Program-made: the position numbers and the translations under genes
Notes under the pieces: model-generated
What the model was told of the DNA's origin: nothing
Seen by the model: the letters and a program-made list of their open reading frames with translations, nothing else
The model's database searches: none
Shown: one piece after another, positions 1 to 64,000 of the stretch
Layout: every line of letters starts with the position of its first letter
Position numbering within the stretch: the first letter of the stretch is position 1
NCBI RefSeq assembly: GCF_903915725.1
Contig: NZ_CAIWTY010000090.1
Location: forward strand, 1-64,000
Length of the DNA: 64,000 bases
Direction: 5' to 3'
Source: an uncultured Rhodopila sp.
Lineage (GTDB): Bacteria > Pseudomonadota > Alphaproteobacteria > Acetobacterales > Acetobacteraceae

Positions 1-43
1 CAGGGGCTCGGCCCCTGGCGGGGTTTGGGGCAGCGCCCCAACC
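1..43. repeat. GC-rich double-hairpin intergenic sequence
   Basis: Two adjacent hairpins. Bases 1-7 pair with 11-17 around a TCG loop, and TGGGGC at 26-31 pairs with GCCCCA at 35-40 around AGC. GC-rich paired stems of this kind are common between genes in high-GC alphaproteobacteria and may be a dispersed repeat or a terminator. The rest of 44-372 contains no credible gene. Confidence 0.4.
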
Positions 44-228
44 TTACTTTGCTTCAGCGGCACGATGGTTCGGGCGCCGGGTATAACTCACCCGCGGCAC
101 CAATCCCGCGAAGCGGGTTCGTGCATGGGCGCAAACCAGTCGTCGAGGCTACTGTTACGGCGGGTCCGCCGGCGGCGGATGGTGCACAGTCGGAGCGAAA
201 TCGCTACCCCGGCGAAGCCAAAATTCTT

Positions 229-265
229 CTCTGCGCCCTCTGCGCCCCGCTCTGCGAACTCTGCG
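229..265. repeat. Four-copy CTCTGCG intergenic repeat
   Basis: The heptamer CTCTGCG occurs at 229, 238, 250 and 259, with spacings of 9, 12 and 9 bases. It is followed by a segment near 266-280 reading GAAACGCGGAGG. I recall similar strings of tandem CTCTGCG units between genes of unrelated bacteria, where they are often mispredicted as small proteins rich in AEGAE. It lies downstream of the NtrC-type gene, in a region with no credible coding sequence. Confidence 0.55.
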
Positions 266-372
266 TCGAAACGCGGAGGCAAAAACCAACGAACACCTAT
301 CCCCCAACCCGATCCACAACATCGCCGATCGGCTCAACAGCGCCGCGGGAAACATCCGCCCCGGCAAAACCC

Positions 373-1962
373 TCAAGCCGGCATCATCCCGTCCTTCCGC
401 CAGGCACTGACCTTCCGGTAAACCGTGGACGGGTTAATCTCCAGCAACGCAGCCGCCCGCGGAATGTCGCCATCGGTGCGCGCCAGCGCCGCCAGGACCA
501 GGCGGCGCTCCATCTCCGCCAGGGGCATGATCTCAATCTCCGACACGATCGGACGCGCCAACCCCAACGGAGCGTGAACCGGCTCAGCAACGGCCTCCTC
601 CGGCGGCGGCAAAGGCACCGGCGGGCCATGGCTAACAGCGGTTTCGACAGGCGCCGGTTCGAACGCGGCCGGATGTGCCACCGCGGGCGGCAAAGCGGGA
701 ACGATCCGCGGCTCAGCCGCATAAGGCCGGTTAACCGGCGGCGGGATCATCCCCGGTGCGACCAGATCCGCATCGTGCAGCACCACGATATTCCGCACCA
801 CGTTCTGCAACTGCCGCACATTGCCCGGCCAGGGATACTCCACCAACATACGCTCGGCCTCGGGTGAAAAGCCGCGGAACCGCCGGTGCTCCTCCCGCGC
901 GAACTGGGCCAGGAAATGCCGTGCGATCAGCAGCACGTCGTCGCCGCGGTCGCGCAGCGGCGGCAGTTCCACCGGCACGACATACAGCCGGTAATACAGA
1001 TCCTCACGGAACCGGCCCGCCTGCACTTCCAGCATCGGGTCGCGGTTGGTGGCGCAGACGAAGCGCACATCCACCTTGGTCACCTTCGACGAGCCGACAG
1101 GGCTGAACGTCCCGGTCTGCACGAAGCGCAACAGCTTGACCTGCATGTCCAGCGGCATCTCGCCGATTTCATCCAGAAACAGCGTCCCGCCATCCGCCAG
1201 ACTCGCCGCCCCCGGCCGATCGGCCGTGGCGCCGGTGAAGGCGCCTTTGACGTGGCCGAACACCTCGCTCTCCAGCAGATCGCGCGGGATGGCGCCGCAG
1301 TTCAGCGCCACGAACGGCCCGCCGGCGCGCTGGCTGGACTTGTGCAGCGCCTCCGCCGCCAGCTCCTTGCCGGTGCCGCTTTCGCCAGTGATGAACACGC
1401 TCGCCTTGCTGCGCGCCACGCTCTGGATGATCTCATAGATCGCCCGCATCTGGTCCGACGCACCGATGAAGCCGGCAAAGCCCTTGCGGCCAAGCTTGGC
1501 TTCGGCGTCCTGCAGGCGAGTCTCCGCCCGGGTCAACTGGGACTCCAGCACCTCCCGGCTGCGGGTCAAGGCGCGGCGCTGCAAAGCATTGCGCAGCGTC
1601 ACCGACAGGCGGTCCTTGTTATAGGGCTTGACGACGAAGTCCTCGGCCCCGGCGCGAATCGCCTGCTTCGCCAGCTCCATTGAGGCGCTCGCCGTCACCA
1701 CCACGACAACCGCGTCGCTGCCCTCCTGCTTCAGGCGGCCGAGCAGCTCCAGGCCATTGTAATCCGGCAGCTCGATATCCAGCAGCAGGCCGTCCGGCTG
1801 CCAGTCCCGCGCCGCGGTCAGCGCCGCGCCGGCCGTGCCCGCAACGCGCACATCGTAGCCCAGCCCCGCCAGAAACAGACGCGCCAACTCGGCCTGTGCA
1901 GCCAGATCCTCGACCACAAGGATGCGTTCCGCGCCGCCCGTGGACACCGCCTGATCGCTCAT
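373..1962 (-). CDS. NtrC-type sigma-54-dependent response regulator of the EPS locus
   Basis: 529 residues. The N-terminal receiver has the acidic cluster VVED and a likely phospho-acceptor Asp62 (LLLDIELP). A coiled linker (about 130-160) leads to an AAA+ domain with Walker A GESGTGKE (193-200), the sigma-54 contact loop GAFTGA (240-245) and Walker B LFLDEI (261-266). A proline-rich linker and a Fis-type helix-turn-helix (about 480-525) complete the protein. All elements of an active bacterial enhancer-binding protein are intact. It is the last gene of the leftward EPS operon and its start overlaps the hpt stop (ATGA). Known analogues are the PrsR and VpsR-like regulators of polysaccharide loci. 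Four -24/-12 promoter sequences in this cluster are its probable targets (inference). Confidence 0.93.
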   Translation of the reverse strand: MSDQAVSTGGAERILVVEDLAAQAELARLFLAGLGYDVRVAGTAGAALTAARDWQPDGLLLDIELPDYNGLELLGRLKQEGSDAVVVVVTASASMELAKQAIRAGAEDFVVKPYNKDRLSVTLRNALQRRALTRSREVLESQLTRAETRLQDAEAKLGRKGFAGFIGASDQMRAIYEIIQSVARSKASVFITGESGTGKELAAEALHKSSQRAGGPFVALNCGAIPRDLLESEVFGHVKGAFTGATADRPGAASLADGGTLFLDEIGEMPLDMQVKLLRFVQTGTFSPVGSSKVTKVDVRFVCATNRDPMLEVQAGRFREDLYYRLYVVPVELPPLRDRGDDVLLIARHFLAQFAREEHRRFRGFSPEAERMLVEYPWPGNVRQLQNVVRNIVVLHDADLVAPGMIPPPVNRPYAAEPRIVPALPPAVAHPAAFEPAPVETAVSHGPPVPLPPPEEAVAEPVHAPLGLARPIVSEIEIMPLAEMERRLVLAALARTDGDIPRAAALLEINPSTVYRKVSAWRKDGMMPA

Positions 1963-2315
1963 GACGCGACCGGCGGTGCCCCGCCCGCAAGGACATCCGC
2001 GATCTGGCGCAGCGTCGCATCGGCAATCGCGCGGATCTCTATTGCCGTAGCGGCAATCGGGGCGTCAGGATCGAGGTTGGTCATCGCCCGGCGGCTGATC
2101 TGCTCCAGCGGTCCGGCCGCGACCGAGCCGGCGGCGCCGGCAAGGCCATGCGCGGCGGCGCGGAAGGCTTTCGCATCGCCCGCCCGTGCGGCGCTCTCCA
2201 GCGTCGCGACGAGGTTCTCGATATCCCCGCGCAGCAAGGTCAGAACCTGGATTATGTCTTCCGGGGAAAGATCTTCCGCCAGATGGGCGGCGAAGGAAGA
2301 GGGGTCGGTCGGCAT
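1959..2315 (-). CDS. Hpt phosphotransfer protein
   Basis: 118 residues, all alpha-helical in character, with the Hpt signature AAAHGLAGAAG. His56 is the expected phospho-acceptor. Hpt proteins relay phosphoryl groups between receivers of hybrid kinases and terminal regulators. The gene overlaps the NtrC-type regulator by ATGA and lies 31 bases after the CpsD-like gene, so it is probably co-translated with the regulator. No histidine kinase is encoded nearby, so the phosphate donor is presumably a hybrid kinase elsewhere in the genome. Family assignment is firm; partnership with the adjacent regulator is inference. Confidence 0.85.
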   Translation of the reverse strand: MPTDPSSFAAHLAEDLSPEDIIQVLTLLRGDIENLVATLESAARAGDAKAFRAAAHGLAGAAGSVAAGPLEQISRRAMTNLDPDAPIAATAIEIRAIADATLRQIADVLAGGAPPVAS

Positions 2316-2346
2316 GTGACGATGCTTTCTTGCTTGAGCCAGGCTC

Positions 2347-3123
2347 TCAGACCCGTACCGTCAATATCGGCGAGCGGTGCATACGGGCCCGGAGCGCGGC
2401 CATCCAATCCGGGAAATATTTGGCAAAACGATACGTTTCTCGATCCAGTTCCGCAAGTAGCGACGGATTGTCGCGATCGTTCAGGATCGCGCCGATAAGG
2501 TTCGCCCCGGCGGCGGCAAGCTTCTCGCGCGCCTCGCGGATGCGGGTGCCGGAGGTTCCCCCGGCAAGGGTCACGAGAATGCAGACATCCGCCGCCGCCG
2601 CCGCGGTGATCCCCGCGATCTCTCCACTGTCCGCCGGGGACCGCCGATCGGCTTCGCTGGTCCGCCGCCCGCGGCGCCGCTCGTTGGATAGCAGCGGTGC
2701 GGTGTCGAGCACCACGGTGCCCCATTCCGAGCGCCAGGCCGCAAGCTGCTCGGTCAGCCGCGCCCGCTCCCGCCAGGCGTCGGCGGTTTCCGCGCCGATG
2801 CTTCCCAGCACGGCAAGGTTCATCCCCTCCACCCGGACGATCTCATCGGGTTGCGACGCCTGGCCCAGCATGTCCAATGCGCAGGGCCGCAGGAGATCGA
2901 GGTCCACCAGCAAGGCTTTCGGACGGACGGCCACCGGACGGCCTGGCTGCGCCGGCGTTTCCGCCGCGGCGGACTGGCCGGCGCGCCGCGCCAGGGCGAC
3001 CGCGATCTGCGAGGAGCCTTCCCGCGGCAGGGCCGACACCACCGCGATGCTGCGCGCACCGGTGGCCGAAATCGCCTGCCAGATTGAGTCGATTTCCGGA
3101 TGATAGGGCGAAATCAGGGTCAC
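2347..3123 (-). CDS. CpsD/CapB-like ATPase with degenerate Walker A (EPS biosynthesis)
   Basis: 258 residues, resembling the cytoplasmic domain of bacterial tyrosine kinases that control EPS chain length. A Walker A' motif (LLVDLDLLRP) and a Walker B-like strand (VVLDTAPLLS) are visible. The P-loop reads SALPREGSSQIA, so the GKS/T lysine of the usual PGEGKST is replaced by serine. The C-terminus lacks the usual tyrosine cluster. The protein may therefore be a pseudokinase or regulatory partner rather than an active autokinase (inference). The start overlaps the stop of the export gene by ATGA. A transmembrane Wzz-type partner is not encoded separately, although the export protein ends in a hydrophobic segment. 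Confidence 0.75.
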   Translation of the reverse strand: MTLISPYHPEIDSIWQAISATGARSIAVVSALPREGSSQIAVALARRAGQSAAAETPAQPGRPVAVRPKALLVDLDLLRPCALDMLGQASQPDEIVRVEGMNLAVLGSIGAETADAWRERARLTEQLAAWRSEWGTVVLDTAPLLSNERRRGRRTSEADRRSPADSGEIAGITAAAAADVCILVTLAGGTSGTRIREAREKLAAAGANLIGAILNDRDNPSLLAELDRETYRFAKYFPDWMAALRARMHRSPILTVRV

Positions 3124-5276
3124 AGCAGCACCTTGAACAGGCCGAAGATGGACAGCACCGAAACCACATCGCGGACGTTTTCCATGAAGATGGACCAGTC
3201 GCTTTGTTCCATTGAAGGAACGTAGATGGTGTCGCCCTGGCGGACCACCGGCAGCAGCGCGTAGTCGCCCGACTTGGCGAATTTCACCAGGTTGAAGATC
3301 CGCGCCTCGTTGGCGCAGCAGGACAGGTTGACCACGACGATCTTCTCCTGGTACGCAGAAGCGGATGGACCGCCGGCCTCGGCGAGCAGATCGAGGATCG
3401 TCATGCCTTCATTGAACTGGTAGCGGCCCGGCTTGCCGATGGCGCCCAGCAGCCGCACGGTGGAGCCGGGCGAAACCTCCAGCCAGTTGCGGCTGCGGTC
3501 CGGCACGAAGATCACATCGCCCGGCCGGACATGCGGCAGCAGGCGGTCATCGCCGGTTTCGAAGAACGCCGCGAGGTTGACCTTGGTCACCCGGTCCCGC
3601 CCCTCGCCCCGGTGCGACACCCGGATGTTCAGCAAATCGGCCTGCGCCGTCGGGCCGTCGGCGGCGGAGATGATGTCGAGGAAGGACAGCTTGTCCTCGA
3701 ACGCATAGCGGCCGGGATGGCCGACGGATCCCATCACGTAGATCGAACGATCGGACGACAGTTGCATCCAGGTCGCCCTGGTGTCGTTGGGGCTTTGCGG
3801 CAGTTCCGGCACCGTGATGGTGTAGCCGGCATGGATCGCCGGCATGCTCGCCGCGCTGCCACCGTTCGACATGAAATTCTGCAGATCGAACTTGACCGCC
3901 TTGCCCTTGTCGCCCTGGACGATCTCGACATGGGAGATGTCGCCGCGCTCGTTCGGGCCGCCCGCCTGGGCGATCAGATCGACCAGCGACATCTCGTCGG
4001 ACCAGTCGAATCGGCCGGGCGAACGCACCGCGCCGAGCACCCGCACCGCGCGGTTCGGCGGCGTGCGCAGCCAGCTTGCCTGCTCCGAGCTCTGCACCTT
4101 CTCCGGCACGAAGATCGCATCGCCCGGATTGACTACCGGCGGCGGCGTGCGGGTCCCGCTGGTAGAGTCGGTATAGGCAGCGAGGTCGAAGGCCGCGACC
4201 GTGCCGTTTTCGCGGATAATCCGGATCTGCTTGGTTTCGGCAAACCGGGTCGGGCCGCCGGCGTTGGCGAGGATGTCGAAGAAGCCGGTGCCGGGCCGCG
4301 CCTCGAACGCGCCGGGCTTGGCGACCTCGCCCATGACGTAGACGACATGGCCGCCGCTTTTCACCTCCTCGACCTCATGCGGAACGAAGACGGTGGTGCC
4401 GGACTGCAACGGAACGTTCAGCGCCTGCTTGCCGCTGTCGAGGAAGACCTTGAGGTTGAACAGCACCGGCTCCCCGGATGCGGGCAGGATGCGAATCTGC
4501 TCCACCGCGGCATAGCGGGTGACGCCGCCGGCGCGCAGCAGCGCGTCCATCACCGTCATGCCCGGCTTGAAGGCATAGGTGCCGGAGGTCGCGACCTCCC
4601 CGAACACCCGCACCGCGCCGCCTTCGCCGGCGTCGCCATGCGCCTCCAGGGAGCGGGCGTCGAACTCCACCTGCACGTTGCCGATTTGCGGGCTGGCGGG
4701 GACGAAGATTTCGTCAAGCGGACGCAACGGCGGCAGGATGCGGGTGTCACCGGTGTCGAGGTACTTCTTATAGTCGAACACGATGACCTGCGGCTGGCCG
4801 TCCGGTCCGAGCCGGCGGACCTGCATATGGTCAAGCTGTCCGCCCGGCGTGACTCCGCCCGCGGTGTTGATGGCGATCTGGGCGCTGCTGCCGGCGGGAA
4901 TCTCGATCTGCCCGGGCTGCTTGACGAAACCGAGCACGGTCAACGGCAGCCGGTGCTCCTTCAGCGCGAGGGCGAAGTGGTCGAGGTCGCGGAAGCTGAC
5001 GGCCAGCGCCGCGCGCACCTTCTCCCGCGCCTGGGCGATGGTCAGGCCGGCCACGGATACCGGTCCGGCCTCCGGCAAATCGATGTTGCCGTCGCGATCG
5101 ACCTTGAACGGGCTGTTGAAGGCGTCCTCGCTCGGCAGCGTAAGCTGCACCACATCGCCGACATTCAGCCGCAGAGCACCGCCGGCGGCCCCCTGCGTGT
5201 CCCCTTGGGCGGCGGCCGGCATGACGGCTGTCAGCAGCATCATCAGGGCGACCAACAGGCGGAGGAATTTTCGCAC
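3120..5276 (-). CDS. Large SLBB-repeat polysaccharide export protein (Wza-like)
   Basis: 718 residues, about twice the length of a classic Wza. A Sec signal peptide ends near AAAQG (residue 24) and is followed by a Poly_export domain (LRLNVGDVVQLTLP). About six SLBB-type repeats follow, each recognisable by a G-V/S-x-x-PG-x-(Y/F) strand and an AGG(P/V)T turn, as in GEVAKPGAFE, GSVGHPGRYAF and GAIGKPGRYQF. The last 20 residues (VVSVLSIFGLFKVLL) are hydrophobic. The predicted role is passage of the polymer across the periplasm and outer membrane. GTG start. It directly follows the lipoprotein gene and overlaps the CpsD-like gene. The signal peptide has no lipobox cysteine, unlike Wza. Confidence 0.88.
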   Translation of the reverse strand: MRKFLRLLVALMMLLTAVMPAAAQGDTQGAAGGALRLNVGDVVQLTLPSEDAFNSPFKVDRDGNIDLPEAGPVSVAGLTIAQAREKVRAALAVSFRDLDHFALALKEHRLPLTVLGFVKQPGQIEIPAGSSAQIAINTAGGVTPGGQLDHMQVRRLGPDGQPQVIVFDYKKYLDTGDTRILPPLRPLDEIFVPASPQIGNVQVEFDARSLEAHGDAGEGGAVRVFGEVATSGTYAFKPGMTVMDALLRAGGVTRYAAVEQIRILPASGEPVLFNLKVFLDSGKQALNVPLQSGTTVFVPHEVEEVKSGGHVVYVMGEVAKPGAFEARPGTGFFDILANAGGPTRFAETKQIRIIRENGTVAAFDLAAYTDSTSGTRTPPPVVNPGDAIFVPEKVQSSEQASWLRTPPNRAVRVLGAVRSPGRFDWSDEMSLVDLIAQAGGPNERGDISHVEIVQGDKGKAVKFDLQNFMSNGGSAASMPAIHAGYTITVPELPQSPNDTRATWMQLSSDRSIYVMGSVGHPGRYAFEDKLSFLDIISAADGPTAQADLLNIRVSHRGEGRDRVTKVNLAAFFETGDDRLLPHVRPGDVIFVPDRSRNWLEVSPGSTVRLLGAIGKPGRYQFNEGMTILDLLAEAGGPSASAYQEKIVVVNLSCCANEARIFNLVKFAKSGDYALLPVVRQGDTIYVPSMEQSDWSIFMENVRDVVSVLSIFGLFKVLL

Positions 5277-5681
5277 CTAGGTGCACATCGGCAGGGAGAC
5301 GGGGGGCGGGACCATCTCGTGGATCACCTGGTCGATGGCAGCGTCGAGCTCGGTCATGGTGATCCGGCTGTCATCGAACAACTGGCCGGCATATTCGCGC
5401 TTGGCCCGGGTGGCGGTGCTGTCTAGCAGGGCGATTTCCCCGCTGAACTGGCCGGTGCGTGCCGCGGCCTCGCGCAATGCATCCAGACGCCCCAGGGTGC
5501 AGCGCAGCCGATCGGCCAGGGGTGCGGGGGCTGGAGTCGTGGCGACGGCATCGGGCCAGCGGGCTTCAACCATGCCGCCGCGTCCAGGCTCAGGCCAGCT
5601 TTGCTGGCAGCCGGCGCAAAGTAGCACCAGCAGGACCGACAGGCTGCGAGCAGGGCGCGAAAAGGGCGGGGGCAAAATCAT
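5277..5681 (-). CDS. Small lipoprotein, first gene of the EPS export operon
   Basis: 134 residues. The N-terminal hydrophobic stretch LSVLLVLLCAGC is a lipoprotein signal (lipobox CAGC), so the mature protein should be anchored by a lipid-modified cysteine. The remainder is helical with no recognised domain; RLDALREAAARTG and a final IHEMVPPPV stretch are notable. The gene stops one base before the GTG start of the export protein, which suggests translational coupling. It may supply the lipid anchor missing from the SLBB protein (inference). The ATG has no clear ribosome-binding site. Confidence 0.65.
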   Translation of the reverse strand: MILPPPFSRPARSLSVLLVLLCAGCQQSWPEPGRGGMVEARWPDAVATTPAPAPLADRLRCTLGRLDALREAAARTGQFSGEIALLDSTATRAKREYAGQLFDDSRITMTELDAAIDQVIHEMVPPPVSLPMCT

Positions 5682-5868
5682 ATCGGCAAATCATGTAACC
5701 AATGCGCTGTGGCCTGGATTGCGGCCTGGATCGGCCGATGGATGGCAACAGCCGGCGACTGCGGCCCAGTCGCGAAAACCTTGACGGTTCAGGCGTGCGA
5801 TGCAGGTTCTGGCGATAGTGAGGGTCGTCACGGCAGCCTCCGGCAGCATGATTGTCGAACCCGCCGGC

Positions 5869-5884
5869 AGCAACGGACATGCCA
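5869..5884 (-). promoter_or_regulatory. Sigma-54 (-24/-12) promoter for the EPS export operon
   Basis: Read leftward the sequence is TGGCATG-TCCG-TTGCT, matching the consensus TGGCACG-N4-TTGCW with exact GG-to-GC spacing. A preceding C fits the Y of the extended consensus. Transcription would start near 5858 and leave a leader of about 175 bases before the lipoprotein gene. The operon itself encodes a sigma-54 activator, which fits autoregulation. Confidence 0.7.
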
Positions 5885-5911
5885 GCGGTTCGCCAACCAC
5901 GCTGCACGCGT

Positions 5912-5938
5912 ATCGCACCTTCCAATGCATTTTGCGAT
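5912..5938. promoter_or_regulatory. Candidate activator site: ATCGCA-N15-TGCGAT inverted repeat
   Basis: ATCGCA (5912-5917) and TGCGAT (5933-5938) form an inverted repeat with half-sites centred 21 bases apart, two helical turns. It lies between the two divergent sigma-54 promoters. A similar TCGCA-N16-TGCGA lies between the other divergent pair at 8422-8447. Binding by the NtrC-type protein of this locus is inference. Confidence 0.35.
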
Positions 5939-5967
5939 CTAATTCCGGCAGGAGTATATTTTCTGTG

Positions 5968-5983
5968 TGGCATGGAGATTGCT
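5968..5983 (+). promoter_or_regulatory. Sigma-54 (-24/-12) promoter for the GT4 gene
   Basis: TGGCATG-GAGA-TTGCT matches the -24/-12 consensus with exact spacing. The transcription start would fall near 5994, about 32 bases before the ATG at 6026. Its position inside the upstream in-frame extension of the next gene supports the shorter start. Confidence 0.7.
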
Positions 5984-6025
5984 CGGGACTGCCCGTCCCT
6001 CTCTTTGCAGCACACGGAGACACCG

Positions 6026-7093
6026 ATGACTGAGATCTGCCTGCTTCTCGATAGCCGTGGCCCGGGCGGCATCGAGAGCCATGTCGCGGAACTGGCCGCC
6101 GGCCTGCGCGCGGCGGGTGAGACGGTATGCGTTTTGTTCCTGCAGGATCATGGACCGCACCCGCTCCGCACCCGGCTGGATGCCGAGGGCATCGTCTGGG
6201 AGGTCCTTGGCGGCGGCGTATTTCCGCTGATCGCCCGGCTGACCGGGTCGCGGCGTCCGGCGCTGCTGCACACGCACGGCTACAAGGCCAACCTGCTGGG
6301 TCGCATCGCCGCGCTGCTGGCGGGCGTGCCGGTGGTCGCGAGCTACCACGCCGGGGAAAAGCCGCCCGGCATGCTGGCCTGGTATGATCGCGCCGATCGC
6401 TGGACCTCGTTCCTCGGCGGGCGAATTGCCGTTAGCCGGCCGATACTCGCGCGGCTACCGTTCGGCGGGACGCTAATTCCGAACTTCGTGGCGGTACCCC
6501 CGCAGCCGGCGGCCCGCACTCTGCGGGACGTTGTCGCGTTCGTCGGCCGCATGTCGCTGGAGAAAGGTCCGGATCTGTTTTGCGTGCTGGCGGCCGCGGC
6601 GCCCGGTCCCGAGTATGCCGCCTTCGGCGGCGGCCCGATGTTGCATGCGTTGCAGGCCATTCACGGCGAGCAGGTGACGTTCCATGGATCGCGCGACGGG
6701 ATGGACGGCGCCTGGCCCGGCATCGGCCTGGTGGCGGTGACGTCCCGGGCCGAGGGGCTGCCACTGGCGGTTCTGGAGGCGATGGCGAATGGCGTGCCGG
6801 TGGCGAGCTTCGCAGTCGGCGCGCTGCCCGAGGTGATCGAGGACGGCGTCAACGGTTTCCTGGCTCCGGCGGGCGATCTGGAGGCACTGGCCGAGCGGAT
6901 CAATCGCTGGCGGGCACTCGATGCCGACGGACGCTCTGCGATGTCGCGAGCAGCCCGTGCCACTGTGAGCCAGCGCTTCGGCCGCACAGCCGGGGTGGAG
7001 GCGATCCGCGCGTGCTACAACGGATTGCGCGGCCTCGGCGCAACCAGGCTGGCGGTCCCCGTCGCCGGCCGGACGGTGTGCCGGCCGGTTTGA
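6026..7093 (+). CDS. Glycosyltransferase family 4 (EPS)
   Basis: 355 residues with the GT-B layout. The N-terminal acceptor half opens with LLLDSRGPGGIESHVAELA, the glycine-rich loop typical of GT4 enzymes. The C-terminal donor half carries the E-x7-E motif in RAEGLPLAVLEAM and a GxGPM-like FGGGPM segment. It would transfer a sugar from a nucleotide donor to the growing lipid-linked repeat unit at the cytoplasmic face of the membrane. An in-frame extension exists upstream, but GGAGA sits 5 bases before the ATG at 6026 and the conserved fold begins there. The gene is transcribed away from the export operon from a likely sigma-54 promoter. Confidence 0.9.
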   Translation: MTEICLLLDSRGPGGIESHVAELAAGLRAAGETVCVLFLQDHGPHPLRTRLDAEGIVWEVLGGGVFPLIARLTGSRRPALLHTHGYKANLLGRIAALLAGVPVVASYHAGEKPPGMLAWYDRADRWTSFLGGRIAVSRPILARLPFGGTLIPNFVAVPPQPAARTLRDVVAFVGRMSLEKGPDLFCVLAAAAPGPEYAAFGGGPMLHALQAIHGEQVTFHGSRDGMDGAWPGIGLVAVTSRAEGLPLAVLEAMANGVPVASFAVGALPEVIEDGVNGFLAPAGDLEALAERINRWRALDADGRSAMSRAARATVSQRFGRTAGVEAIRACYNGLRGLGATRLAVPVAGRTVCRPV

Positions 7094-7202
7094 GGCGATT
7101 TCGACAAATCGGCCGGTTGCTCACGGTCTGCTTCTCCGCCGCCGTCATGGCCCAGCCCCGGTCTGATACAAGTCCGCGATTAAAGCGGCCCTTGCCACAA
7201 AA

Positions 7203-7294
7203 CGTCATGGCCCGGCTTGTCCGGGCCACCTGTCGCGGCACATGCCCCCTGTAGTTGGCACGACTATCTATGCAGACGAGCCCGGGACATCACG
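7203..7294. repeat. CGTCATGG-family intergenic palindromic repeat
   Basis: CGTCATGGCCCGG (7203-7215) is followed by CCGGGCC (7221-7227). The segment ends with CCGGGACATCACG (7282-7294), an imperfect inverted copy of its start. A partial copy of the same start (CCGTCATGGCCC) lies at 7142-7153. It sits between two convergent glycosyltransferase genes and may also end transcription. The remaining bases of 7094-7391 hold no credible gene; a 6-bp hairpin CGATTT/AAATCG lies at 7096-7111. Confidence 0.5.
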
Positions 7295-7391
7295 CTGAGC
7301 GTCGAGGCGGCCCGGCACAGCCTCGTGCCCCGCACATCATGCCAGCTTGAACGCTCGCCCAAGCCGTCAGGCATCTGCGGGAGCGACACCT

Positions 7392-8318
7392 CTAACGGCT
7401 GCAGGGTTGGTAGATCGCGCCCATGAGGTCATAGGCGGCGCGGCGCGTCGGTTGCTCCGCAAGTGCGCGCGCTCGCAACGCAACCGACCGGAGACGTTGG
7501 CCGCCGGCCTCGGCAATCTCTGCCCGGGCGGAATAAATGCGAGCTTTAAACCCGCTATCGGCGGTCGGATCCTCCGCCAGCGCGTCGGCCCTGTGACGCT
7601 CGGCGATCAGGCGCATCGCCATAACCCGCAGATCCATCCGGCCGGTGAGGTTGCCCGGCCGGTGCATCAGGTAGTCGGCCAGGATCCGCGGCACCACGCC
7701 CACCGGGGCGCGTCCCGCCAGAGTGAGCCACAAATCCCAGTCCTCGGCGGATGCCAGGCCGGTATTGAAGCCGCCAACCTGCTGAAGCAGATCGGTTCGC
7801 GCTATCACGGTTGACGTGCCCACGACATTTTCCGCGTAGAGCATCGCCACCGGACGATCGAGAATGAAGGACTCAGTCGCGGTTCCATAACGGGCGGCGA
7901 AGCGCGGCCAGTAGGCGAAGCAGCCGCCGCGGTCCTCGTTCCGGGTGGTGACATGACGGTAATCGGTGAAGGAAAAGCCAATCTCCGGGTGCGCGCGGTG
8001 AAGGGCGAGCTGGGCATCCAGCTTGCCGGGCAGCCAGCGGTCGTCGGCATCCAGAAAAGCGACCAGGGGTGCGCGCACCGCGCCGATGGCAAGGTTGCGT
8101 GCCCGCGATGGACCAGTGCGCGATCCATGCATGAAGCGCACCCTTGGATCGGCCACGGCCAGCTCGCCGAGCCAGGCCAGGGTGCCGTCGGTCGAGCCGT
8201 CATCGACGATGAGAATCTCGGCACCGGCATAGGCCCCTATCGACTCGATGGCGGCTGGAAGCCACTGCAGCGCATCACGGGTCGGGATGATCACGCTGAC
8301 TTCGGGCCGGTTATTCAT
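7392..8318 (-). CDS. Glycosyltransferase family 2 (EPS)
   Basis: 308 residues. The GT-A fold is evident from VSVIIPTRDALQWL at the N-terminus, the nucleotide-binding EILIVDDGSTDGT strand, SRARNLAIGAVRAP and the metal-binding VAFLDADDRWLPGK. Later SAEDWDLWLTLA supplies the acidic residues of the acceptor side. An in-frame extension to 8390 exists, but a GAGG ribosome-binding site lies 8 bases before the ATG at 8318 and the family start falls there. The gene runs leftward, convergent with the GT4 gene and divergent from the next GT4. It has its own likely sigma-54 promoter at 8400-8415. Confidence 0.9.
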   Translation of the reverse strand: MNNRPEVSVIIPTRDALQWLPAAIESIGAYAGAEILIVDDGSTDGTLAWLGELAVADPRVRFMHGSRTGPSRARNLAIGAVRAPLVAFLDADDRWLPGKLDAQLALHRAHPEIGFSFTDYRHVTTRNEDRGGCFAYWPRFAARYGTATESFILDRPVAMLYAENVVGTSTVIARTDLLQQVGGFNTGLASAEDWDLWLTLAGRAPVGVVPRILADYLMHRPGNLTGRMDLRVMAMRLIAERHRADALAEDPTADSGFKARIYSARAEIAEAGGQRLRSVALRARALAEQPTRRAAYDLMGAIYQPCSR

Positions 8319-8399
8319 AAAGGGTGCCTCATCATTCGCTGCCTGAGCGCCGCGCTGCATCGCAAAAGAGCGCTGCGGGCCTGACGTCAATGTAACAAA

Positions 8400-8415
8400 T
8401 GCAATAAACGCGCCA
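8400..8415 (-). promoter_or_regulatory. Sigma-54 (-24/-12) promoter for the GT2 gene
   Basis: Read leftward: TGGCGCG-TTTA-TTGCA. It has exact -24 GG and -12 GC spacing and a perfect TTGCA box, with one change (A to G) in the -24 element. The start would lie near 8390, about 70 bases before the gene. Confidence 0.6.
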
Positions 8416-8421
8416 TCGTTT

Positions 8422-8447
8422 TCGCAGCAATCCCTCTCGATTTGCGA
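8422..8447. promoter_or_regulatory. Candidate activator site: TCGCA-N16-TGCGA inverted repeat
   Basis: TCGCA (8422-8426) and TGCGA (8443-8447) lie between two divergent sigma-54 promoters. The arrangement nearly duplicates the repeat at 5912-5938. Its role as an enhancer for the local NtrC-type activator is inference. Confidence 0.35.
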
Positions 8448-8487
8448 GGCTTTTTGCCTGTTCGATTCCGAGAATGTTTCGCGGGCG

Positions 8488-8503
8488 TGGCATGACCGAT
8501 GCA
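8488..8503 (+). promoter_or_regulatory. Sigma-54 (-24/-12) promoter for the GT4-flippase genes
   Basis: TGGCATG-ACCG-ATGCA has exact spacing and a single change in the -12 box (ATGCA instead of TTGCA). The start would fall near 8514, about 43 bases before the gene at 8557. Confidence 0.55.
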
Positions 8504-8556
8504 GCTATGATGGTGTCGCCGTCCGCGCCGGACGGCTCGGGCAGGGAAACGCCGCC

Positions 8557-9801
8557 ATGGACGCCAGTGCAACACCAAACGGGTCAAGCCTTGCAGGCAC
8601 CGCGCCACCGCTTTCCATTTTGTATGTGCTGGACGCCTTTCCGGTGCTGTCGGAAACCTTCGTCACCAACGAGATACGGGCGATGCGGCAAATGGGGCAC
8701 CGGATCGTTCCATTCTCGATCAGCAACTATACCGGTCCCTGCCAGCCGGACGACGAACCGATGAAGGCCGAGACGCTGCATCTGTCAGATGTCTCCACGC
8801 TGCGCGCGGCCGCCTTCGCCGCGATGCACCCGCGCGGCATGGCCGCGGCGCTGCGATTCGCAAATCGCCAGACCGGCATCAGGCCGCGGTCGCTGCTGCG
8901 CGCCGCCGCACGGGTCGCCTTGGCGGCCAGGCAACAAGGATGCACACATTTGCATGCCCACTATGCCCACTCGACGGCGGCAACCGCCATCGTCGCGGCG
9001 GCGTTCGCCGGGTTGACTTGTTCCTTCATCGGCCACGGCTTCGATATCTACGGTCAGTCGAGCGATCTGCCGCTGAAATTGGCCTCGGCCGACGTGGCTT
9101 TCGCAACCTGCGAGGACATGGCGGCGGACTTTCGCCGGATGGCGCCGGGGGTGAACGCCCGGATGGTGACCTGCGGCGTCGATCCGGACCGCTTCGTCCC
9201 GGCCCCGGACGCCGCCAGCAACGGCCGCCTGCTGGCGATCGGGCGGCTGGTCGAGCAGAAGGGCTATCCGGTCCTGTTCGATGCCCTGGCGCTGCTGCCG
9301 GCCGATCGGCGGCCGGTCGTCGATGTCGTCGGCGGGGGTGCGCTGGAGGAGGAGCTGAAACAGCTCGCCATCCGCACCGGTGTCGGCGACAGCGTGCGGT
9401 TTCTCGGCCGCATGCCGTCCGCCTGGATCGCGCAGGAAGGCCCGCGCTACCAGGGTTTCGTCGCGCCCTATGTGGTGTGCAGGGACAACGACAAGGATAC
9501 CAGCCCGGTCGCGGTGAAGGAGGCGCTGGCCATGGGGCTGCCCGTGGTCGCGTCCCGCCTGATGGGGTTGAAGGAAAGCGTCAATGCATCCTGCGGGCGG
9601 CATGTCGAACCGGGCGATGCCGCGGAGCTCGCCGATGCCATCGCCTGGCTGGCCGGCTTGACCGCGCAGCAGCGCCAGGCCCTGGGCGCCGCCGGACGCC
9701 AGCATGCGCTGGCCAAATTCACCCTGGCAGCACAGGCAGCCGGCAACACCGCCGCCATCCGTGCGGCTCAGGCCGCAAGGACCCCAAGATGCGCCGCCTG
9801 A
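8557..9801 (+). CDS. Glycosyltransferase family 4, WcaL/AmsK-like
   Basis: 414 residues. The N-terminal ILYVLDAFPVLSETFVTNEI is the signature of the colanic acid WcaL/amylovoran AmsK group. HLHAHYAHSTAATA and FIGHGFDIYG (acceptor side) follow, then GRLVEQKGYPVL and GGGALEEELK in the donor half. The usual E-x7-E appears as DTSPVAVKEAL, with Asp in place of the first Glu. It would add a sugar to the lipid-linked repeat unit. The last 13 bases overlap the flippase start, so the two are co-translated. Confidence 0.88.
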   Translation: MDASATPNGSSLAGTAPPLSILYVLDAFPVLSETFVTNEIRAMRQMGHRIVPFSISNYTGPCQPDDEPMKAETLHLSDVSTLRAAAFAAMHPRGMAAALRFANRQTGIRPRSLLRAAARVALAARQQGCTHLHAHYAHSTAATAIVAAAFAGLTCSFIGHGFDIYGQSSDLPLKLASADVAFATCEDMAADFRRMAPGVNARMVTCGVDPDRFVPAPDAASNGRLLAIGRLVEQKGYPVLFDALALLPADRRPVVDVVGGGALEEELKQLAIRTGVGDSVRFLGRMPSAWIAQEGPRYQGFVAPYVVCRDNDKDTSPVAVKEALAMGLPVVASRLMGLKESVNASCGRHVEPGDAAELADAIAWLAGLTAQQRQALGAAGRQHALAKFTLAAQAAGNTAAIRAAQAARTPRCAA

Positions 9802-11264
9802 TCGGGTTCATCGAGCTGATCCCGAGCGGGCTGCGGGCGACTTTTTTCTATGCGGCGGCGATGGCCTGGATCAAGGGCCTGTCGATGGTGACGATCCCGG
9901 TGCTGACGTCGATGTTGACGCCGGCCCAATTCGGCCGCCTGGAGCTGCTGTCCTCAGCCGCCGAGATCGGCGGGCTGATTACCGGAGCGGGCCTGGTCGA
10001 TACCTTGTTCCGCTTCGCTTCGGTACCGGGCGCCGCCGGAAGGCGAGCGGGCGCGGAGGTCGCCGGGTTGTCGCTGTGCATCGCCGCAATCGGTATCGCG
10101 AGCGTGGCCTTTCTGGCGCCGGTGATCGCGGCGGCGATGCCGCTGGCGACCCCAAGCAGCGACATCGTGCTGCTCGGCATTGCGGTGGCACTGGAATCGG
10201 CGATCGGGGTGCCGCTCGGATGGTTGCGGATGCACCAGCGGGCGGCCGCGTTCGCCGCTTTGTCGATGGCGCGGGCCTCGCTGCAGGCGGCGCTGGTGGT
10301 GGCGCTGGTCGTGACCGGCCATGGCGTCGCGGGCGTGCTGTGGGCGGGATGCGTGACAACGCTGATCGTCGCCTCGGTGCTGACGGTCCGGCAGAAGCGC
10401 GAGACCGGAATTGTGGTTGCCCCGCGCGCCAGTTTGCGGCTGCTGGCCTACGGGCTGCCGCTGATTGGCAGCGGGCTGGCGGCGTTCGTGCTCGGGACGG
10501 CCGATCGATGGCTCTTGGCGGGGACGGTGTCGGCGGCATCGCTGGGGCAGTATGGCCTGGCCGCGAAAATCGCGGTGATCACGGCGCTGCTGGCGCAGCC
10601 GTTCGAGATGTGGTGGTACCCGCAGCGCCTCGGGCTCGTCGGCTCTCCGGAGGGGCTGGCGCGGTCAAGCCGCGTGGTCAGTGCCGGCGCCGCCGGGCTG
10701 CTGTGCGCGGGGGCGGCTACGGCGCTCGCCAGCCCGTGGCTGATCACGCTGCTGGCGCCCCCGAGCTATTCTCCGGCGCAAATGATGGTGCCGTTCCTGG
10801 TGCTGGCGGTGGTGCTCCAGTTGCTGAGCAGCATGGCGAACGCCGGGTGCTACGCGCGCAAGACCAGCAACCTGACGATGCTGATTACCGCCATCGCGGC
10901 GGCGATCACGCTGGCGCTGTATCTGCTGCTGATCCCGCGCATGGGGGTGTACGGCGCGATCGCGGCGACGGTGGCCGGACAGGCGGTGCGGCTGGCGATG
11001 TTCGCGGTGATTTCACAGCGGACGGTCCCGTTGCAGTGGCCGCTGGTGCGGCTGTCGGCGGTTGCGGTGGCCGGCGTGGCGGCGGGGGCGGCTCCTTTGG
11101 TCCTGGGTATCGATGCGTTCGGCGCCGGGGTGGGCGCGGGCGCGCTGGTGGTGACGGTCGTTCTGGCGCTGCCGGTTATTCTCGGGCGCGGGGGGATTAC
11201 GGCGGTTGTTCGCCGCTTGACCCGGGGGAAGACGGAACTGCGGCAGTCCTCCGCAGGGGCATGA
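9789..11264 (+). CDS. Wzx-like oligosaccharide flippase
   Basis: 491 residues of alternating hydrophobic segments, about 12-14 predicted membrane helices. The N-terminus (AAAMAWIKGLSMVTIPVLTS) and LTPAQFGRLELL are typical of the polysaccharide-export/MATE-like flippase family. These proteins move undecaprenyl-linked repeat units across the inner membrane. The ATG at 9789 overlaps the preceding glycosyltransferase. No Wzy polymerase or initiating phosphoglycosyltransferase is visible in the window, so those steps must be encoded elsewhere. Confidence 0.88.
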   Translation: MRRLIGFIELIPSGLRATFFYAAAMAWIKGLSMVTIPVLTSMLTPAQFGRLELLSSAAEIGGLITGAGLVDTLFRFASVPGAAGRRAGAEVAGLSLCIAAIGIASVAFLAPVIAAAMPLATPSSDIVLLGIAVALESAIGVPLGWLRMHQRAAAFAALSMARASLQAALVVALVVTGHGVAGVLWAGCVTTLIVASVLTVRQKRETGIVVAPRASLRLLAYGLPLIGSGLAAFVLGTADRWLLAGTVSAASLGQYGLAAKIAVITALLAQPFEMWWYPQRLGLVGSPEGLARSSRVVSAGAAGLLCAGAATALASPWLITLLAPPSYSPAQMMVPFLVLAVVLQLLSSMANAGCYARKTSNLTMLITAIAAAITLALYLLLIPRMGVYGAIAATVAGQAVRLAMFAVISQRTVPLQWPLVRLSAVAVAGVAAGAAPLVLGIDAFGAGVGAGALVVTVVLALPVILGRGGITAVVRRLTRGKTELRQSSAGA

Positions 11265-11352
11265 CGGAGTCGACGAGGTTCGCCACACCGGCGGCGGCGT
11301 TCGTCTCATGGCAAGCCGGTTTTTGGCATTCGTTCTCACAGGAGACGCATTC

Positions 11353-12267
11353 ATGACTCCCCTGCCGAAACCCGATTCGATCGCGCCGGCCGATCGGCTG
11401 GCGGCGATCACCCTGGCGGCCGAGGCTCGCATCGCCGCCCTGCAAGCGGGCAGCGGTCCCGACCTGACCCGGCGGGTGGACTCCGCCATCGCGCTGCTGG
11501 ACAGGGCCATGCCCGGTCGGCGGTATCAGGATCTGCCGGAGGAGCTGGCTGATCTTGCGGCGGGCGATGGGGCGTTCCCGGCGCTGCTGGCAGCGAGGCT
11601 GCTTGCCGGGGTTGCCGCCCGACGTCCGGCGCGGCTGGTGCCGGATGCGGTACTGCCGGAATTGTCGCGGCAAGCAACACGCATCCTGGCGGCCGACAAG
11701 CCGAACCTGGATGACGACGTCTTCCGCAAGGACCTGTCGATCTGCCTGCTGCTGTCGTTCCCCTGCGTCGCGCAGGTGGTTGAGCAGATCGGAGGCATCC
11801 CCCGCCGCGCGCTGACCTCCGGCGGCCCCGGCCAGGCGTTGCGGCTGGGCGCGTATCTGAGCCGCACGGGCCTGCGACCGGGGCCGTATCTGGAAATCCA
11901 TACCCACACGCCGATGCTGGATGGATTCAACGAGGCCGGGTGGGAACGCTGCTACGAGCTGGTAGCGGAATTGCTGGCGGCTCGCCCGCATTGCCCGGGC
12001 ATGGTGGGCGGAAGCTGGTTCTATGACCCGGCACTGGCGAAGATCAGCCCCCGGCTGGCCTATCTCGCTGATACGCCCATCGGCGGCGGCGCATTCCGGG
12101 TGCGGCTCGGGCCGTCGGAGGAGGATGCCGAACTGGCCACCGCGACCTCATCGACGCGGCGGGCACTGGTCGAGGCGGGAACATACGTGCCGACGAAGTG
12201 GCTGTTGATCTGGCCGCGCAAGGCGCTGCTGGCCTGGGCCGCCGCCCGCCGGGGAGAGCCGCGATGA
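11353..12267 (+). CDS. Unknown EPS-locus protein
   Basis: 304 residues, no family recognised. It has no signal peptide or membrane segment. The first half is Ala/Leu-rich and helical. The second half has conserved-looking blocks: GPYLEIHTHTPMLDGFNEAGW, GMVGGSWFYDP and YVPTKWLLIWPRK. The His/Asp/Glu-rich block and the aromatic core suggest an enzyme or a specific binding fold. The ATG at 11353 has GGAG 8 bases upstream and is preferred over an earlier in-frame ATG at 11308. It overlaps the deacetylase gene by ATGA, so the two probably act in the same polymer-modification step (inference). Confidence 0.75.
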   Translation: MTPLPKPDSIAPADRLAAITLAAEARIAALQAGSGPDLTRRVDSAIALLDRAMPGRRYQDLPEELADLAAGDGAFPALLAARLLAGVAARRPARLVPDAVLPELSRQATRILAADKPNLDDDVFRKDLSICLLLSFPCVAQVVEQIGGIPRRALTSGGPGQALRLGAYLSRTGLRPGPYLEIHTHTPMLDGFNEAGWERCYELVAELLAARPHCPGMVGGSWFYDPALAKISPRLAYLADTPIGGGAFRVRLGPSEEDAELATATSSTRRALVEAGTYVPTKWLLIWPRKALLAWAAARRGEPR

Positions 12268-13247
12268 GACGGATGAAACTGCTGCTGCTGCGCACCGCCC
12301 GAGCGCTGGGCGGCTTCGCCTTGGCGCGCCGGTTGACACGCCAGGGCGTGCGCATCCTGTGCTACCATGGCACCTGGCGGGCCATGGACGGATTTGCCGG
12401 CGATTCCATGTTCATCGGCAAACAAACGTTCCGCCGGCGTTTGGAGACCATCCGCAGACTGGGCTATCCGGTGATACGTTTGTCCGACGCGGTGCGCGCC
12501 CTGCGCGGGGAGGCAGCCCTGCCCGATGGCAGCATCGTCATCACGATCGATGACGGCTGGTATGGCACCTATGCCGACATGCTGCCCGCCTTGCGGGAAC
12601 ACGGTATGCCGGCGACCTTGTATTGCGACAGCGGTACCGTGCAGTCCCGCCAGGCGGTGCCGCATGTCATGGCGCGGTGGCTTCGTGCAGCGAACGGGCG
12701 TGGTCCTCTGCCCGAAGCGGCGGAACGGGCGTTCGCCGCCGCGACGGATATTCCCGCGCCGCTGGCGTCCCGGTTCGCCGCTTTGGATCGCTTCGCCGCG
12801 GCAGCCGGGATCGACCCGGCACCCTACAAGGCGGCGCGGGCGTTCGACTACATGCTGCCCGAGGAGTTGCGTGCGGCGGCCGAGGCGGGACTGGACGTCC
12901 AGTTGCATACTCACAACCACACGCTGAGCGACCTCTCCGCGTCGTCGGTCAAGGCTGAGGTGGCGGCCAACCGTGCCGCGCTGGCGGAGATGCTGCCTGC
13001 ATCCGCCGCGCCGCTGGAGCATTTCTGCTATCCGAGCGGGGTGTGCTCCGCCGAGGCGGGGGAGACTTTGGCGAGCGCCGGCGTGATCAGCGCCACCACG
13101 ACAGCGCAGGGCATCGCGCGGAAGGGCATGAACCCGTATCTGCTGCCGCGGCTGCTGGACGGCGAGCAGGTGAGCGATATCGAGTTTGAGGCGGAACTAT
13201 CGGGGTTCGCCGACTTCGTGCGCGGCCTGAAGGCAGGGGCGCGCTGA
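12264..13247 (+). CDS. Polysaccharide deacetylase (NodB-like)
   Basis: 327 residues. CYHG near the N-terminus, the metal/catalytic motif ITIDDGWYGT (the TFDDG motif of NodB proteins) and a His-rich QLHTHNHTLSDL motif are all present. FCYPSGVCS fits the later substrate-groove motif. It probably removes acetyl groups from the EPS or from a precursor. The sequence lacks a clear signal peptide, and the N-terminal KLLLLRTARALGGFALARR is only weakly hydrophobic, so the location is uncertain. The gene starts within the stop of the preceding unknown gene (ATGA), with a GGGGAGAG ribosome-binding site. Confidence 0.87.
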   Translation: MRRMKLLLLRTARALGGFALARRLTRQGVRILCYHGTWRAMDGFAGDSMFIGKQTFRRRLETIRRLGYPVIRLSDAVRALRGEAALPDGSIVITIDDGWYGTYADMLPALREHGMPATLYCDSGTVQSRQAVPHVMARWLRAANGRGPLPEAAERAFAAATDIPAPLASRFAALDRFAAAAGIDPAPYKAARAFDYMLPEELRAAAEAGLDVQLHTHNHTLSDLSASSVKAEVAANRAALAEMLPASAAPLEHFCYPSGVCSAEAGETLASAGVISATTTAQGIARKGMNPYLLPRLLDGEQVSDIEFEAELSGFADFVRGLKAGAR

Positions 13248-13299
13248 GTGCGGTCAGCGCACCAGGATCGGGGCCGTGGGTATCGCCGACCCGAGATAC

Positions 13300-13331
13300 C
13301 CGTCATGGCGGCCAACCGGCCACCATGACGG
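13300..13331. terminator. Bidirectional hairpin between convergent genes
   Basis: CCGTCATGGCGGCC (13300-13313) pairs with GGCCACCATGACGG (13318-13331), 13 of 14 positions, around a 4-base loop. It sits between the convergent deacetylase and outer-membrane genes. The ends belong to the CGTCATGG/CCATGACG repeat family seen elsewhere in the window. No clear T tract follows. Confidence 0.45.
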
Positions 13332-13348
13332 CAAGGTGTGGTTAGTTA

Positions 13349-14263
13349 TTACAGCGGCACGACGAAGCGGAAATTGAAGAAGTTCCCGGCCACATCATTC
13401 CTGGTGTAGATATTGTGATTCCATTCCGCAACTACACCGATACCACTGAACTGATAGCCGATCAGCGGACCGAGGCCGAAGTTAGTTACGATGCTGTTCG
13501 GGACCGTCGCGCCGTTCAGAGTGTCGGCGTTGAACTGATTCTCCTGATGCACGCCCAGGCCGAATGTCCACTTACCGATCGTCTTGGCGGCCGTATAGTC
13601 AGCCGCAAACTCGTTGCCGGAGTGGTAGTTGCCGGCTGCGGTGCCGCTGGAGTTGACCGGGAAGGCGAAATGCAGATCGGCGCTGAGATTCCAGCCGTCG
13701 TGCAACCAGCTGAACGCCAGATCGGGCTGCACGGCCCAGAAGTCGTTGCCGGACGGCAGTCCACCGCGCCAGTTGCTGGTGTTCACTGTGGACGTGGCAG
13801 TGGGAAGATAGATCTCAAGCCCGGTCTTGATATGAAAATCGCCGAACGTCCAGGCCAACTGACCGGGAACAAGGATCGTATTGAACGTTCCCCAGTTGCC
13901 GGCCCCCCCCGGCCCGCCACGTCCGCCATATCCGGCGGCCGCCGAGGTGTAATCAAACGGCTGCGCAATGGCGACCGCGAAATCCGCGCCCAAAATCTTC
14001 AGCCCGGTCGACCACAGAACGATCGGCACCTCAACCAGCGCGGTCAGGCCGGTGTTCGGCGCCTGCTTGTTGCCGGGGCTGAAAAGGTTGTACTGTGCCA
14101 GGTAGTTGTCCAGCACGAAGTAGACACCCTCCGGCGGTAGCGCACCGGCCGCGAGGCCCTCGTTAACGCCACGCAAATACGGATCCCACAACTGTTCCGC
14201 AGACGCCTGACCGGCAAAAGTCGCCGCTCCAGCCATGACAACGGCAGATAGCAGTTTTTTCAC
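13349..14263 (-). CDS. Outer-membrane channel of the phenol-degradation MetA/SphA type
   Basis: 304 residues. A clear Sec signal peptide (MKKLLSAVVMAGAATFAGQASA) is followed by amphipathic beta-strands and a terminal FNFRFVVPL typical of outer-membrane barrels. VYFVLDNYLAQYNLF, GAGNWGTFNTILVPG and AVQPDLAFSWLHDGWNLS match the layout of the transporter family often annotated as phenol MetA degradation protein. It is likely a channel for small organic substrates. GTG start with GAGGGG 9 bases upstream. It is divergent from a two-component pair that may control it (inference). Confidence 0.8.
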   Translation of the reverse strand: MKKLLSAVVMAGAATFAGQASAEQLWDPYLRGVNEGLAAGALPPEGVYFVLDNYLAQYNLFSPGNKQAPNTGLTALVEVPIVLWSTGLKILGADFAVAIAQPFDYTSAAAGYGGRGGPGGAGNWGTFNTILVPGQLAWTFGDFHIKTGLEIYLPTATSTVNTSNWRGGLPSGNDFWAVQPDLAFSWLHDGWNLSADLHFAFPVNSSGTAAGNYHSGNEFAADYTAAKTIGKWTFGLGVHQENQFNADTLNGATVPNSIVTNFGLGPLIGYQFSGIGVVAEWNHNIYTRNDVAGNFFNFRFVVPL

Positions 14264-14361
14264 AGCACGTTACCCCTCATTTTTGCAACCTAGTGTTAAT
14301 TGTCTTGCACAGCAAACCAGGGTGATCAACCCGGCTTTGCAGTGATTCTGTCATTTTTCTG

Positions 14362-14384
14362 ACGCCTACGACTTGTGGCGTAGG
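14362..14384. promoter_or_regulatory. Candidate NarL-type operator upstream of the sensor kinase
   Basis: CCTACG (14365-14370) and CGTAGG (14379-14384) form a perfect 6-bp inverted repeat with an 8-base spacer. An inner ACGCC/GGCGT pairing is also possible. It lies in the 260-bp gap between the divergent outer-membrane channel and the kinase, where a NarL/LuxR-type regulator could bind. Role inferred from position only. Confidence 0.3.
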
Positions 14385-14523
14385 TTCGGGCATGGTCGTT
14401 GCATTTTCGCCACAGCACCGTGTTCGAGGCTCCGGTTGGCGTATTGCCGGTGTATCGGGTACCCTTATTATTATGACCGGCCGCGTTCCGAAGCCGCAAG
14501 CAAGACGATGGGGAGAAGACACG

Positions 14524-15825
14524 ATGTCATTGCGCGTCAGGCTGGTCCTGTGGCTCGGCTGCGTGCTGGCCATCACCCTCGCCCTCGGCTGTGCTCTCGC
14601 CGGGTGGCGGGCCGGCGCATCGGTTCGCGCCGAAATGCAAGCCGCCCTCAGCACCGGACAGCAGAACGTCGCCAACGCCATCGCCGAAACGGCGGACACT
14701 CCGGACGAGCTGCGTCACCTGGTCGCAACCTTCGATGGCAACCGGCACGTCAGCGCAGTCCTCCGCGATGGGAAGGGCGGCGTCGTTGCGGCATCCGCCC
14801 TCCAGCCTGCCGCCCATCCAATCCCCGGTTGGTTCCTGCGGCTCCTCGGCTCGCGCCTGCCACCCGGGATCATGCCTGTCCCGGGTGGCTCGATTACGCT
14901 CACGGCAGAACCGGCAAACGAAGTGGGAGAGGTGTGGGACGAGGCCAGCGACGCGGTGCGCACGCTGGCACTATTCTTCGCAATGAGCGTGCTTCTGATC
15001 CACTGGACCGTCGGTCGCGCCCTGGCGCCGCTCGCGCGGCTGTCCGAATCATTCGAGCGAATCGGGGCGGGCGACTATGCGGCGCGGATCAATCCGGTGG
15101 GGCCGCCTGAACTCGCCCGTCTTGCCAGCGGCTTCAATCGCATGGCGGAACAGCTCGGTGAGGCGGAATCTCAGAACCGGTCGCTCCGCGAACAATTGCT
15201 GAACCTGCAGGAGGAGGAGCGCGCGGAGCTCGCCCGCGACCTGCACGACGATGTCGGTCCCTTCCTGTTCGCTGCCGCCATCGATGCGGCAGCCATTCCG
15301 GGTCTGCTCGCCGCGGGCAAGACCCTGGAAGCGGAGGAGCGGGCCGATTCGATCCGCGACGCGGTCGCCCATATGAAAAGCCACATACGCTCCGTTCTCG
15401 GACGCCTGCGCCCGCTCAGCTTCGGATCGGTTGGCCTCGCCGAGGCCATCGAGAATATTGTCGTGTTCTGGCGCAGCAGCCATCCCGGCATCACTTTTGC
15501 CACCGATATCGAGGATGATGACTCACTCGATGAAGCAGCGCGTGCGACGGTGTGCAAGGTGGTGCAGGAGAGCATCTGCAACGCACTACGCCACAGCTCT
15601 CCCGGGCGCATCGACATCCGCGTGACGCGCGACGCGGACGGCTTGCTGGTGCGGGTTGACGATGACGGCGCCGGCCCGGGTGCCGAGGGGGTGACACCGG
15701 GGTTCGGTCTGGTCGGGATGCAGGAACGGGTGCAGGCGCAGCGCGGGACCTTGGCGATCACCGCGCGGCAGGGCGGACGCGGGTTGGCGGTGATGGCGCG
15801 CCTGCCGCTGGAGGCCGCGGCATGA
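14524..15825 (+). CDS. Sensor histidine kinase, NarX/DegS-type (HisKA_3)
   Basis: 433 residues. Membrane segment 1 (about 6-26), a short periplasmic region, membrane segment 2 (about 145-165) and a HAMP linker (ALAPLARLSESFERIGAGDYAARI) come first. The HisKA_3 dimerisation helix has the phospho-acceptor His in ELARDLHDDVGPFL. The ATP-binding domain has ESICNALRHS, VDDDGAGPG and GFGLVGMQER boxes. The ATG at 14524 has GGAGAAG upstream; an earlier in-frame start lacks the membrane signal at its N-terminus. It overlaps its response regulator by ATGA. The signal is unknown. Confidence 0.9.
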   Translation: MSLRVRLVLWLGCVLAITLALGCALAGWRAGASVRAEMQAALSTGQQNVANAIAETADTPDELRHLVATFDGNRHVSAVLRDGKGGVVAASALQPAAHPIPGWFLRLLGSRLPPGIMPVPGGSITLTAEPANEVGEVWDEASDAVRTLALFFAMSVLLIHWTVGRALAPLARLSESFERIGAGDYAARINPVGPPELARLASGFNRMAEQLGEAESQNRSLREQLLNLQEEERAELARDLHDDVGPFLFAAAIDAAAIPGLLAAGKTLEAEERADSIRDAVAHMKSHIRSVLGRLRPLSFGSVGLAEAIENIVVFWRSSHPGITFATDIEDDDSLDEAARATVCKVVQESICNALRHSSPGRIDIRVTRDADGLLVRVDDDGAGPGAEGVTPGFGLVGMQERVQAQRGTLAITARQGGRGLAVMARLPLEAAA

Positions 15826-16433
15826 AAGCGCTGTTGATCGACGATCATGCCATTGTGCGCAGCGGGCTGCGCCGCCTGTTCGCGGGACTGCCGCAGTGCG
15901 ACATCATCGAGGCGGCGAACGGTCGCGATGCGCTGCTTCTGGTTCGGGCTGAACGCCCGGATCTCGTCGTGCTCGACCTCAACCTCCCGGGCATCGGCGG
16001 ATTCGAGTTGCTGCGGCGCATTCTTGTTGAGCATTCGGCGGCGCGGGTGTTGGTCCTCAGCATGCACACCGAAGCCGGCTACGCCAGCCGCGCTATCCAG
16101 GCGGGTGCCCGCGGCTATGTCAGCAAGAACGCCGCGCCGGCCGAACTGCTCAAGGCGCTGCGGGTGGTGGCGGATGGCGGCCGGTATATCGAGAACGACA
16201 TAGCCCGGGCCATGGCGTTGGCCGCCTCGGACGCAGCCGACGGGCGGGCGGCGCTGACGGAGCGGGATCTTGAGATCGTGCGTTTGCTTGGGGCAGGCCG
16301 CTCATTGAGCGAAATCGCGGGAATTCTGGGAGTCGGTTACAAGACCGTTGCCAATAGCTGTACGCAGATCAAAGCCAAGCTGGGGGTCAGCCGGACAGCA
16401 GATCTGATCCGTCTGGGCGTAGTCGCGGGATAG
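15822..16433 (+). CDS. NarL/LuxR-family response regulator
   Basis: 203 residues. The receiver has Asp7/Asp8, phospho-acceptor Asp52 (VVLDLNLPG), a switch Ser (VLSMHTE) and the conserved Lys (YVSKNA). A linker leads to a LuxR-type helix-turn-helix (LTERDLEIVRLLGAGRSLSE onward to KLGVSRTADLI). It is the cognate partner of the kinase in the overlapping upstream gene. The branched-chain-type ABC transporter begins 100 bases downstream on the same strand, and the channel gene is divergent; both are plausible targets. Confidence 0.92.
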   Translation: MKALLIDDHAIVRSGLRRLFAGLPQCDIIEAANGRDALLLVRAERPDLVVLDLNLPGIGGFELLRRILVEHSAARVLVLSMHTEAGYASRAIQAGARGYVSKNAAPAELLKALRVVADGGRYIENDIARAMALAASDAADGRAALTERDLEIVRLLGAGRSLSEIAGILGVGYKTVANSCTQIKAKLGVSRTADLIRLGVVAG

Positions 16434-16532
16434 ACCGGGCCGGGACGGACGTTGACGCCCGCCGAAACGCCAACCTATCCTCCCGCCCAACGATAAGGGC
16501 CGATCCGGCCCGCGACAGGGAGGCCGACGGCG

Positions 16533-17414
16533 GTGGAAGACACTGCGCGCATATTGCAGCTTGTCGTCAATGGTGCTGCCTCCGGCTGCATCTACGGTCT
16601 CATCGCGCTCGGATTCGTGCTGATTTACAAAGCTACCGAAATGGTGAACTTCGCCCAGGGCGACATCATGATGCTCGGCGGCTTTGTTGCCTTCAGCCTC
16701 ATCGCCTGGTTTCATCTGCCGTATTGGATCGGCGCGCTGCTCGCGGTGATCATTACCGCCGCGTTCGGTTATGCGCTGGATGCCATTGTCCTGCGACGCG
16801 TTATAGGCCAGCCGCAATTCGCCGTGGTGATGCTGACATTGGGCCTTGGCTTCATCTTCCGCGCCGCGGCCGGGATCACCTGGGGCTATGACTCCGTCGG
16901 CTTCGCCACACCGTTCACCAACAAGACGGTCAATATCGGCGGACTTGTGCTCGGGGAGGACAACGTGTCGATCATCGTCGGCACTTTGCTGCTATGCGCC
17001 GTGCTGTACTTGTTTTTCAGCAAGACCCGCATTGGCGTCGCCATGCAGGCGGCCTCGCAGAATCAGCTCGCCGCTTACTACATGGGCATCCCGGTCCGTA
17101 CGATCTTCTCGCTGATCTGGGCGATCAGCGCGGGAGTCGCCTGTCTTGCCGGCATCCTGCTGTCGCCGGTTTCGATGATCGACGTGAACATGGGCGGCCT
17201 CGCCATCAAGGCGTTCGCCGCGGCCGTCATCGGCGGCTTCGGTAGCATTCCGGGATCACTGGTGGGCGGCGTCATCGTTGGTATTGTTGAACAGTTCGCC
17301 GGTTACAAGCTGCCCGCCGGGTTCCAGGAGGTGACCTCCAACGTCGTTCTGCTGCTGATGCTGTTCATCCGGCCGCAAGGGCTGTTCGCGGAACGCATGG
17401 GGAAGCGCGTCTGA
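16533..17414 (+). CDS. livH: Branched-chain amino-acid-type ABC transporter permease (LivH family)
   Basis: 293 residues with about eight membrane helices. It opens with the family hallmark GAASGCIYGLIALGFVLIYK and MVNFAQGDIMMLGG. GTG start, with GGGAGG 9 bases upstream. It forms the inner-membrane channel together with LivM. The next gene starts on its final base, so the operon is tightly coupled. Substrates of the family extend beyond Leu/Ile/Val to amides, short acids and aromatic compounds, so the substrate here is not fixed by sequence. Confidence 0.92.
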   Translation: MEDTARILQLVVNGAASGCIYGLIALGFVLIYKATEMVNFAQGDIMMLGGFVAFSLIAWFHLPYWIGALLAVIITAAFGYALDAIVLRRVIGQPQFAVVMLTLGLGFIFRAAAGITWGYDSVGFATPFTNKTVNIGGLVLGEDNVSIIVGTLLLCAVLYLFFSKTRIGVAMQAASQNQLAAYYMGIPVRTIFSLIWAISAGVACLAGILLSPVSMIDVNMGGLAIKAFAAAVIGGFGSIPGSLVGGVIVGIVEQFAGYKLPAGFQEVTSNVVLLLMLFIRPQGLFAERMGKRV

Positions 17415-18490
17415 TGCGGCATTTGTTCCGCACCCGCTACCAGCAGGACATCGCGCTGTGGCGGCACAACGGCGACCGGTTCTGGTACGCGCTGCTGGCG
17501 TTGATCGTCCTGCTCGCTCCCGCGGTTCTGGGCGAGTTCTATATCGGCGAATTGGGGGCTGTCTTCATCTTCGCCATTGCCGGCGTCGGGCTGATGCTGC
17601 TTGTCGGCTATACCGGCCTGATCAGTCTCGGCCACGCGGCGTTTCTTGGCATCGGCGCCTATACAAACGCCGTACTGCTGGCGCAGGGCGTGCCGTTCCT
17701 GGTCACGCTGCCGATCGCCGGGCTGTTCACCGCGCTGTGCGGTGCGGCCATCGGGCGGCCGACGTTGCGCATGAGCGGGCTGTATCTCGCCATCGCCACG
17801 CTGGCCTTCGGCAGCATCGTTGGAACGGTTTTCCAGAAATGGACCGCGGTGACAGGGGGCTTCGACGGGTTCGCGGTGCCGACGCCGTACGTGTTCGGCA
17901 TGTCGATCGAGGGGGCAACGGGCATCTACTATGTGTCGCTGGCCGTTCTCGTACTTGTGCTGTTGGTCGCTGCCAACCTGCTGCGCTCCCCCACCGGCCG
18001 GGCCCTGGTCGCCATCCGGGATAGCGAGGTGTCCGCGCAAAGCATGGGCATCCATCTGGCGCGGTACAAGACGCTGGCCTTTGCGATCAGCGCCGGAATG
18101 ACCGGACTGGCGGGGGCGCTGTTCGCGCATTACGTCCGCTATCTGGCGCCCGACGCGTTCGACGTGCTGCTGTCGGTGCAGTTCGTTACCATCGTCTTCG
18201 TCGGCGGCCTCGGATCGTTGCGCGGTGCTGTGCTGGGGGCGATGTTCGTCCGCCTGCTGCCTCAGTTCATTGCCGTGGTGCGCGACAGCCTGCCGTTTGG
18301 CATCGGCCGGCTTCCGGGTCTGGAACCGTCGCTGTTCGGCCTGACACTGGTGCTGGTCATCCTGTTCCAGCCCGGCGGCCTGAACGGCATGTGGCTGAAG
18401 ACGAAACAATGGTTCCAGGCGTTTCCGTTCAAGCGCCAGGCCAGCTTCCGGCGGCAGAAATCCTATGCACGGTCGGAGCGGCTGCGATGA
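17414..18490 (+). CDS. livM: Branched-chain amino-acid-type ABC transporter permease (LivM family)
   Basis: 358 residues. Typical LivM core: GVGLMLLVGYTGLISLGHAAFLGIGAY, then SGLYLAIATLAFG and the EAA-like loop SEVSAQSMGIHLARYKTLAFA. It has about eight to ten membrane helices and a basic C-terminal tail (FKRQASFRRQKSYARSE) longer than usual. It pairs with LivH to form the translocation path. Start and stop both overlap the neighbours, which indicates one polycistronic unit. Confidence 0.92.
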   Translation: MRHLFRTRYQQDIALWRHNGDRFWYALLALIVLLAPAVLGEFYIGELGAVFIFAIAGVGLMLLVGYTGLISLGHAAFLGIGAYTNAVLLAQGVPFLVTLPIAGLFTALCGAAIGRPTLRMSGLYLAIATLAFGSIVGTVFQKWTAVTGGFDGFAVPTPYVFGMSIEGATGIYYVSLAVLVLVLLVAANLLRSPTGRALVAIRDSEVSAQSMGIHLARYKTLAFAISAGMTGLAGALFAHYVRYLAPDAFDVLLSVQFVTIVFVGGLGSLRGAVLGAMFVRLLPQFIAVVRDSLPFGIGRLPGLEPSLFGLTLVLVILFQPGGLNGMWLKTKQWFQAFPFKRQASFRRQKSYARSERLR

Positions 18491-19257
18491 GCCTGTTCCA
18501 GGCGCGGGACATCTCCGTTCGTTTCGGCGGCATCCGCGCCGTCGATGCGGTCAGCTTCGACGTTCATCAGGGCGAGGTTTTCTCCATCATTGGCCCGAAC
18601 GGCGCCGGCAAGACGACGATCTTCAACCTGATCAGCCGGATCTACAGCGCGACATCGGGCAAGCTGATCTTCGAGGGCGAAGAATTTACCCGCACCCCGG
18701 CCTGGCGGATCGCCGGCCTGGGTATCGCCCGTACGTTTCAGAACATCGAGTTGTTTCCCAACGCCACCCTGCTGCAAAACCTGCTGATTGGCCGCCACTG
18801 TCATTCCCGCGTTGGGTTCATCGCCGAACTCGGCTTTCTGCCGTCCGTGCGCAAAGCCGAATTGCACCACCGGGAAAAAGTCGAGGATGTGATTGCCTTC
18901 CTCGGCCTGGAACGCTACCGCGATTCGCTGATCGCCAACCTGCCCTATGGCGTGCGCAAGGTCGTCGAACTGGGCCGGGCTTTGTGCATCGAACCGAAAC
19001 TGCTGCTGCTGGACGAGCCGTCCTCGGGCCTCAACGTCGAAGAAACGGAAGGCATGGGCTTCTGGATCGAGGACATCAAGAAAGACCTCGGCATAACCGT
19101 CATCATGGTCGAGCACGATATGTCACTGGTGAACCAGGTTTCGGACCGGGTGATGGCACTGAACTACGGCAAGGTTATCGCCATGGGAACGCCGCGGGCG
19201 GTGCAGTCCCATCCGGAGGTGGTGAAAGCCTATCTCGGCGGCGAGGTCGATGCATGA
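18487..19257 (+). CDS. livG: ABC transporter ATPase (LivG family)
   Basis: 256 residues. Walker A GPNGAGKTT, Q-loop (ARTFQNIELF), the LivG-type signature LPYGVRKVVELGRAL, Walker B LLLLDEPSSGLN and the switch His (MVEHDM) are all intact. The insertion between the Q-loop and the signature is the length expected for LivG. The ATG at 18487 overlaps the livM stop; the longer in-frame extension lies inside livM. It energises transport with LivF. Confidence 0.94.
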   Translation: MSLFQARDISVRFGGIRAVDAVSFDVHQGEVFSIIGPNGAGKTTIFNLISRIYSATSGKLIFEGEEFTRTPAWRIAGLGIARTFQNIELFPNATLLQNLLIGRHCHSRVGFIAELGFLPSVRKAELHHREKVEDVIAFLGLERYRDSLIANLPYGVRKVVELGRALCIEPKLLLLDEPSSGLNVEETEGMGFWIEDIKKDLGITVIMVEHDMSLVNQVSDRVMALNYGKVIAMGTPRAVQSHPEVVKAYLGGEVDA

Positions 19258-20027
19258 CCGAACCGCTGCTCCGGGTTAACTCTATCGAGACATTCTACGG
19301 GCCGATCCAGGCGATCCGCGGGGTTACGCTGGATGTGGACGAGGGGCAGATTGTAACGGTTCTCGGCGCCAATGGTGCGGGAAAAACCAGCGTACTGAGG
19401 ACGATCTCTGGCGTGCTCGATCCGGAGCGCGGGCAGGTGGTGTTCGAGGGGCAGGATATTTCGCGGATGCCGCCTGACCAGGTGATGCGGCGCGGCATCT
19501 GCCATGTGCCGGAGGGCCGCGAAATCTTTCCGTTCCTGACGGTGCGGGAAAATCTGATGATGGGCGCCTATACGCGGCACGACCGCGACGGGGTCGTGCG
19601 CGATACGGAGCTGTGCTTCGACTATTTCCCGCGGCTGCGCGAACGCGAAAGCCAGCGTGCCGGACTCCTGTCCGGCGGCGAGCAGCAGATGTTGGCAATC
19701 AGCCGCGCGCTAATGGGCAAGCCGAAGCTGCTGTTGCTGGATGAACCGTCTCTGGGTTTGTCGCCGCTGCTGGTGCAGCAGATTTTCGGCATCATCCGCC
19801 GCATCAACCGCGAACAGAACGTTGCCATTCTGTTGGTGGAACAGAACGCCCATATTGCGCTGAAAACCGCCGATTACGGATACGTGCTGGAGGTCGGGCG
19901 GATCGTCGCCGCCGACGACTGCAAGACGTTGATGCAGCGCGAGGACATTAAGGAATTCTATCTCGGCCAGAAGGAGACCGGTGCACGCGGCACGCGGCGC
20001 TGGAAGAAAAAGCGGTTGTGGAACTGA
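19254..20027 (+). CDS. livF: ABC transporter ATPase (LivF family)
   Basis: 257 residues. Walker A GANGAGKTS, signature LLSGGEQQMLAISRAL, Walker B LLLLDEPSLGLSP and switch His/Gln region (LLVEQNAHIAL) are intact. ATGA overlap with livG. The C-terminus carries an extra basic tail (TGARGTRRWKKKRLWN). It is the second nucleotide-binding subunit of the transporter. Confidence 0.94.
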   Translation: MTEPLLRVNSIETFYGPIQAIRGVTLDVDEGQIVTVLGANGAGKTSVLRTISGVLDPERGQVVFEGQDISRMPPDQVMRRGICHVPEGREIFPFLTVRENLMMGAYTRHDRDGVVRDTELCFDYFPRLRERESQRAGLLSGGEQQMLAISRALMGKPKLLLLDEPSLGLSPLLVQQIFGIIRRINREQNVAILLVEQNAHIALKTADYGYVLEVGRIVAADDCKTLMQREDIKEFYLGQKETGARGTRRWKKKRLWN

Positions 20028-20029
20028 GC

Positions 20030-21154
20030 ATGGAGCAGTCTTGTGTCCCCGCCCTTATCCGGCAGCGCGCCGTCTCGCACCCGGCGGCAACGATTCTGCG
20101 AACCAAGGATCGTGGCATCTGGAAGGCGATCAACTGGTCGCAGCTCGACGCGACCGTATCGCGAATTGGTTCGGCCCTGTTGTCGGCGGGCTTCGGCCGT
20201 GGCGACGTGGCGGCAATCCTTTCGGAGACGCGGCCGGAAGCGGCATATGCTGATTTGGCGACCCTGGGATCAGGGGCCGCAAGTGTCGCCATTCATCCAG
20301 AGGACGAAGCCGATCGGCTTGGGCATATTTTGTCGTCGAGCGGAACGAGGTTGGCGTTTGTCGAGAATGAGGAACAACTCGACAAGGTGCTGAGCATCCG
20401 CGACCGCTGCCCGGCCCTGGCCCGGATCGTGGTTTTCGACATGAAGGGACTGCGTGACTTCGTGGATGCAACGGTTGTCAGCCTTGAGGCATTTGGCAAT
20501 GCGCCGGGCGCGGACTGGGATGCGGCGGTGCTGGCGATCACTGCCGATCGGCCGGCCGTCATTCAGTTTCCGCGCAGCGAGGCCAGCGGTTTTGGGCGCG
20601 TGCTGACCCATGGTGATCTGTCCCATATGATTGATGCGGCCGCCGCCCGGCTGGCGATCCACCCCGGCGATGAGCGGCTGGCGGTGCTGCGGATGGCCGA
20701 TATTACGGAACGGGTGTGGGGGTTATACCTGGGTCTGCAAGCGGGTTGCATTAGCAACTATCCGGAACGTCCCGACACCGCGGTGGAAAATCTACAGGAA
20801 TTGCAGCCGACGGTGCTGGGTGCCGATGCCGGGGTTTGGGACCGCCTGCACGCGCTGGCCAGCCTGCGCGCAAAGAATGCCACCCGGTCCCAGCGGATCG
20901 CCTATGCATGGGCGTTGCATGCCGGCGGAGCGAAACGGGCGCTTGCCAAGTTTCTGGTACTGCCGGCGGTCCGACGCGAATTCGGGCTTAACCGGCTGCG
21001 TGTCGCCTATGTTGGGGGTGCCGCAGTGCCGCAGGCAGCGAACGAGTGGGCGGCGTCCCTGGGCATTATGATCCAGCGTCTGGATGAACCCGTTCCGGGG
21101 CCGGGCCAACTGGATGAGCGCTATCAGTCCCTGATGCACAACGCCTACGCATGA
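20030..21154 (+). CDS. Truncated, degenerate AMP-binding (acyl-CoA synthetase-like) protein
   Basis: 374 residues. The N-terminal fold of acyl-CoA synthetases is recognisable (ALIRQRAVSHPAATIL, SALLSAGFGRGDVAAILSET, DLATLGSGAASVAIHP), as is a later LRVAYVGGAAVP strand. The ATP-binding P-loop (normally SGTTGxPKG) is replaced by FPRSEASGFGRVLTHGDL. The protein stops where the YGxTE motif and the mobile C-terminal domain should begin, against the usual 600 or so residues. It is unlikely to catalyse adenylation. Its place between livF and the binding-protein gene is where many liv-type operons carry a full-length synthetase. The start could also be GTG at 20018. Confidence 0.75.
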   Translation: MEQSCVPALIRQRAVSHPAATILRTKDRGIWKAINWSQLDATVSRIGSALLSAGFGRGDVAAILSETRPEAAYADLATLGSGAASVAIHPEDEADRLGHILSSSGTRLAFVENEEQLDKVLSIRDRCPALARIVVFDMKGLRDFVDATVVSLEAFGNAPGADWDAAVLAITADRPAVIQFPRSEASGFGRVLTHGDLSHMIDAAAARLAIHPGDERLAVLRMADITERVWGLYLGLQAGCISNYPERPDTAVENLQELQPTVLGADAGVWDRLHALASLRAKNATRSQRIAYAWALHAGGAKRALAKFLVLPAVRREFGLNRLRVAYVGGAAVPQAANEWAASLGIMIQRLDEPVPGPGQLDERYQSLMHNAYA

Positions 21155-21165
21155 GGAGAATACGC

Positions 21166-22332
21166 ATGATCAAATCGGTACTCCTGGCCGCGGCACTGGC
21201 TTTGGCGAGCCCGGCCTTTGCCGCCGAACCGGTGCGTGGCGTAACGGACAACGAGATCGTCATCGGCACGTACACCGATCTGTCCGGCGTGACGGCGATG
21301 TGGGGCGTCAACAATTCCAACTCCTGGCGGCTGGTTTTCGATCAGGTCAACGCGGCCGGCGGAATCAACGGCCGGAAGATCCGATACATCGTCGAGGACA
21401 ACCAATACCAGGTTCCGCGCTCGGTGCAGGCAGCGAACAAGCTGATCAACCGTGACGGCGTCTTCATCATGGTCGCCAACGGCGGCACGCCTATGAACAA
21501 CGCGGTGATGCCCGACCAACTCGCGAAGGGTGTGGCCAACGTGTTTCCGCTGACTTCCGCCCGGTCGATGTACGAGCCGTTGAATCATCTGAAATTCGGC
21601 CTTGGCTCATCCTATTACGATCAGATCCGCGCCGGTCTGAAGTATTTCACCGAGCAGCGCGGCAGGAAGCAGGTCTGCTCGATGGCGCAGGATACGGATT
21701 TCGGCCGCGACGTCACCGCCGGCGTCAGGGACCAGTTGGCACAGGAGCATTTGACCCTGGTGGGCGAGACGTTGCACAAACCGACGGACACCGACTTCAG
21801 CGCGTCGGTGGCCCGGATGCACGACGCGGGGTGCGATCTGCTTGTGCTCGGAACGATTGTGCGTGATGCTGTGCAGATCATTTCGGCTGTGCGGAAGACC
21901 GGCTGGGATGTCGATATGCTCGGCCAGGCCGCGAGCTATGATGATGTGGTCGCGCAGGTTCCGGGCGGCACGACCGAGGGCTTCTATTCAATGACGCCGA
22001 TGCTGTTCGCCAGCGATGAGTCCGAGTCGCCCGATGTGCGAGCGTTTGCCGAATCCTACCACAAAGAATACGGGAGAAAACCCAACTTCGCCGCGCAGAT
22101 CGGCTTGACCGGCGCGATGGTGACGGTTCTGGCACTGAAGAATGCCGGACGCGAACTGACGGTGGACGGCTTCGTCGGAGGCATGGAGTCGATCAAGGAT
22201 TACCACGATATTTTCGGCTCACCGGCGATCTCCTTCAGTCCGGCAAAGCACCAGGGCTCGAACGAATCGTTTCTGTGCGTCATCAAGGACGGACATTGGA
22301 AGGCCGTCCAGGATACGCCTCTTGGGTACTAA
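21166..22332 (+). CDS. ABC transporter substrate-binding protein (LivJ/LivK type)
   Basis: 388 residues. A signal peptide (MIKSVLLAAALALASPAFA) precedes a type I periplasmic binding fold: DNEIVIGTYTDLSGVTAMWG, FDQVNAAGGINGRKIRYIVED, VCSMAQDTDFGRD and GFVGGMESIKDY. GAGGAG lies 7 bases before the ATG at 21166, which is preferred over an ATG five codons earlier that overlaps the preceding stop. It delivers substrate to the LivHMGF-type complex encoded just upstream. The stop overlaps the end of the convergent methyltransferase gene by four bases. Confidence 0.92.
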   Translation: MIKSVLLAAALALASPAFAAEPVRGVTDNEIVIGTYTDLSGVTAMWGVNNSNSWRLVFDQVNAAGGINGRKIRYIVEDNQYQVPRSVQAANKLINRDGVFIMVANGGTPMNNAVMPDQLAKGVANVFPLTSARSMYEPLNHLKFGLGSSYYDQIRAGLKYFTEQRGRKQVCSMAQDTDFGRDVTAGVRDQLAQEHLTLVGETLHKPTDTDFSASVARMHDAGCDLLVLGTIVRDAVQIISAVRKTGWDVDMLGQAASYDDVVAQVPGGTTEGFYSMTPMLFASDESESPDVRAFAESYHKEYGRKPNFAAQIGLTGAMVTVLALKNAGRELTVDGFVGGMESIKDYHDIFGSPAISFSPAKHQGSNESFLCVIKDGHWKAVQDTPLGY

Positions 22333-23174
22333 ATAACGGAGAAAAGAGCTGTCAACTTTTCAGGCAGGTCCACCAGACTGCGCGAATCGACCAACCGATG
22401 TTCTCCCCAAAGCCGCTGCAGACCGTACGAGTCGAGCGAACAGTCGCCGAACTTGTCCAATATCTCATGGTAAGCGCCGCTTAGGGCGGTTGACGATGGG
22501 TCGAGTCGCGATACCGCAACAAGGCCCGTCGGCGGGCAATCGAGTACGTGAACCCTGAGATCCGGTCGATACTCCTTCAGTATCGGGATGATCTTCCAAA
22601 CGTCGCCCGTCCAGGAATGCGCAAGTTCGCCCTCGTCCGTGTCGCCCAACGTGAAGTTCCGCCGCGCCATGCGGCTGTTCAGCGGCAAACAGTCATGCAG
22701 CAGGATCAAGGAACGATTATGCGAGGCGGCTTCCGTGTTGATAAAGTCGCGCAACAGATATTCTATGCGATGCATGCCATCGAGGAATGCCAGGTCGATG
22801 CCCTTAGGAAAGTAGTTCCGCACGTCGTTTGAACGGAAGAATGCATCGGATGTCATCTGGAAGAAAAAGGTCTGACGCCGGCCGCCAGCCGCATTGCCCT
22901 GGACCCTGAAAGCCGGGTCCACCACAATCGTGTCGCACTCCGCGCAGGCCAACGATTCGCCCAGATCTGCACCGATCTCGAAATAACTATCCGGAGCGAG
23001 ATGAACGTGCAACTGTCTAAGGAACTCGATATACCTTATGCCGTAGAGTTGCAGAGGCGATACGGGTGCGCTGGGCGTTGCATTGTCACGGTCGTCCACG
23101 GTTTGGCCTCCGATCGGTTGAATTTTCATGTTGGCGACTTGCTCACGCCGGAAGACTGCGGGGAAACGCATCAT
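22329..23174 (-). CDS. Class I SAM-dependent methyltransferase of the glycan group
   Basis: 281 residues. YFEIGADLGESLACAE replaces the glycine-rich motif I. IDLAFLDGMHRIEYLLRDF followed by ILLHDCLPLN is the DGMH/HDC pattern of the Methyltransf_24-type enzymes found in polysaccharide loci. It probably methylates a sugar or glycan end (inference). The ATGA overlap with the GT61 gene and the leftward direction place it last in a surface-glycan operon. Confidence 0.75.
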   Translation of the reverse strand: MMRFPAVFRREQVANMKIQPIGGQTVDDRDNATPSAPVSPLQLYGIRYIEFLRQLHVHLAPDSYFEIGADLGESLACAECDTIVVDPAFRVQGNAAGGRRQTFFFQMTSDAFFRSNDVRNYFPKGIDLAFLDGMHRIEYLLRDFINTEAASHNRSLILLHDCLPLNSRMARRNFTLGDTDEGELAHSWTGDVWKIIPILKEYRPDLRVHVLDCPPTGLVAVSRLDPSSTALSGAYHEILDKFGDCSLDSYGLQRLWGEHRLVDSRSLVDLPEKLTALFSVI

Positions 23175-24343
23175 TTCCCGACACCCATCGCGTTCAGGCC
23201 CATCCGGATCTTGGAAAGATCAAGATAAAAGCTCGATCGATGTTCCGCCCTTCGATCCAGTTCAACGACCGGCCCCCGCAGATCGGCATATGTTCCGTTC
23301 CGGCTGACAATCAACGCATAGAAAAACCGGTCGCCGAAAATCGCCGGCGCGGCGCTGATCACCTTGATACCGTCAGGCGCGTAGATCAGATCCGAAAGAT
23401 CGGATCCCAGCACCGCGAAAACCACAGATGCAGTCTGGAACAAGTCGATCTGGGCGGTAAACGCCATGGTGCTGAGAGTGTGAAATTCGAAGCCGTGGGC
23501 ACCCAGCAGCTCATGAACTTCCGCCAGATTGGTGATCGCCCGCCCCGGACCGTTGCGAATCAGGCATATGCGCCTCGACGGCGCTGCCTCACGAGACGGA
23601 TTCGCGGCAGGAACCAGGCGCTTGCGCATCAGCGATGCAATCGACGGATGCATGATGTGGTCCGACCATATCGGCCCGAGCGTATGCAATCGGTCGAATT
23701 GATAGTCGGTGGCCGGATACAACGGCAGAACACGTTCCCTGCCGATACCGTAGGCATGAAGCGTTTCTCTGATCCTGACGGTTGGCAGCCCGGGGTCCGG
23801 ATCCGTCAATACCGTGGTCGGAAGCAGATAGCGGAAACGTCCGGGAAAGCAGGCTTCGGCAAGGACGATCTTCGGCAGCAATTCCCCCAGCCAGTGCCCC
23901 CAGGTATAGATGCCGAATCGGGCCACCAGCAGGCTTTCCTCGCTCACCCTCATGGTCGGCCGCCAGGTTGAAGTGATTTCCCTTATGAGATCGTGGTTGT
24001 CACGCAGATAAGGAGCAATCTGCTCCTGCAGCAAACAGCCCCCGGAACCGACAAGGAACTCATCGCCCCCGAACAGAACCGCTCCCGCGGGAAGCCGCGC
24101 CAGGGTGATCGGCGCGACGGAGCAGGTCCGTTCGGTATAGATATCGTCCAGGTGGTGCCGCCCGAACTCCCGGGTGAGTTCGGCGATGTTGGTGTAGACC
24201 GTCGCGTTGCGGATCGGATGAAAGCATTCCGGAAACAATGTTTCGGCTACGACTGATAGATCGGTCGCGGCACCAACTCCGGCGAACTGGAATGGTTCGG
24301 CACGCTCGTTCCGGGACACCGATGGATTCACAGCCGGCAACAT
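23171..24343 (-). CDS. Glycosyltransferase family 61 protein
   Basis: 390 residues. FGIYTWGHWLGELLPKIVLAE and a distal FQTASVVFAVLGSDLSDLIYAP segment match the GT61 (DUF563) family, whose members act in capsule, O-antigen and glycan synthesis. SRRICLIRNGPGRAITNLAEV is the usual R-x-x-x-R-x-I nucleotide-site region. The ATG at 24343 is preferred because a longer frame would overlap the next gene, but AGGAG is only one base upstream, so the start is uncertain. It lies between the GT4 and methyltransferase genes. Confidence 0.8.
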   Translation of the reverse strand: MLPAVNPSVSRNERAEPFQFAGVGAATDLSVVAETLFPECFHPIRNATVYTNIAELTREFGRHHLDDIYTERTCSVAPITLARLPAGAVLFGGDEFLVGSGGCLLQEQIAPYLRDNHDLIREITSTWRPTMRVSEESLLVARFGIYTWGHWLGELLPKIVLAEACFPGRFRYLLPTTVLTDPDPGLPTVRIRETLHAYGIGRERVLPLYPATDYQFDRLHTLGPIWSDHIMHPSIASLMRKRLVPAANPSREAAPSRRICLIRNGPGRAITNLAEVHELLGAHGFEFHTLSTMAFTAQIDLFQTASVVFAVLGSDLSDLIYAPDGIKVISAAPAIFGDRFFYALIVSRNGTYADLRGPVVELDRRAEHRSSFYLDLSKIRMGLNAMGVGK

Positions 24344-24386
24344 GCTCCTTGTGAGGCAGCAACCCTCATCCGCCCGATCGCTTGTA

Positions 24387-25667
24387 TCAAGCCACTTCCT
24401 CGTCAGCCTCGTTATAGAGGCGCAGAAAGTTCTTGGCCATAACGTCGCGGCGAGGATAGGCCGGAAGCGCGTCATGCAACTTACGCCACAACCCGTCTTC
24501 CGTGCAGGCGCGACGCATCACGGCGGCAAGAGCGCGCGCGTCGCCCATTTCGAAATGCAATCCATCGACCTCGTCGGCGACGCGTTCCGCCATGCCGCCG
24601 ACGTTCGAACAGATCACCGGTTTGCCAAACATCCATGCCTCCGAAATGACCAGACCGAAGATCTCCCACCAGATGGATGGCACCAGACACCAGTCGACAC
24701 GCGCCATTCGGGTGTGCAACTGTTCAAGATGGTACGAACCGTTGTAACATACGTTCTGTGCATTATACGGAAGCGCTTTTTCCGCCGCCAAAAAAACCTC
24801 GATTTCCTGGCGCACTTCCGGCGAAGCACAGTGAATGTTGGTTCCGTTCAGATCCACGCTAAAATCGGTGAAACCACTATCTCGCAAGATCTGAACCGCG
24901 CGAAGCACGATGTGCACGCCTTTGGCGTCGTGTAACTGGCCGAAAAAGCCAAATCTGTTTCTCTTCGCCACTCGCCCGCTGTCCACCGGCGGCGGGCCGT
25001 AGCGCCGCTGGCCATTCGGAACGTGCTCGATCTTTTCCCGCGGAATGCCCCAATCGACATAGTGTTCGATCATGAACCTGCTGGGACAGGTGAACCGATC
25101 GACATGTTGCAGATGCTGCATGAACCACATCTTCCGGACCAGAAATTCTTCCGGCCGGCGTTCCGGGAAGCACTGGTGGCATCGGACCGGGGTAGCCCGG
25201 CTGCAAAGCGACCGATCACTGCGCCGAACCATATGGCCGTCGGCGGCGCAAATAGCCAGAAATTCGTGAAACGTCAGTATAATGCGGCAGGACGGCAGGA
25301 CCCGGCGAACCACCGTGACCAGATCGATGCCCAGGGTCATAAAATGGTGGAAGTGCACCACGTCCGGATTGATGGTCTCCAAAAATTCGATAAACGACGC
25401 TATCAGAAGCGGCTCGCCGACTTTGTGCCACCAGTAATCGTAATCTCGGCTAAGGAACAGGAATTCGTCCGCCCTGCCATCGAAACCGGTTATGCGCGCC
25501 CCTGACTTGAATAGCGCGGGATAAGAATCATCGACCGACGCAAGAAGGTAACATTTGGCTTTCGCATCCGCATGCAATTCCTCGAACAGCTCGTGGCAAA
25601 CGACCTGGGCGCCGCCACGCAGAAGTTCCGGGTGATACGCGCTGATCAGTAAGATTTTCTTGGGCAT
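24387..25667 (-). CDS. Glycosyltransferase family 4
   Basis: 426 residues. KILLISAYHPELLRGGAQVV opens the acceptor domain, with CRIILTFHEFLAICAADGHM and CHQCFPERRP in the middle. The E-x7-E donor motif is WWEIFGLVISEAWMFG and is followed by CSNVGGMAERV. It starts 9 bases after the GT2 stop. Three cysteines near the CHQC motif are typical of a GT4 subgroup that modifies large surface glycans. Confidence 0.88.
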   Translation of the reverse strand: MPKKILLISAYHPELLRGGAQVVCHELFEELHADAKAKCYLLASVDDSYPALFKSGARITGFDGRADEFLFLSRDYDYWWHKVGEPLLIASFIEFLETINPDVVHFHHFMTLGIDLVTVVRRVLPSCRIILTFHEFLAICAADGHMVRRSDRSLCSRATPVRCHQCFPERRPEEFLVRKMWFMQHLQHVDRFTCPSRFMIEHYVDWGIPREKIEHVPNGQRRYGPPPVDSGRVAKRNRFGFFGQLHDAKGVHIVLRAVQILRDSGFTDFSVDLNGTNIHCASPEVRQEIEVFLAAEKALPYNAQNVCYNGSYHLEQLHTRMARVDWCLVPSIWWEIFGLVISEAWMFGKPVICSNVGGMAERVADEVDGLHFEMGDARALAAVMRRACTEDGLWRKLHDALPAYPRRDVMAKNFLRLYNEADEEVA

Positions 25668-25676
25668 TGTCGCAGT

Positions 25677-27455
25677 TCACCGGACCCGCATCAGCGCCGG
25701 CCGCTTCGCCGCCGCGCGGCGCGACACCTTTGCAGCGAACACCGGCAAGGGCGCCTCAGTAACAGGATCGACCTCATTGCCAATCTCCACTGCCTCCCGC
25801 AGCAGCCTGTGTCCCGGCAGCTGTCCAATCAGCTCCGGAACGATCAGAGACTGCCAGTTACGCGAAAACAACCATCGATTCAACAGGCTTCCGCCCTCGT
25901 GGGGCGGAAGCCGTTTGGCTCCCTTGCCTTCAAGATGCCACATCGGAATGTCATGCACCCAAACCGGAGCCCCCTCCGCCAGACTTTTGAGACAAAGATC
26001 GGCGTCCTCGTAATGGCCGAATATATAGTCTTGCGTGAAACCTCCGAGCTTCTCGAACCAATCGCGGGCTATCGAGATAAATGCGCCGGTGACAGCGGGG
26101 ACCCTGCGGGATGCAACAAATTGATCGGCCCAGGCCGGAGCGCCTTTGCCATAGTGCTCAACCCGCAGCATCACATGCCGCGTGATGTTTTCTCGCGTGA
26201 CATGCAGGCCGGTATCCATATCGAAATACATGCCGCCGTGCATCAACGAACCGTCGTCGTAATAAAGCGAAGTGCCAAAAAAACGGGTCTGCTCGGCCGG
26301 CATTGAATTCAGCAGGTCGCTGTGCCGTTGCGCCCAATCGCTGACGCGGGGAAAAACGTCGGGGTTGACGCAGAGAAGCCGATCGCTGCGAGCATAGCGG
26401 GCGGCGACGTTGTTGGCGGCGCCGAAGCCAAGGTTGTCAGGCAGCATGACCAAAGTCTGTGACAGACCGTAGATCATTTCAGCGAGACGGGCCTCTCGTT
26501 GAATGAGTTCGATCAGCTCGGGGCTGTTGATGACATAAATAAATTCGTAGTCCGCGATGCCTTTTCCCTGCGAGTAAAGACAGCTCTGCAAGAAGAAAAA
26601 CTCGCTAATTCCAAACAGAGGAACGATAATGGAACCGGTGAAATGCTTCCTGTTCGGGCCGAAGCGCTCCGTCGCCGCACCTGCCGCAATACTGTCGGAC
26701 AGCGCTCGATTGAACCGTATCAACGCATCGCCGGCGCCAAGATCGAGACTCGTGAAGGCTTCAACCGTGCGATTTCCATGATAGCCGATCGCTGAAAAAT
26801 ATCCCATGACGGTATCGCGGAGCTGTCCGTTTCCTTCTCGCAAAAGTGGCTGCCGCGCCTCGCCGGTGACACCGGATTCGAATCTGAGTTCGACAAGGCA
26901 CTCGGTATCGGCCGGCGCCAGGTCGGTCCGAAGCGGGGCCGTATCGTCGTTACAGAAGACCCAAAATCCATGATTGCAGGGCTCGGTCGACTGGACGACC
27001 GTTTCCACATCGGGACGCCGAAGCCTGGGGAACCGCGTCCACGTGTGAGGTCTGCCATGACCAGAGGCAACGCTTATCGTCACCAAAGGATCCTGCCGAT
27101 CATCGGCCCAGCCGACTATAAAGACCGCCCCCGATTCCGATGCTATCGCTACATCGATGCTGAACCGAGGAACACGTGCGCCGACAGATTCATGCGCCGG
27201 TTGGGTACCGTTCCCCGCTCGCGCAGAGAGATAGGCCGGCATCTGCAAGCGTCTCTCCACGCGGCCGCACAAGGCATAATGAAACAGGCCCGAAGCCATA
27301 TCGCCGCGTTCCACCGCGATGGCGACATCGGGAAACGCGCGCAGATAAGCGGCTTCGTCGAATTGCGGGTCGATCTGCTGGTCGCCGTTACCAGACGACG
27401 CCCCTGACGCTTGAGCCAGGGTTTCAGCGAGGTGCGGGTCAATGTCGTCCGGCAT
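25677..27455 (-). CDS. Large glycosyltransferase family 2 protein with N-terminal accessory module
   Basis: 592 residues. The N-terminal 100 residues contain FDEAAYLRAFPDVAIAVERG followed by GLFHYALCGRVERR, the YLxxxPDV...G...HY...G pattern also found on other alphaproteobacterial glycosyltransferases. A beta-rich linker with VIVGWADD-like sequence follows (about 105-215). The GT-A domain (about 270-530) has YEFIYVINSPE, NLGFGAANNVAARYA, CVNPDVFP, VTGAFISIARDWF and GHYEDADLCLK, as in WsaE/rhamnosyltransferase-type GT2 enzymes. It is the first gene of the leftward operon, preceded by a good promoter at 27674-27702. Confidence 0.85.
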   Translation of the reverse strand: MPDDIDPHLAETLAQASGASSGNGDQQIDPQFDEAAYLRAFPDVAIAVERGDMASGLFHYALCGRVERRLQMPAYLSARAGNGTQPAHESVGARVPRFSIDVAIASESGAVFIVGWADDRQDPLVTISVASGHGRPHTWTRFPRLRRPDVETVVQSTEPCNHGFWVFCNDDTAPLRTDLAPADTECLVELRFESGVTGEARQPLLREGNGQLRDTVMGYFSAIGYHGNRTVEAFTSLDLGAGDALIRFNRALSDSIAAGAATERFGPNRKHFTGSIIVPLFGISEFFFLQSCLYSQGKGIADYEFIYVINSPELIELIQREARLAEMIYGLSQTLVMLPDNLGFGAANNVAARYARSDRLLCVNPDVFPRVSDWAQRHSDLLNSMPAEQTRFFGTSLYYDDGSLMHGGMYFDMDTGLHVTRENITRHVMLRVEHYGKGAPAWADQFVASRRVPAVTGAFISIARDWFEKLGGFTQDYIFGHYEDADLCLKSLAEGAPVWVHDIPMWHLEGKGAKRLPPHEGGSLLNRWLFSRNWQSLIVPELIGQLPGHRLLREAVEIGNEVDPVTEAPLPVFAAKVSRRAAAKRPALMRVR

Positions 27456-28068
27456 GGCTTTTCTCGCGTCCTAACCGAACGGACGGCGCGGTTTCCGCCT
27501 GGTTTCGGACCTCGGACCTGGCAGCAGTTCCACTCACGCGACTAGCAGCGCTTGCTGTGGCTATTCGGCGCCAAGCCACGGTCATCCAATTGTCGTTTGA
27601 TCATCCGCCACAGGCCATCAGTTATCCCACCATGCCTCAGATGAAATTGCGACGCGGTTGAAGGAACGGAAGGGTTCTATTCCAAAATCAAATCCATGTC
27701 AACACGTTTGACACGGTAACCCACAGGCTTCCGCCCGAACCAGCGCCAGCCCGACGGCTCGTGCCCGTTAGCGTGAAGGACGCCTCCTGGCGAGATTCAT
27801 GCGGTCACCGGCGAACGGTCGGCGACGACACACCCCGGTTGACGTGCGACATCCCGAGCTCCACCTGGTGGGTGGATCGTTCCGTCCGGCAGTCCCTTAT
27901 GTTGCGATTGGCGATGGTGGACGGAAGCGATATCGACCGCAGATAGTAGCTATTTAAGAAATGATGTTCGTTTCCAAAGCTTTAGAATCGGAGTGCACGC
28001 ACACTTTGCCACGCGCCACTACACGGTGCATTCAGACAGCCGCGTGGCGCGGCCGGGTCGATGCCCCC
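27456..28068. other. 613-bp intergenic region, non-coding apart from a promoter
   Basis: Lies between the end of cysK and the start of the GT2 gene, both leftward. I find a promoter and palindrome at 27674-27713 and an AT-rich patch at 27945-27985 near the cysK end. The small open frames here have no recognisable domain or ribosome-binding site. Confidence 0.5.
27674..27702 (-). promoter_or_regulatory. Sigma-70-type promoter for the glycan operon with overlapping palindrome
   Basis: Read leftward, a consensus TTGACA (27702-27697) is followed after exactly 17 bases by TAGAAC (27679-27674). The -35 element is one arm of the inverted repeat TGTCAA-CACGT-TTGACA (27697-27713), a likely operator. 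Transcription would start near 27667, leaving a leader of about 210 bases before the GT2 gene. Confidence 0.5.
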
Positions 28069-29094
28069 CTACAACCCCGCGAACAACGGCGTCGACAAAT
28101 ACCGTTCGGCAAACGAAGCCGCGATCCCGACGATCAGCTTGCCGGCATTTTCCTCCTGCCGCGCCAGATCGATCATCGCATGCAGTACCGCGCCGGAGGA
28201 AATCCCGACCGGCAAACCCTCGACCGCAGCGCACCGCCGGGCCGCGGCAAACGATTCCGCCTCCGACACCGCCCGTACCTCGTCCAGGACAGACCGGTCC
28301 AGCACTGTCGGTGTGAACCCCGCGCCGATACCCTGGATGCGATGCGGCCCGGGACTGTCGCCCGACAGCACCGCACTTTCCTGGGGTTCCACGCCAACGA
28401 TTTTCAATCCCGGCCGCCGATGCTTCAACCCGCGCGCAATCCCGGTCAGCGTGCCGCCGGTGCCGACGCCGCCGACGACAAAATCCACCAGCCCATCGGT
28501 ATCCGCCCAGATCTCCTCCGCCGTCGTAGCCTCGTGCGCCGCCGGATTGGCCGGGTTATCGAACTGCCGCGCGATCCACGCGCCCTCGGTCCGCGACAAA
28601 ATCGCGTCCGCGCGGGCGATCGCCCCCGGCATCCCCAGCTTCGCCGGAGTCGACTCGACCTGCGCGCCCAGCAGCCGCAGCAGCTTGCGCCGCTCAACGG
28701 ACGCGCCTTCGGGCATGACAACGATCAGCTTGTACCCCTTCGCCGCAGCCACGAACGCCAGCGCGATCCCGGTATTGCCCGATGTCGGCTCCACGATCGT
28801 CGTCTTGCCCGGGGCAATTTCCCCGGCCAGCTCCGCAGCCTCCACCATCGCCAGGCCGATACGATCCTTCACCGACCCGAGTGGATTGAAGAACTCCAGC
28901 TTGAAAGCGATGTCCGCGTGCAGGTCCTCGGCCGCCTTCAGCCGCGGCAGCTTCACCAGCGGCGTCCCGCCGACAAGGTCCAGCACGCTTTCGAACATGT
29001 GCCCACGGGGTGTTACCGGCCGGTTCGGCAGCGGTGTAGGCGCGAATTGAGGGGCCGCTTCGGCCAACTTCAACGCTCGGCGAGGTCTGGGCAT
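28069..29094 (-). CDS. cysK: Cysteine synthase A (O-acetylserine sulfhydrylase)
   Basis: 341 residues. The PLP lysine is Lys76 in FFNPLGSVKDRIG. The substrate loop VEPTSGNTGIAL and the glycine-rich phosphate site VGGVGTGGTLTGIARGLK are intact. It makes cysteine from O-acetylserine and sulfide. The N-terminal 32 residues are longer than the family norm, so translation could start at Met33 (28998), though the first ATG sits immediately after the rrf2-type stop and suits coupling. Its place at the end of a sulfonate-uptake region links released sulfur to cysteine synthesis. Confidence 0.93.
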   Translation of the reverse strand: MPRPRRALKLAEAAPQFAPTPLPNRPVTPRGHMFESVLDLVGGTPLVKLPRLKAAEDLHADIAFKLEFFNPLGSVKDRIGLAMVEAAELAGEIAPGKTTIVEPTSGNTGIALAFVAAAKGYKLIVVMPEGASVERRKLLRLLGAQVESTPAKLGMPGAIARADAILSRTEGAWIARQFDNPANPAAHEATTAEEIWADTDGLVDFVVGGVGTGGTLTGIARGLKHRRPGLKIVGVEPQESAVLSGDSPGPHRIQGIGAGFTPTVLDRSVLDEVRAVSEAESFAAARRCAAVEGLPVGISSGAVLHAMIDLARQEENAGKLIVGIAASFAERYLSTPLFAGL

Positions 29095-29095
29095 G

Positions 29096-29548
29096 TCAGA
29101 TCACAAAATTCAACGGCTCGTTCACGGGCTTTCGCAACCCGGCCGCGGCCGCGCGCTTCAGCAGGTCCTCGATGGTCAGCCCTTCGGCATGCCCCAGCAG
29201 CAGGGCGTCGAACTCGCCCCACAGCGGCTCTACCACCGCACGCTGTAACCGCCCGCTCAGGTCCAGCCCGCTTTCCTCAAGGCTGTGCAGCCCTACGGTG
29301 ATAACCTCTGAAACCTTGATCAGCCGCCCCGGTCGGCCGAGCCGGTAGCCGCCATGCGGACCGCGCGTGCTGTCGAGCAGACGCTCGCGCGACAAAGCCT
29401 GCAACAGCGGCTCCAGCGTGCGCCGGGCCATCCCTGTGCGTTCGGCCAATTCGGCAGCATTCACAACGGTTTCGCTACCGCTGTGGAAGGCGATGTCAAG
29501 GACGATGGCCAGTGCGACCATTCCACGATCCCGGCGCGTGAGCAGCAT
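29096..29548 (-). CDS. Rrf2-family transcriptional regulator, CymR-like
   Basis: 150 residues. The winged helix-turn-helix starts at MLLTRRDRGMVALAIVLDIA, and AELAERTGMARRTLEPLLQAL is the recognition region, followed by the wing RGPHGGYRLGRP. There are no cysteines, so it is not an IscR/NsrR-type iron-sulfur sensor. Rrf2 proteins without cysteines next to cysK recall CymR of Firmicutes, which senses sulfur status through a complex with CysK. It is probably a repressor of the sulfonate genes (inference). An in-frame TTG lies 11 codons upstream, but the family start fits the ATG at 29548. Confidence 0.85.
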   Translation of the reverse strand: MLLTRRDRGMVALAIVLDIAFHSGSETVVNAAELAERTGMARRTLEPLLQALSRERLLDSTRGPHGGYRLGRPGRLIKVSEVITVGLHSLEESGLDLSGRLQRAVVEPLWGEFDALLLGHAEGLTIEDLLKRAAAAGLRKPVNEPLNFVI

Positions 29549-29658
29549 TTTCGTGCTTTTCTTCCCGTAGAGATATTTCAATTACCGTATAGTGTGTCCT
29601 GTAGGATGTCTATCCCCTTGAAGCCCGATTCGCCAGATATCCATGCTCACATTCCCGA

Positions 29659-30408
29659 TCAGCCCGGCTTCCAGCGCATAAGCCGTGCCTCGATCGCCGA
29701 CGCGCCCAGATTGATCGCAAAGCCGACAATGCCCAGAATCAGGATTCCGAGGATCACCAGATCCATCTGGAAGCGTTCCCGTCCGGCGATGATCAGGCCA
29801 CCGATGCCGGGGCCGACGGTCATGAAGTACTCCGAGCCTATGCTGGCGACCCAGGCATAGATCAGCCCCAGATGCACGCCGGTCGCGATCGAGGGCAGCG
29901 CCGAAGGCAAATACAGCCGTGTCACAAGCTGCCAACGTGTAAAGGTCAGCGCCCGCGCCACCTCCACCAGTTGTGTCGAGGCGGCGCGCATGCCTTCGCG
30001 CGTGTTTAACACAACCGGAATCAATGCGGCTGCGGCAATGAACACGACTTTCGCCGACTCGCCGACGCCGAACCAGATCGAGATGAGCGGGATCCAGGCC
30101 AGGATGGCGATCTGCCGCAGTCCGTTAAAACTCGGCATGAACAGGCGGTCCGCGACTAGCGATAAACCCAGGGCCGTGCCGATTGCCACGCCGATGAACG
30201 ACCCGATGCAAAAGCCGGCCATGTCGCGGGCCAGGCTGGCGGCGAGATTGCCCAACAGGCCCTCGTGCATCACCTGATTTACGGCGGTATGGGCGACCAG
30301 TTCCAGCGACGGAAGGATTCGCGGATCGACCACGCCCGCGTGGCTGGCAAACTCCCACAGCGCCAGCAGGCCGACGGGCAGCACCATGCCGCGCAGCATG
30401 CGTTTCAT
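29659..30408 (-). CDS. Sulfonate/taurine-type ABC transporter permease
   Basis: 249 residues, about six membrane helices. The EAA loop reads EVARALTFTRWQLVTRLYLPSALPS, characteristic of the SsuC/TauC/NrtB family. LPVGLLALWEFASHAGVVDP is the usual N-terminus. The start overlaps the stop of the second permease by ATGA, so the two may form a heterodimeric channel. A longer in-frame extension lies inside that gene and is rejected. Confidence 0.9.
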   Translation of the reverse strand: MKRMLRGMVLPVGLLALWEFASHAGVVDPRILPSLELVAHTAVNQVMHEGLLGNLAASLARDMAGFCIGSFIGVAIGTALGLSLVADRLFMPSFNGLRQIAILAWIPLISIWFGVGESAKVVFIAAAALIPVVLNTREGMRAASTQLVEVARALTFTRWQLVTRLYLPSALPSIATGVHLGLIYAWVASIGSEYFMTVGPGIGGLIIAGRERFQMDLVILGILILGIVGFAINLGASAIEARLMRWKPG

Positions 30409-31190
30409 GCCAGCCGCCAGCTTTGCAGCCGCTGCTCCGCAGCGGCCATGATCCGGTCGAGCGCGAATCCGACGATCCCGATGACGATCATCGCGCCCAT
30501 CATGGTATCCAGCCAGAACATCTGACGGCCCCAGACCAACAGGTAGCCAAGCCCTTCGGCCGAGGCGAGCAGTTCGACAGCAACCAGTGCGTTCCACGCA
30601 TGCGTTAGCCCATAGCGCAGCCCGGTGAAAATCGGGGGCACCGCGGCGGGCAGCACCACCCTGTGCAGCAACTGCCAGCGATTGAAGCGAAACAGTGCGC
30701 CGACCTCGGCATAGATGGGCGGCACGGCGCGGATGCCGGCGAAGGTGTTGAGCGCGACGGGCACGAAAGCCGCCTTGGCGATCACCAGAATTTTCAACGG
30801 CTCGCCAATCCCCACCAGCAGCATCAGGAAGGGGATCCACCCCAGCGTCGGCACCTGGGCGAACGCCGTGAACAGCGGCTTGACGTAATCTTCTGTGGTG
30901 CGGGACAGCCCCATCGCGATGCCGAGCAGCAACCCGAGCGCGCTTCCGGCCGCAAAGCCCTCGACCACCCGCAGCAGGCTGATCGCGGTGTTGGATGCGA
31001 GCTCGCCAGTGCCCGCCAGATCCCACAGGGCAGAGCCAACCTCCGACGGCGCGGGCAGGATTTGCGGCGGCAGCCAGCCGAGGCGGGCGCTGATCGACCA
31101 AAGCGCCAGAAGCGATAACGGGAACAGGAAGGCAATGCCGCCGCGCGGCAGACTCGGCCAGGGTGGCGCGGCTGCGGCGGCGACCTGCAT
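30405..31190 (-). CDS. Sulfonate/taurine-type ABC transporter permease
   Basis: 261 residues with the same SsuC-type layout: LLALWSISARLGWLPPQILPAP at the N-terminus and the EAA loop YAEVGALFRFNRWQLLHRVVLPAAVP. It is clearly related to its downstream neighbour but divergent from it. Most SsuABC systems use a single homodimeric permease, so two permeases in one operon suggest a heterodimer. It starts on the base after the end of the binding-protein gene. Confidence 0.9.
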   Translation of the reverse strand: MQVAAAAAPPWPSLPRGGIAFLFPLSLLALWSISARLGWLPPQILPAPSEVGSALWDLAGTGELASNTAISLLRVVEGFAAGSALGLLLGIAMGLSRTTEDYVKPLFTAFAQVPTLGWIPFLMLLVGIGEPLKILVIAKAAFVPVALNTFAGIRAVPPIYAEVGALFRFNRWQLLHRVVLPAAVPPIFTGLRYGLTHAWNALVAVELLASAEGLGYLLVWGRQMFWLDTMMGAMIVIGIVGFALDRIMAAAEQRLQSWRLA

Positions 31191-32297
31191 TTATGATCCG
31201 CCCTGAGGTTTGCCGTCGGCATCGTACGGCGTCCAGTAATGCTCCAGACCGAGCTGCTTGAGCGCCACGTTCAGAAACTGCGGGTCGAACCAGCCATCGA
31301 CGCTGACGGTGCGGCGGACCAGTCCGTAGTCCTTGGCCTGCAACCCCTGGATGCGATATTGCGCGATGATGTAGTCGTCCAGCAGCGGCGTATTGCGGTA
31401 TTTCAGCGACTGGTCCGCGAAGTCCGCGCGATAGACCGATGCCGGGCGGCCGGTGCGCGACCAGATCTCGAACAGCGCTTCGCGGTTTTCTTCCTGCGAT
31501 GACCAATACGAAGCCTTGACGATGGCGGTGACCACGCGCTGGGTCAGGTCCGGGTGCGCCGAAACGAAACTATCCGCCGCGATCAGGGTTGACTGCCGCT
31601 CGAAGGCGGGATTGTCGCCCTTGGTGGAGTAAATGATCTTCGCCAGCCCTTGATCGGACAGCATCAGCAGGCCGTAATTGCCGAACGCCGCATCGATGTT
31701 GTGCGTCGCCAGCGCGGCGTTGGCCGACGGCTCGTCCATATTGATGCCCTGCAAATCGCGCTCGGTCAGTCCGTTCGCCGCCAGCACCTTGACCGCCGCG
31801 AGATGATTGTTGGTGCCGCGGAAGATTGCAACCTTGCGGCCCTGGAGGTCCTTCACCGCCCGGATGTCCGAATCCGGCGGCGTGGCCAGATACATCGGCC
31901 CATGCGCGCCACCCGCCGCGAGGATGCGCGTTTTGAGGCCGTTCGCCCGCGCGATCACCTGCGGCAGGTCGCCCTGGGAGGCAAAGTCGAGCTGGCCGTT
32001 GGCAAAGCCCTCGTTCACCGCCGGGCCGGCGCCCTTGAAGAAGAAAAACTCCACCTTGACGTTGGGCAGGTCTTTCAGTTCGTTTTCGATATAGTGCTCC
32101 GCATGGGCGGTCGCGATGGCGTTGCCACCGGAGAATTGGCGATTGTCCACACCGACGTTGGCGAAGCCGAAGCGGATGGTGACGGGTTCGTCCGCGGCGG
32201 CGGCGGGGGCAGTTGTTACGAGTATGGCGATGAGGAGAGCGAGAGCAGGAAGCAACGAAAACGCCAGCTTTCGCAGTCCGTTCGCCGCCTCCGTCAT
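31191..32297 (-). CDS. Sulfonate ABC transporter substrate-binding protein (SsuA-like)
   Basis: 368 residues. A signal peptide (LAFSLLPALALLIAILVTTAPAAA) precedes an NMT1/SsuA-type fold: IRFGFANVGVDNRQF, KVEFFFFKGAGPAVNEGF, GQLDFASQGDLPQVIA and DLQGRKVAIFRGTNN. It should capture an organosulfonate in the periplasm. The ATG used here lies within the end of an 88-bp intergenic repeat (32292-32379). A longer frame starts at 32444, overlapping the ssuB stop, but would place 49 extra residues before the signal peptide. The true start therefore needs protein evidence. Confidence 0.85.
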   Translation of the reverse strand: MTEAANGLRKLAFSLLPALALLIAILVTTAPAAAADEPVTIRFGFANVGVDNRQFSGGNAIATAHAEHYIENELKDLPNVKVEFFFFKGAGPAVNEGFANGQLDFASQGDLPQVIARANGLKTRILAAGGAHGPMYLATPPDSDIRAVKDLQGRKVAIFRGTNNHLAAVKVLAANGLTERDLQGINMDEPSANAALATHNIDAAFGNYGLLMLSDQGLAKIIYSTKGDNPAFERQSTLIAADSFVSAHPDLTQRVVTAIVKASYWSSQEENREALFEIWSRTGRPASVYRADFADQSLKYRNTPLLDDYIIAQYRIQGLQAKDYGLVRRTVSVDGWFDPQFLNVALKQLGLEHYWTPYDADGKPQGGS

Positions 32298-32379
32298 GGC
32301 CGGGTGAGCCCCGCCATCCACGCCTTTTCCGATACCGGCACCGCAAGGCGTGGATGGTCTGCCTGCGCGGACCATGACG
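32292..32379. repeat. CGTCATGG-family palindromic repeat inside the ssuA 5' end
   Basis: An 88-bp element bounded by CGTCATGG (32292-32299) and CCATGACG (32372-32379). It carries an internal inverted pair, CCATCCACGCCTT near 32314 and AAGGCGTGGATGG near 32345. The copy at 59634-59717 shares the TCCACGCCTTTTCC and AGGCGTGGATGG cores. The terminal CAT supplies the likely ssuA start codon. Confidence 0.7.
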
Positions 32380-32440
32380 TTGAAAGCACGGCGGCCCACT
32401 CCCGGCCGCTCATCTGCTGCGCCGCGTCCACCCAATCGTT

Positions 32441-33283
32441 TCATACTCTACCTTCCGCTGTCGCAAAATCCCGCGCCACCGCCATCGGCCGGGGCGCCCC
32501 CCGCGGCGTATCGAATACCTGCGCCGCGATCGTCGCCTCCAGCGCTGTCATGACGCTGCTCCGCACGGCCGCCAGCGCCGCGCTGGTCCGGTCGCGCGGC
32601 CGTGGCCGAGCCACGTCGAACGATGCCGCGATCCGGCCCGGTCGCGGCGCCATCACCACCACGCGGTCGCCGAGATAGACCGCTTCCTCAACATCATGTG
32701 TGACCAGCAGCATGGTGATCCGTTCAGCCGCCCAGATCCGCTGCAACTCGTCCTGCAGCCGCGCCCGCGTCAGCGCGTCCAGGGCGCCGAGCGGTTCATC
32801 CAGCAGCAGCACGCCGGGCCGGTTCACCAGCCCGCGGGCGATGGCCACCCGTTGCGCCATGCCGCCGGAAAGCTGGTGCGGGTATGCATCCTGAAACGCG
32901 GTCAATCCGACAAGCGCGATATGATCCAGCACCGCCCGCCGTTTCGCCGCTTTGCTCAGCCCCGCATTCAGCAAGCCGAGCGCCACGTTCTGCGCCACCG
33001 TCAGCCAGGGAAACAACCGAGGCTCCTGGAACACCAGCCCTCGTTCCAGCCCGGGTTCCGTCACCCGCTTGCCGTCCAGGGCGATGCCGCCGCGGAAATC
33101 CGTATCCAGGCCGGCGATCAACCGCAGCAGCGTGGATTTGCCGCAACCGCTGGCGCCGACGATGGTCAGGAACTCCCCCGGCGCGACGGACAGATCGACG
33201 CGATCCAAAACAAGCAGTTCCGAGCCATTGACCCGGAACTGCTTGGAAACGTCTTCGACGCGAAGTTCGCCCTGTCGCGCCAT
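32441..33283 (-). CDS. ssuB: Sulfonate ABC transporter ATPase (SsuB-like)
   Basis: 280 residues. Walker [11 protein letters not shown]-loop [10 protein letters not shown], signature [15 protein letters not shown], Walker [13 protein letters not shown] and switch His ([11 protein letters not shown]) are intact and match the SsuB/TauB group. The ATG at 33283 sits 7 bases after the methyltransferase stop; the longer frame would run into that gene. It powers the two permeases encoded downstream. Confidence 0.92.
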
Positions 33284-33290
33284 CGGCCGC

Positions 33291-34091
33291 TCAGGCAATC
33301 GCCGCCGGGCGGCGAGCAACCAGTGCGCTGCCCTCCAGCACCTCCAGAACATGGCCGTTTTTCACATACGGCGCGAGGGCGTCGCGAACCTCCAGGGCCA
33401 TGTCCTTGAGCCGCGATCCCGGCCGCCCCTGCCACGCCCGGCCATAGGACAAGGACCGGTCCACAATATGCTCGATGCTGGTCTGACGCTGTTCCAGCAC
33501 GGCAACCCGCTCCAAATGGCTGAACGGCGAGTCGAGCAGCACCGCCTCATGGTCTTTGTTGCGATGAGTCTGCTCCCGCGCCGGATCCTCCGCCCCGTAA
33601 TGATCCAGTATCGCCTGGAACGTCGCGTGCCAGGTATTGGCCGGCACGGGCGGATAGGATTCCTGGAACAAAGCGACCGCGCCGGTTGGTTCGATCAGCG
33701 TGTCCAATGCTTCCAGCGTGCGCGGACGATCCATCCAGTGAAAGGCGCGGCCGATGGTCACCAGATGCAGGCGGCCGAAGCGGGGGCCGAGGTCGTTGGA
33801 ACTGCCCTCGACAAACTCGATCTCGACCTCCGCCTTCTGCGCATTCCGCCGCGCCGCGTTCAGCATCGCCGGTTCCGGATCGACGCCGATGACCTTGTCC
33901 GCGAACGGATAGAAATCCAGCGCCAGAAACCCCGGCCCCGTACCAAGATCCAGCACTGTCTGCGATCCGTTCAACCCCACCAGATCGGCGACCCGCCGCG
34001 CCAGCAGCGGCGGGTAGGTTGGACGCCCGGTGGTGTAAAAATCGGCCAGCTCGGCGAAGCGGCCGGGAAACAGAACATCGGTTTGGGACAT
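33291..34091 (-). CDS. Class I SAM-dependent methyltransferase of the sulfonate operon
   Basis: 266 residues. Motif [16 protein letters not shown], acidic post-[12 protein letters not shown] and motif III region FHWMDRP are typical of Methyltransf_11/25 enzymes. [17 protein letters not shown] at the N-terminus is common in small-molecule methyltransferases. Its location between the dioxygenase and the ABC ATPase suggests it acts on a sulfur compound or product (inference). The ATG at 34091 opens the recognisable fold; a longer frame overlaps the dioxygenase gene. Confidence 0.82.
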
Positions 34092-34104
34092 ATTATTTGA
34101 CCGT

Positions 34105-34932
34105 TCAGATCGGGCGATCGCCCTTGATGGTGACGCGGCTGCCGGAGCGCACCTGCGGGAAGTAATCCCACATGGCGATGTGCTGCACCGCGCGGTTGTC
34201 CCAGAACGCAACCGAATGCGGCTGCCAGCGGAACCTCACCTGGAAGGCCGGCTTCGTGCTGTGCTCGAACAGGAAATCCAGCACCGCGCGGCTTTCCTTT
34301 TCCGACAGTTCGTTGATATGCGTGGTGAAGCCCTCGTTGACGAACAACGCTTTGCGCTTCGTCACCGGATGGGTGCGCACCACCGGATGCACCGCCTGCG
34401 GAAACACCCGGTCACGGTCGTCGATGCCCAGGATCCGGTTGGTCCGGCGATACGACCGGTCGCCGGAATGAGTCGCCGTCAGGCCATCCAGGAATTCGCG
34501 GAACGCCGGGCTCAGCGCCTCATACGCCGCATATTGGCTGGCGAAAATCGTATCGCCTCCGGCGGGCGGAACGGTATGCAAGTACAGGATGCTGCCCAAA
34601 GGCGGCTCGATGTCGCAGGACACGTCGGAGTGCCAGCCCTCCCCGGCCACCCGCTTCGAACTGGCATCGGCATGGATTGGCAGGATTTCCGGATGCCCCT
34701 CCGGACCCGGCGTGTTCGGGTGGATATGCAGTTCCCCGAAATGCCGTCCCAACGTCTTCTGCTGATCCAGGCTGAGCTTCTGGTCCCGGAAGAACAGCAC
34801 CTGATGCTCCGCCAGCGCGGTGTGCAGGTCGTCCACCTGTTGGTTGCTGAGCGTAGAGGTCAAGTCGATATTCGATATCTCCGCCCCGAGGCGAGGGGTC
34901 ACTGGCTTGACCTGGATCGTGGCGTAGCTCAT
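34105..34932 (-). CDS. TauD/TfdA-family 2-oxoglutarate-dependent dioxygenase
   Basis: 275 residues, the usual length. The Fe(II) facial triad is His101 and Asp103 (WHSDVS) with His251 (QHIAMWDYFP), and arginines after it (Arg262, Arg266) fit 2-oxoglutarate binding. Members oxidise taurine, alkylsulfonates, alkyl sulfates or aryloxy acids. In this operon it should release sulfite from an imported organosulfur compound. LGAEISNIDL at the N-terminus is the family hallmark. It follows a binding-protein gene by 27 bases. Confidence 0.92.
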   Translation of the reverse strand: MSYATIQVKPVTPRLGAEISNIDLTSTLSNQQVDDLHTALAEHQVLFFRDQKLSLDQQKTLGRHFGELHIHPNTPGPEGHPEILPIHADASSKRVAGEGWHSDVSCDIEPPLGSILYLHTVPPAGGDTIFASQYAAYEALSPAFREFLDGLTATHSGDRSYRRTNRILGIDDRDRVFPQAVHPVVRTHPVTKRKALFVNEGFTTHINELSEKESRAVLDFLFEHSTKPAFQVRFRWQPHSVAFWDNRAVQHIAMWDYFPQVRSGSRVTIKGDRPI

Positions 34933-34959
34933 GCGTCGTATTCTCCCTTATACAATGAA

Positions 34960-35970
34960 TTATGTCAGAACGTCTTCGTAGACGCGGCTGGCGAATTTGT
35001 CCGCGTTCACGCCTGGCTTCATCACGCCGACGGATTTCAGGTCGTTGACGTAGAAGGCAATTTCCTTTTCGAAGTCGGTCTTCACCGGATGGTGCTCGCT
35101 GGTCACCGACCGCAGCATCACCGCAAGATCTGCCGCCCGCTGCTTCGGCGCATAGGGCGCGTAGATTTCGCCCGATTCCGCCGGGTTTTCGCTGACCCAC
35201 TGCGCGGCTTCCAGTATCGCCCGGGTCAGCGCCGCCGCCACCGGCTTGTCGCTGCGGATCAGGCTGCCGCGGAGGCCCAGCACGCAACACGCGAGATTCT
35301 CGTAGCCGTTCTCGAGGTTATTGGCGAACTCGATAAGCCCGTTGTCGCGCTTGAGGATGAACGCCAGCGGATCGCCGGTGCTGAGCGCATCGATCTCGCC
35401 CTTCTTCACCGCCATCCCCAGCAATTCAGGCGGATACTGCTTCCACTCCACGTCCTTGACCGGGTCGATGCCCTTCTTCAACAAGACGATCGAGAAGAAG
35501 TTCTTGTCCACGCCGTTGATGTCGCCGACGCCGAGGCGTTTCCCGCGCAGATCACCCAGGCCCTTCAACCCGGACTCCGGTGCGGCCAGCACATGCATGC
35601 AGCCGCCATGCGTGCCGGCGGTCAGCTTGACGTCGAAGCCCTGCTCCATCGGCTTCAGCCAGCGCAGCGCCATGCCGATTCCGGCATCGGCTTTGCCGGT
35701 CGAGATCGCTTCCAGCAGCAGGTCGGTCGATCCCGCCCAGTTGACGAATTCCACGTCCAAATTGTGCTTCTTGAAGAAGCCCTTCTTGTCCGCCACCGGC
35801 ACCGCGATATGGCACAGTGCGGTCGGCATCCAGGCGAGGTTCAGCTTGCGGGGCGGTCCTTCCAGCGGCGGCACCGGCGGCTCGCCGGCAAACGCCCGGG
35901 AGCCCAGGCCAAGTGCCGCAGCCGAACCAAGCAGCCGCCGCCGGGAAATGGTGACGTTCGATCGCGACAT
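34960..35970 (-). CDS. SsuA/NMT1-like substrate-binding protein with Tat signal
   Basis: 336 residues. The N-terminus SRRRLLGSAAALGLGSRAFA is a twin-arginine (Tat) signal, so export is likely in the folded state. KLNLAWMPTALCHIAVPVADKKG and NLDVEFVNWAGSTDLLLEAI show the NMT1/SsuA fold. GGAGG lies 6 bases before the ATG at 35970, which fixes the start. It is the second of three binding proteins in this operon and probably widens the substrate range. Confidence 0.88.
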   Translation of the reverse strand: MSRSNVTISRRRLLGSAAALGLGSRAFAGEPPVPPLEGPPRKLNLAWMPTALCHIAVPVADKKGFFKKHNLDVEFVNWAGSTDLLLEAISTGKADAGIGMALRWLKPMEQGFDVKLTAGTHGGCMHVLAAPESGLKGLGDLRGKRLGVGDINGVDKNFFSIVLLKKGIDPVKDVEWKQYPPELLGMAVKKGEIDALSTGDPLAFILKRDNGLIEFANNLENGYENLACCVLGLRGSLIRSDKPVAAALTRAILEAAQWVSENPAESGEIYAPYAPKQRAADLAVMLRSVTSEHHPVKTDFEKEIAFYVNDLKSVGVMKPGVNADKFASRVYEDVLT

Positions 35971-36040
35971 GCCATGCCTCCGGTGGACCAATAGACCGTC
36001 ACACGTCCCAGTGGCGTGAGTCAACATCCTTGTACGATAC

Positions 36041-36976
36041 CTATACGTTGAACGAGGCATCGAACCCCGCCGACGCGTCGTAGCGATTGGGCAAAACGCC
36101 CTCCCGCGCATAAAGATCCACCGTGTGCTGTTGATCCGCGATCATCTGCGCGTCGATCGGCACCGGTGCAAACCCCCGTGCGTTCAGCGTTTCGCGAGAC
36201 ACCTCGTACGGCACACCGGTTTCGTTCGCCCAGGCCGCGGCATAGGCATCCACGTTCGCCAGCCCCCAGATCATCGCCACCCGCAGCCGCCGGACGAAGG
36301 TCTTCAGCAGATCACGCTTTTCGGCGATCGCCCGTTCGGTGGCAACGTAATAGCTCAACCCGCTCATGAGGCCCTGGCCGTCGAGCAGGATGCGAGCCTT
36401 GTCCTGCGCTACCGCCAGGTAGACGTATTGGCTCCAGGTGGACCACGCATCGATCGCGCCAGACACGAACGCCGCCTTGGCATCGGCCGGCGAGAGAAAC
36501 ACCAGGCGGATATCGGAAGGCGACAGACCGGCGCGTTCGCGGGCCGCAACGACGAGGTAATGCCCAACCGATCCCCGTCCGGTGCCGATACTGCGCCCTT
36601 GCATGTCGGCAAAGTTCCGCGCGGTGGATTTCGCCGGCACCAGCAGCGCCGTGCTGGAACCGGAGGACCGCGTCGCGGCGATGATCTTGGCACGCACCCC
36701 GGCCGCGCGGGCGAAGGCAAACGGTGCGTCGCCGACTCCGCCGCAGTCGATTGCTCCGGCGTTCAACGCCTCCAGCAACGGCGCGGCGGCGGCGAAGATG
36801 CTCCACTCGATCGGGATTTCGGCGTCGTCCAGCAGGCCGGCGGCAGCCATAAGAGATCGAGTGCCGCCCTTCTGGTCGCCCAGACGCAGCACCGGCGACG
36901 CGCGGGCGGGCCGTAAAATCGCGGCCGAAACGCCGAGTGCCGCAAGGCGGCGCCGGGTGGGGAACGCGAGGGTCAT
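36041..36976 (-). CDS. SsuA/NMT1-like substrate-binding protein, first gene of the sulfonate operon
   Basis: 311 residues. The N-terminus FPTRRRLAALGVSAAILRPARA resembles a Tat or Sec signal with three arginines. VLRLGDQKGGTRSLMAAAG and ALNAGAIDCGGVGDAPFAFA follow the SsuA pattern, with GAIDAWSTWSQYVYLA later. An in-frame TTG precedes the ATG by two codons. It is divergent from the flavin monooxygenase, with a shared AT-rich control region. Confidence 0.88.
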   Translation of the reverse strand: MTLAFPTRRRLAALGVSAAILRPARASPVLRLGDQKGGTRSLMAAAGLLDDAEIPIEWSIFAAAAPLLEALNAGAIDCGGVGDAPFAFARAAGVRAKIIAATRSSGSSTALLVPAKSTARNFADMQGRSIGTGRGSVGHYLVVAARERAGLSPSDIRLVFLSPADAKAAFVSGAIDAWSTWSQYVYLAVAQDKARILLDGQGLMSGLSYYVATERAIAEKRDLLKTFVRRLRVAMIWGLANVDAYAAAWANETGVPYEVSRETLNARGFAPVPIDAQMIADQQHTVDLYAREGVLPNRYDASAGFDASFNV

Positions 36977-36998
36977 GGCCAATCCATTGTGATATATC

Positions 36999-37034
36999 GT
37001 GGAACGTATATTTACATCATATCATATAGTGGAA
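36999..37034. promoter_or_regulatory. Direct repeats GTGGAA spaced 30 bp in the divergent control region
   Basis: GTGGAA occurs at 36999-37004 and 37029-37034, each within an AT-rich ATATnGTGGAA context. The 30-bp spacing puts both copies on the same helix face. They lie between the divergent sulfonate operon and monooxygenase, where a sulfur regulator could bind both. The binding protein is unknown. Confidence 0.4.
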
Positions 37035-37038
37035 TATT
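37011..37038 (+). promoter_or_regulatory. Candidate sigma-70 promoter for the flavin monooxygenase
   Basis: TTTACA (37011-37016) is followed after 16 bases by AATATT (37033-37038). The start would be near 37045, about 36 bases before the gene. It overlaps the second GTGGAA repeat. Confidence 0.4.
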
Positions 37039-37080
37039 GTCCGGCACAATCCGCCGCCTAACCGCCAAAGGGATACAGAC

Positions 37081-38496
37081 ATGGCCGATCCGGACGCCAC
37101 TGCCGTCGATGCGCTTCGCCTCATCGGCCCCGATCCGCAGAACTGGGTGCCGGAACGAGCCGGGCTCGATCATAATGTGGTTCTGGTGGGGGGCGGACAG
37201 ACCGGTTCGGCGCTGGCGTTTGCGTTGCGCCGCGCCGGCATCGGCAAGGTTTCGGTGATCGATGCCGCGGAGGACGAATCCCGGGCCGGCGTCTGGCTGA
37301 CCGCGGCCCGGATGAACCTGCTGCGCACTCCGAAATCGCTGGCCGGCCCGGAGCTCGGCGTCCCGGCGCTAAGCTTCCAGTCCTGGTATGAGGCACGCCA
37401 CGGGCAGGAAGCCTACACCGCGATCGACCGTATTCCGCGCCTGCTGTGGGCCGAATACCTGAGCTGGTACCGGCATTTCCTGAAAATTCCCGTACGCTAC
37501 CGCACTAAACTGTTGCGCATCGAACCGGCGGAGGGGCGGTTCCGCCTGCATCTGGAGATCAAAGGTCAGCCGGCGATCGAAACCACGCGGAAGATCGTGC
37601 TCGCCACCGGCTTCACCGGCAACGGCGGTCCGTATGTGCCGCCGGTCCTGGCAGCCCTGCCGCGGACCGTGCTGGCGCATACCCAGGATCAAATCGATTT
37701 CGCCGCGCTCCGCGGCAGGACCGTCGCCGTCGTCGGGGCCGCCGCCGCGGCGTTCGATGCTGCCGGCATGGCGCTGGAGAACGGTGCCGCCGCGGTGCAT
37801 CTGTTTGCCCGGCGCCCGGATATTGCGTCCGTGCCGATAACCCGGGTTCGCGGGTATCCGGGAGCGTATGACAATTATCGGCAATTGCCGGATGCGATTC
37901 GCTGGCACCAGGCAATCCGCTTCCGCCGCGCCGGCTCGACCCCGACCATCGATGCGATCCAGCGGGCGGTGGCTTTCCCGAATTTTCATCTGCACCTCGC
38001 CGCACCCTGGCACGATGCCCGGACCGAGGGGGCTGAGGTCGTCGCGTACGCCGCCGACGGTACGTTCCATTTTGATTTCGTCATCGCCGGCACCGGGTAC
38101 TTCGTCGACCCCGGGGCGCGGCCGGAGATCGCCGGCTTCGCGGACAAGATCCTGTTGTGGCGCGACCGCTATGCGCCGCCTGCGGACGAACAGGACGGAT
38201 TCCTCGGCAGTCATCCCTATCTCGGTGAGGCGCACGAATACCTGGAGAAAATCCCCGGCGAGGCGCCGTATCTGCGCGACATCCATGTCCACAATCCGGC
38301 CGGCTTCGTCAGCTTCGGGCTGCCCATCGGCGATGTGCCGAGCATGCGGCGGGACATCCCGCTGGTGGCGGCCCGGATCAGCCGGGATTTGTTTCTGGCC
38401 GATATCGACAGCCATGAACAGCGGATCACCGGGACGATCGCTGCAGACTTCCCGGAGGAGATCTATGGTTCGGCGGTTTGGAAGGCGGCGTCCTGA
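37081..38496 (+). CDS. Flavin-dependent monooxygenase-like FAD/NAD(P)-binding protein
   Basis: 471 residues. The FAD-binding motif is VVLVGGGQTGSALAFALRRAG (about 33-53). A second dinucleotide site, TVAVVGAAAAAFDAAGMAL (about 217-235), keeps GxAxxA rather than GxGxxS/G. FVIAGTGYFVDPGARPE is the ATGY-type motif of the family. It resembles flavin-containing or lysine/ornithine N-monooxygenase-like proteins. Its divergent placement next to sulfonate genes suggests oxidation of an organosulfur or amine compound (inference). Confidence 0.82.
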   Translation: MADPDATAVDALRLIGPDPQNWVPERAGLDHNVVLVGGGQTGSALAFALRRAGIGKVSVIDAAEDESRAGVWLTAARMNLLRTPKSLAGPELGVPALSFQSWYEARHGQEAYTAIDRIPRLLWAEYLSWYRHFLKIPVRYRTKLLRIEPAEGRFRLHLEIKGQPAIETTRKIVLATGFTGNGGPYVPPVLAALPRTVLAHTQDQIDFAALRGRTVAVVGAAAAAFDAAGMALENGAAAVHLFARRPDIASVPITRVRGYPGAYDNYRQLPDAIRWHQAIRFRRAGSTPTIDAIQRAVAFPNFHLHLAAPWHDARTEGAEVVAYAADGTFHFDFVIAGTGYFVDPGARPEIAGFADKILLWRDRYAPPADEQDGFLGSHPYLGEAHEYLEKIPGEAPYLRDIHVHNPAGFVSFGLPIGDVPSMRRDIPLVAARISRDLFLADIDSHEQRITGTIAADFPEEIYGSAVWKAAS

Positions 38497-39170
38497 GAAT
38501 GGGAGCGAGATCCTGCACCTCGGGAGCGAGCGTCGGGTCCTGAGCTAGCGGTTGTTAAGGACGCCTGCGCGCTTTGGAGCCTTGTTCGCCGCGTCAGACT
38601 CATGAGCGGCAAAGGATCGATGTTCGACCGGCGGCTCAACGGCAGTCCCACGCTCAGGTCGAGGGCATATTGCCGAACGACGCGGTCAAATTCGTGCATC
38701 CGGCCTCCCGCGCCAGCGCGACGCCGCTTCCCGCCGACGGCGCGCTGCAACGCCCGATGTTCGGGATACAAATGTCGAAAAGCGATTTCTGAGAGGTGAA
38801 CAGGTAAACCCCGGGCGACCCGAGACGACGATCAGAACGGTCAGGCGGTGTCATTGTCCGAGGACCGGCCGTATCCCGCTTGGGGTAGAACCTGGGCGTC
38901 TCGTCCCCGCCGACGGCCGATCCGACAATCATCCGGTGCGTCTGTGGCGCCGGTTCGATCGCCACCCATCCGAACGGCTGACCCCGGGGTTGGTTTCATA
39001 AGCGACGAAATACTTTTTTAGTCGATGTGATTACAATATGATAGGGATCTGGGGACGGTTTCGGCTTAGGCCGCGCCATATTGAGTCCCGATCAGCCGGT
39101 AAGACCGCTGCGCGGCTGCACCGGGCTGTTTTGAAGCCCTATGGGCATCGCGACGGAAGTATCATCGGTT
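38497..39170. other. Non-coding 674-bp gap between the sulfur and Tad regions
   Basis: I find no recognisable gene. Small open frames on both strands have no ribosome-binding site or known domain. An AT-rich stretch at 38998-39045, including six consecutive Ts at 39013-39018, lies about 130 bases before the next gene and probably contains its promoter. Confidence 0.45.
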
Positions 39171-40661
39171 ATGCGCATACTCATTTTCGACCAGGATTCC
39201 ACTCCGGGCGGCCTCGCGGCCCAGTTAGCCAAGCTGATGCACGTGGAGGCGACGGCGGTCGCGGACGAAGAGTCATTCTGGAAACTGTTGCGCAACGAAC
39301 GACCCCGGGTCCTGGTGCTGGATCTGGAACTCGGAGCCACCGACGGCGTCGAGCAATTGCGGCTGCTGGCGGAGGCGCACTATCCGGGAGCAGTGATCCT
39401 CACGAGCGTGCATGGCGCACGGCTGCTGTCGACCGTGCGCCTGTTCGGCGAAAGTCTCGGCCTGAACATCGTATCCACGCTCGAAAAGCCTTTACATATG
39501 CCGGCGCTGGAAATGCTGTTCGCCGGTCTCCAGGCCGCCTCCCGGGTGTTGTCGGCGGAGCAACTCCGGACGGCGATCGGCAACCACGAGATGTGCCTTG
39601 ATTTCCAGCCTATCGTCTCGATGTCGCCAAGGTCTCTGAAAAAGCTGGAGGCTCTGATACGCTGGGACCATCCCAGCGCGGGATTGATCCTACCGGGCAG
39701 TTTCCTCGCGATTGCGGAAGGCGACACCGCCACGATAGACGCTTTGGCGGACTGGTCCATCGGGGCTGCGATCAAGGCCTATCAGGTTTTGTCCGAGCTT
39801 GGCCTCAGCGTGCCGATCGCCGTGAACCTGTCCGCGCCCAATCTGCACGACCGGACATTGCCGGACCGGTTGCAGCAGCGTCTGCGGGCGGGCGGCATGC
39901 CACCGGACCATCTGTGCCTCGAGTTCAGCGAGACGGCGGCCTTCAAGGATGTCACCCTGACCATGGACATCATGAACCGGCTGCAGATCAAGCGTATCCG
40001 CCTTTCGATCGATAATTTCGGGACGGGCTATTCGTCGCTCCGGTTGCTCCGGCAGATGCCGTTTTCGGAGATTAAAATCGACCGGTCATTTGTCAACGAA
40101 ATGACGACGTCGAGGGACTCGCTGGCGATCGTCAAATCCCTCATCGGCCTCGCCGCCAATATGGGGGTTGGCTGCGTGGCTGAAGGTGTCGAGAACCGCG
40201 AAACCGCCGATGCGCTCGAACGGATAGGACCCTGCGATCTGCAGGGATTCTGGATCGCCCGGCCGATGTCGGTGGAGGCGGTGCCGACATGGCTGGCGAA
40301 CTGGATGCGGTCCGGTTCGGCCGGCGCGACTCTTCGCCACGACAGCCCGTTGCGGGCCGCGAAGTCGCAGCAGCCTTCGCCGGTTGTGCGCGCGGCAGGC
40401 GCTTCCTCCGCGGCAGGCGGGTGCGTACGCCTGTCGCCTCGCCAGATAGACGTGATGCGGTTGCTGTCGGAGGGCCGGTCGGTCAAGGAGATCGCGCGAC
40501 AGCTTAATCTCGGCATTGGTACCGTGAAGGTTCATCTGTCGTCCGCGTATTCGGCGCTGGGCGCCCACAACCGTGTCGAAGCCGTACGGCGCGCCGAGCC
40601 GGTGCTTCATCAGGCCGCTGGCGGAGCTGGCACCGAACGCATGGCCTCGCTTGACTGCTAA
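39171..40661 (+). CDS. REC-EAL-LuxR fusion regulator
   Basis: 496 residues. The receiver (1-120) has phospho-acceptor Asp51 (LVLDLELG) and Lys106. The EAL domain (about 130-375) has EALIRWDHP (Glu160), the E-x-x-E motif EFSET (251-255), KIDRSF (Lys302, Asp304), AEGVE (Glu338) and Gln358. The usual DDFGTGYSSL reads DNFGTGYSSL, so one of two metal-binding aspartates is Asn282. The C-terminal LuxR helix-turn-helix (about 420-475, LSPRQIDVMRLLSEG and VKEIARQLNLGIGTVKVHLS) binds DNA. The protein could couple cyclic-di-GMP sensing or breakdown to transcription. It lies upstream of the pilus genes. Confidence 0.9.
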   Translation: MRILIFDQDSTPGGLAAQLAKLMHVEATAVADEESFWKLLRNERPRVLVLDLELGATDGVEQLRLLAEAHYPGAVILTSVHGARLLSTVRLFGESLGLNIVSTLEKPLHMPALEMLFAGLQAASRVLSAEQLRTAIGNHEMCLDFQPIVSMSPRSLKKLEALIRWDHPSAGLILPGSFLAIAEGDTATIDALADWSIGAAIKAYQVLSELGLSVPIAVNLSAPNLHDRTLPDRLQQRLRAGGMPPDHLCLEFSETAAFKDVTLTMDIMNRLQIKRIRLSIDNFGTGYSSLRLLRQMPFSEIKIDRSFVNEMTTSRDSLAIVKSLIGLAANMGVGCVAEGVENRETADALERIGPCDLQGFWIARPMSVEAVPTWLANWMRSGSAGATLRHDSPLRAAKSQQPSPVVRAAGASSAAGGCVRLSPRQIDVMRLLSEGRSVKEIARQLNLGIGTVKVHLSSAYSALGAHNRVEAVRRAEPVLHQAAGGAGTERMASLDC

Positions 40662-40986
40662 CTTACGTTTTGGCCGGGGTCGGGTAGACGGGCATGAATG
40701 TAACCGTTTAGCGGTTTGGGGCCCGTCTCATTCTCTTTTCGGGCCCCGCCGGCCCGGGACGGCCTTCTGGCGTTCGAGCGGCCGGTCTAAACCGCCGCCT
40801 TCGTTCCTGACGACGCGGGGCACGGTCTTGGCGTTGAATATTGCGGATCGTATTAGGCCAAGAGTCCGAATGGATAGCTGGTAACAAATGTGCAATTATT
40901 CCCTTGTTGCGCTACCGGGGCCTCGCTTCTTTACCAAGCCTCGGTTGTCGCACGGAAGTTCTTCGAAAGAAGAAATGGAGAGTGTC
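40662..40986. other. 325-bp upstream region of the Tad pilin gene
   Basis: No gene is visible. GC-rich hairpins at 40720-40765 follow the regulator and could end its transcript. An AT-richer part from 40825 onward contains the likely flp promoter and a leader of about 120 bases. Confidence 0.4.
40828..40856 (+). promoter_or_regulatory. Candidate promoter of the Tad pilin gene
   Basis: TTGGCG (40828-40833) and TATTAG (40851-40856) are separated by exactly 17 bases. Transcription would start near 40863. The match is moderate. A sigma-54-like reading of the same sequence fails because its GG-to-GC spacing is one base too long. Confidence 0.4.
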
Positions 40987-41184
40987 ATGTTCAAATCAGT
41001 GAAACGCATTCGCGCCTTTTGGTCCGACCGGAGTGGTGTAACGGCGGTCGAGTATGGTCTGATCGCCGCTATCATGGCAGCGGTCATCGTTGGTGTTATG
41101 GCCACGTTGAGCGGGGGCCTCACTACGTCGTTTGGTAGCATAAGCGGCACCCTCTCGTCACCAGCACCGAAGACGGGGACGTAA
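40987..41184 (+). CDS. flp: Flp/Fap-type major pilin
   Basis: 65 residues. The prepilin cleavage site lies in DRSG-VTAVEYGLIAA: Gly17, then Glu22 and Tyr23 at the +5 and +6 positions required for Flp pilins. A hydrophobic helix (about 24-42) follows and then a short Gly/Ser-rich tail. GGAGA lies 5 bases before the ATG. It polymerises into the adhesive Tad pilus after processing by the peptidase encoded next. A strong RNA hairpin separates it from the assembly genes. Confidence 0.93.
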   Translation: MFKSVKRIRAFWSDRSGVTAVEYGLIAAIMAAVIVGVMATLSGGLTTSFGSISGTLSSPAPKTGT

Positions 41185-41214
41185 TTGACGAGGCGGAACT
41201 AGCCTGAGGCGGTC

Positions 41215-41291
41215 GATCGGAGTTGTGTCGGATCTATTGCGGAGGACCAAATTCCCCTTTGGCCGACGCCGGGATCCGACCAACTCCGATC
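41215..41291 (+). other. Long RNA hairpin between the pilin gene and the assembly operon
   Basis: A 20-base arm (41215-41234) pairs with a 19-base arm (41273-41291), with a single bulged base; arm cores are GATCGGAGTTG and CAACTCCGATC. The 38-base loop contains a nested hairpin, CCAAA (41247-41251) with TTTGG (41258-41262). It probably stabilises the 3' end of flp mRNA or limits read-through, so that pilin outnumbers the assembly proteins. Confidence 0.6.
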
Positions 41292-41330
41292 CGCGTTTCG
41301 ATTAGAATCTGATTCAGAAAAGAACTGGTC

Positions 41331-41855
41331 ATGTCCACTACGGCACTTGTCCAGATCATCACGATCTTGGTGCCAGCCACCGGAATTCTCCTGCTCCTGG
41401 CCGCCGCATTGCAAGATATTGCAACCAGGACGATTCCGAACGGCCTCGTGGTCGGCGTCGCCGGGATCGGCTTCATCCGGCAGATTGTCGAAGGCAGCGC
41501 GCTGCCGGGTCTGCTGGCCTTCGCCGTCGTTCTGATCGCCGCCATCCTGTGCTGGCGAGGCGGCTTCATCGGCGGTGGCGATGCCAAGCTGCTTGCGGCG
41601 GCATCGCTGATGGTGTTCCCCGGCCAGGTCCTCGCGCTGATTCCGGCAATTGCCATCGGCGGCGGGCTGCTCAGTCTTCTTTATCTGATAGTAACGCCGC
41701 TCTGCACCAGCCGCCGGCCCGCGGCGAAATCCCGCGCGAGATGGCTGTTCGCCCGCATCCTCCGCGTAGAACGCCACCGCCTGCGTCACGGTATCACCCT
41801 GCCATACGCCGCGGCCATCGCGGCGGGGACGATCTTCGTGGTGTGGAGAGGCTGA
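41331..41855 (+). CDS. cpaA: Prepilin peptidase, A24 family (TadV/CpaA)
   Basis: 174 residues with about five membrane helices. The two catalytic aspartates of A24 peptidases are in ALQDIATRTIPN and FIGGGDAKLLAA. It cleaves Flp and the TadE-like pseudopilins in the inner membrane. The methylase domain of PilD is absent, as in other TadV proteins. It is followed after 6 bases by cpaB. Confidence 0.9.
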   Translation: MSTTALVQIITILVPATGILLLLAAALQDIATRTIPNGLVVGVAGIGFIRQIVEGSALPGLLAFAVVLIAAILCWRGGFIGGGDAKLLAAASLMVFPGQVLALIPAIAIGGGLLSLLYLIVTPLCTSRRPAAKSRARWLFARILRVERHRLRHGITLPYAAAIAAGTIFVVWRG

Positions 41856-41861
41856 TGCGCG

Positions 41862-42695
41862 ATGGTCTTCCGGGTCGTCCTGCTTATCATCATCTCTCTC
41901 GGCCTGCTGGGCTTTGGCGTCGTCGCCTGGGTCAGCGTCCACCCGCACACGGCCGCCTCGGCGTCGATCGCCGCCGATGTCCGCGTCTTCGTCGCCGCGA
42001 AAGCGCTGCATGCCGGGTCGTTACTCAAGGCCGATGACATCGCCTCGGCGGTGATCCAGGCCGGCAAGCTGCCCGCCAGCGCGATAAAAGACAGCGCGGT
42101 GCAGCCGGGCGACCTCAACGGCACCATGCTGCGGCGCAATCTTGCGGCCGGCGATCTTTTCCTCAGCACCGACATCCTGCGTCCGGCGGATCGCGGGTTT
42201 CTGGCTGCCGTCCTCGGCGCTGGCATGCGCGCCATGACCGTCGCGGTCGATGCGGTCAGCGGCACGGCCGGGTTGATCTGGCCGGGCGATCATGTCGACG
42301 TCCTGCTGACGCAGACACTCGACGACGCGACCCGTCCGCTCGGCCGCCGGGTGGCGGCACTGACCGTGCTCGGCGACATCCGCGTGATCGCGATCGATCA
42401 GCAACTGGTTCAGGGGGCAGCACCGGGCGCGGAGAACACCAAGCCCGCGGCAACCGTCACGCTGGAAGTCACCCCCGTCCAGGCCGAGCGGGTCGCCGTC
42501 GCAACGCGCATGGGCAAGCTTTCCCTGGTTGTCCGCTCGGCGGACAGCCAGCAGCCGAAATCCGCGGAGGTTGACGTACAAACCGTCTGGGGCAGCGACG
42601 TGGCGCCTGCCATGGGTGCGGACCCGCCGCGAACCGATCGCAGGCCCATCCGCATTTTCCAGGGCGGTGCCGATGCGAAGGAGTACCGTTTTTGA
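41862..42695 (+). CDS. cpaB: Tad pilus assembly protein CpaB/RcpC
   Basis: 277 residues. One N-terminal membrane anchor (VLLIIISLGLLGFGVVAWVSV) is followed by an SAF-type domain (VFVAAKALHAGSLLKADDI) and the RcpC core with AGLIWPGDHVDVLLTQ and AATVTLEVTPVQAERVAVA. It is a periplasmic protein that works with the CpaC secretin. Proline-rich C-terminus. Confidence 0.9.
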   Translation: MVFRVVLLIIISLGLLGFGVVAWVSVHPHTAASASIAADVRVFVAAKALHAGSLLKADDIASAVIQAGKLPASAIKDSAVQPGDLNGTMLRRNLAAGDLFLSTDILRPADRGFLAAVLGAGMRAMTVAVDAVSGTAGLIWPGDHVDVLLTQTLDDATRPLGRRVAALTVLGDIRVIAIDQQLVQGAAPGAENTKPAATVTLEVTPVQAERVAVATRMGKLSLVVRSADSQQPKSAEVDVQTVWGSDVAPAMGADPPRTDRRPIRIFQGGADAKEYRF

Positions 42696-44056
42696 TGCGC
42701 GCCCGTATCCTTATTGTCGCGCTGGTTGCGCTCGCCTGGCTACCCGCCGCGTTCGCGCAGGTGCAGACCGCGCCGGCGGCGGCGGCCATCCAGAACACCG
42801 TCATCGGTCTGGAGGCCGGCACCGGCCGCGTCGTTCAGGTCCCCGCCGGCATCGGCGATGTGTTCGTGGCTGATCCCAAGGTTGCCGAGGTGCGCCCCGC
42901 CAGCCCGACCAGTTTGTTCGTCTTCGGCACGGGCCCGGGCCACACCACCGTTGCCGTGGTCAACGGCGAAGGGCACACCACCGCCAATTTCGACATCAGT
43001 GTCCAACCCTCATCCTTCAACGCCACTTCGGCTGCGGCGGCGATCGCTCGCTCTTTGCCTCAGGCGCATATCCGTGTCGAAGCCGAGCCGAAAGGCCTGA
43101 TGCTCACCGGCACCGTGCCCAATCCGGCAGCCGCCGAAACCGCTCAAGGCATCGCCGGTGCCTATCTTGCCGACGGGCAGGTGGTGGATAATCGGCTGAA
43201 CGTCGCTGCCTTGCAGCAGGTCGGGTTGCGCGTGCGCGTCGCCGAGATGTCGCGCAGTCTGACGAGAGCCCTTGGCATCAATTGGCAAGCACTCGGGAAT
43301 GTCGGGATCGCTGCGTCGACGGCCAACGTGGTCAACAAAGGGGTGCTGCCCCCGCCCGCCTCGCTTATCTTCACCTACGCATCGAACGTGAACGGGTTGA
43401 TCGACGCGCTCGCCACCGACAATTTGGTCCGCGTCCTGGCGGAACCGACACTGACGGCGATCAGCGGAGAAGCCGCAAGCTTCCTGGTGGGCGGCGAGTT
43501 CCCGATTCCGGTTGGACAGCAAGGCAACACCGTCACGATCGACTTCAAGCAATACGGGGTCGCACTTACCTTCCTTCCCACGGTGATGTCGGATGACCTG
43601 ATACGCCTGCACGTGCGTCCGGAGGTCAGTCAACTGACCCAGGCGGGCGCGGTACAGATCACCGCCGGCAATTCTTCGGTCTCCGTGCCCGCTCTGACCG
43701 TGCGTCGCGCCGACACGACCGTGGAACTCGGCAGTGGCCAGAGCTTCGCGATCGCCGGCCTGTTGCAATACGATTCGTCCGTCTCGGCCAATTATCTCCC
43801 GTTTCTGGGGGACATTCCAATCCTCGGGGAGTTGTTTCGTTCCGAAAGCTTTCAACGCAACGAAACCGAGCTGGTGATCATTGTGACACCCTACATCGTG
43901 CGTCCGCTTAACGATGCCTCGGCTTTGCAGGTGCCCGGACCACCGTTGCATCAGCTTAGCGACCTGGACCGGATCGCTGCCATCCAATATCGAAAAGATC
44001 CAGTCAGCCCGGTACTCCCGCATATACTTGGCCAGGCCGGGTTCATCGTGCCATGA
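42695..44056 (+). CDS. cpaC: Tad pilus outer-membrane secretin CpaC/RcpA
   Basis: 453 residues. A signal peptide (ILIVALVALAWLPAAFA) precedes an N-terminal domain with VFVADPKVAEVRPASPTSLF and a BON-like region (LTGTVPNPAAAETAQGIAG). The secretin core has AEPTLTAISGEAASFLVGGEFP, YGVALTFLPTV and FAIAGLLQYDSS, and ends with ETELVIIVTPYIVRPL. It forms the outer-membrane pore for the pilus. The ATG at 42695 overlaps the cpaB stop, with a GAAGGAG ribosome-binding site. An in-frame TTG precedes it. Confidence 0.93.
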   Translation: MRARILIVALVALAWLPAAFAQVQTAPAAAAIQNTVIGLEAGTGRVVQVPAGIGDVFVADPKVAEVRPASPTSLFVFGTGPGHTTVAVVNGEGHTTANFDISVQPSSFNATSAAAAIARSLPQAHIRVEAEPKGLMLTGTVPNPAAAETAQGIAGAYLADGQVVDNRLNVAALQQVGLRVRVAEMSRSLTRALGINWQALGNVGIAASTANVVNKGVLPPPASLIFTYASNVNGLIDALATDNLVRVLAEPTLTAISGEAASFLVGGEFPIPVGQQGNTVTIDFKQYGVALTFLPTVMSDDLIRLHVRPEVSQLTQAGAVQITAGNSSVSVPALTVRRADTTVELGSGQSFAIAGLLQYDSSVSANYLPFLGDIPILGELFRSESFQRNETELVIIVTPYIVRPLNDASALQVPGPPLHQLSDLDRIAAIQYRKDPVSPVLPHILGQAGFIVP

Positions 44057-44388
44057 AACCGAACCCGCTCCACCATCCGATGCGGCTTCTACTCATCGTC
44101 ATGCTGATGACCCAGGCCGGGTGCGACGTGTGGGGGCGGTATCGCCATGGCTCCGCCGGTCATGACGAAACCATGTGGCGGCCTACAGGGGTGCCGGAGG
44201 CGAACCTTGATGCCATGGTCGCCCACCCCGGCGATCTGATCGCGGGCCGCGGCACCGCCACATCGGACGGTCAATCCGGCGCGAACGCGGTGGAGCGGCT
44301 TCGCCACGGCCACGTGACGCCCCTGCCCGCCAGCAGCATCTCCAAAATCGGCGACAGCGGCAGCGCGCCAGCCCCGGGAGGCAACTGA
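44053..44388 (+). CDS. cpaD: Short CpaD-type pilus lipoprotein
   Basis: 111 residues. The signal ends in MLMTQAGC, a lipobox-like cysteine. The segment ANLDAMVAHPGDLIAGRG matches the NxxAMVxxPxDLxxGR block at the C-terminus of CpaD proteins. Most CpaD proteins are about 200 residues, so the central part is missing and this is a minimal version. It overlaps cpaC by ATGA and cpaE by one base, and its order in the operon is the standard one. Confidence 0.78.
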   Translation: MKPNPLHHPMRLLLIVMLMTQAGCDVWGRYRHGSAGHDETMWRPTGVPEANLDAMVAHPGDLIAGRGTATSDGQSGANAVERLRHGHVTPLPASSISKIGDSGSAPAPGGN

Positions 44389-45641
44389 TGGCCGAAGTTA
44401 TCGCCCTCCACGAAATCCCGCCGGCGGCGGCAGAGCCGGCGGCAACCCGCCACGACCGGCCTATGCTCGCGGCTTTCGTCGCGGACGGCGCGACCGAGAA
44501 GGTCTTGCGGGACGGCCTTGCCGAAGCCTTGCCCGCGGGCAGCAGTTTCCATCATGGCGGAATCAATGCGGCGATCGACGCCCTGCGCAAGATGCCCACC
44601 CCGATCACGCTGATCGTGGACCTGAGCGGCGCGACCTACCCGCTGACGCTGCTGTCGCGGCTTTCGGATGTGGTGGAACCGAACGTGCGGGTGTTGGTCG
44701 TCGGCGACATTGACGATGTGGATTTCTACCGCGCCGTCACACACAGCCTGGGCGCGTTGGAATACCTGCCCAAGCCCCTGACGCGCGACACGGTCCGACG
44801 CCATTTGTTGCCATTCTTTACCGAAGCGCCGCCGGTCGCCGAGGATATCGGCACCGCCCGCATCATCAGCGTGACCGGCAGCCGCGGCGGCGTCGGCGCC
44901 ACCACCATTGCGGCCAACCTGGCGTGGCATTTCGGCTTTACCGCCTGCCGCCACACGGCGTTACTCGATCCCGATCTGTACATGGGCAGCGCGGCGATGC
45001 TGCTCGATTCGACCACCGGCCCCGGTCTGCGGATCGCTGTCGAGGCGCCGGATCGCGTCGATGCCCTGTTCGTCGAGCGCGCGGCGCAACCCGCCTCCGA
45101 ACGGCTGCACGTGCTGGGCGGTGAGGTGAAGCTGTCCGATCAGGTGGCCTACGCTCCGAATTGCGCATTGAGCCTGATGACGGCGATGTGCAGCCGCTAC
45201 GCGATGATCGTCGTCGATGCGCCGTTCCGGCCGCAGACGCTGTATCGTGACCTGCTCGACCTTGCGCACCAGCGGGTGCTCATCGCGGTGCCGACGCTGG
45301 TATCGGTGCGGGACACACTGCGCCTGCTCGCCCTGCCGCCCGGACCGGGCCAGACCGGGCGCGGACTCGTCGTCCTGAATCGTGCCGGCCTGCGCGGCGG
45401 TCTGACGCTGAAGCAAGTCGAGGCAGCGCTCGGCGTCAAGGTGGATGTCGTCATCCCCGATCAGCCTCGGCAGGTCGAACTGGCCGCCAGCATGGGGCAG
45501 GCGATGGCCGCCGGCCGCAACAGCTTCGCGCGAGGCATCGTCGAACTGGCGCAGCAAAGCGCCTTTGTCCGCCTTCTCGAATCGCCCGAGAGCGCTGCCC
45601 GGTCACAAGCCGTCAGGCCCTGGTGGAGGCGATTCCTTTGA
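44388..45641 (+). CDS. cpaE: Tad pilus localisation ATPase CpaE/TadZ
   Basis: 417 residues. An atypical receiver-like N-terminal domain (about 25-145, IDDVDFYRAVTHSLGALEYL) precedes a ParA/MinD-like domain. The deviant Walker A reads GSRGGVGATT, with Arg in place of the first Lys of KGGVGAT. TALLDPDLYMGSAAML is the Walker A' region. CpaE/TadZ places the secretion complex at the cell pole. The start overlaps the cpaD stop (TGATG) and the stop overlaps the start of cpaF. Confidence 0.9.
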   Translation: MAEVIALHEIPPAAAEPAATRHDRPMLAAFVADGATEKVLRDGLAEALPAGSSFHHGGINAAIDALRKMPTPITLIVDLSGATYPLTLLSRLSDVVEPNVRVLVVGDIDDVDFYRAVTHSLGALEYLPKPLTRDTVRRHLLPFFTEAPPVAEDIGTARIISVTGSRGGVGATTIAANLAWHFGFTACRHTALLDPDLYMGSAAMLLDSTTGPGLRIAVEAPDRVDALFVERAAQPASERLHVLGGEVKLSDQVAYAPNCALSLMTAMCSRYAMIVVDAPFRPQTLYRDLLDLAHQRVLIAVPTLVSVRDTLRLLALPPGPGQTGRGLVVLNRAGLRGGLTLKQVEAALGVKVDVVIPDQPRQVELAASMGQAMAAGRNSFARGIVELAQQSAFVRLLESPESAARSQAVRPWWRRFL

Positions 45642-47020
45642 TCAATCATCCGGCAGCGGTGTTCGGCCATCGTAGAACCGTCAATGGCAGCGGACGTCCC
45701 CCGCCGGTCCTGGCCCAGCGTGAAGCGGCGGCGGTAACGGTCGCCGAAGCACCGCCGCCGGACCGGGCCATTGGTGAGCTGCGGGCTTTGTGTCTCGCTC
45801 AACTCGATCCGGCGGTCGTCGCATCGACTCCGGAAGAGGAGCTTCTGCCGCAGATCGAGAAGCTGATCTCCGAAATGGCGACGGAGCGGCGGGTCCAGCT
45901 CAATGGTCGCGAGCAACGCGAGCTTGCCGGCGACCTCGTGCATGACATGCTGGGTCTCGGGCCGTTGGAGCCGCTGATCGACGACGAGACGATCAATGAC
46001 ATTCTGATCAACGGACCCGACAGAATCTTCGTCGAACGGGGCGGCAAGCTTGAACTTTCGGGCGCGCGGTTCCGCGACACCGAGCACCTGATCAACGTCT
46101 GTCACCGCATCGCCGCCGACATCGGGCGTCATGTCGACGAGTCGAGCCCGATGGTGGACGCGCGGCTCAAGGATGGCTCGCGGGTGAACATCGTCCTGGC
46201 ACCGATAGCGCTGGACGGCCCCTACGTCTCGATCCGGAAGTTCGGCCACAAACTGATCGATTTCGGCCGCCTGATCGGCTTCGGCGCGATGACCCCGAAG
46301 GTTGCGCGCGTGCTGGAGATTTCTGCCAGGTGCCGACTGAACATCATCATCTCCGGCGGCACCGGATCGGGCAAGACGACGCTGTTGAATGCGTTGTCGC
46401 ACATGATCGCCCCGACTGAGCGGATCGTCACGGTGGAGGACGCCGCCGAACTGAAGCTGCAGCAACCGCACGTCGTTCGCCTGGAAACCAGGCCGGTTAA
46501 CCTCGAAAACAAGGGAGAAATCACCCAGCGCGACCTGGTGCGCAACGCACTGCGCATGCGTCCCGACCGCATCATCATCGGCGAGGTGCGGGGCGCGGAG
46601 GCGTTCGACATGCTGCAGGCGATGAACACCGGGCATGACGGCAGCATGTCGACCATCCACGCCAACACCGCGCGCGACGCGCTGACCCGGATGGAAAACA
46701 TGGTCCAGATGGGACATCTCGGGCTGCCGTCGGCAGCGATACGCACGCAGATCGTCAGCGCGGTCAATCTGATCGTCCAGATCGAGCGGCAGCGCGACGG
46801 CGGGCGCCGTGTGACGCAGGTGGTGGAGGTCTGCGGCATGGAAGGCGAGATGGTGCTGCTGAACGAGATCTTTCGTTTCACCGTCGATGCCGAGGACGCC
46901 GACGGCAGGCTCGTCGGCCACTACACGGCCAGCCCGGCGAGGCCGGGATTCCATGCCCGCTTGCAGTATTTTGGCCTGGATCGTGACTGGGCGGCCGCGA
47001 CCCAAGGTGACAAGCCATGA
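45638..47020 (+). CDS. cpaF: Tad pilus secretion ATPase CpaF/TadA
   Basis: 460 residues. The GspE/VirB11-type ATPase has Walker A ISGGTGSGKTTLLNAL, Asp box TVEDAAELKL, Walker B region RPDRIIIGEVRG and the His box STIHANTARDA. It powers extension (and probably retraction) of the pilus. The preferred start is TTG at 45638, because GGAGG lies 8 bases upstream and the codon overlaps the cpaE stop (TTGA). An in-frame GTG five codons earlier has no ribosome-binding site. Confidence 0.93.
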   Translation: MINHPAAVFGHRRTVNGSGRPPPVLAQREAAAVTVAEAPPPDRAIGELRALCLAQLDPAVVASTPEEELLPQIEKLISEMATERRVQLNGREQRELAGDLVHDMLGLGPLEPLIDDETINDILINGPDRIFVERGGKLELSGARFRDTEHLINVCHRIAADIGRHVDESSPMVDARLKDGSRVNIVLAPIALDGPYVSIRKFGHKLIDFGRLIGFGAMTPKVARVLEISARCRLNIIISGGTGSGKTTLLNALSHMIAPTERIVTVEDAAELKLQQPHVVRLETRPVNLENKGEITQRDLVRNALRMRPDRIIIGEVRGAEAFDMLQAMNTGHDGSMSTIHANTARDALTRMENMVQMGHLGLPSAAIRTQIVSAVNLIVQIERQRDGGRRVTQVVEVCGMEGEMVLLNEIFRFTVDAEDADGRLVGHYTASPARPGFHARLQYFGLDRDWAAATQGDKP

Positions 47021-47982
47021 GCCTCGGCATGCTGAACACCCTGATGCTCGCCTTTGCCGGCCTGATCGGCATGGGCGTTGCCAGCCTGCTGGTCGACAAT
47101 GAACAGCGTCGGCGACTGCGAATGCGGGATCGTCTGGCGAAAGCCACCACGCCGCATCTCCGCATGCGCTCGCTCGCCTTCCGGTCGTTGCTGCTATCGG
47201 CGGGACCGGGGCCGCGGCGCACGGTGCGGCAACAGGCCGCGAGCCTGATCGAGCTCGTATTGGGCGCGCCGCCCCCTAATCCCCGGGCGCGCTGGGTTAT
47301 CCTTGGTATCGCTTTGATCCTGGGCCGGCTGGCCGCCGAAGCGATGACGGATGTGGCCGGCGACATCGGATGGCTCGCATGGCCTGCGATCACCATCGTC
47401 GTCAGCCGCGGAACCTTCGAGTGGCTGCGTACCCGGCGGGATAGCAAGCTTCTGCTGCAGTTCCCCGATGCACTGAGCATGATCGTTCGGTCGGTGCGCG
47501 CCGGATTGCCGCTGTCGGACGCGCTGCGCCTTGTCGCCAGCGCCTGCCCGGCGCCCACAGCGGGCCAGTTCCAGCTTGTCTCCGCCGATTTGAGCATTGG
47601 CATGGCAATCGCGGACGCACTCACGCGCCTCGCGGAAAGGACGGGACTCGCAGAGTACCGCTTCTTCGCCATTGCGCTGACCCTGCAAACCCAGACCGGC
47701 GGGCGCCTCGGCGAAACCCTGGACAGCCTGGCCGACGTGATCCGCCAGCGTCTCGCGGTGCGGTCGCGTGCCCTTGCCCTGGCTTCGGAAGCCCGCACGA
47801 GCGCTTTGATACTCGCCGCACTACCGGTCCTGACCGGGGGCGGACTTATTGTATTCAACTGGACCTACATGTCTGTGTTGTTCGAGGATCCGACCGGCCA
47901 CATCGTTCTCGGTTCGGCCTTGGGTTCGCTCTCCGCAGGCATGCTGCTGATGCAGTTGATCATCCGCCGGAGCGTGTCGTGA
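47017..47982 (+). CDS. tadB: Tad inner-membrane platform protein TadB
   Basis: 321 residues of the GspF/T2SSF type. An N-terminal helix (LMLAFAGLIGMGVASLLV) is followed by a cytoplasmic domain with FPDALSMIVRSVRAGLPLSDALRL and TQTGGRLGETLDSLADVIRQR, then two C-terminal helices. With TadC it forms the platform for pilin polymerisation. Overlaps at both ends by four bases show a coupled operon. Confidence 0.92.
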   Translation: MSLGMLNTLMLAFAGLIGMGVASLLVDNEQRRRLRMRDRLAKATTPHLRMRSLAFRSLLLSAGPGPRRTVRQQAASLIELVLGAPPPNPRARWVILGIALILGRLAAEAMTDVAGDIGWLAWPAITIVVSRGTFEWLRTRRDSKLLLQFPDALSMIVRSVRAGLPLSDALRLVASACPAPTAGQFQLVSADLSIGMAIADALTRLAERTGLAEYRFFAIALTLQTQTGGRLGETLDSLADVIRQRLAVRSRALALASEARTSALILAALPVLTGGGLIVFNWTYMSVLFEDPTGHIVLGSALGSLSAGMLLMQLIIRRSVS

Positions 47983-48929
47983 TCGCGTCGATGGCCGATC
48001 AGGTGGCAACGATTCGTTTCGCGATGCTCGCATTGCTGCTGATCTGCGCCGGCGCCGCAATACTGCTGCGCTACGCCATCCGGCGCGACCGCATCGTGCG
48101 GCGCCTGCGGGACGCGGCCGCGGGATCGCACCGGCGCGCGGACATCGACGCCGCCTCGATTTTCACTAGCACGACGCGCATGATCAGCATGTTCGGACAC
48201 AGCATCGCGGGAAGCGGCCTGCTGTCGGGCCGCGCGTTGGACGGCATCCAGAAGAAGCTGACCGGAGCCGGCATCCGCGGCGGCAATGCGATAGGCCTGT
48301 TCATCGCTTCGAAGATCATTCTGATGCTGCTGCTACCGCTTGCCACCGTGGCGGTGCTGCCCGCGCCCGGGCTGTCATCGGGATTGGGCAAGCTCGCCGT
48401 CGCAGCAGTGATCGCCGCCGGATTGCTGCTGCCGGACTGGTTTCTCCGAATGGTGCAAAACCATTACGTGGCCGGTGTGGAGCGCGGACTTCCCGATGTC
48501 CTCGATATGCTTGTCATGTGCACCGAGTCCGGCCTCAGCCTGGAGCCCGCCATCCTTCGCGTCGGCACCGAGGTTCGCGGCGTCCATCCCGCGGTTGCGA
48601 GTGAGTTGCTGCTGACTGCCGGTGAGTTGCACATCCTCGCTGACAGCCGCATCGCGCTGGAGAATCTCGGCGATCGCACGGGCGTTGCCGGGCTGCAACG
48701 GGTCGCCCGCACGCTCATCCAAACCCTGCAATATGGCACGCCCCTGGCGTCCACGCTGCGCAGTCTGACCGCCGAGATGCGTCAGGAGATGTTGACGCGC
48801 TTCACCGAACGTTCGGGGCGGCTTCCGGCACTGCTCACGGTTGTCATGATCGTCTTCATCCTGCCGAGCCTGTTCCTGCTGATCGGGGGGCCGGCGATGA
48901 TCCAGGTTTTCAGGCAGTTCGGAAAGTGA
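47979..48929 (+). CDS. tadC: Tad inner-membrane platform protein TadC
   Basis: 316 residues. It has the same T2SSF fold as TadB: LPDVLDMLVMCTESGLSLEPAILRVG and GTPLASTLRSLTAEMRQEM, with a C-terminal helix (PALLTVVMIVFILPSLFLLI). The GTG at 47979 overlaps the tadB stop (GTGA); an ATG four codons later is the alternative. It partners TadB in the platform. Confidence 0.92.
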   Translation: MIASMADQVATIRFAMLALLLICAGAAILLRYAIRRDRIVRRLRDAAAGSHRRADIDAASIFTSTTRMISMFGHSIAGSGLLSGRALDGIQKKLTGAGIRGGNAIGLFIASKIILMLLLPLATVAVLPAPGLSSGLGKLAVAAVIAAGLLLPDWFLRMVQNHYVAGVERGLPDVLDMLVMCTESGLSLEPAILRVGTEVRGVHPAVASELLLTAGELHILADSRIALENLGDRTGVAGLQRVARTLIQTLQYGTPLASTLRSLTAEMRQEMLTRFTERSGRLPALLTVVMIVFILPSLFLLIGGPAMIQVFRQFGK

Positions 48930-48937
48930 CCAATCCC

Positions 48938-49651
48938 ATGCGCCCTTGCTGCATCCTGATCGTACTCGCATTGGTTTCGTGCCAGTCCCCGCACCAATCC
49001 GGGACCGGCGACAGCTCAATGCATATCGGCGATGCCGCCATGCAGGCCGGTATGCCTGACGTCGCGTTGCGCGTCGCCTCCGGCGATGTCGGCAAGAACC
49101 CGCAGAACGCGGCGGCCCTGGCGCAGCAGGGCGATGCGTACCGCACGCTTGGCCGGGTTACCGAAGCCGAAGCGAGCTATTCTCGCGCTATCGCCATCGA
49201 TCCGAAGAACATGCGCGGCCAGACCGGTCTTGGCCTGTTGCTTCTGAAAACCGACCCTGCGAGGGCCGAAGCGTCTTTTTCGCGCGTGGTCGCACAAACG
49301 CCGGGGCAGGATGTGGCGCTGAATGGTTTGGGGATCGCGCGCGACCTGCAGGGCGATCACGCGAAGGCCCAGCTCGCCTACCGAATGGCGCTCGCTACCG
49401 GCGGCGACAGCCGATCGGCACAGGTCAATCTCGGATTGTCGCTGGCGCTGTCCGGCGACAGCGCGGGCGCCATCGCAATCCTGGCCCCGCTGGCGGCCGA
49501 GCCACAGGCGGAGCGGCGGATCAAGGACGACCTCGCCGTCGCGCTGGTCGCCGCCGGCCGGACCGAGGAGGCCCGCACTATCCTGCGCGAGGAGATGTCG
49601 GATGACGACTCTGCGAAGACCGTCGCCGCCTATCGCTCGCTGCTCCAGTAG
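48938..49651 (+). CDS. tadD: TPR lipoprotein TadD
   Basis: 237 residues. The lipoprotein signal is ILIVLALVSC. Several tetratricopeptide repeats follow, such as ALAQQGDAYRTLGRVTEAEA and SYSRAIAIDPKNMRG, covering most of the protein. TadD helps secretin assembly or stability in other Tad systems. The ATG at 48938 is chosen over a GTG four codons earlier because the GGAAAG ribosome-binding site and signal peptide fit it. Its last 50 bases overlap the next gene. Confidence 0.85.
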   Translation: MRPCCILIVLALVSCQSPHQSGTGDSSMHIGDAAMQAGMPDVALRVASGDVGKNPQNAAALAQQGDAYRTLGRVTEAEASYSRAIAIDPKNMRGQTGLGLLLLKTDPARAEASFSRVVAQTPGQDVALNGLGIARDLQGDHAKAQLAYRMALATGGDSRSAQVNLGLSLALSGDSAGAIAILAPLAAEPQAERRIKDDLAVALVAAGRTEEARTILREEMSDDDSAKTVAAYRSLLQ

Positions 49652-51131
49652 CGGCCGGGTTCGACAGGTTTGGCGAGATCGGCGTGGCAATGTCGCGCTG
49701 ATTACCGCGCTGCTCTTGCCGGTTTTTCTGGGCATCATTGGCCTGGGCGTCGAGGTCAGCCATTGGTCCGTGGTCGAGGTGGAGTTGCAGAGGACAGCCG
49801 ATATAGCAGCGCTGGCAGCCGGTCGTGTCCTGAACTCCACGGGCAACGTGTACACCGCGATGACGGCTGGTCTGAACCTGGCCGAAATCAATGGTATTGC
49901 GGCCTCGACGCGAAGCTGGAACGCTGGCACCGGGACGTTGTCGGACACCTTGGTAACGGCGCAGCTTGTCAGCGGCATCCGCAACCCGGCCGACAGCGCT
50001 ATCAAGGTCACGGCGCAGCGCAGCGTGCCCGTATTTCTGGTTGCACTGTTCCTTGGCAGCGGCAGCGTTACCATCTCGGCGAGCGGATGGGCCGAACTGA
50101 TCCAGGTTGCGGCCGGGACGCCGCAGCCATGTGTCGTCGGGCTGGCTCAACTGCCTTTGCCGTCCCAGCCGCACATTGTCGGGGTCAGTGTCTCGGGTGG
50201 GGCGCATCTCAGCGCCGGCAACTGCGCGATCCGCGCCAACGCCGACGTCGCGGTGTCCGGCAGCGGTCAGATCGCCTCGTCGGTGGTGTATTCGGGAGGC
50301 GACATCGACGTCCAGGGCGGTTCATCGCGAATTACCGCAGGTTCCGGCGTTTTTGCCGGCGGCAACATCAATGTCTCCGGCAGCGGCTGGATCACGGCCA
50401 CGACCAGTTCCGCCGGCAACACCACCGTTTCGGGCGGCGGCGGCATCACCGGCAATGCGTATGTCGGCGGGGTCCTGACCAACAGCTCCGGCACCAGCCC
50501 GACATTGCTGCCGGGCAATCCGGGCATGCCCGGGCAAATCGCCGATCCCTATGCAAGCAACGTCCCGGTGCAGAGCGCATTCACGCAGGTAGCGGCGTCG
50601 GGTTCCAATAAGGGCGCGATCAACCTCGGCTGGACCGCGACAAACCAGACCCTGCAGCCGGGCACCTACACGAGCATCACCTTGGCCGACTGGGGGCCGA
50701 CGGTGACCTTCGCGCCAGGGGTGTACTACGTCAAAGGCAACGTCAATCTGAACGGCGGAACCATTGCCGGCAGCGGGGTCACCATCATCACCACCGGCCA
50801 GTTCAACATCAGCAGCGCCAGCATCACGCTGTCCGCGCCGCTGGCGAACGCGACGATCGGCATCCCGGGCATGCTGGTAGCGGGAACCACCGGCAACCCC
50901 TTTAATATCGGTGGAGGCGCCACCGTGTCGCTGGCGGGCGTCATATACTTTCCCAATGCTGCCGTATCGGTTGGCGGCGGCGTGGCGTCGAGTTCCGCCG
51001 GATGCCTGGAAGTCATCGCCTATACGGTCGCAGTGTCGTCGGGCGCCTCGGTTGGCGGCAACTGCGCCTCGTTTGGTGCGACATCGTTCTCGGGCACCGC
51101 ACCCATAACGACCGTAGCGCTTGTGCAATGA
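49602..51131 (+). CDS. TadG-like pilus protein with glycine/serine-rich repeat body
   Basis: 509 residues. The N-terminal WRDRRGNVALITALLLPVFL is a TadE/TadG pseudopilin-like anchor. From about residue 180 onward short beta-rich units repeat, such as VSGSGQIASSVVYSGGDI, AGSGVFAGGNINVSGSG and TTVSGGGGITGNAYVGGVL, with many Gly, Ser, Thr and Val. The pattern suggests a beta-solenoid. It could be a cell-surface or pilus-tip adhesin rather than an ordinary TadG. GGAG lies 7 bases before the ATG at 49602, which sits inside tadD. Confidence 0.8.
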   Translation: MTTLRRPSPPIARCSSSGRVRQVWRDRRGNVALITALLLPVFLGIIGLGVEVSHWSVVEVELQRTADIAALAAGRVLNSTGNVYTAMTAGLNLAEINGIAASTRSWNAGTGTLSDTLVTAQLVSGIRNPADSAIKVTAQRSVPVFLVALFLGSGSVTISASGWAELIQVAAGTPQPCVVGLAQLPLPSQPHIVGVSVSGGAHLSAGNCAIRANADVAVSGSGQIASSVVYSGGDIDVQGGSSRITAGSGVFAGGNINVSGSGWITATTSSAGNTTVSGGGGITGNAYVGGVLTNSSGTSPTLLPGNPGMPGQIADPYASNVPVQSAFTQVAASGSNKGAINLGWTATNQTLQPGTYTSITLADWGPTVTFAPGVYYVKGNVNLNGGTIAGSGVTIITTGQFNISSASITLSAPLANATIGIPGMLVAGTTGNPFNIGGGATVSLAGVIYFPNAAVSVGGGVASSSAGCLEVIAYTVAVSSGASVGGNCASFGATSFSGTAPITTVALVQ

Positions 51132-51574
51132 GATTCACTCGCGACGATCGCGGTGCGGCGGCGGTCGAGTTCGCCATCCTGGCGCCGTTGCTGCTGTTCC
51201 TGCTCGGCAGCCTCGCCGATCTGGGGTTCAGCCTACGTTGCCAGGGGCTGCTGGCGGGCGCGGTGGCGAGCGGGGCGCAGTATGCGCTCAATACCGGCGC
51301 TGCCGTCAGCGCCGTCTCCGTGAAGCAGATGGTACAAGGCAGTTCTTCACTGATCGGCGTCAGCGCAACGATTACCGGCCCGGCGCTGTATTGCGTCACC
51401 GGAACCCCCGCGAAGCTGGCAACCGCGACCGCCGGCCAGACCTGCTCCGACGGCGGGGCGCCCGGAACCTACCTGACGATTTCGGCCACCTATCTCTATT
51501 CACAGCTTCTGCCGTTGCAGTCGTCGTTCATGAATCCGTCGCTGTCCGAGACGGCCTCGGTGCGGCTGCAATGA
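51128..51574 (+). CDS. TadE-like pseudopilin
   Basis: 148 residues. The cleavage motif is in DDRG-AAAVEFAILAPLL: Gly9, then Glu14 at +5, followed by a hydrophobic helix. The C-terminal part (YLTISATYLYSQLLPL) resembles TadE proteins. It is processed by the prepilin peptidase and incorporated as a minor subunit. ATGA overlap with the preceding gene. Confidence 0.85.
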   Translation: MRFTRDDRGAAAVEFAILAPLLLFLLGSLADLGFSLRCQGLLAGAVASGAQYALNTGAAVSAVSVKQMVQGSSSLIGVSATITGPALYCVTGTPAKLATATAGQTCSDGGAPGTYLTISATYLYSQLLPLQSSFMNPSLSETASVRLQ

Positions 51575-51999
51575 GCGGTCTCGCCCGGTTAGGACGGTTG
51601 GCGCATGATCGCCGCGGCGTGGCGGCGATTGAGTTTGCGCTTGTGTCGCTGGCTTATTTCCCGCTGTGCTTTGGCATTATCGAGATCGGGCTGATGCTCT
51701 GGACACAGGATGTGTTGCAGACGACGGCGCTGATGACCGCGCGATGCGTCGCTGTCGCCGCGCCCGCCTGTAAGACCAACCCGGCGCAGTATGCGGTCAA
51801 TACTGCGTCGGACTGGCTGAGCTCGGGAATGCTCATCGTCAGCGGAGTAAGTATCAAGACCAACGCGGTTTGTGCGACGGCGCCCGGCACGGCGGTGGTG
51901 GTGACGCTCACCAGCACTTATTTTGCGACCGATACGCTGCTTTTCGGTATCAGCGGCGGCGCGATCAGTGTGGTGGGGTGCTATCCCACCAGTCCATAG
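51571..51999 (+). CDS. TadE-like pseudopilin
   Basis: 142 residues. Cleavage motif DRRG-VAAIEFALVSL (Gly16, Glu21) and a long hydrophobic helix (AYFPLCFGIIEIGLML). Its C-terminal half has four cysteines that could form disulfides (SVVGCYPTSP at the end). It is the last gene of the pilus operon and convergent with the TRAP transporter genes 97 bases downstream. Confidence 0.83.
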   Translation: MSGLARLGRLAHDRRGVAAIEFALVSLAYFPLCFGIIEIGLMLWTQDVLQTTALMTARCVAVAAPACKTNPAQYAVNTASDWLSSGMLIVSGVSIKTNAVCATAPGTAVVVTLTSTYFATDTLLFGISGGAISVVGCYPTSP

Positions 52000-52095
52000 G
52001 TCTTCTGCATTAACGGCGAACGGCCAGAACTTCGTTGCGGTGAAGCCTTTCGACCAGGATCTGATCGGATGTTCCGCATTGGATAGCAGCCTCCG

Positions 52096-53931
52096 CTAAT
52101 ACCCCATGGCGCGCGGCAAAGCGGTGCTGAGTTGCGGCACGAATGCAATTGCCAGCAGGCATGCCAACAGGATCCCCAGGTATTTCATGATTGGCCATAC
52201 CGTCTCTTCCAGTTTCACGCCGCCGATGAGGCAGGCGCCGTAAAGGCCGAGGCCGAGCGGCGGGGCAAACAGGCCAATCCCCATGCCGACAACCAGGATC
52301 ACCCCGTAATGCAGCGGGTCAACGCCCAACTGGCGCGCCACCGGCATCAGCAGCGGACCGAAAATGATCAGCGCGGCGGCGCCTTCCAGCATCGATCCCA
52401 TGACGATCAGAATCAAAATCGACAGCACCAGGAACACCCAACTGCCATGCGCGGATGACAGGCTTACCAGAAGCTCGGCGATGGCATGCGGGATCTGTTG
52501 CAATGTCAGCACGTAGGCGAGACTTTGCGCCGCGGCCACGATGAACAAAACCATGCCGGACCGCACCGCCGCGAGCCGGAACACGGCGCCCGCGTTGCGC
52601 CAGGTCATTTCGCGAAACAGGATCGCCCCGACGATAATGGCGTAGGCCACTGCAAATGCCGATATTTCAGTGGCGGTGGCAAAACCGGAGCGATATCCGC
52701 CGAAGATCAGCGCGATAAGACCGAACGCCGCGACGCCGCTGACGACCATGCCCGACAGCGTCTCGTCTCCGGTGCCAACGATGGCATTCGCCGCGGTGCG
52801 GCGCCCGGCGATAACCGAAGCAATGATCAGTGCCGCCGCCATCAGCGCGGAGGGCAGCAGTCCGGCCATGAACAGGCCGCCGATCGATAGATTAGCAACG
52901 AAACCGAGGATGATGAGGTTGACGCAGGGAGGAATCGTTTCGGCCATCACGGCGGACGCCGCCAGCAGCGCCACCGCCTCCCCGGGTTTTTGCCCCGACT
53001 TGCGGGCGGCCGGCACCAGAACCGAGCCGACAGCCGCGATATCAGCCATTTTCGACCCTGAGATACCGGAGAAAATAACCATGCTGAGAACCATCACCAC
53101 GTCCAGCCCGCCGCGCAGCCGCCCGGCGCCTCGCTGAAGCAACGAGATCAGGCGGACCGACATGCCGTTCGCCTCCATCAGGTAGCCCACCAGGATGAAG
53201 AACGGCACAGCGAGCAGCACGAAATTGTCGATGCCGCGGGCCATCTGCTGAGCGAAGAACTCGCCCGGCAGTATGTCGCCGGCCCAGACGAACACCAGCG
53301 TCGACTGCGCCAGCACGAAGGCTATCGGCACGCCGGCGGCCAAGGCGATGATGAACACGACGGCCATTACGACGGTCAGGTCCGGCTGGGAGTCCGGTGC
53401 CCAGGCAGCCCAAATCAGCCACGCCGCGGCGACGACGGTTATCAGCACCACCGCGGCGATGACGTCGCGCCGGCGGAAACCGAGCACACTGTCCACGGCG
53501 AACAGCGTCATGGAAGCGGCGGCGATGCAGAGGGGTGCGAAGAAGATCTCCTGCGGGATGCCCGATCCGACCGTTTGCCCGCTCGTGTCCTGCAACAGCA
53601 GCATTGTATTCCAGCACAGCGCCGCGGAGACGATGACGATCACCACCGCTACGGCGGCATCGATCTTTTCGCGCTGTCTCGCCGGCAGGCGATCGACAAA
53701 AAACGTGACGCCGGCATTCTCGCCGCGCGCCAGCGCCGCCGCCGCGCCGAGGAATGTCACAGCCAACAACAGCGCGCGGGCGACGTCATCGCTCCAGACC
53801 AGCGGCGCATCGAGAAAGTGCCGACCCAGCACCGACGCGCCGACCACAAGCAGATCGGCTGCCAGCAGCAGTGCGGCCAGCATCTCGACACCGGTGCGCA
53901 CCCAGTACAGCAACGACCGCCAAGCGGCCAC
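52096..53931 (-). CDS. TRAP transporter fused small and large permease (DctQM)
   Basis: 611 residues. Residues 1-190 are the DctQ-type four-helix subunit (VVGASVLGRHFLDAPLVWSDDV is its hallmark). From about 200 the DctM-type domain follows with VFIIALAAGVPIAFVLAQS, AAVGSVLVPAARKSG and GLFAPPLGLGLYGACLI. Fused QM proteins are a known variant. It imports an acidic sugar or related carboxylate together with sodium, using the periplasmic binding protein encoded four bases upstream. Confidence 0.92.
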   Translation of the reverse strand: MAAWRSLLYWVRTGVEMLAALLLAADLLVVGASVLGRHFLDAPLVWSDDVARALLLAVTFLGAAAALARGENAGVTFFVDRLPARQREKIDAAVAVVIVIVSAALCWNTMLLLQDTSGQTVGSGIPQEIFFAPLCIAAASMTLFAVDSVLGFRRRDVIAAVVLITVVAAAWLIWAAWAPDSQPDLTVVMAVVFIIALAAGVPIAFVLAQSTLVFVWAGDILPGEFFAQQMARGIDNFVLLAVPFFILVGYLMEANGMSVRLISLLQRGAGRLRGGLDVVMVLSMVIFSGISGSKMADIAAVGSVLVPAARKSGQKPGEAVALLAASAVMAETIPPCVNLIILGFVANLSIGGLFMAGLLPSALMAAALIIASVIAGRRTAANAIVGTGDETLSGMVVSGVAAFGLIALIFGGYRSGFATATEISAFAVAYAIIVGAILFREMTWRNAGAVFRLAAVRSGMVLFIVAAAQSLAYVLTLQQIPHAIAELLVSLSSAHGSWVFLVLSILILIVMGSMLEGAAALIIFGPLLMPVARQLGVDPLHYGVILVVGMGIGLFAPPLGLGLYGACLIGGVKLEETVWPIMKYLGILLACLLAIAFVPQLSTALPRAMGY

Positions 53932-53935
53932 GGCT

Positions 53936-54949
53936 TCAAACCTTCTCAGTCTGGTGGATCGCGTCGAGCATGTCCTTGGCCCCCGGCGTGCGCTCGACGA
54001 AGCGGTCCCACATCGGGCTGACGCGGTCGCGGAATACCGTCCGGTCGCATTCCTCCACGGTCACGCCTTTCGCCTTCAGGGCTTCGACGGCTTCGGCTTC
54101 CACCTCCGATGCGCGCTTGAAATGGTCGTCCGTCGCCTGCTTGACGGCCAGCAGCAGGCCATCGCGCTGCGCCGGCGGCAGGCGCTTCAGCGTGCGCCCG
54201 CTGATGAAGGCGCCGAAGGGGCTGTACATATGCCGGGTCAGAGTGAAGTATTTCGCGGTCTCGTAGAACTTCGCTGACAATATTGTTGGCGCGTCGTGCT
54301 CCATCCCGTCGATGACGCCGGCCTGCAGCCCGGTGTACACCTCGCCGAACGCCATCGGGGTTGCCGCCGCGCCCATTAGCCGTATCGTTTCTGTGACGAC
54401 CGGCGTGGGCAGGCAGCGGATCTTGCGGCCCGCGAGGCCCGCGGGGTCGCTGAACTGGAACTTGGTGATGAAATTACGCGCGCCGAGGTTGCGGCCCATG
54501 GTCGGAAAATGCACGTTCGCCCGTGCGACCAGAGTTTCGTTGAGCGCCACGCCGGCCGGCGTTTCGGCGGCGCGCCGCATGTGGTCGTAATCCTGAAACA
54601 CATAGCCCAGGTCATAGATGCCGAACTCCGGCACGACATTGCCCCAGATCGATGTGCCAATCAGCGTCATGTCGATCACGCCCATTTTGACCTGGTTGAC
54701 GACGTCCGCTTCCTGCCCGAGTTGGTTGTCGGGAAAGAATTGCGTGGTCACCTGACCGTCGGTCGCGGCCGCCAGACGCGGCACAAACAGATCGTACCAG
54801 ATGCGGGCGGTGGAAAACTTCGGGTCGTTTGGAAACGAGGTCGAAATTTTCAGGGCCGTCGCGGCCTTTGCCTTGCCGATGAGCGCCGGCGCTGCGAGCA
54901 GGGCCACGGTTGCGGATAGCGCGGTGCGGCGCGAAAGCATGGCTGGCAT
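53936..54949 (-). CDS. TRAP transporter substrate-binding protein (DctP)
   Basis: 337 residues. A twin-arginine-like signal (LSRRTALSATVALLAAPALIG) precedes a DctP fold: LKISTSFPNDPKFS, DGQVTTQFFPDNQLGQEADV, GRKIRCLPTPVVTETIRLMGAAATPM and VIDGMEHDAPTIL. The carboxylate-binding Arg is in KIRCLP. GGGAG lies 9 bases before the ATG. It starts 53 bases from the shared control block at 55002-55036. Confidence 0.92.
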   Translation of the reverse strand: MPAMLSRRTALSATVALLAAPALIGKAKAATALKISTSFPNDPKFSTARIWYDLFVPRLAAATDGQVTTQFFPDNQLGQEADVVNQVKMGVIDMTLIGTSIWGNVVPEFGIYDLGYVFQDYDHMRRAAETPAGVALNETLVARANVHFPTMGRNLGARNFITKFQFSDPAGLAGRKIRCLPTPVVTETIRLMGAAATPMAFGEVYTGLQAGVIDGMEHDAPTILSAKFYETAKYFTLTRHMYSPFGAFISGRTLKRLPPAQRDGLLLAVKQATDDHFKRASEVEAEAVEALKAKGVTVEECDRTVFRDRVSPMWDRFVERTPGAKDMLDAIHQTEKV

Positions 54950-55001
54950 TGAATTTTTCTCCCCTGACCGGCGATTTTTCTTGGACGTTCAGCACGGACC
55001 G

Positions 55002-55036
55002 GAACCCTAGCGCGGCTGGTAAAATATCACAATATG
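55002..55036 (-). promoter_or_regulatory. Shared 35-bp promoter/operator block for the TRAP genes
   Basis: Differs at three of 35 positions from 59500-59534. Read leftward it gives a -35-like TTGTGA (55032-55027), 17 bases, then TAGGGT (55009-55004). The invariant core CATATTGTGATATTT is AT-rich and partly palindromic. It lies between the divergent dctP and GntR-type genes, so it probably includes the regulator binding site. The identical layout relative to two gene starts (87 and 89 bases) supports function. Confidence 0.65.
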
Positions 55037-55099
55037 CAGCCCTTTGTATTTCCTCGGCACGGCGCTACCATCATGCAAGCACGCGCATCGGGGAGTCGG

Positions 55100-55864
55100 A
55101 TGGCCACCAGGGTAAAAGCAGAACCGGTTATCGCTTCAAAAGGGACAGTATCCGCCGCGTCGCGGGGCAACCGGCTGAACCTTTCGCACCTCGCCTATGA
55201 GAAATGCGAGGAACTGATCGTCAACTGCGATCTCAGGCCCGGCCTGTTTCTCTCCATCCAGGACATCCAGGACGCAACCCGTGTCGGCCGCACGCCGATC
55301 CATCAGGCGGTGAGCCGGCTGGCGGCGGATACGCTGATCATTGTACGTCCGCGGCATGGCTTGCAAATCGCGCCGATAGACCTGGCGCGCGAACGCACCC
55401 TGCTGCAGTTGCGGCGGGACATGGAACGTTTCGTTTTGCGCCTTGCGGCGGAGCGGTCGGGCCCTTCGCAACGCAACCAGTTTCTGCACCTCAGCCGCAC
55501 CTTGCGCGCCAGGGCCGGGCAGATGACCGTCAACCAGTTCAACGTATTGGATCGGCGTATCGACCACCTGCTGGGTGCCGCCGCCGGAGAGCCTTTCCTG
55601 GAGCACACGCTGCGGCCGTTGCACACGATCTTCCGCCGTATCGGGCTGATCTATCATCGGTGGGTGGCGCCGGAGGAGGGCCTGACCCAGACTGTCGTTT
55701 GTCACCTCGACATGCTCGACGCGGTCGCCGCCGGCCGGCCCGATGCTGCCGTCGCCGCAGCCGATCGGCTGATTGGTTTCGTGGACAGCATGTTCGATGC
55801 AATGGAGCGAGGCATTGATCCGGGCCTGCTCGACTGCAATCTGGAATTGCTGGCGGTAAGCTGA
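55100..55864 (+). CDS. GntR-family transcriptional regulator, FCD-type
   Basis: 254 residues. The winged helix-turn-helix (about 30-95) has AYEKCEELIVNCDLRPGLFL and VGRTPIHQAVSRLAADTLI; the C-terminal helical region (about 105-250) is the FCD-like effector domain (LQLRRDMERFVLRLAAER). Regulators of this type respond to sugar acids such as uronates. The ATG at 55100 has GGGAG upstream; a longer frame from 55034 exists. It is divergent from dctP across the shared block and probably governs the uronate genes (inference). Confidence 0.88.
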   Translation: MATRVKAEPVIASKGTVSAASRGNRLNLSHLAYEKCEELIVNCDLRPGLFLSIQDIQDATRVGRTPIHQAVSRLAADTLIIVRPRHGLQIAPIDLARERTLLQLRRDMERFVLRLAAERSGPSQRNQFLHLSRTLRARAGQMTVNQFNVLDRRIDHLLGAAAGEPFLEHTLRPLHTIFRRIGLIYHRWVAPEEGLTQTVVCHLDMLDAVAAGRPDAAVAAADRLIGFVDSMFDAMERGIDPGLLDCNLELLAVS

Positions 55865-56061
55865 CGCGGGTCCATGCCGCGAACGGCGCCGTTCAGCCTG
55901 GCCTTCGATACGCTACCGAATGTCCTGATGACGCCGCGCATGTCGGGCTGGACTGACGGAACGATACGGCGGCGGCAGGACGCCATGGCGGCGAATATCC
56001 CCGCCGTATGCTTGGGTTGGCTTGCGAGAACGTGCTGCATCGAGGGTAGGTTTTCGTGCGC

Positions 56062-56094
56062 CCTCGTCATGGCCCGAGCCGGGCCATGACGAGG
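56062..56094. terminator. Perfect hairpin between convergent genes
   Basis: CCTCGTCATGGCCC (56062-56075) pairs perfectly with GGGCCATGACGAGG (56081-56094) around a 5-base loop. It is between the convergent GntR-type and MFS genes and has the CGTCATGG/CCATGACG core of the repeat family. No T tract follows. The rest of 55865-56102 is non-coding. Confidence 0.5.
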
Positions 56095-56102
56095 AGATTG
56101 GA

Positions 56103-57464
56103 TCAGTCGTGCTCGTATCCATAAACCTCCGGCAGGATGAAAATCGCCGACAGCAATCCGATCAGCGGGAAGATGGCAACCAACAGCGTCGCATTCGCCT
56201 GACCGATCGCCGCGAACAGTGATGGAAAGAGAAAAATCGCCAGGAACGACGGCAACTTGACGAACATGTAGGCGAAGCCGCTGGCGGTGCCGCGATATTG
56301 CGGCCTCGCCACGACCGAGGGAATCGTCATGCAGTTCGAAGCGTCCCAGTAATGGCCCCACAGCATCGCAGCGGCGGCGAAAGGCAGCACCATCTTGTTG
56401 CCGCTGTACAGCGCCCACGCGGCCACCAGCAGCGAGACCAAAACGATCCCGAAACCCGCGATGCTGATGCCGCGATGGCCGATCTTCGGGGTGATCATCG
56501 GCCCGACCCAACCGGCGACGGCGGCGATGATGTATAGCGCCATCGTTACAAGGTTGGTGCCGAGGATCGACGACACGCCCACCATCACGAACAGCACGGG
56601 CAAGTAGAACGCGAAGGTGGAGAACTCGCTGGACTGGCAGAAGCAGGCGATCCAGCCATACAGCGTCGCTTTCCAACGGATCGGGTCCGCCCGGGTATCG
56701 GCGAGGAAATCCATCGCCCGCGGATGCGGCACGGTGATGTCCTGGTCAGGCAGCATGTCGAGCGGATCGTCGAACATCTGCCGCGAGACCTCCTTGGCCT
56801 CGCGGAAGCGGCCGCGGCGGATCAGCCATACGGCGGTTTCCGGCAGGTCGTGCCGCATCACCAGGATAATGAAGGCCGGGATGGCGCCCATGCCCAGCGT
56901 GACGCGCCAGATCAGTTCCGGCGGCAGGTTGGCGATGATGAACACCGCAATGACTGCCAGGGTCATGACCTCGCCGATGGCGAACATGAACTGCCAGCGG
57001 TTGCCCATCACCTCGCGTTCGCCTTTCGGCATCGACTCCATGATGTAAGTGTAGCCGTTGGAAATATCGCTGCCGAGCGGGATGCCGAGGATAAAGCGCA
57101 CGACCACCAGCCAGCCGACGCTCGGCACGAAGGCCTGGGCGAGGGCAAAGATGATGAACATGATCATGGTGGCCAGGAACATCACCCGCCTGCCGATCTT
57201 GTCGGACAGCCAGCCGCCGAGCAGCGCGCCGACGAGGGCGCCACCCTGGGTGCCAGCGGCGGCCAGGCCGAGCAGCAGCGGGTCAGGATTGAACTGGGTG
57301 CGGATAAAGATCAGCACGAAGGCGATCGAGTAGAGGTCCCATGCCTCGACCAGGATCGAGGACATCATCAGCCAGCCGATACGGTTCCCCTTGGGATTGT
57401 ATTTGGCGACCAGGTAGCGGACGGCACTGTCCATCGCAGCCTGTTGTGGCATCGTCATCGACAT
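56103..57464 (-). CDS. MFS transporter, sugar-acid locus
   Basis: 453 residues with about 12 helices. The first signature loop is GGWLSDKIGRRVMFL and RFILGIPLGSDISNGYTYI is in the conserved fourth-helix region. PKGEREVMGNRWQF is the intracellular loop. It resembles sugar or organic-acid symporters. The ATG at 57464 has GGGAAG 8 bases upstream. It is the third gene of the operon with the SDR and the enolase-type dehydratase, and so probably imports their substrate. Confidence 0.85.
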   Translation of the reverse strand: MSMTMPQQAAMDSAVRYLVAKYNPKGNRIGWLMMSSILVEAWDLYSIAFVLIFIRTQFNPDPLLLGLAAAGTQGGALVGALLGGWLSDKIGRRVMFLATMIMFIIFALAQAFVPSVGWLVVVRFILGIPLGSDISNGYTYIMESMPKGEREVMGNRWQFMFAIGEVMTLAVIAVFIIANLPPELIWRVTLGMGAIPAFIILVMRHDLPETAVWLIRRGRFREAKEVSRQMFDDPLDMLPDQDITVPHPRAMDFLADTRADPIRWKATLYGWIACFCQSSEFSTFAFYLPVLFVMVGVSSILGTNLVTMALYIIAAVAGWVGPMITPKIGHRGISIAGFGIVLVSLLVAAWALYSGNKMVLPFAAAAMLWGHYWDASNCMTIPSVVARPQYRGTASGFAYMFVKLPSFLAIFLFPSLFAAIGQANATLLVAIFPLIGLLSAIFILPEVYGYEHD

Positions 57465-57477
57465 GTTTGTTTCTTCC

Positions 57478-58245
57478 CTACAACACCGCCAGCATTCCGC
57501 CGTCAACATAGATGATCTGGCCGTTCACGTAGTCGGACGCCGCGGAGGCCAGGAACACCGCCGTGCCGATGAGTTCGCCCGGCTTGCCCCACCGGCGGGC
57601 TGGCGTGCGGCCAATGACCCAGGCGTTGAAGGCCGCGTCGTCCACCAGGGCCTGGTTCATATCGGTCAGCATGTAGCCGGGGCCGATGGCGTTGGCCTGG
57701 ATGCCGTACTGCGCCCATTCCGCGGTCATCGCCCGGGTCAGCATCTTGATGCCGCCTTTCGCCACCGTGTAGGGCGCGACGGTCGCGCGGGCGGCGTCGC
57801 TGGTCAACGAGCCGATATTGATCACCTTGCCGTGCCCGCGCGGGATCATCCGCTTCGCTGCCTCCCGCCCGATGACGAAGGCGCTGGTCAGGTTGGTCTC
57901 GATCACCCGGCGCCAGTCCGCAGTGGCGAGTTCGACCATCGGGCGGCGGAACTGGATGCCGGCGTTGTTGACCAGAATGTCCACTGCGATGCCGCTTGCG
58001 TCGAGGTTTTCGAATGCGGCGACGATGGCGGCTTCGTCGGTGACGTCGAACCGCGCCTCGTGCACGGTGTGTCCGACCGCGCGCATCGACGCCGCCGCGG
58101 CACCCAGCCGATCGGCGTTGGCGCCGTTCAGGACAATCGCGGCACCGGCCTCGGCCAGTCCGGTGGCCATGGCATAGCCGAGCCCGCGCGATGAGCCGGT
58201 TACCAGTGCGGTGCTGCCAGTCAGGTCGAAAAGCTGTCTCGTCAT
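57478..58245 (-). CDS. SDR-family oxidoreductase, gluconate 5-dehydrogenase-like
   Basis: 255 residues. The NAD(P) motif is TALVTGSSRGLGYAMA, and NNAGIQFRRPMVEL, the active-site Ser (INIGSLTSD) and YTVAKGG (Tyr-x-x-x-Lys) are all intact. FRRPMVEL-type sequences occur in gluconate/idonate 5-dehydrogenases (IdnO/Gno). It would interconvert a sugar acid and its keto form. GGAGG precedes the start, which abuts the stop of the dehydratase gene. Confidence 0.88.
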   Translation of the reverse strand: MTRQLFDLTGSTALVTGSSRGLGYAMATGLAEAGAAIVLNGANADRLGAAAASMRAVGHTVHEARFDVTDEAAIVAAFENLDASGIAVDILVNNAGIQFRRPMVELATADWRRVIETNLTSAFVIGREAAKRMIPRGHGKVINIGSLTSDAARATVAPYTVAKGGIKMLTRAMTAEWAQYGIQANAIGPGYMLTDMNQALVDDAAFNAWVIGRTPARRWGKPGELIGTAVFLASAASDYVNGQIIYVDGGMLAVL

Positions 58246-59445
58246 CTACGCCTCCGTTACGCGGACGGTGAGGTCGGAGCGTTCGAACACCGCAGGGAGC
58301 AGTTCGGTGCCCAACCCGGCGCCTTCCATCGGCAGCACATGGCCATCCTGGATCACCGGCATGACAGTAACGAGTTCCTTGTACCAGCCGGTGTAGAAGG
58401 CGCGCACGCTCTCCTGGATCAGCGTGTTGGGCTGGCTGAAGGAGGCATGGATGCCGGCGATGAAGCCGACGGGGCCGACGCAGTCATGCGGCGCGAAGGG
58501 GCGGTGATAGGTCTCCGCCATCGCCGCAATCTTCCGCCCCTCCGTCAATCCCCCGGTCCAGCACAGATCGGCCATCACTATACTCATGGCGTCGCGGTCC
58601 AGCATGTCCTTGTAGGGGAAGCGGCTCCCCAGGGTCTCGCTGGCGCAGACCCAGACAGTGGTGGAGCGGGCGTATTCCGCCAGCGCCTGCGGCGAGTTCA
58701 TCCGGATCGGGTCCTCGAACCATGTCGGGTTGTAGGGTTCCAGAGCCTTGGCGATTTTCTTCGCCATCGGCAGGTTCCACAGCGAGTGGAACTCGACCAT
58801 GATTTCGATCTTGTCGCCGACGGCGCGGCGGATTTTTTCAAATGGGTCGAGCGCGGCTTTTAACTGGGCCGGGCTGATCGACATGCCGTCGTTTTCCATG
58901 GCGGCGGGGTCGAACGGCCAGATTTTCATCGCGGTGATGCCGGATTCCAGCAGGCTTTCCGCCACCGCGTCGGCGCGGGTCATGAAGCCGTTGAGGTCCT
59001 CATACGGACCCGCCGCATCGCTGAAATTCCAGGTGGACACAGGCTTGATGTTGGTGGAGCGAACATAGCCGTAGCCCGCGCAGGTGTTGTAGATGCGCTG
59101 CTTCGGGCGGCATAGGCCGCCGAGCATCTGGTGCACCGGCTGGTCGCAGACTTTCCCGAATATATCCCACAGCGCGATGTCGACCGCCGAGGCCGAGCGG
59201 TATTCCGCCCCGGTGCTGGACTGGGCCATCGGCAGGTTCAGCATCTCGCGGTGGATCGCTTCGATGTGCAACGGATTGCGCCCGAGCAGGCGTCCGGCGA
59301 GGGTGTCGTGGATATGCGCCTCCACCGCGCCCGCGCCGTAGAAGGTTTCGCCGAGGCCAATGATGCCGGCGTCGGTGTGGACGCGGACCCAGATGACGTT
59401 GGCGAATTCGGCGGTGCGCAGCGTCTCGATCCTGGTGATCTTCAT
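58246..59445 (-). CDS. Enolase-superfamily sugar-acid dehydratase (mandelate racemase type)
   Basis: 399 residues. An N-terminal lid domain (IWVRVHTDAGIIGLGE) precedes a beta-barrel with the K-x-W segment AMKIWPFDP, metal-binding sites in MVEFHSLWNL, WFEDPIRM and CASETLGSR, and the His-Asp pair in APHDCVGPVGF. The pattern belongs to acid-sugar dehydratases such as those for mannonate or galactonate. It is the first gene of an operon with the SDR and an MFS protein, and follows the shared control block by 54 bases. Confidence 0.88.
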   Translation of the reverse strand: MKITRIETLRTAEFANVIWVRVHTDAGIIGLGETFYGAGAVEAHIHDTLAGRLLGRNPLHIEAIHREMLNLPMAQSSTGAEYRSASAVDIALWDIFGKVCDQPVHQMLGGLCRPKQRIYNTCAGYGYVRSTNIKPVSTWNFSDAAGPYEDLNGFMTRADAVAESLLESGITAMKIWPFDPAAMENDGMSISPAQLKAALDPFEKIRRAVGDKIEIMVEFHSLWNLPMAKKIAKALEPYNPTWFEDPIRMNSPQALAEYARSTTVWVCASETLGSRFPYKDMLDRDAMSIVMADLCWTGGLTEGRKIAAMAETYHRPFAPHDCVGPVGFIAGIHASFSQPNTLIQESVRAFYTGWYKELVTVMPVIQDGHVLPMEGAGLGTELLPAVFERSDLTVRVTEA

Positions 59446-59499
59446 GCGTGGCCTCCCTTCGTTTTATTGCGGTGCGCAGGCGTGCCTGCGCGTTGTCGC

Positions 59500-59534
59500 G
59501 AACGCTAGCCCGGCTGGTGAAATATCACAATATG
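59500..59534 (-). promoter_or_regulatory. Shared 35-bp promoter/operator block for the dehydratase operon
   Basis: Near-copy (32 of 35) of 55002-55036. The leftward reading has TTGTGA (59530-59525), a 17-base spacer and TAGCGT (59507-59502), then a gene start 89 bases from the block edge. The two operons are about 4.5 kb apart and probably share one regulator. Confidence 0.65.
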
Positions 59535-59633
59535 TCTCGGGCCGCGTTCCGCAACCATCATCGCCGGATTTAGCGCGGCCAACCTCGGCTTATACCAGAG
59601 CGACGCGACAGCTACTCTCCGGCCGCGCCACCT

Positions 59634-59717
59634 CGTCATGCCGACGGAGGTCGGCGTCCACGCCTTTTCCTTGTGTGAGCACAGGCGTGGATGGCGGGCC
59701 GCCGCCCGCCTTGACGG
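59634..59717. repeat. CGTCATG-family palindromic intergenic repeat
   Basis: Starts CGTCATG (59634-59640) and ends CTTGACGG (59710-59717). Inside are TCCACGCCTTTTCC and AGGCGTGGATGG, both shared with the element at 32292-32379. It lies in the 378-bp gap between uxuA and the dehydratase. The rest of the gap holds the control block at 59500-59534 and no gene. Confidence 0.65.
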
Positions 59718-59823
59718 CAACGGCGACCGTGCCGATGTGTCAATCTCAACACGGCCCGGTATTATCATCGTTGCTTCGACGCAGCGGTTCGCAGCCGTGA
59801 CACTGACAAGGGGATCAACGACA

Positions 59824-61017
59824 TCAGATCGCAATCCGCCCTGCCCGAGCGGCCTCCACCGTGCGCATCACGCCGCGCAATTCCGCCAGTCCTTTCAGCC
59901 GACCGATGCAGGAATAACCGGGGTTCACCTTCTTGCCGATGTCGTCGATCAGCAAATGACCATGATCGGGCCGCATCGGAATGACGGCATCGGCACGGCC
60001 CTGCGAGGCGCGGCATGATTCCTCGGTCAGGATATTCGCGATCACCGCGATCAGATCGGTGTCGCCGGCGAGGTGCTCGGCTTCATGGAAAGAACCATCC
60101 GGCTCGCGCGTGGTGTTGCGCAGATGGACGAAATGCACGCGCGGCCCGAATTCCCGTGCCATCGCCGGCAGGTCGTTGTCCGGGTTGCAGCCGAACGCGC
60201 CGGTGCACAGAGTCAGGCCGCTGGCCTCATCCGGAACCGCTTTGAACAGCTTGCGCACATCATCTGCGGTGGACATCACCCGCGGCATGCCGAAGATCGG
60301 GAAGGCCGGGTCATCGGGATGGATGCACAGCCTCGCACCTTCCTCGGCCGCGACCGGAGCGATCTCGTTCAGGAAGGCGAACATGTTGGACCGCACGCCT
60401 TCCAGCCCGATGTCGTTGTAGACGTCGAGCATTTTCTGGAAGCCCTTGCGGTCGTAGACAAACTCCCGCGCCGGCAGCCAGTCGATCAGGATGCTTTCAA
60501 GCGATGCGATGTCGCTCTCCGACATCGCCTTGAACCGGGCTTCCGCCGCAGCCCGCCGCTGCGGCGGATGATCCGCCTCCGCGCCCGGACGCTTCAGGAT
60601 GAACAGGTCGTAGGCCGCGATGTCGGTGAAGTCGAAACGGAGCGCATAACCGCCCGAGGGCAGACGATACATCAGGTCGGTGCGGGTCCAGTCGGTGATC
60701 GCCATGAAGTTGTAGCAGATCGTCTTGACGCCGGCCCTGGCGCAGGCACGGATCGAGTCCTTGTATTGGTCGATGCGCTGCCGGAAATCGCCGCTGCGCG
60801 TCTTGATATCCTCGGCGACGGCAATGCTTTCGACGACCGACCAGACTAGGCCGGCATCTTCGATCTGCTGCTTGCGCTTCAGCACCTCGTCTTCCGGCCA
60901 AGCCTGTCCCTGGTTAAGATGATGCAGAGCCGAGACGACCCCGCTGGCGCCGGCCTGCAGCACGTGGGGAAGCTGAACCGCGTCATCGGGGCCGAACCAG
61001 CGCCATGTTTCCTGCAT
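59824..61017 (-). CDS. uxuA: Mannonate dehydratase
   Basis: 397 residues, the normal length. MQETWRWFGPDDAVQLPHVLQAG is the family N-terminus. CIHPDDPAFPIFGMPRVMST, TLCTGAFGCNPDNDL and FVHLRNTTREPDGSFHEAEH carry the conserved His, Asp and Cys residues of the metal site, and RPDHGHLLIDD is a family block. It converts D-mannonate to 2-keto-3-deoxygluconate. AAGGAG lies 6 bases before the ATG. It is in the operon with uxuB. Confidence 0.95.
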   Translation of the reverse strand: MQETWRWFGPDDAVQLPHVLQAGASGVVSALHHLNQGQAWPEDEVLKRKQQIEDAGLVWSVVESIAVAEDIKTRSGDFRQRIDQYKDSIRACARAGVKTICYNFMAITDWTRTDLMYRLPSGGYALRFDFTDIAAYDLFILKRPGAEADHPPQRRAAAEARFKAMSESDIASLESILIDWLPAREFVYDRKGFQKMLDVYNDIGLEGVRSNMFAFLNEIAPVAAEEGARLCIHPDDPAFPIFGMPRVMSTADDVRKLFKAVPDEASGLTLCTGAFGCNPDNDLPAMAREFGPRVHFVHLRNTTREPDGSFHEAEHLAGDTDLIAVIANILTEESCRASQGRADAVIPMRPDHGHLLIDDIGKKVNPGYSCIGRLKGLAELRGVMRTVEAARAGRIAI

Positions 61018-61036
61018 GTCGATCTCCTTTGCTTGC

Positions 61037-61384
61037 TCAATGGGATGCCGCGGCGGGATAGCCCCTGAAGCGCTCGCTGCTGGCGCGCGGCGCCGTTTCA
61101 GGCAGCAGGAACGTGCAAGCGAGCGTAATCACGCCGACGAACACGACGTAGCCAGCCAACAGCCAGGGCGTGCCATCGCCGAGGACCAACAGCCAGCCCG
61201 CGGCCAGTCCACCGACCGAGCCGATCAAAGCGCCGATCTGCTGGACGAAGGAAATGCCGGTCGCGCGAAGCCGTGTCGGGAACAGTTCGGCGAAGAACGC
61301 CGCTTGCGGACCGTACATCGCGCCGTGTCCGACCGAGAGCACGCCGAGTTCGATGGGAATTGCCACCAGCGTCGCCGTCGTCAT
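61037..61384 (-). pseudogene. C-terminal fragment of an MFS transporter (MHS type)
   Basis: 115 residues matching only the last third of a metabolite:H+ symporter: GHGAMYGPQAAFFAELFPTRLRAT and SFVQQIGALIGSVGGLAAG. A full protein would have over 400 residues. The ATG overlaps the uxuB stop (ATGA), as for a coupled gene, yet the missing N-terminal eight or so helices make transport implausible. It is probably a remnant of a transporter deleted when uxuB was fused to this site; expression as a small protein cannot be ruled out. Confidence 0.8.
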
Positions 61385-62871
61385 GACGGATTTAAATCGG
61401 TCAATGCCGATCGCACGCCGCCCGACAACAGCACCTTTAGATGACGTACGACTTGCTTGCGAAACACAGAGTGGCCTGCAAGCGCCGGATCGAAGATCTC
61501 CTGCACGCCGAACAGCGCCCCCGCCAATGCTTCGGCATTGCGCCCCGAGCCCGCTGCAAGGGCGGTCAGCCGTTCGGCCAGGGGATCGCTGATTTCGTAG
61601 GCGTTTCCGGGCTCGTCGTGCTGTAGCAGGAAGCGCATCCAGGCCGCGACAACCAGGGCGATGCATGCCGGTGTTTCACCGGCGCGCAGACGATCGAGGG
61701 CGGGATGCAGCAGCCGTTGCGGCAGTTTCTGCGAGCCGTCCATCGAGATCTGCTGCAAGCGGTGCCGCATCGCCGGGTTGCGGAACCGGGTCTCCAACTG
61801 CGCCGTGTAGGCGGACAGATCCATTCCCGGCACCGCGGGAATCACCGGCAGCAGATCCTTGTCCCAGAGATCCCGCAGGAAGCCGGCAAGCAACGGTTCG
61901 GCCATGGCGTCGGCCACCGTGTCCAGGCCGGCCACCACGCCGAGATAGGCCAGCGATGAATGCGCGCCATTCAGCGCCCGCAGTTTCATCAACTCGAACG
62001 GGCGGACATCCGTTACCATCGTTACGCCGGCGTCTTCCCAGCGCGGACGGCCGGCGGCGAAACGATCCTCGATCACCCATTGGCTGAACGGTTCCGCCAC
62101 CACCGGCCATGCATCGCGGTAGCCGAGCCGCTGCACCGCCGCCCGATCGGCCTCGGTCGTCGCCGGCACGATGCGATCGACCATGGTGCAGGGAAACGCC
62201 GTGTCGCCGATAATGCTTTCGCCACGTTGCGGGTCGTACAGCATGGCGTAACGGGCGAGGACACGGGCCACCGTCTCGCCATTGCTGGGCAGGTTGTCGC
62301 AGACTAACAGCGTGCAGCGCCCGGCACCGGTTTCGTGCCGGCGTCGCAGCGCCTCCACCAACAGGCCCGGCAGCGTCGCCGGGAAACGGTCCTTCTGCAA
62401 ATCGGCGACAATCCCGGGATGCGTCTCATCCAGGCTGCCGGTCGCCGCATCCAGGCAATACGCCTTTTCCGTCACCGTCAGGCTGATGATGCGGGTGCGC
62501 GGATCGACCAGCGCCGCCAAGGCGCGCTCCGGCGTCTCGGGCACGGTGACCGTCTCCAGAACCGCGCCAACCACCCGGGATCGGTCGCCCTCCGCGCTAC
62601 GCTCCAGAACCGTGTAAAGCCCGTCCTGGGGGGCCAGCGCGTCCCGCACGTCACTGGAGCGCAGGCTGAGACCGATGATGCCCCAGTCCCCCTCCCCGGC
62701 CGCCAGGCGATCGTCGGTGTAGACCGCCTGATGCGCGCGGTGAAACGCCCCCAGGCCGAGATGCACGATGCCCGGTCGAACCTCGCGGCGGTCGTAGGCC
62801 GGCCGGGCGACAAGCTGCGGAAGCTCGGCCATCACGCGGTTGCACAGACGGGGAAGCCTTTCGGGCGCCAT
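61381..62871 (-). CDS. uxuB: Fructuronate reductase (mannitol dehydrogenase family)
   Basis: 496 residues. The N-terminal Rossmann domain has IVHLGLGAFHRAHQAVY. The C-terminal helical domain has the catalytic Lys/Asn/His block ELMKLRALNGAHSSLAYLG, along with FPCTMVDRIVPATT and PFSQWVIEDRF. It reduces D-fructuronate to D-mannonate with NADH, the step before UxuA. It starts 3 bases after the MFS stop upstream. Confidence 0.94.
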   Translation of the reverse strand: MAPERLPRLCNRVMAELPQLVARPAYDRREVRPGIVHLGLGAFHRAHQAVYTDDRLAAGEGDWGIIGLSLRSSDVRDALAPQDGLYTVLERSAEGDRSRVVGAVLETVTVPETPERALAALVDPRTRIISLTVTEKAYCLDAATGSLDETHPGIVADLQKDRFPATLPGLLVEALRRRHETGAGRCTLLVCDNLPSNGETVARVLARYAMLYDPQRGESIIGDTAFPCTMVDRIVPATTEADRAAVQRLGYRDAWPVVAEPFSQWVIEDRFAAGRPRWEDAGVTMVTDVRPFELMKLRALNGAHSSLAYLGVVAGLDTVADAMAEPLLAGFLRDLWDKDLLPVIPAVPGMDLSAYTAQLETRFRNPAMRHRLQQISMDGSQKLPQRLLHPALDRLRAGETPACIALVVAAWMRFLLQHDEPGNAYEISDPLAERLTALAAGSGRNAEALAGALFGVQEIFDPALAGHSVFRKQVVRHLKVLLSGGVRSALTDLNPS

Positions 62872-62874
62872 CGG

Positions 62875-64000
62875 TCAATGCGCCGGAGCGATAGGCGACC
62901 GCATCCCGGACGCCGCTACCGGCGAGATTGGCCGCACGAACACCAGGACGCACACGACGCCCATGATCGCGATGCCGCCGGCCAGCACGAACGCACTGGT
63001 GAAGGCGCCGGTTGACTGCACGATGAACCCAGTCACCGCCGGCCCGATAATGCCGGCGCAGTTGGCCATCATGTGAATGAATCCGCCGACACCGCCGATG
63101 TTCTCGCCGCGCACCGTGTCCTGCAGGATCGCCCAGTAGGTGCTGCCGGTCAGATACAGGAAGAACACCGCCCCGCTCATCAACATCAGCGCACTGCCGA
63201 CGGTGGTGACCAGCCCCGCCAGCGCCACGCACACCGCCGAGACGCTCAGGCACACCGTCAGCACCAGTTTGCGGGCGAACAGCGCGCGCCCGGTGGCGCG
63301 GAACACCGCGTCGGACACCGCGCCGCCCGCCGCCAGGCCGCAGAAACCCAGCACCCAGGGCAGCACCGTCGCGATGCTCATGTCCTTGATGCTGAGGTGC
63401 TGCGCCATGGTCAGGTAGCTGGGGAACCAGGTCAGAAAGAAGAACAGGATGTAGTTGTAGCCAAAAAATGCCAGCCCGGTTGCCAGCACGACCGGCTGCC
63501 GCAGGTAAAACCCCAACGGCTGCGGCGCCAATCCCGCCGTGGGATCTGCGTGGTCGCCCTCGATCTCCTGAAGTTCTTCCGCTGTGATCGACGGATGCTC
63601 AAGCGGCGTTTCGCTGGCGAATTTCATCCAGAACAGCAGCCAAACAAAGCCCAGCGCGCCGATGGCCACAAACGAAACCCTCCACCCGAACGCCACCGCC
63701 AGCAATCCGACGATCGGCCCGGCGATCGCGCCGCCCAACGGCGTGCCGCAATTGGCAAACCCCACCGCGCTGGCCGCCTCCCGGTGCGGGAACCAGTTAT
63801 TGACCACCTTGTTGATGGTGGCGGACAGCGGACCTTCGCCGACGCCGAAGAAAACCCGGATCACAAGCAGAGTAACGAACCCGGTCGCCGCCGCGGTCAG
63901 GGCGCAAAAAGCCGACCAGACGGCCATGGCGAGGGTGAAGACGCGCTTGCCGCCGAGCTTGTCGGAGGCCCAGCCACCAATGAAGTTGAATATAGCATAG
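62875..64000 (-). CDS. MFS hexuronate-type transporter (5' end beyond the window)
   Basis: Partial: about 375 codons are visible and the N-terminus lies past base 64000. VIRVFFGVGEGPLSATINKVVNNWFP and REAASAVGFANCGTPLGGAIAGP are the ACS-family (ExuT/GudP/anion:cation symporter) signature. IGGWASDKLGGK, encoded near the right edge, is the helix 2-3 loop. It probably imports glucuronate/galacturonate or aldarates for the uxu enzymes encoded next. Confidence 0.88.
   Translation of the reverse strand, partial: YAIFNFIGGWASDKLGGKRVFTLAMAVWSAFCALTAAATGFVTLLVIRVFFGVGEGPLSATINKVVNNWFPHREAASAVGFANCGTPLGGAIAGPIVGLLAVAFGWRVSFVAIGALGFVWLLFWMKFASETPLEHPSITAEELQEIEGDHADPTAGLAPQPLGFYLRQPVVLATGLAFFGYNYILFFFLTWFPSYLTMAQHLSIKDMSIATVLPWVLGFCGLAAGGAVSDAVFRATGRALFARKLVLTVCLSVSAVCVALAGLVTTVGSALMLMSGAVFFLYLTGSTYWAILQDTVRGENIGGVGGFIHMMANCAGIIGPAVTGFIVQSTGAFTSAFVLAGGIAIMGVVCVLVFVRPISPVAASGMRSPIAPAH

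Follow-up and report, generated by a model that had tools for sequence, protein, structure and literature searches.

Probable LuxO/SypG-type, sigma-54-dependent control of an EPS locus in a freshwater relative of the acetic acid bacteria

Comparison of sequences suggests that the 64,000-nucleotide stretch of DNA analysed here (the window) probably contains the core of a LuxO/SypG-type, phosphorelay-controlled, sigma-54-dependent EPS regulon of a freshwater relative of the acetic acid bacteria. On this reading, an orphan NtrC-type regulator from freshwater bacteria that have received little study is connected with a defined DNA box, with a likely phosphorelay and with a set of genes, precursor supply among them. 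The features on which it is built are collected in Table 1.

Table 1. Promoters, boxes and genes of the EPS locus
Feature	Sequence or family	Position	Strand	Remarks
P1	TGGCATG-N4-TTGCT	5869..5884	-	ahead of 5681->373 (export protein, Hpt, regulator itself)
P2	TGGCATG-N4-TTGCT	5968..5983	+	ahead of GT4 gene, ATG 6027
P3	TGGCGCG-N4-TTGCA	8400..8415	-	ahead of GT2 gene, ATG 8318
P4	TGGCATG-N4-ATGCA	8488..8503	+	ahead of 8557->13247
Box 1 (gap A)	ATGCATTTTGCGA, one mismatch	5925..5937		centre 37 bp from P2 -24, 47 bp from P1 -24
Box 2 (gap A)	TCGCACCTTCCAA, one mismatch	5913..5925		35 bp from P1 -24, 49 bp from P2 -24
Degenerate box (gap B)	TCTCGATTTGCGA, two mismatches	8435..8447		26 bp from P3, 47 bp from P4
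Regulator	LuxO/SypG-like response regulator	373..1962	-	receiver, sigma-54 AAA+ with GAFTGA, Fis-type HTH
Hpt	phosphotransfer protein	1959..2315	-	PF01627, E 1.2e-8; 4-base overlap with regulator start
Kinase-like protein	weakly polysaccharide-tyrosine-autokinase-like	2347..3123	-	23.3 bits, cut-off 108
Export protein	polysaccharide export, several SLBB domains	3120..5276	-	domain and family scans
First gene of P1 unit	no family match	5277..5681	-	homologous in relatives
GT4	glycosyltransferase	6027..7093	+	ORF scanned from 5852
GT2	glycosyltransferase	7392..8318	-	ORF scanned to 8390
P4 unit	GT4; two proteins that match no family; polysaccharide deacetylase	8557..13247	+	

Sigma-54 promoters of the two divergent gaps

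The first-pass annotation had placed four -24/-12 promoters in two divergent gaps, and all four 16-mers were found at the coordinates and on the strands that it gave. When every position of the window was scored on each strand with a sigma-54 matrix, the four sites took ranks 1 to 4 (18.9, 18.9, 17.0 and 16.0 bits). Each has the fixed spacing between a TGGC at -24 and a TGC at -12, and all four face out of gaps that together make up 0.9% of the window. At a threshold of 15.9 bits or more, four sites were observed against 0.40 expected from first-order Markov sequences, and 0 of 60 simulated windows held four or more. The genome has one rpoN gene. The further claim that the window holds no other convincing sigma-54 site stands at a threshold of 14.5 bits, since 1.25 sites at or above this score are expected by chance; the fifth-ranked site (14388, 14.6 bits) runs into the start codon of a kinase gene (ATG at 14392) and was rejected as being at chance level.

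Conservation differs among the promoters. P1 is present in the window and in all seven relatives having the gap (12.5 bits in G024 and at least 15.6 in the others). Conservation of P2 to P4 is lower than that of P1, with sites weak or absent in several relatives. P2 is identical at 16 of 16 positions in G006, weak in G024, G009 and L042 (11.2-13.9 bits) and was not found in the compared relatives L027, L028 and L038. In G006, G024 and L027, P3 scores 15.6, 13.8 and 18.2 bits and P4 scores 11.3, 12.6 and 19.3 bits, respectively; all four promoters of G024 lie between 12.5 and 13.8 bits. The decay of P2 to P4 in relatives is what one might expect if the -24/-12 matches had arisen by chance and transcription started from sigma-70-type promoters. 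The crowding of the four top scores into so small a part of the window, the retention of P1 in 7/7 relatives and the recurrence of upstream boxes at set distances (see below) nevertheless make that explanation very improbable.

Regulator, phosphotransfer protein and EPS genes

The regulator is of LuxO/SypG type in the broad sense, as judged by its domains (Table 1) and by LuxO being both its closest family and its closest structure. Its best NCBIfam match is LuxO (NF041946) at 560.9 bits, below the curated cut-off of 800, and the closest solved structure is LuxO 5ep0 (430 bits, against 306 for the best non-LuxO structure). The recognition helix reads NPSTVYRK, compared with SPSTVYRK in Vibrio relatives. 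In 24 of the 32 related loci, tblastn places a match to the Hpt protein immediately ahead of the regulator. A cultured relative, Limobrevibacterium gyesilva (L033), also has this regulator and Hpt. As in SypG-type layouts, the regulator is encoded inside a polysaccharide cluster that has several sigma-54 promoters, and the genes flanking gap B are part of the same cluster in relatives.

The locus had also been labelled PrsR-type and exosortase-type, and neither label could be retained. Against PEP_resp_reg (TIGR02915) the regulator reaches 359.1 bits and misses the cut-off of 502.6, whereas a protein encoded on contig C34 passes with 614.5 bits. This true PrsR lies about 13 kb from the sole exosortase match of the genome (PF09721), also on C34, and an NCBIfam scan of 20 window ORFs listed no exosortase. 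Control of an exosortase cluster by a PrsR/PEP-CTERM-type system would agree with the SLBB protein, which just exceeds the cut-off of TIGR03027 (XrtA-type export protein; 182 vs 180 bits), and with a floc former whose EPS and PEP-CTERM genes have been connected with PrsK-PrsR and RpoN (PMC9850573, in part). We rejected this reading, to which we give almost no credence, on the TIGR02915 scores and the placement of the exosortase on C34; the resemblance of the upstream boxes to the LuxO enhancer also speaks against it.

LuxO-type box and its reach

Comparison of the 32 related loci yielded a box, TYGCA-N3-TGCRA, which matches the LuxO enhancer of vibrios, TTGCAWWWTGCAA (PMC10162802, in part). 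An unbiased dyad search was performed upstream of 63 non-redundant sigma-54-like sites (the 32 related loci plus the window). GCA-N3-TGC was the top 3-base dyad by z-score (32/63 sites, 5.9 expected) and GCAANTTGC the top 4-base dyad (16/63 sites, 0.58 expected). A box with at most one mismatch was present within 150 bp of 28 of the 63 sites, as compared with a mean of 2.25 and a maximum of 7 in 200 draws of random stretches from the same loci; the other 35 sites lacked a box at that level. Across the 63-site set the boxes stand at recurring distances from the promoters.

Within the window, one-mismatch forms of the TTGCA-N3-TGCAA-type enhancer occur in gap A, and gap B has only a degenerate one. 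The two gap A boxes together make ATCGCA-N15-TGCGAT (5912-5938), and box 1 is conserved when G006, G024 and G009 are aligned. P3 and P4 of the window have no box at one mismatch or fewer, nor do the strong P3 and P4 of L027. The gap B box of the window is weak when taken alone, and in G024 its place is occupied by a perfect box. For the SypG enhancer, TTCTCANNNTGMDWN, the best matches in both gaps carry two mismatches and fall on the LuxO-type elements, the two motifs being inherently overlapping.

Exact box-promoter pairs occur in 6/6 genomes whose regulator is at least 63% identical and in 1/27 others (Fisher p=6e-6), a comparison that spans 33 genomes of the genus, with an identity threshold chosen afterwards and a box pattern derived partly from the same genomes. 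The reversed pattern gave 1 match against 7 in the 33 genomes, and TTGCA-N3-TGCRA with a promoter was found in 0/33 (control 1). Among the more distant loci (L056-L087 and L089-L104) a box-bearing site was present in 2 of 48, giving no sign that the arrangement reaches this far.

The first-pass annotation had assigned all four units, including the regulator's own operon, to the regulator at 373-1962. The common box and its co-occurrence with the regulator support this assignment by comparison, less firmly for P3 and P4, where the box is degenerate. Alternatively, the promoters could be sigma-54-dependent with at least one of them driven by another activator, the local regulator acting on P1 and P2 only. 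The genome has 12 strong PF00158 (sigma-54 activator) matches, the regulator and 11 others, which together with the degenerate P3/P4 box leaves room for such an arrangement. We nonetheless consider it unlikely, given the perfect box in the corresponding gap of G024, the tracking of box-promoter pairs with the presence of the regulator and the shared cluster of the gap B genes in relatives.

The description of the regulon as self-contained did not hold, as three other contigs (C40, C68 and C106) each carry a further box-bearing promoter; a regulon viewed within one window can lose members beyond the contig ends. On C40 a box and a promoter precede a second glmS, which neighbours a hybrid kinase gene, with the box at 35 bp in the source genome, G006 and G024 and promoter scores of 13.8 bits (source genome and G024) or 15.6 bits (G006 and G009); another GlmS elsewhere in the genome is without a box. 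In 5 of the 32 related loci, a full-length relative of the C40 kinase is encoded 2-5 kb away from the regulator. The box-bearing promoter on C68 belongs to a GT2 gene and is far from its box (191 bp here, 179 bp in G006 and 304 bp in G024), while that on C106 precedes a GT4 gene and has a one-mismatch box at 35 bp, both here and in G006. A further exact box with a sigma-54-like site, on C110, stands ahead of a Phenol_Hydrox (hydroxylase) gene and probably belongs to another regulon.

Of eight other sigma-54-like sites tested in the genome, none had a box. Exact boxes number 31 in the genome (11 for the reversed control), just 3 of them, the C110 box included, with a sigma-54-like site within 250 bp; with 28/31 lacking one, the box alone was dropped as a regulon marker. 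Half-box scans of four genomes returned 25 and 17 matches against 6 and 5 for reversed controls; 10 matches (controls 3) are in the source genome. Polysaccharide units account for four of these 10, namely two inside the window, glmS and the C106 GT4; the remainder are one on C95 near another activator and five more, including one on C88.

Helical phasing of boxes relative to promoters is suggestive only. It is strong across 26 promoters, a signal inflated by kinship among them, and not significant by medians of seven position groups (p=0.17). Within a single class, promoters standing 0.7-1.2 kb ahead of the regulator start, 10 distances from 9 loci gave p=0.011, and p=0.004 when one of two equal distances was dropped. 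The introduction of one paper places sigma-54 activator sites at least 100 bp upstream (PMC4641369, in part). The SypG-responsive region of V. fischeri qrr1 extends to -60 (PMC10162802, in part), so the closeness of a box to -24 is not by itself new.

Proposed phosphorelay and comparison with known systems

From these data we infer the following scheme of phosphorelay partners, regulator binding, activation and feedback. The phosphorelay would start at a hybrid histidine kinase (probably that encoded next to glmS on C40), with phosphate passing from the receiver domain of the kinase to Hpt and then to the response regulator. The phosphorylated regulator would bind the TYGCA-N3-TGCRA boxes and use ATP to open RNA polymerase-sigma-54 at P1-P4. 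Since the two adjacent boxes of gap A lie between back-to-back promoters, a single bound assembly could fire both ways, making this gap a candidate two-way sigma-54 promoter. Positive feedback would be expected because P1 stands ahead of the Hpt-regulator operon. The same boxes would serve at least three outside promoters, those of the second GlmS (precursor supply), the C68 GT2 and the C106 GT4.

More tentatively, and with considerable doubt, a widespread, undescribed LuxO-family EPS phosphorelay might exist in Acetobacteraceae and their relatives, with two-way switches made of compact enhancer pairs that sit between back-to-back sigma-54 promoters, lying about 25-50 bp from each -24 at whole-turn spacing and working without a long DNA loop. 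If so, control of polysaccharides may date far back in the LuxO/SypG family. The open-licence literature, as far as titles, the starts of abstracts and parts of PMC8941931 go, describes no such system in Acetobacteraceae.

Several known systems resemble the proposed regulon. Two-component sigma-54 activators of Desulfovibrio vulgaris, DVU0110 and DVUA0057, are predicted to control EPS/biofilm operons and are likened here by description (PMC4641369, in part). PrsK-PrsR shares an NtrC-type regulator, sigma-54 and EPS, and differs in the family cut-off that the present regulator misses and in the true PrsR and exosortase lying elsewhere in this genome.

The LuxU-LuxO phosphorelay of vibrios likewise pairs an Hpt protein with a LuxO-type regulator (PMC3843225, in part), and its enhancer (PMC10162802, in part) and nearly identical recognition helix extend the likeness. 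The present findings suggest that LuxO-type boxes persist in Alphaproteobacteria. With LuxO as the top-scoring family and an Hpt partner of this kind, the regulator could be mainly a quorum-sensing LuxO acting via small RNA, with EPS control secondary. This seems highly unlikely. LuxO of vibrios targets qrr small RNAs, whereas the box-bearing promoters with identified downstream genes precede polysaccharide genes, glmS and the Hpt-regulator operon, and at 561 bits the regulator stays under the LuxO cut-off of 800.

The preferred reading, an EPS regulon under a LuxO/SypG-type phosphorelay, has further parallels in SypG/syp and ScvE/RbdG, in which a sigma-54 response regulator is encoded together with polysaccharide genes under its control, which have several promoters (PMC3843225 and PMC8941931, in part). 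A survey of scv names only Elstera and Terasakiella among Alphaproteobacteria (PMC8941931, in part). The syp locus of Vibrio (Aliivibrio) fischeri has four promoters under SypG (PMC3843225, in part), with kinases upstream such as the hybrid SypF (PMC3843225 and PMC8941931, in part). Unlike SypG/syp, the locus described here has other gene content, another host class and a separate Hpt gene adjoining the regulator; its box is closer to the LuxO form than to TTCTCANNNTG, the gap A boxes are common to back-to-back promoters, and the regulon includes a second glmS.

Sigma-54 promoters and the identity of the regulator

Applied to every position of the 64-kb window, on either strand, a sigma-54 scoring matrix gave its four highest scores at P1-P4, and the exact positions that the first-pass annotation had proposed for these four -24/-12 sites were borne out. 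At the weakest of the four scores the expectation is 0.40 sites per window; none of 60 simulated windows reached four such sites. The two intergenic gaps that hold them together make up 0.9% of the window. The inferred leader is about 176 bases for P1 and short for P2-P4; conservation is highest at P1 and weaker in relatives at P2-P4. The draft assembly (G000; 6.7 Mb in 111 contigs, with the window at the start of contig C90) has a single rpoN match.

Promoters and related features of the EPS locus
Feature	Position	Strand	Remark
Regulator gene	373..1962	-	NtrC-type response regulator
Gap A	5682-6026		P1/P2 pointing outwards
P1	5869-5884	-	-24/-12 site
P2	5968-5983	+	-24/-12 site
Gap B	8319-8556		P3/P4 pointing outwards
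P3	8400-8415	-	-24/-12 site
Box of gap B	8435-8447		two mismatches
P4	8488-8503	+	-24/-12 site

The regulator combines a receiver with a GAFTGA-bearing sigma-54 AAA+ domain and a Fis-type HTH; three genomes of the genus encode it at identities of 92, 88 and 76%. Its best NCBIfam match is LuxO at 561 bits, below the cut-off of 800; a Vibrio relative (locus L060), which may be SypG-type, is likewise under this cut-off at 599. The PEP_resp_reg score is 359 vs a cut-off of 502.6. The closest solved structure is also LuxO, and its recognition helix, NPSTVYRK, differs little from the SPSTVYRK of Vibrio relatives. An Hpt gene overlaps the regulator gene by 4 bases; in 24 of 32 related loci an Hpt match directly precedes the regulator, a count in which the contig of at least L047 stops short of the expected Hpt place. 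These loci (L025-L055 and L088) carry titles of Acetobacteraceae or Rhodospirillales, a few of just Alphaproteobacteria or Proteobacteria. Hpt and regulator are a LuxU-LuxO kind of pair, with no orthology implied. The regulator had earlier been called PrsR-type and the cluster exosortase-type; since the true PrsR of the genome (614.5 bits, TIGR02915) lies on contig C34, about 13 kb from the sole exosortase match, that label belongs to the C34 locus (C34:24000-41500), where no sigma-54-like site of at least 15 bits was found.

A LuxO-type box beside the promoters

When the gap A sequences of four genomes within the genus were aligned, a conserved element stood out between P1 and P2. An unbiased dyad search, ranked by z-score, was made upstream of 63 non-redundant sigma-54-like sites. 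The top 3-base dyad, GCA-N3-TGC, occurred at 32 of the 63 sites (5.9 expected; maximum for any dyad in 60 simulations, 27), and the top 4-base dyad, GCAANTTGC, at 16 (0.58 expected; maximum, 8). The dyads combine to TYGCA-N3-TGCRA, close to the LuxO enhancer that a vibrio report gives as TTGCAWWWTGCAA (PMC10162802). With at most one mismatch this box lies within 150 bp of 28 of the 63 sites, against a mean of 2.25 for random stretches of the same loci; the other 35 have no such box. The loci plus the window contain 34 exact and 103 one-mismatch boxes, compared with 5 and 82 when each was simulated once.

Counted from the -24 element's first base to the box centre, the distance is 25-26, 35-38 or 47-49 bp for 24 of 43 boxes. 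Helical phasing is at most suggested. Gap A has two boxes: one is 35 bp from P1 and 49 bp from P2, the other 47 bp from P1 and 37 bp from P2. Gap B has just its two-mismatch box, at distances of 26 bp (P3) and 47 bp (P4), and the gap B of genome G024 carries a perfect box at its place. In L027 P3 and P4 are strong, yet without a box. None of 8 other exact sigma-54-like sites of G000 has one, these being the 8 of 13 outside the window that were taken as loci.

Other sites were also observed. TGGCACG-N4-TTGAA occurs at L027:17558, L028:17602, L038:17630 and L039:8152, and also at L113:11553, with a TTGAT variant at L042:17644; it keeps a conserved position relative to the regulator, whose start lies about 7.6 kb upstream. 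Both motifs are kept, the spacer is variable and the usual -12 GC is absent; in L038 it directly precedes a gene that matches Wzz weakly, below the cut-off. A box-like palindrome precedes a sigma-54-like site by 104 bp in both G000 (C110:66894, L166) and G006 (C89:67907, L150). This site probably belongs to another regulon, because a Phenol_Hydrox family hydroxylase gene lies behind it in L166 and C110 carries two other activators. A further sigma-54-like site is conserved with similar flanks in G000 (C95:23073, near another activator at C95:20551), G006 (C86:72595) and G024 (C168:20224).

Predicted regulon members beyond the window

A scan of 33 genomes of the genus for an exact box plus promoter matched seven, once each. 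They comprised all six genomes with a regulator of at least 63% identity and G029, which lacks the regulator and whose match falls within a predicted ORF (Fisher p=6e-6, for a pattern built with sight of some scanned genomes and an identity threshold set afterwards). The reversed pattern matched one genome, and genomes having just a 52-55% relative of the regulator gave zero matches. The G024 match is its gap B, those of G002 and G031 precede GT2 and sugar transferase genes, and those of G000, G006 and G009 precede glmS.

The glmS of G000 is on contig C40, where its exact box and a sigma-54-like site scoring 13.8 are 35 bp apart; G006 and G009 also have the exact box, and G024 a one-mismatch box at 35 bp. 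In L027, L028, L038 and L039 glmS directly follows the regulator, with a box at 36 bp. A second GlmS of G000, on C18, is 38% identical and has no box; the C40 copy is therefore probably reserved for EPS. A hybrid histidine kinase gene adjoins the C40 glmS, and in 5 of the 32 loci (L033, L034, L035, L047 and L050) a full-length relative of this kinase (48-54%) is encoded at a distance of 2-5 kb from the regulator; this makes the kinase a candidate to start the relay. Binding by the regulator, phosphate flow and activation are all inferred.

At the end of contig C68, box and promoter stand upstream of the opening 17 codons of a gene whose counterparts in G006 and G024 encode a GT2; the G024 counterpart adjoins the regulator on a single contig. 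Window position 1 is the contig end adjoining the regulator, and C68:123064 is the counterpart end. No overlap of at least 25 bases was found between the C90 and C68 ends, most of the GT2 gene being missing between them; the equivalent contigs of G006 overlap by about 140 bases. A half-box scan predicted one further member on C106; this GT4 gene has, in G000 and G006 alike, a one-mismatch box whose centre is at exactly 35 bp. The G024 cluster also encodes a GINT1_N-domain protein (L116:3284-4498); the domain's name, glucosamine inositolphosphorylceramide transferase 1, N-terminal, is known from plants.

Comparison with known systems

Searches of the open-licence literature turned up no comparable system for Acetobacteraceae, and the available text of a survey of syp-like scv loci gives just two alphaproteobacterial genera (PMC8941931). 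The best matches to the SypG motif in the gaps carry two mismatches and coincide with the LuxO-type elements. The Rhodopila locus is like syp of V. fischeri, described as having a sigma-54 response regulator within its own polysaccharide cluster and several promoters (PMC3843225). Unlike syp, it has boxes nearer the LuxO form that are common to back-to-back promoters, a separate Hpt, and a predicted regulon that includes a second GlmS.
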